A program made the position numbers and the translations under genes. From Prevotella sp. (GTDB lineage: Bacteria > Bacteroidota > Bacteroidia > Bacteroidales > Dysgonomonadaceae), in contig JAITVV010000059.1 in assembly GCA_031285625.1 (NCBI GenBank), positions 1 through 35,795 on the forward strand: a DNA stretch of 35,795 nt, given 5' to 3'. Positions 1 to 35,795 of the stretch are shown piece by piece; the stretch's first letter is position 1; every line of letters starts with the position of its first letter. A model generated the notes under the pieces. The model saw nothing but the letters and a program-made list of their open reading frames with translations. It was not told the origin of the DNA and searched no databases.

Positions 1-134
1 CTAAACAGGACATTTATGAAATCGGCTCCGCCCATGGCTCCGCCGGGATGACCCGACTTGGCACGCTCAACCATAGAAGCTGACAAAATACGAATGTTGT
101 CTGAACTTCTACTAAGTAATTTTATATCGTTCAT
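1..134 (-). CDS. tkt: Transketolase, N-terminal part (runs off the window)
   Basis: The reverse strand encodes 44 residues from an ATG at 134 to the window edge, starting MNDIKLLSRSSDNIRIL and including KSGHPGGAMGGADF. The SGHPG block with its histidine is the conserved N-terminal signature of the thiamine-diphosphate domain of transketolase. The enzyme moves two-carbon units between sugar phosphates in the cytosolic non-oxidative pentose phosphate pathway, which is where L-arabinose carbon arrives as xylulose 5-phosphate. It lies downstream of, and in the same direction as, the arabinofuranosidase genes, which fits Bacteroidota arabinose loci where a transketolase is often included. Only the first exons of evidence for the fold are visible here, because the rest of the gene lies outside the window, but the motif is very specific. 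Confidence 0.9.
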   Translation of the reverse strand, partial: MNDIKLLSRSSDNIRILSASMVERAKSGHPGGAMGGADFINVLF

Positions 135-245
135 ATAATTAGCTATTTAAGTATAAAAAGTGACAAAAGTGACACTTTTTCATTGTTTTTTTAATTGTTA
201 CTTTTTTTCTGTTACAATTCTCTATAAAAGATAAAATTATTGAAG

Positions 246-294
246 AAAAGGAACCCAAATACTCTTATTTTATAAATCGATTCGGATTCCTTTT
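246..294 (-). terminator. Possible terminator after the GH51 gene
   Basis: An 11-bp stem with one G-T wobble pairs 246-256 with 284-294 (AAGGAATCC with GGGTTCCTT at its core, minus strand). The loop is about 27 nt, long for an intrinsic terminator, and the sequence after it on the minus strand is only moderately T-rich. It sits between the GH51 stop and the transketolase start, so it could end the GH51 unit. Confidence 0.35.
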
Positions 295-311
295 TCCATT
301 GTTGAATTGAA

Positions 312-2282
312 CTAGTATTTTATTTTATATACATTAAAAGATTGACCTTCAGCCTTTACATTTAATACATTTCCATCCAGAGTTGCAGTTGTACTTTTAG
401 GAATAATATTAGATTCATCCAATGTATTAATTGCTTTCAAATTATTATTGTGAATGGTAGTACAGTCTCCTACCGAAAAAGTGACACCTTTCTTAACCCC
501 AGATAATGCAATTCTGATATCTTTTACCTCTGTAGATGTATTTGCGACCTTTACTATATAGCAATTTTGATCTTTATCATATACAGCAGATGCATATAGG
601 TTATCTTGTCCGGCAATAGCCTTTTTATCTCTTGTCAGGTTCATTGTATTTGTTCCTGCGTTATGAGCATATAACTGTTGCACATAATAATTAGGAGTTT
701 TCATCATTCTCAGATTATCAAACCAGATCATATCAGGATTCCACTGCCATGCATCTACATGTGCAAACAGTGGTGCATAGGTACACATATGTACAATATC
801 AGCATTACGTTCGAGTCCGGTCATAAAAGCCGCCTCAGTCAAAGCAGACAAGAAATTATTTTGTTTACCTGTTGAATGATCATGCGAAGCATATTCTCCC
901 GCAAATACAGCAGGCCCTTTACGGTCATAATTGTCATAACGGTTAGCATTTGCTAAAAACCATTCAGGTTCTTTATAATAATGTTCGTCAACTAAATCCA
1001 CTTTCAGGCGCTTCATTTCAGGCCACAAATAGTCAAATTCCTTACCATCGGCAGAAGGCCCTGAACTACCAATCACTTTTATATTTGGATACTTTGCACA
1101 AATAGCTTTTACGAATGGTTCTAAACGTTCAGGGTATTCTTTACCCCATTGCTCATTTCCTATACCAATATATTTCAGATTAAAAGGAGACGGGTGCCCC
1201 ATGTCAGCGCGCAATTTACCCCATGTAGATGTAACTGGACCATTCGCAAATTCTATCAAATCCAAAGCATCCTGTACATAAGAGTCAAGTTCTCCTACAG
1301 GCACATGGCAATGTTCATCTTCATTCTGATACTGACAGGCTAAACCACAGCTTAACACAGGTAGAGGCTCTGCTCCCATATCCTCTGAAAGCAGGAAATA
1401 TTCATAAAAGCCCAGCCCGTAACTCTGATAATAATCAGGGAAGAAACGGTGAGGGAATGTGTAGTGCCACCTATTTTCGTTTACTGGTCTGTTTTCTACA
1501 GGACCAACACTTTTCTTCCAATCGTAGCGGCTATCCAGATCGGTTCCCTCAACGATACATCCACCCGGAAAACGAAATACTCCCGGATGAATATCCGTTA
1601 ATGCCTGTGCTAAATCTTTTCTCAAGCCATTCTCCCTACCTTTATAAGTATCTGTTGGGAATAAAGAAACATGTTCTAGTGCAACAGAGCCATTAGAAGC
1701 TAAGAAAATACGCAAGCGCCCTTTTTCTTCTGTAGCTTTCGATGTTAGAACAACCTGATATTTTTTCCAATCTGAGGAGTTTATTACCACTTCTTCACTC
1801 CCTATAATATCATTTTTAGAATTGATGAATTCAACCCTAATCTTTTGGTCGCCTGTAGCATTCATGCTTTTAGCCCAAACAGAGAAACGATATGTAGCAT
1901 CTGTTTTGAATCCTATACCACGAAAACCCTCATTTTCAATACCTGTACGCTTGTGAGCATGTCCGGGATCGGAAAGGATTACATAATTGGGATTTCTGTC
2001 AAATAACGGATTGCTTTTAGTTACCTCCACCTTACCAAAGGTATACCAACCCAGCAGGCTTTGAGGAAAATCAAACGAACGGTTTTTTATAAGTTCTGCA
2101 TATAACCCGCCATCAGCAGCAAAATTAATATCTTCAAAAAACAATCCATACATAGTGGATTGGACAGGACTACCTATTTTTTTCGTATCCAGTTCAAAGT
2201 TGTAAGTCTGTTGTGCATACGAACTTTGTCCTATCAGAAGCAAAGCAGCAAGCCTCAGAACTTTGATTAATTTCTTCTTCAT
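312..2282 (-). CDS. GH51 alpha-L-arabinofuranosidase with carbohydrate-binding-type insert, exported
   Basis: 656 residues with a signal peptide (about 1-23, ending SSYAQ). The N-terminal part (GLFFEDINFAADGGLYAE, about 46-63) and a TIM-barrel with VFRFPGG (235-241) are typical of GH51. The predicted acid/base is E377 in GIGNEQW and the predicted nucleophile is E463 in FAGEYASHD. Residues of about 85-210 look like a CBM4/9-like beta-sandwich placed before the barrel, as in the longer GH51 enzymes of plants and Bacteroidota. It should release terminal L-arabinofuranose from arabinan or arabinoxylan side chains, probably in the periplasm. It is the third gene of a unit with GH97 and an acetyltransferase (18-bp gap to GH97). 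A second, shorter GH51 is encoded at 12724-14268, so the two probably differ in substrate size or linkage. Family assignment is firm; exact linkage is inferred. Confidence 0.9.
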   Translation of the reverse strand: MKKKLIKVLRLAALLLIGQSSYAQQTYNFELDTKKIGSPVQSTMYGLFFEDINFAADGGLYAELIKNRSFDFPQSLLGWYTFGKVEVTKSNPLFDRNPNYVILSDPGHAHKRTGIENEGFRGIGFKTDATYRFSVWAKSMNATGDQKIRVEFINSKNDIIGSEEVVINSSDWKKYQVVLTSKATEEKGRLRIFLASNGSVALEHVSLFPTDTYKGRENGLRKDLAQALTDIHPGVFRFPGGCIVEGTDLDSRYDWKKSVGPVENRPVNENRWHYTFPHRFFPDYYQSYGLGFYEYFLLSEDMGAEPLPVLSCGLACQYQNEDEHCHVPVGELDSYVQDALDLIEFANGPVTSTWGKLRADMGHPSPFNLKYIGIGNEQWGKEYPERLEPFVKAICAKYPNIKVIGSSGPSADGKEFDYLWPEMKRLKVDLVDEHYYKEPEWFLANANRYDNYDRKGPAVFAGEYASHDHSTGKQNNFLSALTEAAFMTGLERNADIVHMCTYAPLFAHVDAWQWNPDMIWFDNLRMMKTPNYYVQQLYAHNAGTNTMNLTRDKKAIAGQDNLYASAVYDKDQNCYIVKVANTSTEVKDIRIALSGVKKGVTFSVGDCTTIHNNNLKAINTLDESNIIPKSTTATLDGNVLNVKAEGQSFNVYKIKY

Positions 2283-2300
2283 AATATATTTAGTGTTAAT

Positions 2301-4232
2301 TTAAAATACAATAACAAATCCGCCATTCGGCTGTACCTCAACTTTTAGTTTCCCATTATCTAAGGTTACTGTCTTCTGAGAAAAAGTCCTGTTAGTATCA
2401 CCATCAGTAATCATTATTCCCTCTCCCTGAATATTTAGTTTGGACAGATCCAGATCAAGCGATTTTACTGTTGTTTCAGCATTGATACCTGCCACATACC
2501 ATTTACCTCCTGCTTTACGGGCAAATACTGCATATTTTGCAGGGAATCCCTCGATTAACTTAATATCATCCCAGACACGTGGTACCTGTTTCATATATTC
2601 CTGAACATAATCAGGTTGTTTAACCATACTTTCAGGGGTCTCAACATAATGCTGTATGCCAGATTGAAAGAGAACTGTCAACGCTATCTCAAAACCATTA
2701 GATGTACGGCGTTGAATTCCCGGAATCTCTCCAAAACATACAGGTGTAAAATCCATCGGTCCTACTACATTACGGCTAAATACTGCTGTTGCACAATGTT
2801 GCGGAGCCAGATCGGCTGTTTCCTGTGCAAATGTAATAAATTCAAAACCCTTGATAGATTCCAGTGTCATCAGATTAGGATATGTGCGACTCCACCCTCG
2901 AGGTACTGTTGTCCCATGAAAATTGACCAGCAATTTATAATCGGCAGCATCCTGCATCATATCATAGTAATATTGTATAGCTGAAGGACCATCACCCGGC
3001 CAAAAATCTACTTTAACACCTTTTACTCCCATCTTGCTGATACGCTCAAATTCTGCACGACGGGCATCTTTTTCAAGCAATGCACTCTTAGGAGTATAAT
3101 GTGTTTCGTTCCAGTCCCCGGAAGAATTATACCAAAGAATAATTCCTACATTTTTTGATTTGCCATAATCGATCAATTCCTGTATTCTGTCGTAACCGAT
3201 ACGTTTGTCCCACTCTACATCGATAAGTACATATTCCCAAGTCATAGAAGATGCATAGTCGATATATTGTTTCTGGCGGTCATAGTTCACTGAATTATCT
3301 TTCTCAATACCCCAACTCCATGCTGCCAAACCCGGTTTTACAAAATCAATATTTTCAATCCTACTAGGTTCGGAAAGATCTGTTACCATTGTATTCTCAA
3401 CAATATCGTTTAACCGACCAATCATGATCACACGCCAAGGCGAACGTAAAGGTAATCTGGATATTGGTGTGACCGGATCGGTAGGTTTTACTGTTTCTCC
3501 TCTCTGTGGGAATTCTATAAAATATTCTCCATCCGGACTATCCTGTGCCAGGCGTGTACCACAATAAGAAGGTTCAAGCCCAGCCTCGGTAAGTAGCACC
3601 CACGAATCCCCTACCCTGTATAATGCAGGAAAACTCCAGCCTGCCTGTTTAGGAGCTTGTGTATTAACCGGCACATCAATAATATAATTATCTTCATAGC
3701 TCGGACATGTTTTAGCCCAACAGTTTTTTACATCGTCATGCGGATGAAGCCAGCCTTTGGATGTTAGCGAAAACTTAAATGAAGTATTTTCTTTTTCTAT
3801 CGTTTTCTCATCTTCTGAATTCTCATCAAATACATATCTGAAAGCTACACCATTATCAGCTAAATGAAAAGTAATTATCATTTCTTTTCCTTTGCTATTT
3901 TTCACTCTCACATTGTATTCGTTCGCTCTATAAGTGTTATTCAGTTTTTTCTCCGCAGGAGTAATATAATTTCCTGAAACTTCCTTCTTATCACTTATAC
4001 TAACAATTTCCAGATTGGAAAAATCCATATCGTTCCTCTTCAATCCCAGAATTGAGGGTTCGAGAACAGTTTGATCTCCATTTTTGACAGTATAGCGCAA
4101 AACTCTTGATGAATCTGTTTGCAACTCAACGCTTATCTTCCCATCAGGGCTCACTAGATTATTCTGTGTGAGTGAACATGAGAAGAATGAAAGCATGCAT
4201 AGGAGGGAAAACAATCCTATTACTTTTTTCAT
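2301..4232 (-). CDS. GH97 glycoside hydrolase, retaining type (alpha-galactosidase or beta-L-arabinopyranosidase)
   Basis: 643 residues with an N-terminal signal and a likely lipoprotein cysteine at C19 (SFFSC). An N-terminal beta-sandwich typical of GH97 (about 25-285) precedes the TIM barrel (about 290-560) and a C-terminal beta domain. GH97 splits into inverting enzymes (SusB-like alpha-glucosidases) and retaining enzymes. The retaining nucleophile Asp is present here: D409 in GVKVDFW. The probable acid/base is E458 in NLMTLES. Known retaining GH97 enzymes act on alpha-galactosides, and some act on beta-L-arabinopyranosides, which have the same configuration apart from C6. In an arabinan locus the arabinopyranosidase activity is attractive, but this is inference. 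The gene is 11 bp after an O-acetyltransferase and 18 bp before a GH51, so the three are probably co-transcribed. Confidence 0.88.
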   Translation of the reverse strand: MKKVIGLFSLLCMLSFFSCSLTQNNLVSPDGKISVELQTDSSRVLRYTVKNGDQTVLEPSILGLKRNDMDFSNLEIVSISDKKEVSGNYITPAEKKLNNTYRANEYNVRVKNSKGKEMIITFHLADNGVAFRYVFDENSEDEKTIEKENTSFKFSLTSKGWLHPHDDVKNCWAKTCPSYEDNYIIDVPVNTQAPKQAGWSFPALYRVGDSWVLLTEAGLEPSYCGTRLAQDSPDGEYFIEFPQRGETVKPTDPVTPISRLPLRSPWRVIMIGRLNDIVENTMVTDLSEPSRIENIDFVKPGLAAWSWGIEKDNSVNYDRQKQYIDYASSMTWEYVLIDVEWDKRIGYDRIQELIDYGKSKNVGIILWYNSSGDWNETHYTPKSALLEKDARRAEFERISKMGVKGVKVDFWPGDGPSAIQYYYDMMQDAADYKLLVNFHGTTVPRGWSRTYPNLMTLESIKGFEFITFAQETADLAPQHCATAVFSRNVVGPMDFTPVCFGEIPGIQRRTSNGFEIALTVLFQSGIQHYVETPESMVKQPDYVQEYMKQVPRVWDDIKLIEGFPAKYAVFARKAGGKWYVAGINAETTVKSLDLDLSKLNIQGEGIMITDGDTNRTFSQKTVTLDNGKLKVEVQPNGGFVIVF

Positions 4233-4243
4233 AGTTTAAATTT

Positions 4244-4807
4244 TTATTTATCTATATTTAATTTCTTTACTATACGAGCTGGATTTCCTACAGCTAATGA
4301 ATCTGCAGGAATATCTTTAGTAACAACAGACCCTGCACCAATTACAGATCGGTCTCCAATAGTCACACCGGGAAGAATGGTAGAGTGTCCTCCTATCCAA
4401 CAATCACGGCCGATAACAACAGGCCTGCAATCTTCCCACTCGCGTCTGTCAGCAATATCTAATGGATGCCGGGCTGTATAGATGTGTACACCGGGAGCTA
4501 ACAAGGAATTTGCTCCAATGCGGATGGTTCCGCCATCTAAAAACACAGCGCCAAAATTGATAAATACATTTTCTTCTGCGTATATATGATCTCCATAATC
4601 ACAATAGAAAGGGGGCTCTAAATGTAAATTTTTAGCTGAATTAGGACATAATTGATTAATTACATCCTGAAAGTTTTCAGTATAATATTCCGTGACATTG
4701 AGTTTATGGAGTATAGATTTAACTTTTGTGCGAAGCCCAACCATTTCCTCACAATGAGCTGTATAGTGTTCTCCTGCAACCATTTTTTCCTTCTCTGTTT
4801 TTTCCAT
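4244..4807 (-). CDS. Sugar O-acetyltransferase, left-handed beta-helix (Maa/LacA/NodL type)
   Basis: 187 residues, full length for the maltose/galactoside acetyltransferase family, with no signal peptide. The N-terminal cap (MVAGEHYTAHCEEM, about 9-22) is the Mac domain. It is followed by hexapeptide repeats from about 75 on, with the catalytic His in the segment YTARHPLD (about 110-117), then WIGGHSTILPGVTIGD and GAGSVVTKD. It transfers acetyl from acetyl-CoA to a sugar hydroxyl in the cytoplasm, often viewed as detoxifying unmetabolised sugars. It is the first gene of the minus-strand unit with GH97 and GH51. The promoter region upstream carries two matching palindromes. The real acceptor sugar cannot be read from sequence. 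Confidence 0.9.
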   Translation of the reverse strand: MEKTEKEKMVAGEHYTAHCEEMVGLRTKVKSILHKLNVTEYYTENFQDVINQLCPNSAKNLHLEPPFYCDYGDHIYAEENVFINFGAVFLDGGTIRIGANSLLAPGVHIYTARHPLDIADRREWEDCRPVVIGRDCWIGGHSTILPGVTIGDRSVIGAGSVVTKDIPADSLAVGNPARIVKKLNIDK

Positions 4808-4826
4808 ATATGTAGCTATATTTTAT

Positions 4827-4880
4827 AAGTGTACCAAAAACACTTGCAAGATATAAAATTAAGTGTATAGGTATACACTT
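4827..4880. promoter_or_regulatory. Paired palindromic operators upstream of the acetyltransferase unit
   Basis: Two dyads share one half-site. 4827-4845 reads AAGTGT...ACACTT with a 7-nt centre. 4861-4880 is the near-perfect AAGTGTATA-GG-TATACACTT. Their centres are about 34 bp apart. They lie 20-75 bp upstream of the acetyltransferase start, between it and a divergent AraC pseudogene. Paired dyads in a promoter usually mean a dimeric repressor, for example GntR or LacI type. No such regulator is encoded in the window. Confidence 0.5.
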
Positions 4881-4886
4881 ATAAAT

Positions 4887-5323
4887 ATGTTGTATAGCAT
4901 AATATCTTCAGGAAAAGAAAAAAAAGAAGAAGAGGAAAAGGAAATAAATGCAGAAAGAGAAAGATATGAAGCCCTTTATAATGAGATTCTCAATTACTTC
5001 TCCGAAAAAAACCGTATTGTAACCCAGAATTTAGCATAGTACAACTAGCCGAAGATCTTAACAGCAATGTGAAGTATATATCAAGGACAATCAGATTAAA
5101 AGAAAATGTAAATTTTAGCGTTTTCCTGAATATGTACAGGATCAACCTGATAAAAAAAATGACAGCGAAAGATTATCATAACAAATATACCATCGTATAT
5201 ATACCTCAGTGCAGGCTTCAGGCATCAATCAACTTTCAACAAAGTTTTTAAGGAAATTGAAGGAATCACCCCTCTGAATACATAAAAGGTGGTAAAATAA
5301 GAAACGATAAATTGAATGACTAG
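4887..5323 (+). pseudogene. Decayed AraC-family (HTH_18) regulator with several frameshifts
   Basis: No single reading frame is open, but pieced together the frames give an AraC-type DNA-binding domain. The first frame from an ATG at 4887 gives an acidic coiled segment and then YEALYNEILNYFSEKN. After a frameshift near 5025 it continues EFSIVQLAEDLNSNVKYIS, then NFSVFLNMYRINLIKKM. After a second shift near 5210 it reads AGFRHQSTFNKVFKEIEGIT. After a third near 5272 it ends PSEYIKGG and stops at 5321-5323. The order LAE..LN.N..YIS, STFNKVFK and TPSEYI matches the two helix-turn-helix motifs and C-terminal end of this family. At least three independent indels argue for real decay rather than one sequencing error. 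It may once have controlled the neighbouring carbohydrate genes. The upstream sensory part is short or missing. Confidence 0.75.
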
Positions 5324-5357
5324 GTTTATATCCTTTTCAAGGCAGGAGACTATATTT

Positions 5358-5391
5358 AAAAAGCCACAATTTAAAAAAATTGTGGCTTTTT
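5358..5391. terminator. Strong bidirectional intrinsic terminator
   Basis: A perfect 15-bp stem (AAAAAGCCACAATTT with AAATTGTGGCTTTTT) closes over a 4-nt AAAA loop. The stem ends in T-runs on both strands. It lies 22 bp after the stop of the DUF3823 gene on the minus strand and after the AraC pseudogene on the plus strand, so it can serve both convergent transcripts. Confidence 0.9.
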
Positions 5392-5413
5392 AATATGATT
5401 TATCTTGTCCTAA

Positions 5414-6136
5414 TTAGATAGACAATTTAAACGATTCCGTATATATCATTGCATCTATCCCTTCTATCTTCAATCCCATTCGGGCATAGATGAAACCTGT
5501 AGACGGTAAAGAACCAGAAGTAGAACTAACAGATAAGCCACTCAGATCCAACGTAAGAGACACCCGGTCTCCGGCAGCAGCCGAAGTAGCTACCGAACCT
5601 GCCGTACCACCAAAGTTATAAGTATTATCAACTATAACATTCCTTCCTGCATAAAGTCCAACAGACTCTATATTGCGCCCTCCGGTAATTTGTCTTACAG
5701 AACAAGTACCCGACACTATTTTATTACTGCATGTAAGTGAAACATCTTCTAATAAGAAATAAGGTGTTACAGGCATATCCACTGTCTGATTTTTAGCACA
5801 ATTTATCACATAGATTGTATCAGAGGCTGTAGGATTAACCCACGGACCGATATTATTCTGACGAATCAGACAATAGTTTTTTCCTGAATACACGCTTGCA
5901 CTGAATGTTCCATCCTGAGCCACCTGCACATCCATATAAGTACTGGCCGATAATTCCCATCCAGGCTCATATAACCGGAATGTTACCTGATTATTTTTCA
6001 CAGAAATAGCTTGTCCATCATAAACAACTTTTCCTGATATGATTGCATTAGGTTCATCATAATTATCATATTCACAGGCCGTGAATATCATTGGTAATAT
6101 TATTATTAAAAATATTGCTATATTTTTCATATTCAT
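5414..6136 (-). CDS. DUF3823-type surface lipoprotein (putative glycan-binding protein)
   Basis: 240 residues. The signal peptide ends in a lipobox (MIFTACEYD, lipid-modified C21). The block IISGKVVYDGQ (about 33-43) and the segment VTFRLYEPGWELS (about 51-63) are typical of DUF3823 proteins, which occur directly after SusC/SusD in Bacteroidota. The first domain resembles a carboxypeptidase-regulatory beta-sandwich. The second half (about 130-240) is a Ser/Thr/Gly-rich beta domain. By position it takes the place of SusE/SusF-type surface glycan-binding proteins, so binding of arabino-oligosaccharides at the cell surface is inferred. It starts 7 bp after the SusD stop and is the last gene of the unit. 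The first two codons allow an alternative start at the third residue (MKNIA). Confidence 0.78.
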   Translation of the reverse strand: MNMKNIAIFLIIILPMIFTACEYDNYDEPNAIISGKVVYDGQAISVKNNQVTFRLYEPGWELSASTYMDVQVAQDGTFSASVYSGKNYCLIRQNNIGPWVNPTASDTIYVINCAKNQTVDMPVTPYFLLEDVSLTCSNKIVSGTCSVRQITGGRNIESVGLYAGRNVIVDNTYNFGGTAGSVATSAAAGDRVSLTLDLSGLSVSSTSGSLPSTGFIYARMGLKIEGIDAMIYTESFKLSI

Positions 6137-6143
6137 ATATTTT

Positions 6144-8012
6144 TTAGAAGTTAGGATTTTGTACCAGCTTCGGATTCTTATTCAATACATCTGTCTCGAA
6201 AGAAGTATAATAATTACCAATACGGAAATTACGCGGAGCTCTGAAACGATAAGCTACATGACGGTCGAAAATATATTTACCATCATCCGGTCCACCGATT
6301 ACACGGAACGGATAAAGTGCGTACAACATTGTATTTTCAGACTGTACACCATTCCACAAAGTATGCGCTTTTCTTAAACGTTTCATATCCCAGAAACGAT
6401 GATCTTCCAAAGCCAATTCGCAACGACGTTCGTGTAGTATATTATCGATTGTCAAATCTGATGCACTCCAGGAGTTAGCTCCAAATCCGGCACGTTCGCG
6501 AATAGCATTGGCATATCCGAGTGCTTTACCAGTTTGCCCAAGTTCCATAGCCGCTTCTGCCGCATTCAGGTATATCTCACCCATACGGAAATATGACCAC
6601 CAAATATATGACCCCTGTCCACGGGCAGAAGAGCCTGTAGTTTCATCTACATATTTACGCAAATTGAAACCGGTATTTGTATAAGTAGCACGACTTAATG
6701 GTCCGTCTTTTCCTACAAAACGTCCTCCATCGGCATTCGGATGATCATCTGCCGGCTGATAAGTACTATTTGCTTCTGACCCCTCAATAAGCCTGTATGT
6801 ACCATCACTCTGATAGATTGCAACTCCTGCCAGAATATCAAGTGTAGCCCCTTTAAATGTTTGCCCCGGAACCAGACATGTTCCTTTAAGACGGTAATCA
6901 CGATTTTCAAATATTTCAGAAACATCATTATAAGCAATATATTTACCACTGGCATCTTTGTCAGCCAATCTTCCTGAGCCACCACTCAAAGGAAGGAATG
7001 ATTCAACAAAACCCAGTGTAGGACAAAGATCAGATCCATTATCATTATCTTCGTTCATAGACTGTGCAATATTTGCAAAAGAGAATGAATGGAATTTACC
7101 CGAAGAGTAATCTTTTGACCAAATCACCTCTTTATTCCCCGCTTTAATACAAACAGCTTTATAAAAATCGTCAGCAGAATTTACGTTATGAAGTTGGAAA
7201 ACCCCATCGTTGATAATCTCTTCTGCAGCAGACAATGCTTTTTCGTAATAACCTCTAGGATCAGTACCTGTCATCCCAACAACACCCGATTGTAACGGTG
7301 AAGAAATAGGATTAGCCATTGCTGCATTATATTTTGAAATAGACCCGGCGTATAGCATTGCACGGCTAGCCAATGCTAAGGCTGCGTATTTATTAGCTTG
7401 AGACACATTAGCCACAGTATTATTAGCGGCCAAATTATCTTTTATTGCCATACACTCATCGTATACAAACTCATAGACCTCTGCCTCAGAAGCACGTGCT
7501 ACCTGAAGTTCCGTTACATCCATACCAACTGTATACACGGCAGTTTTAGTAATCAAAGGTACTCCTCCCATACGACGTGCCATTTCGAAATAGGTATATG
7601 CACGCAAGAAACGAAACTCTCCATCAAAAACTTTTATATTTTCCTCTGATAAAGTAGAAACCTGCAATTTTTCAATACTCTGATTCAATTTATAGATGTA
7701 CTTGTAATCATAATAGCGAAGAAAATCAAACGCATAGGCTATCATCTGGTTGCGCTCTGTTTCTACATCCGTATTCATAAGACCACACCACATCATATCG
7801 TCTATTAAAGAAAAATTTACATCATTATCTAATGAACCATTCATTGGTACATTATTATAAAGATTGGCCAGTACTCCCTGCACCATTTTTTCATCATTCC
7901 AGACCTGATCATCAGTAAGGAAGTCCGTTGGCGTGCGGTCCAGAAAATCTCCACAAGCAGAGAACTGGCATGCTAATGTGATCAATATTATATATATAAA
8001 ATTCTTTTTCAT
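6144..8012 (-). CDS. SusD/RagB-family outer-membrane glycan-binding lipoprotein
   Basis: 622 residues from the ATG at 8012. The frame is open further upstream to 8144, but that extension overlaps the SusC gene and lacks any signal. The chosen start gives a signal peptide with lipobox QFSAC (C20), then GDFLDRTP, the hallmark beginning of mature SusD proteins. The TPR-like helical region (for example FLRAYTYFEMARRMGGVPL, about 140-158) and the C-terminal half with WDMKRLRKA match RagB/SusD. It forms the lid of the SusC transporter and captures oligosaccharides at the cell surface. It begins 4 bp after the SusC stop, so the two are translationally close. The genomic setting makes arabinan fragments the likely ligand. 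Confidence 0.93.
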   Translation of the reverse strand: MKKNFIYIILITLACQFSACGDFLDRTPTDFLTDDQVWNDEKMVQGVLANLYNNVPMNGSLDNDVNFSLIDDMMWCGLMNTDVETERNQMIAYAFDFLRYYDYKYIYKLNQSIEKLQVSTLSEENIKVFDGEFRFLRAYTYFEMARRMGGVPLITKTAVYTVGMDVTELQVARASEAEVYEFVYDECMAIKDNLAANNTVANVSQANKYAALALASRAMLYAGSISKYNAAMANPISSPLQSGVVGMTGTDPRGYYEKALSAAEEIINDGVFQLHNVNSADDFYKAVCIKAGNKEVIWSKDYSSGKFHSFSFANIAQSMNEDNDNGSDLCPTLGFVESFLPLSGGSGRLADKDASGKYIAYNDVSEIFENRDYRLKGTCLVPGQTFKGATLDILAGVAIYQSDGTYRLIEGSEANSTYQPADDHPNADGGRFVGKDGPLSRATYTNTGFNLRKYVDETTGSSARGQGSYIWWSYFRMGEIYLNAAEAAMELGQTGKALGYANAIRERAGFGANSWSASDLTIDNILHERRCELALEDHRFWDMKRLRKAHTLWNGVQSENTMLYALYPFRVIGGPDDGKYIFDRHVAYRFRAPRNFRIGNYYTSFETDVLNKNPKLVQNPNF

Positions 8013-8016
8013 ATTA

Positions 8017-11000
8017 TTAAAAATTAAGATTGAAGCCAAAACTAATTGTACGCAGGTTAGGTGTAACCAAAGCACTGTTTGAAGAAATTTCAGGATCAAG
8101 CTGGTATTTAGATAAATTATCGATACTAAACAGATTATATGCATTTACATAAAAACGTAACCTGTTTACATAGAATTTGCTTGTTACCTTTTTGGGTAAT
8201 GTATAGCCCAGTTCTAATGTACGTAACTTTATATAATACGTATTATGCACCCAAAAATCCGAATAACGATTGAAGCTCACATTATCTCCGGCATAACGTG
8301 TTGCAGGAAAATAACCAGCAATCCAGTCACTGTTAGCATCTGTAGGATCTGCACGATGCCATGCATCTGTAAGCAAATATCTTGTAGAGTTACCATCGCC
8401 CTGGAATGGATATGCAACTTCCCAACTCATATGATATGTTTGGGCGGTTGCAGCAGCAAAATCTGCTTTAAGGTCAAACCCTTTCCATTCAAAAGAAGTC
8501 ATTAATCCGAAGTTCACATAAGGTAGCTGACCTGCCCCATAACCGATAGGACGCTCATCCAGTGCATTAATAACTCCATCCTTATTCACATCTTTATAAA
8601 TCAGATCCCCCGGAAGCATTGTAGCATTTCCTTGTCCGTCATTATCGATTTTATAGTTTTGAATCTCTTCATAATCCTTGAAACGGCCGACCACCTGATA
8701 TCCCCAGTTTATATTCGCCCATCTGTTTTCTGTAGAATTCCTGTATTCATTCCAGCTAGAACCAAAGCGAGGCTTATAAGAGTCTCCGTCTTTCTTCCGT
8801 GCAATTGTTGTATTGAAACCTAAAGAGTAACCAAAATCTTCGACCTGATCGTTCCAATTCAATGAAAATTCAACACCCTGATGATAATCCGATTTTAAAT
8901 TCTCCTGTGGCAAATCATATCCGACTTCTACCGGTACAAGTACATCATAACGGGAAGCCGGAAGGCCTGTACGTTTACGTTGGAAGATATCGAATGTACC
9001 ATTTAAACGATTTTGTAGAAAGCCAAAATCAAGACCAATATTTACCAGTGTCGATTTTATCCATGATAGTGTAGTAATAGGTTGTCCTCTATACATAATA
9101 CCTGTTGTTGTAGTTCCATTCAATACTGCATTACCTGCATCCGTACCTCCATAAGTATATCCGTTAAGATAAGAAAACGCCGGAACAATATCTTCAAGAA
9201 CATTATCAGTATTGAGAACCTGGTCATCTCCCATTTGTCCCCATGAAGCACGAAGTTTTAGATTAGAAAGAGATATTTTGTCATTCAACCCTGCCATAAA
9301 TGGCTCTTCAGACAATCTCCATGCACCGGATACTGCAGGAAAGAAGCCCCAGCGATGCCCCGGCCTGAATAGATAAGAACCATCATAACGGCCACTAAAT
9401 TCTACAAAATATTTGCTGGCATAGTCATATGCTCCACGGAAAATAAAACCTGCGCGGGCTGACTCAGCCATAATAGTTTCTATACCGGTTAAGTCTGTAT
9501 AATTATTAGTTAACGGTATATAATTATTTGTTGGATTAGTATTATAAAGTAAATAATCCCTGTTTCTTTCAAAAGTCTCTACACCTAATACTCCCGAGAA
9601 GTGATGCTTTTCATTAAAAGTATTATCATAATTTAATTGTGCCTGAAAAGTTTGTTCAACTTTTTCTTCTTTCACACGGCGTCTCCATGGATTCTGATTA
9701 CCCCAGCTTTCGAGATATGAGTCGGTAGCTTTGTCATAATCGTACACCTTGTAGGTATACTCAAACTGTTCCTGATCATTACGTGCAATCCAATAATTGT
9801 AACTAACTCTAGCTTTCAATCCCGGAAGAGGAGTAGTATACTCCGCGAAAATATTTGCTGAAGCTACCTTCCATACGTCATCTGTATAACCTGTCTGATT
9901 CTTATCAAAGATAGCAGCACCTGTTGCATTATTACGGGTATTATTTACATAATTGGGATTACCATTAGCGTATGCCTGTTGAGTAGGCCAGTTCTGGAAC
10001 ATAGCATAATACGGTTGCCAGTAATCGTCCAGCCCCGGAACACCAACATTATGACGTTCTTCGATACGTCCACTGATGCGTGTACCAACTTTCAGGTCTT
10101 TTGTAATATTAGCTTCTACATTACTTTGAATATTTGTACGCTCGAAGTTAAATCCATTGATCATCGCTTCCTGATTGGTATGAGCCAGAGCAAAATAGTA
10201 ATTGATCTTATCAGATCCCCCACTGGCACTTACATTACCATAAAAAATAGGAGCATTCTCATTTACTATAAACTTTTGCCAATCCATACTCTTGTAGTCT
10301 CCTTGGCCTTGTTTCCACAGATTTAATTCATCCATAGTGCGGTTTGTTGAACCCCAATGGTTCAAATCGGCTTGCATACGACCTTCATAAAACTCAGAAG
10401 CATTAGCAACCTCAGGATAACGCATAAAATTCTGAATACCATAGTAAAAATTTGCGTTAATCTGATTTTTTTCTCCACGTTTTCCTGTTTTAGTTGTAAC
10501 TAATACAACCCCATTAGCAGCTTTTAATCCATAAATAGCTGCAGAAGCATCTTTTAAGACAGTAATACTCTCAATATCATTTACATCAATATTATTAAAC
10601 TGCCCTTCTTCACTCTGGATACCATCAATTACGTATAATGGAGTACCCATATTACGAATCTGAATAGTAGCACTTGATCCCGGACGACCATCAGTCTGAC
10701 GGGCCGAAATGCCAGGTACTTTACCTACAAGCGCACCCGCAGTAGTAGTGGAAGTGGTACGAGTCAACTCATCCGCTCTAATAGCACTGATTGCACCCGA
10801 CAACGAGCCTTTCTTTTGTGTACCATAGCCGACTACAACCACCTCTTCGAGGTCTAAAGTGTTTTCCTGCATGGAAATTAGAAAGTCACGTTTTGTTCCT
10901 ACTGTTACGGACTCTTGCTTATAACCGATGAAAGTAAAAACAAGCACATCGTTTTCGCTATTTACTCTAAGTGTGAATGCACCATCCACATCTGTCATAG

Positions 11001-11169
11001 TAGCAATTTTCGATTCCTGTCCTTTTACTGCGACGGTAACACCGATCAACCCTTCATTCAGGGCCTGATCTATCACTTTTCCTGTTACTGTTATGTTATT
11101 TTGTGCATATACAGATAACTGTACTACGCCAATAAGCATAACAATAATCCAACATTTCATTTTTCGCAT
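8017..11169 (-). CDS. SusC/RagA-family TonB-dependent oligosaccharide transporter
   Basis: 1050 residues. A signal peptide (about 1-22, ending VYAQ) is followed by a carboxypeptidase-regulatory-like domain (about 25-100, ITVTGKVIDQ). Next are the TonB-box region DLEEVVVVGYGTQ (106-118), the plug domain with PLYVIDGIQ (about 177-185) and SITVLKDASAAIYG (201-214), and a 22-strand barrel to the C-terminus (FGFNLNF). It imports bound oligosaccharides into the periplasm using TonB energy. No STN domain is present, so it is not coupled to an anti-sigma factor. That agrees with control by the adjacent hybrid two-component system. A start at the fourth codon (MKCW) is possible. It lies 40 bp after the GH43 gene with no promoter visible in the gap. 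The plug segment before PLYVIDG is shorter than in many SusC proteins. Confidence 0.95.
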   Translation of the reverse strand: MRKMKCWIIVMLIGVVQLSVYAQNNITVTGKVIDQALNEGLIGVTVAVKGQESKIATMTDVDGAFTLRVNSENDVLVFTFIGYKQESVTVGTKRDFLISMQENTLDLEEVVVVGYGTQKKGSLSGAISAIRADELTRTTSTTTAGALVGKVPGISARQTDGRPGSSATIQIRNMGTPLYVIDGIQSEEGQFNNIDVNDIESITVLKDASAAIYGLKAANGVVLVTTKTGKRGEKNQINANFYYGIQNFMRYPEVANASEFYEGRMQADLNHWGSTNRTMDELNLWKQGQGDYKSMDWQKFIVNENAPIFYGNVSASGGSDKINYYFALAHTNQEAMINGFNFERTNIQSNVEANITKDLKVGTRISGRIEERHNVGVPGLDDYWQPYYAMFQNWPTQQAYANGNPNYVNNTRNNATGAAIFDKNQTGYTDDVWKVASANIFAEYTTPLPGLKARVSYNYWIARNDQEQFEYTYKVYDYDKATDSYLESWGNQNPWRRRVKEEKVEQTFQAQLNYDNTFNEKHHFSGVLGVETFERNRDYLLYNTNPTNNYIPLTNNYTDLTGIETIMAESARAGFIFRGAYDYASKYFVEFSGRYDGSYLFRPGHRWGFFPAVSGAWRLSEEPFMAGLNDKISLSNLKLRASWGQMGDDQVLNTDNVLEDIVPAFSYLNGYTYGGTDAGNAVLNGTTTTGIMYRGQPITTLSWIKSTLVNIGLDFGFLQNRLNGTFDIFQRKRTGLPASRYDVLVPVEVGYDLPQENLKSDYHQGVEFSLNWNDQVEDFGYSLGFNTTIARKKDGDSYKPRFGSSWNEYRNSTENRWANINWGYQVVGRFKDYEEIQNYKIDNDGQGNATMLPGDLIYKDVNKDGVINALDERPIGYGAGQLPYVNFGLMTSFEWKGFDLKADFAAATAQTYHMSWEVAYPFQGDGNSTRYLLTDAWHRADPTDANSDWIAGYFPATRYAGDNVSFNRYSDFWVHNTYYIKLRTLELGYTLPKKVTSKFYVNRLRFYVNAYNLFSIDNLSKYQLDPEISSNSALVTPNLRTISFGFNLNF

Positions 11170-11209
11170 AAGTCTAGATTTATAATTAATTTAACAATTA
11201 GGTTTAAGG

Positions 11210-12691
11210 TTATTTTATTTTCTTTCCCCATAGGGAATATCCCTCAGAAGTAAGTCCTGTGAAAAGGATTGTTTGTGTTTGATTTTCCCAGTCTTGTCCC
11301 ATAAATAAATGTAAGTTTTGTGTTGATCCTGCAGCATCGATAGTGAGTGTATTACTCTCAAATGCCCAGCTACCTTGTAAGTCACCAGATAATGAAAGAT
11401 CATTATTCAATGTTATCAGACTTGATTTATTCACTTCATTTTCCCGTAATTTATTTTCGCCCCATAATATTTGGCCAGCTTCCAAACCCCGATCAGGTAC
11501 ATCGCCTTTAATCTCAATAATTTCCCAACTACCTGCAACATCATTTTGATTTATCTCCTTTTGAGCAGTATTAGCATATCGCTCCGGGGAAACTACAGGC
11601 CAGCCATCCTTTGTCCAGAACATTTCCCGAACATGTAAATCCATCATATGATTATCAGGCTGAAGACGAGCCTGATGTGCCATAAAGGACTGACCTTTCT
11701 GATTTTTGAACACACAGCAATGCGCCGTTCCTGACCATCCGGGATGATTCTCGAACTGGTATGGATAGGTAAGGATAGGATAATTATCAGTCTCATCCCG
11801 CATGTCTTTTCCAAAATAATCGAGAAATGGCCCTTCCGGCTTGTCGGAACGACCTACCCGTACATTGTAAGTAGTCATCAGTGGATCGTATGATACAAAC
11901 AGATAATAGTTTTTCAGTTCCGGATTATAAATAATTTCAGGAGCCTCAATATTATTTTTCTTTCCATCATATCGACGGGCAATCAGATGCCCCTTATCTC
12001 CCTGTTTCAGAGCCAGTCCTGTTTCCGGATTTAATTGAACACAATGCAATCCGCCAAAGTATGATCCGTAATGCATCCATTGTTCTCCATTATCAGGATT
12101 GGTGACAATACTAGGATCGATTGCATTCATTATATCGCCTGTTTTAGTTTTTACCACACAACCCTTGAGTTCCCAAGGTCCATCTGGTGAAGATGCCTCT
12201 GCCAGACCAATGTATGATACTTGTTTTGCGAAAGCGGAAACACTATAATACAAACGATACTTACCTTTATATTCAGTAATATAGGGTGCCCAGATATTAG
12301 TTGCTCCTTTACTCTCATTATTATCCTGTACCCACTTTCTGGCCTCAGCAGGGATCTCTTTAAAAGCCCACCCTGCAAATTCCCAATTGACTAAATCTTT
12401 AGATTTACGTACTTGTATATATCCAAATGGAAGACTATCATTCTTGATGTCTAAACTATCTTCTTTATAGATTGCATCTGTAGAATACATATAATATGTA
12501 TCTCCTATTAGCAGGCAAGACGGATCATGTACATTATACGTTCCCCATTGCTTATAATCCTTCATAGCAGACACAACAGTATAGTCATCCATCCATGGAT
12601 TTTCAGCGTATTTTGGCTCAAAGGATTTCTGAGAACAAGAGAAAAGAACAGCCGTCCACCCTAAAATCAGGGTGTAAAATATAGTTTTCAT
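11210..12691 (-). CDS. GH43 arabinan hydrolase, endo-arabinanase-like, exported
   Basis: 493 residues from the ATG at 12691. A GTG three codons upstream is the only reason the frame looks longer, and the ATG better precedes the signal peptide (MKTIFYTLILGWTAVLFSC, likely lipoprotein). GH43 five-bladed propeller catalytic residues, numbered from the GTG, are D59 (VHDPS, base), D195 (AIDPS, pKa modulator) and E252 (IEAPE, acid). The C-terminal 110 residues form an extra beta domain (NDVAGSWEIIEI onward) as in two-domain endo-1,5-alpha-L-arabinanases. It should cut the alpha-1,5-arabinan backbone at the cell surface or in the periplasm. It is third in the operon and sits between GH51 and SusC. 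Endo activity is inferred from the two-domain layout and the setting. Confidence 0.87.
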   Translation of the reverse strand: MKTIFYTLILGWTAVLFSCSQKSFEPKYAENPWMDDYTVVSAMKDYKQWGTYNVHDPSCLLIGDTYYMYSTDAIYKEDSLDIKNDSLPFGYIQVRKSKDLVNWEFAGWAFKEIPAEARKWVQDNNESKGATNIWAPYITEYKGKYRLYYSVSAFAKQVSYIGLAEASSPDGPWELKGCVVKTKTGDIMNAIDPSIVTNPDNGEQWMHYGSYFGGLHCVQLNPETGLALKQGDKGHLIARRYDGKKNNIEAPEIIYNPELKNYYLFVSYDPLMTTYNVRVGRSDKPEGPFLDYFGKDMRDETDNYPILTYPYQFENHPGWSGTAHCCVFKNQKGQSFMAHQARLQPDNHMMDLHVREMFWTKDGWPVVSPERYANTAQKEINQNDVAGSWEIIEIKGDVPDRGLEAGQILWGENKLRENEVNKSSLITLNNDLSLSGDLQGSWAFESNTLTIDAAGSTQNLHLFMGQDWENQTQTILFTGLTSEGYSLWGKKIK

Positions 12692-12723
12692 AATTATCAC
12701 AAATTGCGTGTTCTTCTTATATT

Positions 12724-14268
12724 TTAATTTAATTCAATAGTTACTAAAGATTTAGCCGGAATTTTCACAATCGCCACTCCGTTTTTAAGAGTAACATCTT
12801 TGAAATCTTTAAGAACTACCTGATTTGGATTCTCAAACGTATTGTGTGAATCTGTTCTTGGCGCTGTTAATAGATTTCCGGAAACAAAGCGGCCATTTCT
12901 TAAATCTTTAATATTACAATTTACTTCAATAGATTGATTAGGATCGATATTCACAAATGATATATGTATTTTTCCATTACTGTCTTTAGAAGCGGAAGCC
13001 GATACGGATTTGAGTTCTTTACCCAAACGGCTGTAAACAGGACTTGTTATATCTATCGGCAACATTGTGGCATCCTGATGAACCTTATACATATCAAATA
13101 CATGATAAGTCGGAGTCAATATCATTTTATCCCCTTCAGTTAAGAATAATGCTTGTAGCACATTTACGAGTTGAGCGATATTGGCTATCCTAACCCTATC
13201 ACAATGTTTGTGGAAGATATTGAGAATACTACCGGCTAGCAAGGCATCTCTCAATGTATTTTGCTGAAATAAGAATCCAGGATTTGTCCCCGGCTCTACA
13301 TTATACCATGCTCCCCACTCATCAACGATCATCGCTATCTTTTTTTCAGTATCGTATTTATCCATAATAGCAGCATGCTTGGTAACAATCTCATCCATTC
13401 TCATACCATGTTCCAACAGGGAGAAGTATTCATCTTCGTTGAATCCAAGTGCGTTTCCTTTGTTTTCCCAACTATATGTAAAAGAATAATTATGTACTGA
13501 AACGCCTTTCATCATATGATGCGGTATATTTTTCATCATTATCTCCATCCAATGATAATCGTCAACATTAGGTCCTCCAGCTATTTTGTATAATCTGTTC
13601 TCACCATAATTGCGACAGTATGTTGCATAACGACGGTAATTTTCGGCATAACCTTCGGCAGTCATATTACCTCCACATCCCCAGTTTTCGTTACCTACTC
13701 CCCACAGGCTTACTTTCCATGGCTTTTCACGACCATTTTCCTTACGAAGTTTTGACATTGGACTTTCACCATCAAAAGTGATATATTCCACCCATTTCGA
13801 CATTTCTTCAACAGTGCCGCTACCCATATTACCACAGATATATGCTTCAGTTTCCAAAGCTTCGCACAAATTCAAGAATTCATGTGTACCAAAGCTATTG
13901 TCCTCAACAACCCCACCCCAATGGGTATTTACCATTTTAGGACGATTGGCTCTTGGTCCGATACCATCCATCCAATGATATTCGTCGGCAAAACATCCTC
14001 CGGGCCAACGCAAGTTTGGTATTTTAATATATTTTAATGCATCTATTATATCTTTTCGTACGCCATTAATATTTGGAATTGCAGAGTTTTCCCCTACCCA
14101 AAGTCCATCATAGATGCAACGTCCAAGATGTTCGGAGAAATGTCCGTAAATGTGCTTGTCAATCTTATATTTTCCCTGATCTGTATTTACTACAATTTCC
14201 GCCTTCTGTTGTGAGAAGGCCGTTATAGATACAAATAGTAATAAATAAATCAATAAATTCTTTTTCAT
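12724..14268 (-). CDS. GH51 alpha-L-arabinofuranosidase, compact form, exported
   Basis: 514 residues with a signal peptide (about 1-20, ending TAFSQ). The core runs [15 protein letters not shown] (41-55), then [15 protein letters not shown] (85-99). The acid/base is E194 in [11 protein letters not shown] and the nucleophile is E317 in VDEWGAWY. This is the classic compact bacterial GH51 that releases L-arabinofuranose from arabino-oligosaccharides. The bacterial family is mostly cytoplasmic, but this copy has a clear export signal, which is common in Bacteroidota, where the last steps occur in the periplasm. Gaps of about 31 bp on each side link it to the two GH43 genes. It is only distantly similar to the longer GH51 at 312-2282. 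Confidence 0.93.
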
Positions 14269-14299
14269 GGTGTTTTTATTTAGTGCTTAATAATTTATT

Positions 14300-15268
14300 T
14301 TATTGTGGACGAATACCTTCTGTTGTCATTTGTATTTTTTTTATTGTTCCATCTTCGTTATAATGGAGGCGGTCAATGCATGTAGATCGCCGATAACTAC
14401 CACCATCAACAGGCAAGCTACCATTGTGATATATAAAATACCAATTTCCTTTAAACTCAATAATTGCCTGATGATTGGTATTAGAATTTCCTGCTATTTC
14501 GTTTAACAGTCCTTTATATTCCCACGGCCCGTTTATACTCCGGCTCATCGAATAGCCTATTTTTTCGGGAAAGAATTGTGCATAAGATAAATAATACCAG
14601 TCATTGTATTTGTGAATCCACGGTGCCTCTGTAAAGTTGGGTAAATCAACAGGCATTATGGGACCATCCAATTCAATCATGTTTTCTTTTAACTTTGCAT
14701 AATAACATTGTGTATTTCCCCAGAACAGATATGCCTGACCATCATCGTCAATCCAAACAGTAGGATCAATATCATCCCATGTGATCTTCGTATATTCTGT
14801 AGTCATATCGTTTGTTACTAAAGCTGACCCTCTGGCATCTCTAAATGGCCCAAGTGGATTATCTGCAACAGCCACACCGATTGACTTACCTTGAATTGTA
14901 CCATGTTCGACTGTTACATACCAATAAAATTTACCATCACGTTCGATAACCTGTGAAGCCCATGCTTCTCCTTTAGCCCATTTAAAATCACTTGGACGAA
15001 GCGGTATTGAGTGTTCTGTCCAATTAACCAGATCGGAAGAAGAGAATACCAGCCATTCATTTATTACATAATGATTGTGAGGAGGAGGACACTCATCATG
15101 CCCTGCATATAAATACACCTTATCATTATATACTAGTGCAGCAGGGTCAGCTGTATATTTATATTTTACAATAGGATTACCATCGGCTACAAAAGTTGTA
15201 TCCCGAATAGCACCATATATATTAGATATAGAAAAAATTAAAAGAAATAATAGTTTAAAAGTTTTCAT
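14300..15268 (-). CDS. GH43 glycosidase, single-domain (probable arabinofuranosidase), exported
   Basis: 322 residues from the ATG at 15268. The frame stays open to 15415, but that part crosses the promoter and operator region. The chosen Met gives a clean signal peptide (MKTFKLLFLLIFSISNIYG). GH43 catalytic residues are D41 (TADPAALVY, base), D168 (DDIDPTVWID) and E214 (FTEAPWIHK, acid). The single propeller without C-terminal domain suggests an exo-acting alpha-L-arabinofuranosidase or a small arabinanase. GH43 also contains xylosidases, which cannot be excluded. It is the first gene of the six-gene unit ending at 5414, so its promoter controls the whole SusC/SusD locus. That promoter directly faces the sensor-regulator gene, which begins 192 bp away. 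Confidence 0.87.
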   Translation of the reverse strand: MKTFKLLFLLIFSISNIYGAIRDTTFVADGNPIVKYKYTADPAALVYNDKVYLYAGHDECPPPHNHYVINEWLVFSSSDLVNWTEHSIPLRPSDFKWAKGEAWASQVIERDGKFYWYVTVEHGTIQGKSIGVAVADNPLGPFRDARGSALVTNDMTTEYTKITWDDIDPTVWIDDDGQAYLFWGNTQCYYAKLKENMIELDGPIMPVDLPNFTEAPWIHKYNDWYYLSYAQFFPEKIGYSMSRSINGPWEYKGLLNEIAGNSNTNHQAIIEFKGNWYFIYHNGSLPVDGGSYRRSTCIDRLHYNEDGTIKKIQMTTEGIRPQ

Positions 15269-15330
15269 GTTAGCAGATTTATGTATTAAACTTATTTTAT
15301 AGAATTTTAGATTTCGGTCGTATCTTGATA

Positions 15331-15359
15331 CAAATATATATACGTAAGTAGAATACAAT
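15331..15359 (-). promoter_or_regulatory. Promoter of the GH43-GH51-GH43-SusC-SusD operon
   Basis: On the minus strand TATATTTG (15338 to 15331) fits the Bacteroidota -7 consensus TAnnTTTG exactly. A -33-like ATTG lies 17 bp upstream (15359-15356), slightly closer than the usual 19-21. Transcription would begin near 15324, about 55 bp before the GH43 ATG. Confidence 0.65.
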
Positions 15360-15388
15360 GGTGGACATTTAGACATTTTAGGTGGACA
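15360..15388. promoter_or_regulatory. Likely operator of the hybrid two-component regulator
   Basis: Two identical direct repeats GGTGGACA occur at 15360-15367 and 15381-15388, exactly 21 bp apart (two helical turns). They abut the -33 element of the arabinan operon. Direct repeats at this spacing are typical for AraC-type DNA-binding domains, such as the one at the C-terminus of the adjacent regulator. An inner partial copy (AGACATTTTA) lies between them. Confidence 0.65.
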
Positions 15389-15460
15389 AAAGTATTTTAA
15401 GTGTAAAAAATACATTTTTTAGATAATATTATTAACTTTACTACACCAAAATCTATAAAC

Positions 15461-18400
15461 ATGAGAAACTCACTGATAATAAGTCTTCTTATATTGCTTT
15501 CATATATTCAGCCGATACTATCGCAAAATGATATTTCTTCAAAGTATATCTTTAGTACGATTTCGATAGATGATGGGCTTCCCATTAATTTTGTAGATGA
15601 TATCTATAAAGACAGCCGTGGTTTTATTTGGATTTCGACACAGGGGGGAGGCCTCGTACGATATGATGGATACGAATTTGTACCTTTAAATGTAAACAGT
15701 TATCCTATCTCTCTAAAAAGTAATTTTATAAGAAAAGTATGTGAAGATAATTATAACAGGCTATGGATTGCCTCTAATAATGGTATCGATATAGTAAGCC
15801 TGTCTATAATGATGAAAAGTGAAGTTTTCGATAAAGATAATCTGTTTGGAGAACTATCGAAAATATCGGCCAGTACAATCATTAAAGATTCAAAAGGTTC
15901 TATTTGGATTCTTGCAACAAATAAAATATATAGACTAGATTTTGACGAAAAGGGAAATATACAGCAAATTTATGCAACAAATTCACTAGTGGCACCTTCA
16001 ATTTTTTCTACAATTAAAGAAATCGACAGTGAAATCTGGGTCGGACATGATGGTTCGATTTGTAAAGTAGTAGCAAATGAAACAAAATTATTATTACATC
16101 CTATAGCAGATATACCCAGTCAGGGAACAAATGTATTCATATCATCTATTCTTAAAAAAGGAGACATAATATGGATAGGTACTGAATATGGGCTTCTCAA
16201 ATATAATTCGGAAAATAAAAATGAAACATTCTATACTCATAATCCTGCAGACAGATCATCTATATCTCAAAACATGGTGACCGACCTCAGCCTCACAAAT
16301 GATGGAGTATTGATAGCTGCTACTCTTAGAGGGTTAAACTTCTATGACCCTGTATCTGATAAATTCGAACGCTTATCTCATTGCAGTGATGAAAATACAT
16401 TAAATAATGATTTCATCAACTGCATATTACCTGATGGTAACAGCCTCTGGGTAGGTACCGAAGCCGGAGGTATTAATAAAATGACTTTGCGAAAATTGGC
16501 AGTTCAAAATTATATTCATAACCCTTATAATAAGAATAGCATATCCCCTAATCCAGTGAATGCTATATATGAAGACCGGAAAGGAAATCTATGGGTAGGA
16601 ACTGTTGAAGGAGGATTAAACTTAAAACGTAAAGATGAAAAAAATTTCAATCATTACCAATCAGGAAGGGGTTTACTCAGCCATAATTCAGTCAGTGCAC
16701 TGGAAGAAGATAATGATGGTAATTTGTGGATCGGAACCTGGGGAGGAGGTATAGATATTCTCAACTTAAACAAGCTACCACAAATTGCATTAAAAAAAAT
16801 ATCTTCTGATCAATACTACATCGGATTACTAAAATATGATTCACTCAATAATGGTATGTGGATTGGTACAAATAGAAATATCTTTTATTATGATATAAAA
16901 ACAGGAAGTATTAAAGAACCATTGCCAAAAGATGTGACAATGAACCTCATGGGAACACTCGGGTGCATCATCAATAATAAAAATGAATTATGGATTGGGA
17001 GTTCGAATGGATTAATAATTGCTGATCTAAACTCTTTTGATCAGACAAACTATAGATGCAACGCTAAATTCCTCAAACTTGACGAGCAAGAAAAGAGCCA
17101 ATTATTCTTAAAAAATATAACATGCTTGTATCAGGCAAAAGACCAGTCAATATGGATCAGCAGCAATGGATATGGAATCTGTCAGCTCACATCTGAAGAT
17201 AACAGATACTTCTACAAGCTATATACAACAACACAAGGCCTCGCAAATAATACAGTTTTTGGTATCCTGGAAGATGAAGAAGGTATGATATGGGCTACTA
17301 CCTGCCGGGGAATATCCAGCTATAACCCTTCTACAAATCGTTTTGTAAATTATACAAAAAATGATGGTCTGATCAACGACCAATTTTACTGGAATGCCAG
17401 CTATAAGTCTCCAGTCAATAAAAACCTTTACTTTGGCAGTATGGGAGGGCTTACCGAATTAAAAGGCAATAACCAATACACCACATCGGAGCAGAAGAAA
17501 GTCGTATTCACCAAACTCGGTATTTTAAATGAGACTGTATGGTGCAATGAAAATAACCATATAAAGAAAGATATTGCTTATGCCGATCGCATAAACCTGC
17601 ATGAAAAAGATAAATCTTTCTCCCTTGAATTCTCTGCTTTGGATTACGACAATCCATCCACAGTTGTATATTCTTACAGATTGTTGGGTTTCGATGACAA
17701 ATGGGTTGATATAGACGCTAACAGGCGTTTTATAAATTATACGAATCTTCGTCCGGGAATCTATCACCTACAGGTAAGATGTATGTCTAAAGCCTATGAC
17801 TGGTCTGATGATATTACAGAACTGGAAATAGAGGTCCATCCATTCTTCTATAAGACAAACTGGTTTATCGGATTATGCACCCTATTATTAATTATATTAA
17901 CTATATTCTTCTACAAATGGAGAATTAATTCTCTGAAAAAGCAGCGAACAATACTTCATAAAAAAGTAGACGAAAGAACGAAAGAGCTTGAAAATCAGAA
18001 AAAGCTGTTGGAAGAACAAGCCATAGAATTAAAATTACAAAATAATATACTGTTTACCCAGAACGAAAAAATATCAATACAGAGAAAGCAATTGATAGAT
18101 ATGTCTGAAAAAGTACAGGAAGCAATGACAGACAGGATTTCTTTTTTCACAAGTATAACTCATGAATTCCGGACACCTATTACCCTGATTGTCGGACCTA
18201 TCGAACGGGCATTGAAACTAAGTACCAATCCTAAAGTAATAGAACAATTACAATATGTAGCCCGAAATTCGAAACATTTATTATCACTGGTCAATCAATT
18301 AATGGATTTTAGAAAAGTAGAATCCGATAATATGAAAATTATTCCTGTAACAGGAAATTTACTCAGTTATTTGGATGAAATATTAATTCCTTTTGAAAAC

Positions 18401-19693
18401 TTTGCTCATGAAAGAAATATTGAGATAAGAAAACTATATAGATTAAAAGATCCATTTATCATGTTTGACGAAGAAGCTATTCGAAAACTGATAACCAATC
18501 TCTTTTCTAATGCCATAAAGTTTACTCCTGATCATGGAATAGTATCATTATATGTGAGCTCTTTTTTTAACACCAAAACGAAAAAAGAAAAATTATATAT
18601 CTGTGTACAGGATTCCGGTATTGGTATCAAAGAGGATGATCTCAACCGGGTATTCAATCGCTTTTATCAATCGAAAGGGCACGATAAATTCCCTGTTTAC
18701 GGACAAAGTGGAACCGGCATTGGCTTATATGTATGCAAAAATATAGTCAACTTATCAGAAGGCGATATATATGCGAAGAATAATCATACAGAAGGTACTT
18801 CATTTAGAATTATCATGCCTATAAAACGGGAGACAACCCAAAAGGTATTGCCAATAAAAAAAGAAATAGAAAAATTAAACACCATCTCAGAAAGTCCTAA
18901 TAATGAAATTCTACTTGCAAAAGGCAAACAAAAACTAACCATACTGGTAGTTGAAGACAATGTTGATATGCGAAAATATATCTGCTCTATTTTATCCGAT
19001 TATTATAAAATAGTAGAAGCTGAAAACGGAGTAGAAGCTCTTGATATATTAAAAAACCGCACAATTGACTTTATTATAAGTGACCTGATGATGCCTGTAA
19101 TGGATGGATTAGAATTATCTCAAAGGATAAAAGCTGATGTATCCATATCCCATATTCCTTTTTTAATGTTAACAGCCAAAACCTCACTGGAAACGCAAAT
19201 CAGCAGTTACAAAATCGGTGTGGATGAGTTTCTGGCAAAACCATTTGATGAAGAGTTATTATTAACCCGTATTAATAACATATTTGAATCAAGAAAAATA
19301 TATCAACGCAAGTTTAGCCTGAATATGGATGTGGAAAATCTAAATATAGAAAAAGAGTCAAATGATGAGAAATTCCTGAAAAAGGCTATATCAATAATAA
19401 AAGAAAACTATAAAAATACAGATTATGACGTGAGTGATTTCATTGAGTCAATGGGAGTAAGTAAAAGTCTGCTTAACAACAAAATGCAAATGCTCACAGG
19501 ACAATCTGCAGGAAACTTTATCCGAAACTATCGCTTGAGTATAGCTCATGAACTTATATTAAAGAGTCACGGAAATATGAATATATCGGAAATAGCGTAC
19601 GAGGTCGGATTTAACGACCCTAAATACTTTACCAGATGCTTTACAAAACATTATGGTGTAGCACCAAGCATGGTAAATAAAAATGGAAAATAG
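15461..19693 (+). CDS. Hybrid two-component system sensor-regulator (HTCS) for arabinan
   Basis: 1410 residues in one chain. Order: signal peptide (1-22); periplasmic two-component-propeller repeats with many IWIGT/LWVGT blades (about 25-690); Y_Y_Y domain (about 720-795); one membrane segment (801-818); coiled linker (about 825-885); HisKA with phospho-accepting H901 in SITHEFRTP; HATPase with N-box NLFSNAIKF, DSGIGI (1051-1056) and GTGIGL (1084-1089); receiver domain with D1208 in IISDLMMPVMDG; and AraC-type HTH_18 (about 1303-1405, EVGFNDPKYFTR). All key residues are present. These proteins bind oligosaccharide in the periplasm and activate the adjacent polysaccharide locus. Its divergence from the arabinan operon and the GGTGGACA pair between them suggest an arabino-oligosaccharide ligand. 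Only 6 bp separate its stop from the next, convergent gene. Confidence 0.96.
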   Translation: MRNSLIISLLILLSYIQPILSQNDISSKYIFSTISIDDGLPINFVDDIYKDSRGFIWISTQGGGLVRYDGYEFVPLNVNSYPISLKSNFIRKVCEDNYNRLWIASNNGIDIVSLSIMMKSEVFDKDNLFGELSKISASTIIKDSKGSIWILATNKIYRLDFDEKGNIQQIYATNSLVAPSIFSTIKEIDSEIWVGHDGSICKVVANETKLLLHPIADIPSQGTNVFISSILKKGDIIWIGTEYGLLKYNSENKNETFYTHNPADRSSISQNMVTDLSLTNDGVLIAATLRGLNFYDPVSDKFERLSHCSDENTLNNDFINCILPDGNSLWVGTEAGGINKMTLRKLAVQNYIHNPYNKNSISPNPVNAIYEDRKGNLWVGTVEGGLNLKRKDEKNFNHYQSGRGLLSHNSVSALEEDNDGNLWIGTWGGGIDILNLNKLPQIALKKISSDQYYIGLLKYDSLNNGMWIGTNRNIFYYDIKTGSIKEPLPKDVTMNLMGTLGCIINNKNELWIGSSNGLIIADLNSFDQTNYRCNAKFLKLDEQEKSQLFLKNITCLYQAKDQSIWISSNGYGICQLTSEDNRYFYKLYTTTQGLANNTVFGILEDEEGMIWATTCRGISSYNPSTNRFVNYTKNDGLINDQFYWNASYKSPVNKNLYFGSMGGLTELKGNNQYTTSEQKKVVFTKLGILNETVWCNENNHIKKDIAYADRINLHEKDKSFSLEFSALDYDNPSTVVYSYRLLGFDDKWVDIDANRRFINYTNLRPGIYHLQVRCMSKAYDWSDDITELEIEVHPFFYKTNWFIGLCTLLLIILTIFFYKWRINSLKKQRTILHKKVDERTKELENQKKLLEEQAIELKLQNNILFTQNEKISIQRKQLIDMSEKVQEAMTDRISFFTSITHEFRTPITLIVGPIERALKLSTNPKVIEQLQYVARNSKHLLSLVNQLMDFRKVESDNMKIIPVTGNLLSYLDEILIPFENFAHERNIEIRKLYRLKDPFIMFDEEAIRKLITNLFSNAIKFTPDHGIVSLYVSSFFNTKTKKEKLYICVQDSGIGIKEDDLNRVFNRFYQSKGHDKFPVYGQSGTGIGLYVCKNIVNLSEGDIYAKNNHTEGTSFRIIMPIKRETTQKVLPIKKEIEKLNTISESPNNEILLAKGKQKLTILVVEDNVDMRKYICSILSDYYKIVEAENGVEALDILKNRTIDFIISDLMMPVMDGLELSQRIKADVSISHIPFLMLTAKTSLETQISSYKIGVDEFLAKPFDEELLLTRINNIFESRKIYQRKFSLNMDVENLNIEKESNDEKFLKKAISIIKENYKNTDYDVSDFIESMGVSKSLLNNKMQMLTGQSAGNFIRNYRLSIAHELILKSHGNMNISEIAYEVGFNDPKYFTRCFTKHYGVAPSMVNKNGK

Positions 19694-19699
19694 ATATTA

Positions 19700-20632
19700 T
19701 TAATCTCCAATCCTCGATACTAATACAAAGGTATTTTCATTCATTAAAGAAAAACCAGGTATGGCTAATGTACCATTATAGTTACAGTTTACACCAGATT
19801 GTCCGGCTCCTAGTCTTAATCCCCAGGATGTATTATCACTCTCTATTCTTACTACATAGCTGATAGCTCCACCATGGTGCCCTTCTCTTCCGGGGTTATG
19901 GTATGCTACATTGTGTATCCTTGCCCTATCAGTTGTTATTCCATTTTTTTCCAAAGGAAAATCTACAAAATAAGATGATGCAGTACAGGCATCCCTTGGA
20001 ATCGACGGATTTGGATATGCATTTACAGACGGAATAAACTGATAAGCAAATGTTATGCTATAAACACCTTTTTTGAAATACAGATGGTAATACGCTGGAG
20101 ATTGAAAAACAAGCCTCACATCCCCATTAGTTTCATTATCAGTTTCCTTAAAGCTCAACCACCTTCTATCTCCCAAATTTGCATCCTTCATCACATCAAA
20201 CATTCCCATTACAGGATTAGCAGGATCGCTGTTATCTATTTTATCCTGGCCATTCAAATGAAAAACAGCAGATCTGGGAATACCTAAACCTTTTAACAGA
20301 TCGTTTATTTCAGCTTCAAGCACGTCTTCATAAACAAACTCTATCCATTTGCTGCCAGACCAAAAATAAAATTTCTCTTTCTCAACTTTATCATCGCCAG
20401 TTCCATTATCACCAATATTAAATACTAGAAGTCCTTTGGCTGGAGACACAATTGGGTTGGGACTGGAGACACCTTGCAATTGTATCCTCGGTCCCAAAAA
20501 ACCCAATTTTTCACTTTTTAATTCCAACACAGCACCCTTGTGTGGAGGATCACTGCTACCCATTGTCACCTGTGCAGATAAATTTAGGGAGAGTATTATT
20601 GTTATAATAAAAAAGATCAACTTATTTTTCAT
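19700..20632 (-). CDS. Exported protein of unknown function, paralogue A of three
   Basis: 310 residues with a signal peptide ending LSAQ (about 20). The mature N-terminus VTMGSSDPPHKGAVLEL, followed by LGFLGPRIQL, GLLVFNIGD and FYFWSGSKWIEFV (about 90-102), is the module seen at the start of many Bacteroidota secreted or surface proteins. A short helical linker and LGIPRSAVFHLNGQ follow. The C-terminal 140 residues form a beta-rich domain shared with the next two genes: FAYQFIPS, SSYFVDFP, NVAYHNPG, ISYVV, TSWGLRLGAG and the end TFVLVSRIGD. It contains only two cysteines, at conserved positions in the C-terminal domain, which suggests a disulfide. I do not recognise a described function; adhesion or surface structure are guesses. 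It is the last gene of the three-gene set, with 16 bp to paralogue B. Confidence 0.8.
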   Translation of the reverse strand: MKNKLIFFIITIILSLNLSAQVTMGSSDPPHKGAVLELKSEKLGFLGPRIQLQGVSSPNPIVSPAKGLLVFNIGDNGTGDDKVEKEKFYFWSGSKWIEFVYEDVLEAEINDLLKGLGIPRSAVFHLNGQDKIDNSDPANPVMGMFDVMKDANLGDRRWLSFKETDNETNGDVRLVFQSPAYYHLYFKKGVYSITFAYQFIPSVNAYPNPSIPRDACTASSYFVDFPLEKNGITTDRARIHNVAYHNPGREGHHGGAISYVVRIESDNTSWGLRLGAGQSGVNCNYNGTLAIPGFSLMNENTFVLVSRIGD

Positions 20633-20648
20633 ATTTTCAACTTATTTA

Positions 20649-21539
20649 CTAGTCTCCTACCTTAGTTATATATATAAAAGTATTTCTATTAGGTAAAGAA
20701 AATCCACCCACTCCGGTACAGTTACTTGGCCCCGCTCCCAATTTTACAGTCCACTCTGTACGTTGTTTTATTGGCGATATAAAATTAATAGTAGCTGCAT
20801 GAGATGACTTATCCTGTACATTATGATAAGTATTTGAATATACCCTGACAGATTTTAAACCGCTTCCATCTTCTGGATAGAAAGGAAAATCCATAAAATA
20901 CGATGATACATTACAATTAATTCCGATTGATGTTGTTGGTATAAACAAATAGGTAAAGATTATATTGTATATACCCGGTTCAAGTATTATGGTACTGGTG
21001 GTTCCTTCTTTTAGTTTAACTGCCCCTCCAGAATGATTAATGCTATCCATAAGGGGAATATCCCGGGTCGAATTTTGAGTTATTCCGTCCATAAAATTAC
21101 GAATTCCGGGCCTGTCATTAGACAGCATGTCGGTACCATCCAGATAAAGCAGTGTTGGCCGGGGTATCGACAATTTCGATATTTCTCTATCCAGCTTATA
21201 TTCGAGTTCGTCATGCCCGATAAACCTTTCCCATCCCGGGCGACTTCCTTCCACCCGGTAATAAAACCTGTAAGGATACACTCTCTCGTCAGCATCCTGA
21301 CTCATATCCGGTTCAGATATATTTAAAACCAATAGTCCAGGTACAGCATCAGGAATCGTAGTATTATCATATCTTCCGGTCAGACTAACCCTTGAGATCA
21401 AAAATCCTTTGTCAGATGACTGTAAGTCCAACATAGCACTTTCGTGTGGAGGATTTCCCGAACCAATGGTTACTTGAGCCTCAATATTGATTGGCAATAG
21501 ATGAATCAGCACTAATTGTACAATTATAATTTTTTTCAT
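20649..21539 (-). CDS. Exported protein of unknown function, paralogue B of three
   Basis: 296 residues with a signal peptide ending IEAQ (about 22). Same layout as its neighbours: VTIGSGNPPHESAMLDLQ, KGFLISRVSL, GLLVLNISEPD, a Tyr/Trp-rich segment, LSIPRPTLLYLDG, then the C-terminal domain with FTYLFIPT, SSYFMDFP, SNTYHNVQ, INFISPI, TEWTVKLGAG and the end TFIYITKVGD. The two cysteines (GINCNVSSYF and PSNCTG) align with those of paralogue A. It is the shortest of the three and the middle gene; 11 bp separate it from paralogue C. Divergence between the three is high (roughly one third to one half identical by eye), so the array is old. No T9SS sorting domain is visible at the C-terminus. Function unknown. 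Confidence 0.8.
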   Translation of the reverse strand: MKKIIIVQLVLIHLLPINIEAQVTIGSGNPPHESAMLDLQSSDKGFLISRVSLTGRYDNTTIPDAVPGLLVLNISEPDMSQDADERVYPYRFYYRVEGSRPGWERFIGHDELEYKLDREISKLSIPRPTLLYLDGTDMLSNDRPGIRNFMDGITQNSTRDIPLMDSINHSGGAVKLKEGTTSTIILEPGIYNIIFTYLFIPTTSIGINCNVSSYFMDFPFYPEDGSGLKSVRVYSNTYHNVQDKSSHAATINFISPIKQRTEWTVKLGAGPSNCTGVGGFSLPNRNTFIYITKVGD

Positions 21540-21550
21540 ACTATTTCAGA

Positions 21551-22582
21551 TTATTGTACATCTCCTAATCTCGATACATATAAAAAGGTACTCTTATTGG
21601 GCATTGACAGTCCTTCCATTCCATTACAATAACTATCTCCATACCCCGTACCAAATGTGATATCCCAGACTGTTTCAGTAAGTAATACCGCAACGTAACT
21701 TATCGTATTTCCATGATCGGCATACCTCCCTTCTCCGGGTATTTCGTAGCCGGCACCATGATAACAGTTCGATTCTACCCGGGTTGATCCAGTTGTTATA
21801 TTTCCATTATCATCCACTAGAGTTACTGGAAATTGCATAAAATATGTTGCTGAGTAACATTTATCATGTCCTGGCTTATATTGGGGGTCTCCTGACCTTG
21901 GAACAGCAGTATCCGCAGGAATAAATTCATATGTAAAAATAAGACTGTAGATACCGGGTTGAAATGTTATAAAAAATTTCTTGTTGTTGTTACTAACTAC
22001 TGCCGAATCTAATTTAACAGTCCCTGATGTATAATTAACCCTCTCTTTAAAAGGCAAATAAGTAAAATTAGGTGACGAATCAGGAAAAATATCTTTTAAA
22101 GGATTGACAACTCCTAACATATCCGGATACATTATCCATCCCGAGCCTGGAAAAGGATTGTAATCGAATATTTTTTGCTGTCCATTCAATGTAAAAATAG
22201 CAGGGCGTGGTATTCCTAAATTAGCTAGACTCTGTTCCATATTCTCAAGCATGGTCTGCCTGCCCACTACCTGTATCCACCTATCTGTAGACCAATAATA
22301 ATATTTACCGGATTTTACCCTATCTCCAACAGGGGTTTCTGTATCAGAATCATTTATATTCAGAACTAATAATCCATCTGTATAATCTGGAACTGTTGTT
22401 TTATCCCATATATCTTTCAATGCTACTTGCGGTCCGAGAAATCCCTTATCCGAAGTTTTCACTTCCAGTACAGCACTGGGATGAGGCTCTTCGATTGATC
22501 CGATTGTGACCTGAGAAAATACTACAAAAGGGAAAATAACAAATAAAACCATTAGTTTTATTTTTTGCTTATAACAAATCAT
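21551..22582 (-). CDS. Exported protein of unknown function, paralogue C of three
   Basis: 343 residues with a signal peptide (about 1-24, ending FVVFSQ). Shared blocks are VTIGSIEEPHPSAVLEVK, KGFLGPQVAL, GLLVLNINDSD, YYYWSTDRWIQVVG, LGIPRPAIFTLNGQQKI, FTYEFIPAD, ATYFMQFP, SNCYHGAG, ISYVAVL, TVWDITFGTG and the end TFLYVSRLGDVQ. It is the longest paralogue because of an insertion of about 30 residues after the LNGQQKI block. It has one cysteine beyond the conserved pair, in SNCYHG. It is the first gene of the set and probably has the promoter in the gap upstream, where TACATTTTG on the minus strand near 22635 loosely resembles a -7 box. Function unknown. Confidence 0.8.
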   Translation of the reverse strand: MICYKQKIKLMVLFVIFPFVVFSQVTIGSIEEPHPSAVLEVKTSDKGFLGPQVALKDIWDKTTVPDYTDGLLVLNINDSDTETPVGDRVKSGKYYYWSTDRWIQVVGRQTMLENMEQSLANLGIPRPAIFTLNGQQKIFDYNPFPGSGWIMYPDMLGVVNPLKDIFPDSSPNFTYLPFKERVNYTSGTVKLDSAVVSNNNKKFFITFQPGIYSLIFTYEFIPADTAVPRSGDPQYKPGHDKCYSATYFMQFPVTLVDDNGNITTGSTRVESNCYHGAGYEIPGEGRYADHGNTISYVAVLLTETVWDITFGTGYGDSYCNGMEGLSMPNKSTFLYVSRLGDVQ

Positions 22583-22926
22583 AATTATTCATTCTATATT
22601 GGACATTTAAGCCTTATAAAGGTATGAATACAAAATGTAAGAATAAAGACTTATTTAGCTCCCTTTACAGAATTTCAGGTACAACTTTTGTCTGTCTTTC
22701 TAAAATATCAACAGATCATGTCTAATATATTTTATACATGACTTTTTTTCTAAAGCTGATTCATCCAATCTCTTTTTTGGTACAATCATATCTGATTGAT
22801 GATGAATTCATCTAAAACTGATGAAAAAATAAAGAAAGGCTCCTAAATCAGTACTCTATTATATTTTGTAAGACTAAACATCTTATATTAATTAGGTATA
22901 AGTGCTTTTCATGGCATATTATAATC
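22583..22926. other. Intergenic region without recognised genes
   Basis: This 344-bp AT-rich gap lies between the stop of the first AraC gene and the start of paralogue C. It should contain the promoter of the three-gene set. I see a 12-bp perfect palindrome (GATGAATTCATC, 22801-22812) but no ORF, RNA gene or clear terminator. Confidence 0.6.
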
Positions 22927-23796
22927 TCAGATCGAAATATCCATCCTTTTATTTCTATATTGCCCTGGAGTCTGATTTGTATATTGCTTAAATAATCGAT
23001 TGAAGTATGAAATATTATCAATTGACAATTCCAACGCAATATCAGAAATAGAGAGTTCGGTGGTAAGAAGTAATAATTGTGCTTTCTCCATCTTCTTTAG
23101 ATTTATATATCTGATAGGAGTACAATTAATTTCCCTCTTAAAAATACGGATCAAATGATCTTCTGTAATACAAGCTATATTTGCCAATTGGGAAAGAGTA
23201 ACATTTTTATCTGTATTTTCATGAATATATTGCAGACATTGATTTATCCGTCCATCTTCATATCTTAATTTCAGTTTAGCTGATTCCATAAACTTGGAAA
23301 TCAATTGGTATAAAATGCCTTGTGTACCTATAATGGAATGAGTAGGTAGTCGGTTGTTATCAGCTACATACTGAGAAAAAGTGGGTATATTATCATACAT
23401 TTCCGGATCGATATATTTCAAGTGCCTATCAGGATTAATCTTCAATAACCTCTCAATTAATAATGAGTCCAAAAGATCACCTTCAATTTCGACCGGAAAA
23501 TCCAATTTTTCGAAAATAGATTCCTTATTATACGTTTTCTCATAAAAATGAATATAATAAAGAGAGAAAAAACCATCAGATTCGTCATCATGGAGGGTAA
23601 ATGGCGGGGTAAGATATAAATAACCCGGCCTTAATAGATGCATCTTCCCATTAATATAAGTCTTGGCCTCTCCACCTACCACATAATATATACGAGCAAA
23701 CGGACTATTGATATTTTTCCAGTTCCAGTTAGCATTAAGCTCGGAAAAGCCCACGTTCAATAATATTAGGTTCAGATTTTCTATTAATCGTCCCAT
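22927..23796 (-). CDS. AraC-family transcriptional regulator of fucose genes, copy 1
   Basis: 289 residues. An N-terminal cupin-like sensor (about 30-110, with FARIYYVVGGEAKTYINGK and GYLYLTPPFTLHDDE) binds the effector. The C-terminal AraC domain (about 190-285) has two helix-turn-helix motifs, LANIACITEDHLIRIFKRE and IALELSIDNISYFNRLFKQY, then TPGQYRN. It diverges from fucI copy 1; a -7 box TATATTTG for this gene is on the minus strand at 23840-23833. It is about 70% identical by eye to the second AraC gene at 27535-28395. Both sit in front of a fucI with the same operator layout, so both very likely respond to L-fucose or an intermediate. Which molecule is the effector is not shown by the sequence. 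Base composition matches the AT-rich left side of the window. Confidence 0.88.
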   Translation of the reverse strand: MGRLIENLNLILLNVGFSELNANWNWKNINSPFARIYYVVGGEAKTYINGKMHLLRPGYLYLTPPFTLHDDESDGFFSLYYIHFYEKTYNKESIFEKLDFPVEIEGDLLDSLLIERLLKINPDRHLKYIDPEMYDNIPTFSQYVADNNRLPTHSIIGTQGILYQLISKFMESAKLKLRYEDGRINQCLQYIHENTDKNVTLSQLANIACITEDHLIRIFKREINCTPIRYINLKKMEKAQLLLLTTELSISDIALELSIDNISYFNRLFKQYTNQTPGQYRNKRMDISI

Positions 23797-23881
23797 CCCT
23801 CAGAATCGTTTTTATATTATCGTTGCACAATACAAATATACTTATTTATAAACAATAACAAGTTATAAATTATTCAGAATA

Positions 23882-23946
23882 TCGATTTTATGCAATTCAT
23901 TGATCGATAAAATGAAAGCTAATCTTAAATTTAAAATCTATTTTTG
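23882..23946 (+). promoter_or_regulatory. AraC-type operator and promoter of fucI copy 1
   Basis: Half-sites TCGATTTTATGCA (from 23882) and TCGATAAAATGAA (from 23904) are 22 bp apart. The -7 box TATTTTTG (23939-23946) begins exactly 35 bp after the second half-site start. The second half-site would touch the -33 region, as expected for an activator. The same geometry recurs at 28478 and 35268. Confidence 0.75.
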
Positions 23947-23993
23947 TAAAAACCTAAGTCTAAAAAACACTAAACCGAAATAGAGAAATAACC

Positions 23994-25784
23994 ATGAAAA
24001 AAAACAGATTTCAAGGCCAATGGCCCAAAATAGGGATTCGTCCGACTATCGACGGCCGTATGGGTGGAGTTCGTGAGTCACTCGAAGTACAAACGATGAA
24101 CATGGCTAAAAGTGTAGTGGATTTACTCACTTCCACATTAAAATATCCTGATGGTACTCCTGTAGAATGTGTTGTAGCCGATTCAACTATCGGACGTGTA
24201 GCCGAAAGTGCAGCCTGCGCCGAAAAATTTCGTAGAGAAGGTGTAGGCGTTACTATTACTGTTACCCCTTGCTGGTGCTACGGCAGCGAAACAATGGATA
24301 TGGAACAGCATACAATAAAAGCCGTATGGGGCTTTAACGGGACAGAACGTCCGGGTGCTGTATACCTTGCTGCAGTATTAGCCGCACATGCACAAAAAGG
24401 ATTACCGGCATTCGGCATTTATGGACATGACGTACAAGATGCGGGAACAACAGAAATACCATGTGATGTGAAAGAAAAATTACTCCGTTTTGCAAAGGCT
24501 GGTTTGGCTGTTGCAACTATGCAGGGAAAATCTTATCTATCAATCGGCGCAGTATGTATGGGCATTGCAGGTTCGATCGTCAATACCGACTTCTTTGAAG
24601 ACTATTTAGGAATGCGTTGCGAAGGAGTAGACGAAGTAGAAATCATCCGTCGTATGACAGAAGGTATTTATGATAAGGATGAATATCAAAAAGCTCTGGC
24701 TTGGGCAAAAGCTAATTGTAAACAAGGTATAGATAATATAAATCGTCCCGATCTGATAAGAGATCACGCCGGAAGCGATAAAGACTGGGAGTTTATTGTA
24801 AGAATGACCCTGATCGTACGCGACCTGATGATTGGCAACCCGAAATTAAAAGAAATGGGATTCGGTGAAGAATCCCTTGGGCATAATGCCATTGCCGCAG
24901 GATTTCAGGGACAACGCCAATGGACAGATTTTTACCCGAATGGCGACTTTACCGAAGCAATACTTAACTCATCTTTCGACTGGACAGGCATTCGTTCGCC
25001 TTATGTATTAGCCACTGAAAATGATGCATTGAATGGTACTGCTATGCTATTTGGCTATTTATTAACCAATACAGCACAAATATTTGCTGATGTGCGTACA
25101 TATTGGAGTGCTGAAGCTGTAGAGCGTGTTACAGGGCATAAGCTCGAAGGCCTTGCAGCAGGAGGTATGATCCATCTTATCAACTCAGGTGCGGCTACTT
25201 TGGATGGTAGTGGACGCCAGAATGATAAGGAAGGTAAACCTACGATGAAACCATTCTGGGATATTACCGAGACAGAAGCAAAAGCATGTTTGGATGCGAC
25301 GACATGGATGCCTGCAAACCGTGAATATTTCCGTGGAGGAGGTTTTTCGTCCAAATTCCTTACACGTGGGGGAATGCCATGTACAATGGTTCGCCTCAAT
25401 CTGGTAAAAGGATTAGGCCCAGTATTACAAATAGCGGAAGGCTGGACCGTTGACCTTGATCCTGAGGTACACAAAATACTGGATGAGAGAACAGATAAGG
25501 GCTGGCCTACAACTTGGTTTGTTCCACGCTTAACTGACAGTGACAACTTTAAAGATGTATACTCTGTAATGAATAACTGGGGAGCCAATCATGGATCTAT
25601 CAGCTGTGGTCATATCGGAGCAGACCTTATCACATTAGCATCAATGCTTCGTATACCAGTTTGCATGCATAATGTAGATGAGGAAAATATTTATCGTCCT
25701 TCATCATGGAATGCCTTTGGCATGGATAAGGAAGGTGCAGATTACAGAGCATGCCAAACATATGGTCCTCTTTATAAAAAATAG
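23994..25784 (+). CDS. fucI: L-fucose isomerase, copy 1
   Basis: 596 residues, full length for FucI. It converts L-fucose to L-fuculose (also D-arabinose to D-ribulose) in the cytosol with a Mn ion. The metal ligands known from E. coli FucI align with E342 (TENDALNG), D366 (FADVRTYW) and H533 (NWGANHG). The signature [18 protein letters not shown] starts at residue 12 and the end [11 protein letters not shown] is typical. The ATG is 41 nt after the predicted transcription start. The next gene downstream (53-bp gap) is a truncated fucA, so copy 1 has lost its downstream pathway genes but this isomerase is intact. It is about 90% identical to copy 2, with most differences at the third codon position on the DNA level. 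Confidence 0.96.
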
Positions 25785-25837
25785 ATAACCGGTTCCGGAA
25801 ATTAATAAAAGCCAGAAATTAATAAAAAACACAATCA

Positions 25838-26101
25838 ATGATTACTAAATATATATCAGAATTCATCAATCAGGCTCATCGTGTAGGTGCAGAACGTTTA
25901 CAACTTTGTAGTAGCGGGAACCTCTCATGGAGAGTAGAAGATAACCTGGCATTAGTTTCCGGAACAGGCTCATGGCTTCCGCGTTTAGCAGAAGAAAATG
26001 TAGTATTATGTGAGATATCCAGTGGCATGCGCGTAGATGGTCCGAAACCATCTATGGAAAGTACATTCTGCCTGGGACTACCGATAGGAAGAAACAAGTA
26101 G
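25838..26101 (+). pseudogene. fucA: Truncated L-fuculose-phosphate aldolase, copy 1
   Basis: 87 codons. The first 76 align without gaps to the intact fucA at 31702 (LQLCSSGNLSWRVE, VSGTGSWLPRLA, DGPKPSMES). Similarity ends at about 26068, just after the predicted catalytic Glu (E75). The last eleven residues (CLGLPIGRNK and following stop) are unrelated to the aldolase. The metal-binding histidines and over half of the protein of 214 residues are missing, so the product cannot work. The cut is followed by 140 bp of non-fuc sequence and an integrase gene, so the break probably marks an element boundary. The missing 3' part is not seen elsewhere in the window. Confidence 0.88.
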
Positions 26102-26241
26102 AACCCCAAACTCGAAAGTTTCAACAACCGAAAGAAAATCAGCAGAATAACCTTACTGTGGTGGAAAGGTTAGAAATAGAGACTTCATAAAATACAGGCT
26201 TTTGTTGTACAATTGTTAGACTAAAAACAATTGGGATCACA
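26102..26241. other. Junction segment upstream of the integrase
   Basis: This stretch resembles neither fucA nor the other fuc genes. It includes an inverted repeat CAATTGTT/AACAATTG (26210-26217 with 26226-26233) directly in front of the integrase start, possibly an arm site or promoter operator. I could not find a matching direct repeat after the integrase that would define the attachment core. Confidence 0.4.
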
Positions 26242-27444
26242 ATGAAAGCGACACTCAAAATTTTACTCAGGAACAATTACCGGACAAAGGAAGGCAAACG
26301 TCAGGTTTGCATCCGTTATACATCCTATAGACAGGCAACGTTTATAGGGTTAAACATATCCGTACACCCCAAAGACTGGAACGATAGCAGAAAGCAGGTC
26401 AAGGCTACCGAGCCACACCATTTGCTTTACAACCGCATTATTAAGGAACAGTACCATAAATCGGAAGGCATCATACTGGATAATTTCCTGACACCCCTAA
26501 CCACTAAAGACTTTATAGCGAAGCTAAAGGATAAACATTATGGTAACGAAGACTTCTATACTTTCATAGAAAACGAGTTGGAACTCATCAAGTCTTCCCG
26601 AGCGAGCCAAACCCTGTCCAACTACCGCAACCTTATCAACAAGATGAAGGAATGGAAACCCTCATTAACCTTCAATGAAATCACACTGGAATACATCCAG
26701 CGTTTCCACGACCACGAACTGAAAACAGGCAACATACTCTCCACTATCTATAAGAAACACGCCAATTTCAAGTTCCTGCTGGGTCTTGCGGTAAACAAGG
26801 AATACATGGAAAAGAACCCATACGAAAAGTTCGAGATAAAGAAGATAACAAAGGCACAGAATAACGATATACTGACCGAAGACGAACTGAAGATACTTCA
26901 AGAAGCCTATAACCAAGACAGATATACCGGAGGCAAGAAAGAAGTCCTGCGTGACTTCCTCTTTAGCTGTTACACCTCACTCAGTTATGCTGAGTTCCAC
27001 AATGTTACTTACGGCGATTTAAAGCCCGTTACGATAAAAGTAGATGGCAAGGAAGAAACATACCCTCTATTATGCAATGACCGCCAGAAAACGGCTGTAT
27101 TGTATAAGATACCCATTGTCTCACCCATAGTAGAACAGTTATTGGAACGAAAGACAAAAAAAGGAGATAAGGAAGCATTCCAAAAGATATTTTCTCCTTT
27201 GACTAACCAGCCGACTAACCGTTATTTGAAAGAAATCATAGAAGACCTGAATATTAATAAGACGATGACCTTTCATCGAGCAAGACATAGTTTCCGCACG
27301 ATAGCTGCGAAGAAAGGTATCCGGGACAGCATAGCCGAACGGATTATGGGGCATGCCGAGGGTAACGACATTCAAAATATCTACATGCACCTGAGTGACG
27401 AGGATATTGTTAGGGAGATGCTGGATAAGTGGGTGGTAAAGTAA
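26242..27444 (+). CDS. int: Tyrosine recombinase of the IntDOT/Bacteroidota integrase type
   Basis: 400 residues. An arm-binding N-terminal region (about 1-95, with IRYTSYRQATFIGLNISVH), a SAM-like core-binding domain (about 103-195) and a catalytic domain (about 210-400). Catalytic set: K283 (RQKTAVLY), H345 and R348 (HRARHSF), H371 (GHAEGND) and nucleophile Y381 (IYMHLS). The first catalytic Arg (Arg I), expected in TGLRYSD-type motifs, is Ser here (TSLSYAEF, S248). IntDOT of conjugative transposons is known to have Ser at this place, so this is a family trait and not damage. The gene is complete, but no other element genes (excisionase, mobilisation) are visible, so the element is either a remnant or a simple cargo island. 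Its more GC-rich composition differs from the left-hand neighbours. It converges with the second AraC gene. Confidence 0.92.
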   Translation: MKATLKILLRNNYRTKEGKRQVCIRYTSYRQATFIGLNISVHPKDWNDSRKQVKATEPHHLLYNRIIKEQYHKSEGIILDNFLTPLTTKDFIAKLKDKHYGNEDFYTFIENELELIKSSRASQTLSNYRNLINKMKEWKPSLTFNEITLEYIQRFHDHELKTGNILSTIYKKHANFKFLLGLAVNKEYMEKNPYEKFEIKKITKAQNNDILTEDELKILQEAYNQDRYTGGKKEVLRDFLFSCYTSLSYAEFHNVTYGDLKPVTIKVDGKEETYPLLCNDRQKTAVLYKIPIVSPIVEQLLERKTKKGDKEAFQKIFSPLTNQPTNRYLKEIIEDLNINKTMTFHRARHSFRTIAAKKGIRDSIAERIMGHAEGNDIQNIYMHLSDEDIVREMLDKWVVK

Positions 27445-27534
27445 ATTGCAGGATAGTGCACGATAGGGCGGTATATAGTTTAAATTTTAAAATATTTTTT
27501 TCAATGATTATTAAGATACGTGAATTAAACTATC

Positions 27535-28395
27535 TTAGCTAATATATGTACTCCGGTAGCCGCCGGGAGTTAGTCCCGTATATTGCTTGAACAACCGGTT
27601 AAAATAAGAGATATTGTCAATGGATAAATTAAGGGCGATATCGGTTATTTGCATATCCGTTGTTAAAAGCAGTAATTGCGCCCTCTCGATTTTCTTTTGG
27701 TTTATATATTTTACGGGAGTGCAGTCCAGTTCTTTCCTGAAAATACGGGTTAAATGGTCTACGGAGACGCACGCGATATCAGCCAGCCGGAGCAGCGTGA
27801 TATCTTTATCCATATTTTCATGAATGTATTGCATACATTTATTTATCCGTTCGTTTTTATATCTCATTTTCAGGCCGGCAAACCGGAGGAAGCGGGAAAC
27901 CAGCCAGGATAGTATGCTCTGGGTTTCCATGAACGAGTGCACAGGCAATATATTGTTGTCGGCTACATATCGGGAAAACGCGGGCATATTATCGTATACG
28001 CCGGGGTCTATGTGCTTCAGTTCCCTGTCCGGGTTTATATGCATCAGCCTTTTAACGAGCGACAGTTCCAGGGAGTCCGCGCTGATTTCAACCGGAAAAT
28101 CAAGTTTATCGAAAAGAGGTTCCCTATTATTTATCTTTTCATAAAAATGTATATAATAGAGGGAAAACAAACCGTCGCATTCATCGTCATGCAACGTGAA
28201 GGGTGGGGTAAGGTACAGGCTCCCGGGCTTCAATACATACATCTTTCCATTGATATATGTTCTGGCCTGTCCGCCGGTTACATAGTATATGCGGGCAAAC
28301 GGGCTGCAAACCTTTTTCCAGTTCCAGTCGGCATTCAGTTCCGAGAAACCGATATTCAGCAGGATGAAGCTTAAGTTATCGACAAGTTTATGCAT
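27535..28395 (-). CDS. AraC-family transcriptional regulator of fucose genes, copy 2
   Basis: 286 residues from the ATG at 28395, chosen because it aligns with the start of copy 1 (MHKLVDNLSFILLN against MGRLIENLNLILLN); the frame is open for 15 more codons upstream. Sensor domain blocks FARIYYVTGGQARTYINGK and LYLTPPFTLHDDE match copy 1. The AraC domain has LADIACVSVDHLTRIFRKE and the second motif IALNLSIDNISYFNRLFKQY, identical to copy 1 in its recognition helix. The first motif differs at several positions from copy 1. GC content is clearly higher than in copy 1. It is divergent from fucI copy 2, with a near-consensus -7 box (TATATTCG, 28437-28430, minus strand). It probably activates the complete fuc operon and the third site at 35268. 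Confidence 0.88.
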   Translation of the reverse strand: MHKLVDNLSFILLNIGFSELNADWNWKKVCSPFARIYYVTGGQARTYINGKMYVLKPGSLYLTPPFTLHDDECDGLFSLYYIHFYEKINNREPLFDKLDFPVEISADSLELSLVKRLMHINPDRELKHIDPGVYDNMPAFSRYVADNNILPVHSFMETQSILSWLVSRFLRFAGLKMRYKNERINKCMQYIHENMDKDITLLRLADIACVSVDHLTRIFRKELDCTPVKYINQKKIERAQLLLLTTDMQITDIALNLSIDNISYFNRLFKQYTGLTPGGYRSTYIS

Positions 28396-28477
28396 GGCAG
28401 GTGTCGTTTTTATGGCTTGGTTACGAATGCGAATATACACATTAACAAGTTATCACAGTACTGTTTTCTTTAAAATA

Positions 28478-28542
28478 TCGGATTTGTGATATTAACTGGT
28501 CGGTAAAGTGAAAGTTATTTTTGCTTCAAGAATCTATATTTG
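28478..28542 (+). promoter_or_regulatory. AraC-type operator and promoter of the complete fuc operon
   Basis: Half-sites TCGGATTTGTGAT (from 28478) and TCGGTAAAGTGAA (from 28500) are 22 bp apart. The -7 box TATATTTG (28535-28542) begins 35 bp after the second half-site start. This box overlaps a TTG codon at 28540 that would otherwise be read as an upstream start of fucI, which rules that start out. Confidence 0.78.
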
Positions 28543-28599
28543 CATATAGCCCGGATAAAACAGGATTTAAATAATCAACCGTTAAAATCTAAAAATATC

Positions 28600-30387
28600 A
28601 TGACAAGAAAAAGATTTCAAGGCGAATGGCCTAAAATTGGTATCCGTCCCACAATCGACGGACGTATGGGTGGTGTACGTGAATCACTCGAGACCCAGAC
28701 TATGAACATGGCGAAAAGTGTGGTTAGCCTGTTAACCGCTACACTTAAATATCCTGACGGGACTCCCGTGCAGTGCGTGATTGCGGATTCTACAATCGGC
28801 CGCGTAGCCGAAAGTGCAGCATGTGCTGAAAAATTCCGCAGGGAAGGAGTTGGCGTGACCATTACCGTTACTCCCTGCTGGTGTTATGGCAGCGAAACGA
28901 TGGATATGGAACCGCATACGGTTAAAGCTGTCTGGGGATTCAATGGCACAGAGCGCCCCGGAGCAGTATATCTTGCGGCAGTATTAGCCGGACATGCACA
29001 AAAAGGATTGCCTGCCTTTGGCATCTATGGACGTGATGTTCAGGATGCAGGTACTACCGAATTGCCTGCCGATGTGAAAGAAAAACTGCTTCGTTTTGCT
29101 AAAGCTGCATTAGCAGTCGCTACTATGCGCGGCAAATCATATCTGTCTATCGGAGCCGTATGTATGGGTATAGCAGGGTCTATCGTGAATACAGATTTCT
29201 TTGAAGATTACCTGGGCATGCGTTGCGAAGGTATAGACGAAGTGGAAATTATCCGCCGTATGACCGAAGGCATCTATGATAAGGAAGAATACGAAAAAGC
29301 ATTGGCATGGGCAAAAGCTAACTGCAAACAGGGTGAAGATAATATTAACCGTCCCGACCTGAAAAGAGACCCGGCCGGCAGTGATAAGGATTGGGAGTTT
29401 ATCGTAAAAATGACGCTCATTGTGCGCGACCTGATGGCAGGTAATCCGAAGCTCAAGGATATGGGATTTGGTGAAGAAGCATTGGGACACAATGCAATTG
29501 TCGCAGGATTTCAGGGCCAACGCCAGTGGACAGACTTTTATCCGAATGGCGACTTTACCGAAGCTATCCTTAATTCATCGTTTGACTGGACGGGAATACG
29601 TTCTCCTTATGTTTTGGCAACAGAAAACGATGCGCTGAACGGAACTGCGATGTTGTTCGGGTACTTATTAACAAATACAGCCCAGATATTCGCCGACGTG
29701 CGCACTTACTGGAGTGCCGAGGCTGTTGAACGTGTTACAGGAAAGAAACTGGACGGTTTGGCCTCAGGAGGAATGATTCATCTTATCAATTCCGGTGCGG
29801 CTACTCTGGATGGTAGCGGTCGCCAGAATGATGAAAATGGTAAGCCTACTATGAAACCGTTCTGGAACATTACCGAGGCAGAGGCGAAAGCCTGTCTGGA
29901 TGCAACTACATGGATGCCTGCCAACCGTGAATATTTCCGTGGGGGTGGTTTTTCATCTAAATTCCTGACTCGTGGAGGCATGCCATGTACAATGGTGCGC
30001 CTGAATCTGGTGAAAGGTCTCGGGCCTGTCTTGCAGATTGCCGAAGGATGGACTGTAGAACTGGAGCCTGCTGTACACAAAATACTGGATGATCGCACAG
30101 ATAAAGGCTGGCCTACAACATGGTTTGTGCCTCGCCTGACTGACGATCCTAATTTCAAGGATGTATACTCGGTAATGAACAACTGGGGAGCCAACCATGG
30201 TTCTATCAGTTGCGGGCATATCGGTGCCGATCTGATTACTTTGGCATCCATGCTTCGCATCCCTGTTTGTATGCACAATGTGAGCGCCGATAATATTTAC
30301 CGTCCGGCTGCATGGGCTGCATTCGGTATGGATAAGGAAGGCGCCGATTATCGCGCTTGTCAGACTTATGGACCTCTTTATAAATAA
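28600..30387 (+). CDS. fucI: L-fucose isomerase, copy 2
   Basis: 595 residues from the ATG at 28600. The frame is open to a TTG at 28540, but that lies inside the promoter. Same reaction and metal ligands as copy 1 ([23 protein letters not shown]). It is the first gene of the complete set fucI-fucO-fucA-fucK-fucP. A 163-bp gap with a Bacteroidota repeat element separates it from fucO. About 90% of residues match copy 1, but synonymous positions are heavily changed and GC is higher. The two are therefore long separated, and one of them was probably gained by transfer rather than by local duplication. Confidence 0.96.
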
Positions 30388-30397
30388 TTTATGTGTG

Positions 30398-30512
30398 AGG
30401 CTGTCTGAAAGGTAGTTGTTTGTCATCCTGACCAACGAGAAGGATTTATCTTCTTATTGTAAGAGATGTTTCACTACGTTCAACATGACAAAAAGCCCTT
30501 TTAGACAGCTTT
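30398..30512. repeat. Palindromic repeat element between fucI and fucO (MITE/REP-like)
   Basis: The outer ends AGGCTGTCTGAAA (30398 on) and TTTTAGACAGCTT (to 30512) form imperfect inverted repeats. Inside, TTGTCATCCTGA and a later TTCAACATGACAA form a nested imperfect dyad. The core wording (GTCATCCTGA, TTCACTACGTTCA, CATGACAA) resembles a dispersed repeat that I know from many Bacteroidota genomes. It lies within the fuc operon and would fold into a long hairpin in the transcript, so it may reduce or process the message between fucI and fucO. Confidence 0.7.
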
Positions 30513-30550
30513 ATATTTAAAATTCTACATACTCACAAATAAATGAAACT

Positions 30551-31705
30551 ATGATAAACAGATTCGTTCTGAATGAGGTGGCTTATTTTGGTCCGGGCGC
30601 CCGTCTAGTTTTACCTGATGAGATAAAAAGACTGGGATTGCATAAGGCTTTTGTTGTGACAGATAAAGATCTGATAAAGTTCGGTGTGGCTGAAAAAGTG
30701 CTTTCTGTTCTTGAAACGGCAAAAATACCATATGAAGTGTTCAGTGAAATAAAACAGAATCCGACTGTAAAGAATGTAAAAGACGGATTGACTGCATATG
30801 CCGGATCGGGAGCCGATTTTATTCTGGCTATTGGTGGAGGTTCATCTATCGATACGGCGAAGGCTATAGGCATTGTTTCCAATAATCCGGAATTCAGTGA
30901 TATTGTTTCCCTGGAAGGAACAGCGGCCACCAAAAATAAATCAGTACCTGTTATTGCGTTGCCTACCACGGCCGGAACAGCCGCCGAGGTAACAATCAAC
31001 TATGTGATAACAGACGAAGTAAATCAAAAGAAAATGGTTTGCGTCGATCCGAATGATATACCGATTCTGGCTATTGTAGACGCAGAACTGATGTACACAT
31101 TGCCGAAGAGCCTTACGGCAGCTACGGGTATGGATGCATTGACTCATGCTATAGAAGGCTTGATTACAAAAGGGGCATGGGAGATGAGTGATATGTTCGA
31201 AATAAAGGCTATCGAAATGATAAACCGCCACTTGGTGACTGCTACATTCGAACCGGATAATGCTGAAGCCCGCAACGGTATGGCTGTAGCTCAATATATT
31301 GCAGGAATGGCATTCTCAAATGTAGGCTTGGGTCTTGTACATGGTATGGCGCATCCTCTGGGTGCAATATTCGATATACCGCATGGTGTGGCAAATGCTA
31401 TGTTGCTCCCTACAGTGATGGAATATAATTCTCCTGCTGCTATCGGCAAATATGTGACAATAGCTAAGGCGATGGATGTATATCAGCCCGGAAAATCGAA
31501 AGTAGAAAACGCGCAACTGGCGATCAATGCCGTAAAACACCTGGCTGAAAAAGTCGGTATACCTGAACATTTGAGTGAATTCGGAATTACAGAAAACGAT
31601 TTGGATAAACTGGCAGAAGCGGCAGTAAATGATGTTTGCACTCCCGGCAATCCGAGGGAAGTAACCAAAGAAATTATTATTGAATTATATAGAAAAGTAT
31701 TATGA
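30551..31705 (+). CDS. fucO: Lactaldehyde reductase (iron-dependent alcohol dehydrogenase)
   Basis: 384 residues, matching FucO of the group III alcohol dehydrogenases. The NAD-binding motif GGGSSIDTAK is at 95-104. Predicted Fe ligands are D195 and H199 (GMDALTHA), H264 (GLVHGMAHP) and H278 (DIPHG), in the same order as in E. coli FucO. It reduces L-lactaldehyde, made by fuculose-phosphate aldolase, to 1,2-propanediol with NADH during anaerobic growth. Its presence predicts propanediol as an end product of fucose use. Its last four bases overlap the start of fucA (ATGA), indicating translational coupling. Copy 1 of the locus has no fucO between fucI and fucA. Confidence 0.94.
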   Translation: MINRFVLNEVAYFGPGARLVLPDEIKRLGLHKAFVVTDKDLIKFGVAEKVLSVLETAKIPYEVFSEIKQNPTVKNVKDGLTAYAGSGADFILAIGGGSSIDTAKAIGIVSNNPEFSDIVSLEGTAATKNKSVPVIALPTTAGTAAEVTINYVITDEVNQKKMVCVDPNDIPILAIVDAELMYTLPKSLTAATGMDALTHAIEGLITKGAWEMSDMFEIKAIEMINRHLVTATFEPDNAEARNGMAVAQYIAGMAFSNVGLGLVHGMAHPLGAIFDIPHGVANAMLLPTVMEYNSPAAIGKYVTIAKAMDVYQPGKSKVENAQLAINAVKHLAEKVGIPEHLSEFGITENDLDKLAEAAVNDVCTPGNPREVTKEIIIELYRKVL

Positions 31706-32346
31706 TAACCCAGGAACATATAGAGCAGTTTATAGAAGCTGCTCATCGTGTCGGTCGCGAACGTCTTCAATTATGCAGTAGTGGAAACCTGTCGTGGAGA
31801 GTAGAAGAAAACCGGGCTTTGGTATCGGGAACAGGTTCATGGTTGCCGCGTCTAGCCAAAGAGAATGTTGCCATATGCGATATTTCAACAGGAATGCCTG
31901 TCGATGGACCTAAACCGTCTATGGAGAGCGTATTTCATTTAGGCGTTTTGCGTGAGCGTAAAGACATGAATGTGGTACTGCATTTCCAGTCGGAATTTGC
32001 TACTATCGTTTCCTGTATGAAGAATAAACCGGGAAACTTTAATGTTGTGGCAGAAGTTCCTTGTTATTGCGGAAAAGAAATTCCTGTTATACCTTATTTC
32101 CGTCCGGGATCGAAAGAACTGGCAGAGGCAGTAACAGAAGCATTGACCGATCACGATTGTGTGCTGATGGGCAAACACGGTCAGGCTGTATGTGGAAAAG
32201 ACTTTGACGATGCTTTTCAGAAGGCCGTATTTTTCGAACTCGCATGTAGCATTATTGTACGTGCTGGTGAAGGAAACTATCAGACTCTGACCGAAGATGA
32301 AATTCGCGATCTTGAAGTTTATATATTGGGAAAAAACACAAAATAA
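31702..32346 (+). CDS. fucA: L-fuculose-phosphate aldolase (class II aldolase/adducin family)
   Basis: 214 residues, the usual size. It should split L-fuculose 1-phosphate into dihydroxyacetone phosphate and L-lactaldehyde. The phosphate-binding LCSSGNLSWR (24-33) and VSGTGSW (41-47) and the catalytic E75 (KPSMES) are present. Of the three Zn-binding histidines known in E. coli FucA, H94 (in LHFQSEF) and H159 (GKHGQAVCG) are present. The second His of the H-x-H pair is replaced by Q96. The protein starts at an ATGA overlap with fucO and ends 5 bp before fucK, so all are co-translated. The replacement may be a feature of a Bacteroidota subgroup, and the assignment to fuculose phosphate rests mainly on the operon. 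Confidence 0.88.
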   Translation: MITQEHIEQFIEAAHRVGRERLQLCSSGNLSWRVEENRALVSGTGSWLPRLAKENVAICDISTGMPVDGPKPSMESVFHLGVLRERKDMNVVLHFQSEFATIVSCMKNKPGNFNVVAEVPCYCGKEIPVIPYFRPGSKELAEAVTEALTDHDCVLMGKHGQAVCGKDFDDAFQKAVFFELACSIIVRAGEGNYQTLTEDEIRDLEVYILGKNTK

Positions 32347-32351
32347 ATACG

Positions 32352-33812
32352 ATGGCTTATTTGGCTTTAGATCTCGGTGCCGGAAGTGGCCGGGCTATTG
32401 TAGGAACTATTGAGGACGAAAAACTGGAACTTATTGAAATACACCGTTTCAATAATGTTCCCGTAAAGATGGGAAATACTCTCTATTGGGATTTTCTATC
32501 CTTATTTTCGAATATCAAAGAGAGTATCCGGTTGGCTGTAAAAAGAGGCTATGTGTTGCAAGGAATAGCTGTGGATACCTGGGGTGTTGATTTCGGACTA
32601 ATTGACAAATCCGGTAAATTACTCTCGAACCCTGTATGCTACCGGGATAGCCGTACTAAAGGAATGATGCCGGGAGCAATGAAATTAATATCTCAGAACG
32701 AACTGTATTCCATAACCGGAATCCAGCAAATGGAGATTAATTCTGTATTCCAGCTAATGAGCATGGGGAAACATAAAGATCCGACTTTATTAGTGGGGGA
32801 CAGACTATTGTTTACACCGGATCTGATAAACTTTTTCCTCACAGGCACTGTCTGCAATGAGTACACAATAGCTTCGACTTCCCAACTCTTAAACGCCCAA
32901 ACAAAAGAATGGGAAAAAAGTATATTCGACCGGCTGGGTCTGCCATCACATATGATGAGTGAAATCATACACCCTTGTTCTGTGATAGGAGAATTAAACA
33001 AGGATATTGCGGTGGAAACAGGAGTCGAAAACTCCAACGTATTTGCCGTAGGCTCTCATGATACAGCGAGCGCTATAGCTGCTATTCCGATGGAAGATGA
33101 TAATTGTGCCTTTCTTAGTTCAGGAACATGGTCTTTGCTGGGAGTTTTGCTGGACGAACCGATACTTAGTAATGAAGCTATGAATAATGAATTTACGAAT
33201 GAAGGCGGGGTTGATAATAAGATTCTCTTTATGAGGAATATTACAGGGCTTTGGTTGCTTCAACGTTTAATAGCCGAATGGGAAAAAAGTAATGAGGAAC
33301 TGTCTTATGAATATCTTTTATCAGCATGTAATCAAAGTGAACCTTTCCGCAGTATTGTAGACAGTGACGATCCGCTATTCAACAATCCGGCTTCAATGAC
33401 TGCGGCAATCAGGGAATATTGTACATATACTAACCAGAAATGCCCTGAAACACAAGGGGAGTTTGTTCGTTGTGTCCTTGAATCACTGGCTTTGAAGTAT
33501 AAAGTTGTGATGGAGAAACTGCAGGACTGTACAGGTAAGAAGATACAAAAGTTATATGTAGTAGGGGGAGGCAGCCGGAATGAGCTGTTGAACCAGTATA
33601 TATCGGACGCCCTGAATATGGAGGTAATCACAGGGCTTACAGAAGCAACAGCCATCGGAAATATCGTACAACAGGCTATAGCGAATAAACAGCTGGCGAA
33701 TATGAAAAAAGGCCATCAGATAATAAGTAACAGCTTTGATTTTAAATCTTACTATCCTCAAAACAGTGAAGATTGGGAGAATGCGGTGAAAACGTATGCC
33801 AATATATTCTGA
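32352..33812 (+). CDS. fucK: L-fuculokinase (FGGY family, rhamnulokinase-like)
   Basis: 486 residues. FGGY-type ATPase motifs are DLGAGSGRAI (7-16), VDTWGVDFGL (74-83), VGSHDTASAIAA (about 237-248) and SSGTWSLLG. The sequence is closer in style to rhamnulokinase than to enterobacterial FucK, as usual for the fuculokinase of Bacteroidota. It phosphorylates L-fuculose at C1 in the cytosol, feeding fucA. It is 5 bp after fucA and 38 bp before fucP. A rhamnulokinase function is possible from sequence alone, but no rhaA or rhaD is nearby and all neighbours are fucose genes. Confidence 0.9.
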   Translation: MAYLALDLGAGSGRAIVGTIEDEKLELIEIHRFNNVPVKMGNTLYWDFLSLFSNIKESIRLAVKRGYVLQGIAVDTWGVDFGLIDKSGKLLSNPVCYRDSRTKGMMPGAMKLISQNELYSITGIQQMEINSVFQLMSMGKHKDPTLLVGDRLLFTPDLINFFLTGTVCNEYTIASTSQLLNAQTKEWEKSIFDRLGLPSHMMSEIIHPCSVIGELNKDIAVETGVENSNVFAVGSHDTASAIAAIPMEDDNCAFLSSGTWSLLGVLLDEPILSNEAMNNEFTNEGGVDNKILFMRNITGLWLLQRLIAEWEKSNEELSYEYLLSACNQSEPFRSIVDSDDPLFNNPASMTAAIREYCTYTNQKCPETQGEFVRCVLESLALKYKVVMEKLQDCTGKKIQKLYVVGGGSRNELLNQYISDALNMEVITGLTEATAIGNIVQQAIANKQLANMKKGHQIISNSFDFKSYYPQNSEDWENAVKTYANIF

Positions 33813-33850
33813 AATAACTATTTTGTGATTGAAAAAAGAATTAATACCAT

Positions 33851-35185
33851 ATGAACAACACTAAGAAATCATTATTTACGGGAAGTCAGGGACAAAGTTA
33901 CCTGTTTCCTTTCATCCTGATAACAAGCCTTTTCTTCTTATGGGGGTTTGCCCACAGCCTGCTGGATGTATTAAATAAACATTTCCAGGATTCACTGCAT
34001 CTGACAAAGGCCCAATCGGGAGCCGTACAGGCATCGGCCTATGGAGCTTATTTCCTGATGGCGATACCGGCAGGTATAATTGCCCGGAAATTTGGGTATA
34101 AAAGAGGTATAATCGTAGGGCTTATCTTGTTTGCCTTAGGTGCATTCTGGTTTGTCCCGGCAGTAAGCATCGATACATTCTGGGCTTTTTTGCTGGGACT
34201 TCTTATTCTGTTTTGCGGGCTGACCTGCCTCGAAACAGTGGCTAATCCGTATACAATCGTATTGGGACCACCCGAAACATCTGCCAGCCGTATTAATCTT
34301 GCACAGACATTCAATGCTATCGGATGGATACTGGGCCCTTTGGTAGGCTCTATACTTATCTTTGGTAATGAGTCGGATAAATCTATATTTGAATTATTTA
34401 CAGAAGCGCTGGAGAAAGTCTTTCTGGGTGCTGCTGACACAGTTCAGACTGTGGCAAATACCGTAGAGGAACATACCGGTAATTCGGCCCTGATACCACC
34501 CTATGTAAGTTTAGGTATCTTAGTCCTTTTGGTGCTGGTTCTGTTCTTATTCACCAAACTTCCGGAGATATCCTCAAACGATGACGCACATCGAGCAGAA
34601 GTTGATAATACTATCACAAATAATAAACCATTGGTCAAACAAAAGCATTTCGTGATGGCTGTTATAGCCCAGCTTTTATATGTGGCGGCGCAAACCGGTA
34701 TCGGCAGCTTTTTTATTAACTACACGATAGAAGTAAAAGAGCTGCAACTGAACGAAATGCAGGGTGGACTCTTGCTCGGTATGGGCGGTATGGCATTGTT
34801 TGCCATCGGACGCTTCTCGGGAAGCTTTATCATGCGAAAAATCAAGCCCGGAACCTTATTGGGTACATTTGCCCTGATAAATACCTTGCTAATGCTGTTT
34901 GTGACTCTTAATCATAACCGCTTTGGTGTAATGGCACTGATTGCATCCTATCTGTTTATGTCGATTATGTTCCCTTCCATTTTTGCCTTGGGGGTAAAAG
35001 GCTTGGGGGAGAAAACAAAAACGGCAGCCTCTATTCTTGTACTGACAGTAGTCGGAGGGGCTATAGCGCCTGGTCTTATGGGAGTAATAGGAGCGAAAAG
35101 CATGAATACAGGCTTTATTATTCCGCTAATCTGCTTCTTGTATATTTCATTTTTCGGATATATAGGCGGACGGATAAAAAATTGA
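33851..35185 (+). CDS. fucP: L-fucose:H+ symporter (MFS)
   Basis: 444 residues with about 12 membrane segments, the first being FILITSLFFLWGFAHSLLD (21-39). Residues matching the functional acidic pair of E. coli FucP are D39 (after SLLD) and E128 (CLETVANPY). The typical LGPPETSASRINLAQTFN block is at about 136-153. A soluble central loop of about 45 residues (around 175-215, rich in Glu, Thr and Val) is longer than in E. coli. It brings free fucose across the inner membrane. It is the last recognised gene of the operon; no fucU mutarotase is found. No clear terminator follows before the third operator at 35268. Confidence 0.94.
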   Translation: MNNTKKSLFTGSQGQSYLFPFILITSLFFLWGFAHSLLDVLNKHFQDSLHLTKAQSGAVQASAYGAYFLMAIPAGIIARKFGYKRGIIVGLILFALGAFWFVPAVSIDTFWAFLLGLLILFCGLTCLETVANPYTIVLGPPETSASRINLAQTFNAIGWILGPLVGSILIFGNESDKSIFELFTEALEKVFLGAADTVQTVANTVEEHTGNSALIPPYVSLGILVLLVLVLFLFTKLPEISSNDDAHRAEVDNTITNNKPLVKQKHFVMAVIAQLLYVAAQTGIGSFFINYTIEVKELQLNEMQGGLLLGMGGMALFAIGRFSGSFIMRKIKPGTLLGTFALINTLLMLFVTLNHNRFGVMALIASYLFMSIMFPSIFALGVKGLGEKTKTAASILVLTVVGGAIAPGLMGVIGAKSMNTGFIIPLICFLYISFFGYIGGRIKN

Positions 35186-35267
35186 AAAACAATTATTTGC
35201 TTTATGAAGTAAAGAGTCCGGATACCTTATTCTATTCACAAATATGAATATCCTTATATTAAGAATG

Positions 35268-35332
35268 TCGGTTTTGTGCAATAAACTGGTCGGATATGTG
35301 AAAAGCATTAACAAAAACTTAGCGTATTTTTG
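35268..35332 (+). promoter_or_regulatory. Third AraC-type operator and promoter, after fucP
   Basis: Half-sites TCGGTTTTGTGCA (from 35268) and TCGGATATGTGAA (from 35290) are 22 bp apart. TATTTTTG (35325-35332) begins 35 bp after the second half-site start. The site keeps the TCGG form of copy 2 and not the TCGA form of copy 1. Transcription would start near 35339 and run towards the SusC-type gene at 35677. No divergent regulator gene is present here. Confidence 0.75.
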
Positions 35333-35460
35333 AAAAATCAATCATTGTAACCATATTCATGCTTGTAATATAAACCAGTTAATGACACAATCCCAACAAA
35401 AATACAGCGAACCGCAACGATTATTCCTCTCTGAAAATTTGGAAGTTAGCATTGTTTTGT

Positions 35461-35519
<59 letters not shown>

Positions 35520-35537
35520 AATCCCATTATATTAAGG

Positions 35538-35584
35538 ACAGAAAGCCTTTGTTTATCTTTTGCAGATAAGCAAAGGCTTTCTGT
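35538..35584 (+). terminator. Strong leader hairpin (attenuator or terminator candidate)
   Basis: A 20-bp stem (ACAGAAAGCCTTTGTTTATC with its complement, one G-U wobble) closes over a 7-nt loop TTTTGCA. It is followed by TTATATT, only weakly T-rich, so a full terminator is uncertain. It begins 20 bp after the GA run and 93 bp before the next start codon, suggesting a role in the leader RNA. Confidence 0.6.
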
Positions 35585-35676
35585 TTATATTCCATGCCTG
35601 ACCTGCAAAGGTCAGATTAATCTATAGAACATTCTAACCCTAATTAATTATTATATGTTAATTTAATTATTAATCT

Positions 35677-35795
35677 ATGAAAAAATCTAAAACAAAATTG
35701 AAAAAGCATGATGGATGCCTTTTTCACAGAAGTATGAGAATTTGTTTTATACTGTTCTCTGCCGGTTTTTGGACGATGCTGTCTGCTGCTCCGGT
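35677..35795 (+). CDS. Start of an exported protein, probably a SusC-type receptor (cut by window edge)
   Basis: 39 complete codons from the ATG at 35677: a basic stretch (MKKSKTKLKKHDG) and then a hydrophobic segment (MRICFILFSAGFWTMLSAAP). The long charged N-terminus followed by a signal-type segment is common in SusC/RagA receptors of Bacteroidota. The gene lies downstream of the third fucose-type operator, so a surface receptor for fucose-containing glycans fits. Family assignment from 39 residues is tentative. The leader between promoter and start is about 338 nt long. Confidence 0.5.
   Translation, partial: MKKSKTKLKKHDGCLFHRSMRICFILFSAGFWTMLSAAP

Follow-up and report, generated by a model that had tools for sequence, protein, structure and literature searches.

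Three sites in one contig of Prevotella sp. share a single arrangement of short repeats upstream of a promoter box, and two of them lie before L-fucose isomerase genes. This raises the question of whether they form one regulatory code for L-fucose use and, if so, which protein reads it. We refer to the whole stretch of DNA analysed, 35,795 nucleotides, as the window.

Three operators and the genes around them

A first-pass annotation of this DNA had noted pairs of half-sites with the pattern TCGR-N4-RTG at 23882, 28478 and 35268, with constant spacings and a -7 box. Reading of the sequence confirmed this: at all three operators the half-site starts are 22 bp apart, and the second start is 35 bp before a TAnnTTTG box. 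The sites, as read from the sequence, are listed with E-values from the profile search described below.

23882..23914 (+): operator 1, half-sites 23882-23892 and 23904-23914; E 1.3e-12
23939..23946 (+): -7 box of operator 1, TATTTTTG, 35 bp after the second half-site start
28478..28510 (+): operator 2, half-sites 28478-28488 and 28500-28510; E 1.5e-10
28535..28542 (+): -7 box of operator 2, TATATTTG
35268..35300 (+): operator 3, half-sites 35268-35278 and 35290-35300; E 1.6e-5
35325..35332 (+): -7 box of operator 3, TATTTTTG

All three window sites have an exact -7 box, as have 12 of the 14 aligned sites elsewhere; the other two differ from it by one change. The half-site code proposed in the annotation recurred as described; the conserved element is longer than the 13-bp half-site given there (majority consensus AATATCGATATTGTACTATTTATTCATCGAAATAGTGAAAG from the 14 sites in other genomes). 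Two of the sites precede fucI genes divergent from AraC genes, again as proposed; Pfam and NCBIfam matches identified these pairs as araC1-fucI1 and araC2-fucI2.

22927..23796 (-): araC1, AraC-family regulator of 289 aa, divergent from fucI1; Pfam HTH_AraC 1.2e-21, AraC_binding 8.1e-6
23833..23840 (-): likely -7 box of araC1, TATATTTG, 36 nt before its ATG; read from the sequence
23994..25784 (+): fucI1, L-fucose isomerase; NCBIfam TIGR01089 above cut-off
26242..27444 (+): tyrosine recombinase/integrase, separating one araC-fucI pair from the other; Pfam Phage_integrase 4.9e-11
27535..28395 (-): araC2, AraC-family regulator; Pfam HTH_AraC 1.2e-20
28430-28437 (-): -7-like box of araC2, TATATTCG; read by eye
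28600..30387 (+): fucI2, L-fucose isomerase, first in the catabolic operon; NCBIfam TIGR01089 above cut-off, start aligned with fucI1
30551..31705 (+): fucO, lactaldehyde reductase; NCBIfam TIGR02638 608.8 bits, above cut-off
31702..32346 (+): fucA-like class II aldolase; Pfam Aldolase_II 7.6e-39, no cut-off reached among the NCBIfam matches listed
32352..33812 (+): fucK-like FGGY kinase; the nearest model, that of rhamnulokinase, stayed under its cut-off
33851..35185 (+): fucP, fucose:H+ symporter; NCBIfam TIGR00885 347.5 bits, above cut-off

The araC2 ATG at 28395 aligns by eye with the araC1 start, and its open frame extends to a GTG at 28440. The two pairs are paralogous: AraC1 and AraC2 share 67.7% identity over 282 aa, and FucI1 and FucI2 are about 92% identical, so that the operators might be alike only because their promoters were duplicated together with araC-fucI, by shared descent without function. 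We consider this extremely improbable, since the third operator precedes an unrelated gene and the flanks of the half-sites have diverged whereas the half-sites and both spacings were kept, also across 13 other fucI loci. Shared descent alone was rejected because the geometry is kept at sites before unrelated genes.

Specificity within the genome and conservation in relatives

The exact half-site pair was found three times in the window and never in 100 dinucleotide shuffles. First-order Markov sequence totalling 10.7 Mb, searched on both strands, contained the pair once and the pair with the box never. The single half-site was rejected as a signal, as it was not enriched (14 found, against a mean of 11.55 expected). 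When the spacer was left free at 9 to 13 in the whole genome (4.84 Mb, from an assembly that is 94.25% complete), the sole matches were the three operators, all with a spacer of 11. This loose-spacer pair was nevertheless rejected as a genome test because its reversed control gave as many matches (4); the loose pair is weak alone for the same reason, and the specificity lies in the fixed spacing together with the box. Fixing the box as well as the spacings yielded 9 matches among 101 genomes of the family, spread over 6 of them, against 0 for the reversed control.

The 4.84-Mb genome was also searched with a profile for which 14 sites had been used, all from other genomes and none from the window; 150 of 6166 first-look candidates were scored. 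The only full-length matches were the three operators, with E-values from 1.3e-12 to 1.6e-5 that are rough because the calibration was shortened, as they are in the family scan, which used stricter filters; the next-best match was partial, with E 0.025. Occurrence of the pattern at random positions across the genome, which according to the annotation would speak against the idea, was therefore not observed in the profile search. Altogether, the shuffles, the Markov sequence, the reversed fixed-geometry control and the genome profile search reject chance recurrence of the operators. A polysaccharide locus at 312-20632 of the window carries no operator, the best window score after the three sites being -2.9. 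This locus holds GH51, GH97, GH43 and SusC/SusD genes and a hybrid two-component regulator.

In relatives, the operator tracks one type of fucI, which supports the proposal of a fucose regulon defined by sequence. Of the fucI loci examined, 17 are of this type, with fucI identity of 85% or more, and 16 of them have the operator; the other 25 distinct loci all lack it. At the 17th locus (G008) it lies one gene further upstream, before the GH29 gene that precedes fucI. Leave-one-out scores of fucI upstream regions were 15.7 to 77.7 for the 16 positives, three of which (window, G024 and G006) were never in the matrix, and at most -9.9 for the other 25 loci, with close relatives of each held-out site retained in the matrix. 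A fucose-type AraC was found in 17 genomes, each of which had a profile match of E 1e-9 or better; among the 84 others, 2 had a match below E 1e-6. This co-occurrence is partly built in because 14 of the 17 genomes supplied a training site. Two genomes have the operator and no AraC match, namely G016, which is 51% complete, and G094, where the operon looks interrupted.

The annotation had held that matches before fucosidases or SusC/SusD genes would support a regulon, and such matches were found in relatives, where all of the fucosidase targets occur. Outside the window and the training set, 12 of 15 matches (E up to 1e-3) precede fucose, fucosidase or SusC/SusD genes, that is, three fucose operons, five GH29 genes (counting a relic of one), and four SusC/SusD genes, one of which (G019) was tentatively assigned across a contig break. 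This is the distribution expected of an L-fucose regulon, with sites before genes of L-fucose catabolism or uptake and not before unrelated ones. Two targets in G006, at C1 (GH29) and C5 (SusC/SusD), were named by their near-identical starts to scanned G024 genes, and a mutarotase in G094 was named by eye from its likeness to a scanned G090 mutarotase. The remaining three matches are unexplained: G019:C169, where the contig ends ~80 nt downstream; G068:C25 (E 1e-5), which adjoins a hybrid two-component gene; and G034:C1, which is partial and within an ORF. The SusC/SusD pairs under the operator presumably take up fucosylated glycans. What these computations show directly is the operator with its fixed geometry, how it is conserved and the set of genes that goes with it.

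The third target and its leader

A third target had been predicted at the window edge, and a SusC-like gene was found there, preceded by an unusual leader.

35382..35627 (+): leader ORF (81 aa) that includes a (Glu-Arg)n run and lies 49 nt downstream of the -7 box
35462..35517 (+): (AG)28 repeat within the leader ORF
35536..35586 (+): strong terminator-like hairpin of 23 pairs with a 5-nt loop, between the leader repeat and the SusC-like gene
35677..35795 (+): start of the SusC-like gene, truncated where the contig ends; 39-aa N-terminus, identified by its match to a G019 gene

The 39-aa N-terminus has no Pfam match of its own, and it is 73% identical over 37 aa to the G019 gene, which encodes TonB plug and barrel domains and is followed by a SusD-like gene. 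A similar operator in G019 precedes nearly the same leader on a contig other than that of its TonB/SusD genes, to which this operator probably belongs.

Leaders of this kind, with AG repeats, form a genus-specific family; the 62 copies that we examined lie before TonB/SusC-like and other genes. In 53 copies, the leader stop lies before the hairpin in 24, inside it in 11 and beyond it in 17, with 1 undetermined; these mixed positions would suit phase variation and equally fit no selection. Two control frames were used, but in one of them the search pattern itself imposes a stop, so that it is no test, and the hairpins were compared with only 6 shuffles per copy. Tentatively, the third operator might drive a two-layer switch, in which a phase-variable leader-peptide attenuator adds random switching of surface transport to the sugar-specific control, although we find this rather doubtful. 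In such a switch, the length of (AG)n would set the reading frame after the Glu-Arg run, and with it whether the ribosome stops before the hairpin or passes through. Our literature search found no report of AG-repeat or poly-ER leaders, and the accessible part of PMC4060949 contains nothing on them. If the family is an attenuator, it would be a route to phase-variable SusC-type transporters that we have not found in print.

Promoter type, regulator and known systems

No TTTG or TTG was found 18-22 bp before the -7 box in any of 17 promoters (3 from the window and 14 others). The TAnnTTTG box, the absent -33 element and the half-site in its place are the features of a class-II-type activator-dependent Bacteroidota promoter. 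We conclude that the three sites are very probably tandem-repeat operators of an AraC-family activator of L-fucose use, encoded by araC1 and/or araC2, and a class-II-like activator is the best reading. L-fucose or a catabolic intermediate, bound by the AraC protein, would be the trigger; the protein would occupy the two direct half-sites on one helix face (22 bp, about two turns), and the downstream half-site, TCGRnnnnRTGAAAG, would overlie the position of a -33 element. Because that position is covered by the half-site, the AraC protein would itself recruit RNA polymerase to a promoter with a good -7 box and without a -33 box. The targets here would be fucI1, the fucI2-fucO-fucA-fucK-fucP operon and the SusC-like outer-membrane transport gene.

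The identity of the binding protein, its ligand and activation rather than repression are what we infer from this arrangement. Alternatively, the AraC protein here could be a repressor, or a dual regulator with DNA looping as E. coli AraC is, and the geometry could reflect autoregulation of the divergent araC promoter, given that two of the operators lie between divergent genes and that the araC1 -7-like box is 41 bp from its operator. This appears unlikely, as the distance from operator to -7 box is kept without a nearby divergent araC, both at SusC sites and at fucI in G024 and G006, where the fucI operon and araC are on different contigs (E 4.1e-14 and 8.8e-14), and the absent -33 box suits activation rather than repression.

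The candidate activators have the expected domains. AraC1 falls within a 19-row clade of fucose-type AraC proteins (support 100/99), and both proteins have the C-terminal AraC-type double HTH (PF00165 and PF12833, E about 1e-20) and a partly matched N-terminal ligand-binding PF02311 (E 8.1e-6 and 2.5e-7, above the gathering score). When genome contigs were scanned with AraC2, 4 loci came up, and a useful site was present at none of them. Operators were paired with AraC proteins by linkage; the paralogues have similar DNA-binding domains and could share sites, and one of them could be inactive. Two paralogous regulators with one common code become directly testable.

In E. coli, AraC at araI1-I2 occupies tandem half-sites, the downstream one adjoining RNA polymerase. 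The layout proposed here is the same, and the DNA-binding domain of E. coli AraC is the nearest solved chain by sequence (2k9s, E 1.4e-13); for the sites, the likeness drawn is one of layout, and the sigma factor and promoter type differ.

Among Bacteroidota systems, the hybrid two-component regulators (HTCS) of Bacteroides, as described in the accessible part of PMC3878776, share with the present system an AraC-type DNA-binding domain, direct repeats (with periods of 20-21 bp) and loci with SusC/SusD genes, but AraC1 and AraC2 are one-component proteins with an AraC_binding domain and have no histidine kinase or receiver domain. RhaR of Bacteroides, in the part of PMC3870299 available, is likewise an AraC-family regulator of a 6-deoxyhexose pathway, that of L-rhamnose, and its operator is a direct repeat with a period of 21 bp; here the sugar genes are others and the period is 22 bp, and the motifs are likened by form rather than letter by letter.

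The L-fucose catabolic operon is also the target of FucR in B. thetaiotaomicron, a GntR-family protein for which the accessible part of PMC3878776 describes a single target operon. The operators might accordingly be real and bound by another regulator, such as a GntR-type FucR, with the AraC genes as bystanders. This is quite improbable: none of 23 window proteins scanned with Pfam matched the GntR family, the operator occurs wherever a genome has a fucose-type AraC (17 genomes) and rarely elsewhere, and tandem direct repeats of about this period are the form described for the AraC-type rhamnose regulators and the HTCS. An AraC-family activator remains our preferred reading, and we found no report of an AraC-type fucose regulon in Bacteroidota in the paper collection that we searched. 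In contrast to FucR, AraC-type proteins are encoded here divergently from fucI, and in relatives one operator links the genes of monosaccharide catabolism with those of fucosidases and SusC/SusD, even far from the regulator. The operator and its defined target set describe a probable AraC-type fucose regulator beside the GntR-type FucR of B. thetaiotaomicron.

The paired operator in the window

Half-site pairs of the pattern TCGR-N4-RTG, 22 bp from start to start, were read in the window sequence at three positions, and at each of these a TAnnTTTG -7 box begins 35 bp past the start of the second half-site:

Site 1, 23882: between araC1 (minus strand) and fucI1
Site 2, 28478: between araC2 (minus strand) and the operon fucI2-fucO-fucA-fucK-fucP
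Site 3, 35268: 3' of fucP and 5' of a SusC-like gene truncated by the contig end

This recurrence, described in the first-pass annotation, was confirmed, as was the placing of two of the sites before L-fucose isomerase genes divergent from AraC-family genes (araC1/fucI1 at site 1, araC2/fucI2 at site 2). The exact pair occurs three times in the window and in none of 100 dinucleotide shuffles; 10.7 Mb of Markov sequence held it once, and pair plus box zero times. The single half-site is not enriched in the window (14 found vs. 11.55 expected). By likeness to fucI1, translation of fucI2 was taken to start from the ATG at 28600 rather than from the TTG that opens its longest frame.

The window is the entire contig C71 (35,795 bases) of a 4.84-Mb assembly of 96 contigs. 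A loose pair (spacer 9-13) was found in this genome at the three window sites only, each with a spacer of 11; its reversed control gave 4 matches, and the loose pair by itself is therefore not specific. A search requiring the box and the two exact spacings gave 9 matches in the 101 family genomes and 0 in the reversed control. Five of the six matches outside the window lie immediately upstream of an AraC homologue, and the other, G019:C169, lies where its contig ends.

A tyrosine recombinase gene (26242-27444) is flanked by the two araC-fucI pairs (22927-30387), between which the araC genes are 67.7% and the fucI genes about 92% identical. A polysaccharide locus at 312-20632 (GH51, GH97, GH43, SusC/SusD and a hybrid two-component regulator), which perhaps serves an arabinose-containing glycan, lacks the operator.

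Distribution of the operator among relatives

FucI was found at E up to 1e-100 in 79 of the 101 family genomes. A subset of these matches, 43 fucI loci (30 fetched by the FucI search and 13 chosen stretches), was scored over 600 bp upstream of fucI by a leave-one-out procedure whose matrix retained close relatives of the held-out site and never contained the window, G024 or G006 sites. Where fucI is at least 85% identical to fucI2, the site precedes 16 of 17 loci (scores 15.7 to 77.7); at the 17th, in G008, it lies before a GH29 gene found upstream of fucI. None of the 26 scored loci (25 distinct, G036 having been fetched twice) with fucI 67-82% identical to fucI2 has the site (best score -9.9), and none has the AraC gene within the fetched stretch. 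The third fucI of the window's genome (G000:C28:128039-129793, in stretch L228; 67% identical to fucI2) was without an operator in this scoring, and its gene setting is a different one. In some relatives a small additional gene separates fucI from fucA: that of G090 (L102:8717-9106) matches L-rhamnose mutarotase, PF05336, and that of G008 (L100:6221-6610) resembles the G090 gene by eye.

AraC2 homologues at E up to 1e-40 occur in 23 of the 101 genomes (26 matches in total). All 13 non-window loci with fucI beside an AraC gene have a site at the 22 + 35 bp spacing, matching 17 to 20 of 20 template positions. These sites and the G008 site before the GH29 gene were aligned without gaps (14 sequences, 76 columns), and a sequence-only profile was built from which all window sites were absent. 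In the whole-genome scan, a check set beforehand, only the three window sites matched this profile at full length (E 1.3e-12, 1.5e-10 and 1.6e-5); the next among the 34 matches listed was partial (E 0.025). Scanned with an ungapped matrix, the window scored 63, 50 and 30 bits at its three sites and at most -2.9 elsewhere. Across the family, 15 matches at E up to 1e-3 lay outside both the window and the training set.

Contexts of profile matches in relatives
G024, G006: upstream of a fucI-fucA-fucK-fucP operon on a different contig from araC
G094: upstream of a mutarotase-fucK-fucP operon, interrupted in appearance
G024 and G006 (beside araC), G016, G072:C30: upstream of GH29 fucosidase genes
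G072:C38: broken GH29 relic next to an AraC gene and a GH95 gene
G014, G024, G006: upstream of SusC/SusD pairs
G019: SusC/SusD pair, by inference, as operator and gene are on separate contigs (C325 and C315), with leaders that are similar, not identical
G019:C169, G068:C25, G034:C1: no explained context (3 of 15)

A further SusC/SusD site, in G010, matched at E 0.0023 over profile positions 4-75 of 76 with spacings unchanged. The rank of the window sites in their own genome and the fucose, GH29 and SusC/SusD genes behind the relatives' sites support the proposed fucose regulon.

A single clade (support 100/99) unites the fucose-type AraC proteins (19 rows from 17 genomes), and the window pair groups in it with G005 and G090, in a tree whose bootstrap is not fully settled. 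Similar TCGATAAAGTG-like half-sites stand upstream of the AraC genes (L033, L034, L035, L036, L041) of a sister clade, whose 5 rows share 46-50% identity with AraC2; by eye, some of these half-sites have a slightly different period, and in G072 they are near fucosidase genes.

The third target and its leader

The target predicted at the window edge is the SusC-like gene: its 39-aa N-terminus at 35677 matches (73% over 37 aa) a G019 gene with TonB plug and barrel domains that is followed by a SusD-like gene. It lies 344 nt from the -7 box, and the intervening sequence contains:

35382-35627: leader ORF, in which (AG)28 is read as (Glu-Arg)n
35462-35517: (AG)28 tract, within the leader ORF
35536-35586: strong hairpin of 23 pairs, 3' of the repeat and before the SusC-like gene

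The leader ORF begins 49 nt past its -7 box, and the fucI genes 47 and 57 nt past theirs. The stretch preceding the repeat was found in 15 of the 101 family genomes, of one genus only (reversed control 0), and in 3 genomes of a sample of 393 from the order, all of that genus. We examined 62 leader copies with different flanks, that of the window included, and 59 of them have 130 nt upstream. The Glu-Arg frame is open from an ATG for at least 18 codons in 57 of the 59, and the frame after it in 5; the 0 of 59 for the remaining frame is no test, as the search pattern itself contains a stop there. Leu-Leu is kept in 58 of 59 at two free bases before the run (TTG/TTA or TTA/CTA). Downstream sequence is clean in 53 copies; in 42 of these, the 170 nt that follow hold a hairpin whose stability exceeds that in each of 6 shuffles. 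An ORF of at least 150 aa follows 50 of the 62, with a TonB plug domain in 24 of these 50. We hypothesize that the leader may be a phase-variable attenuator; a repeat cassette that spreads and has no function is a possible alternative. Long (AG)n tracts (10 units or more) are common in the genus, being present in 17 of 25 genomes and absent from 8, and one copy, in G023 (L164), has 156 AG units as assembled.

Proposed mechanism and relation to known regulators

In the 14-sequence alignment, the downstream half-site has an invariant TCG and TGA and occupies the position expected for the -33 element, and none of 17 promoters has TTTG or TTG 18-22 bp upstream of the -7 box. A good -7 box with a half-site in the -33 place and neither TTTG nor TTG suits an activator contacting RNA polymerase. 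An AraC-type activator on the downstream half-site would touch RNA polymerase at a promoter with a -7 box, and the 22-bp period sets both half-sites on about one helix face. The identity of the binding protein, its ligand and the sign of regulation are what we infer; AraC binding and a response to the sugar are predicted for a regulon that is ordinary in kind but well defined.

Direct repeats are described in two sources, for AraC-type rhamnose regulators of Bacteroides (PMC3870299) and for HTCS regulators (PMC3878776), and this kind of operator is thus already known, although the rhamnose repeat is 21 bp and the period in the window 22 bp. As far as the literature searched shows, an AraC-type fucose regulon is new: FucR of B. 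thetaiotaomicron, as presented in PMC3878776, is a GntR protein with one target operon, whereas the regulator here would be of AraC type, with operons, GH29 genes and SusC/SusD genes behind its sites in relatives.
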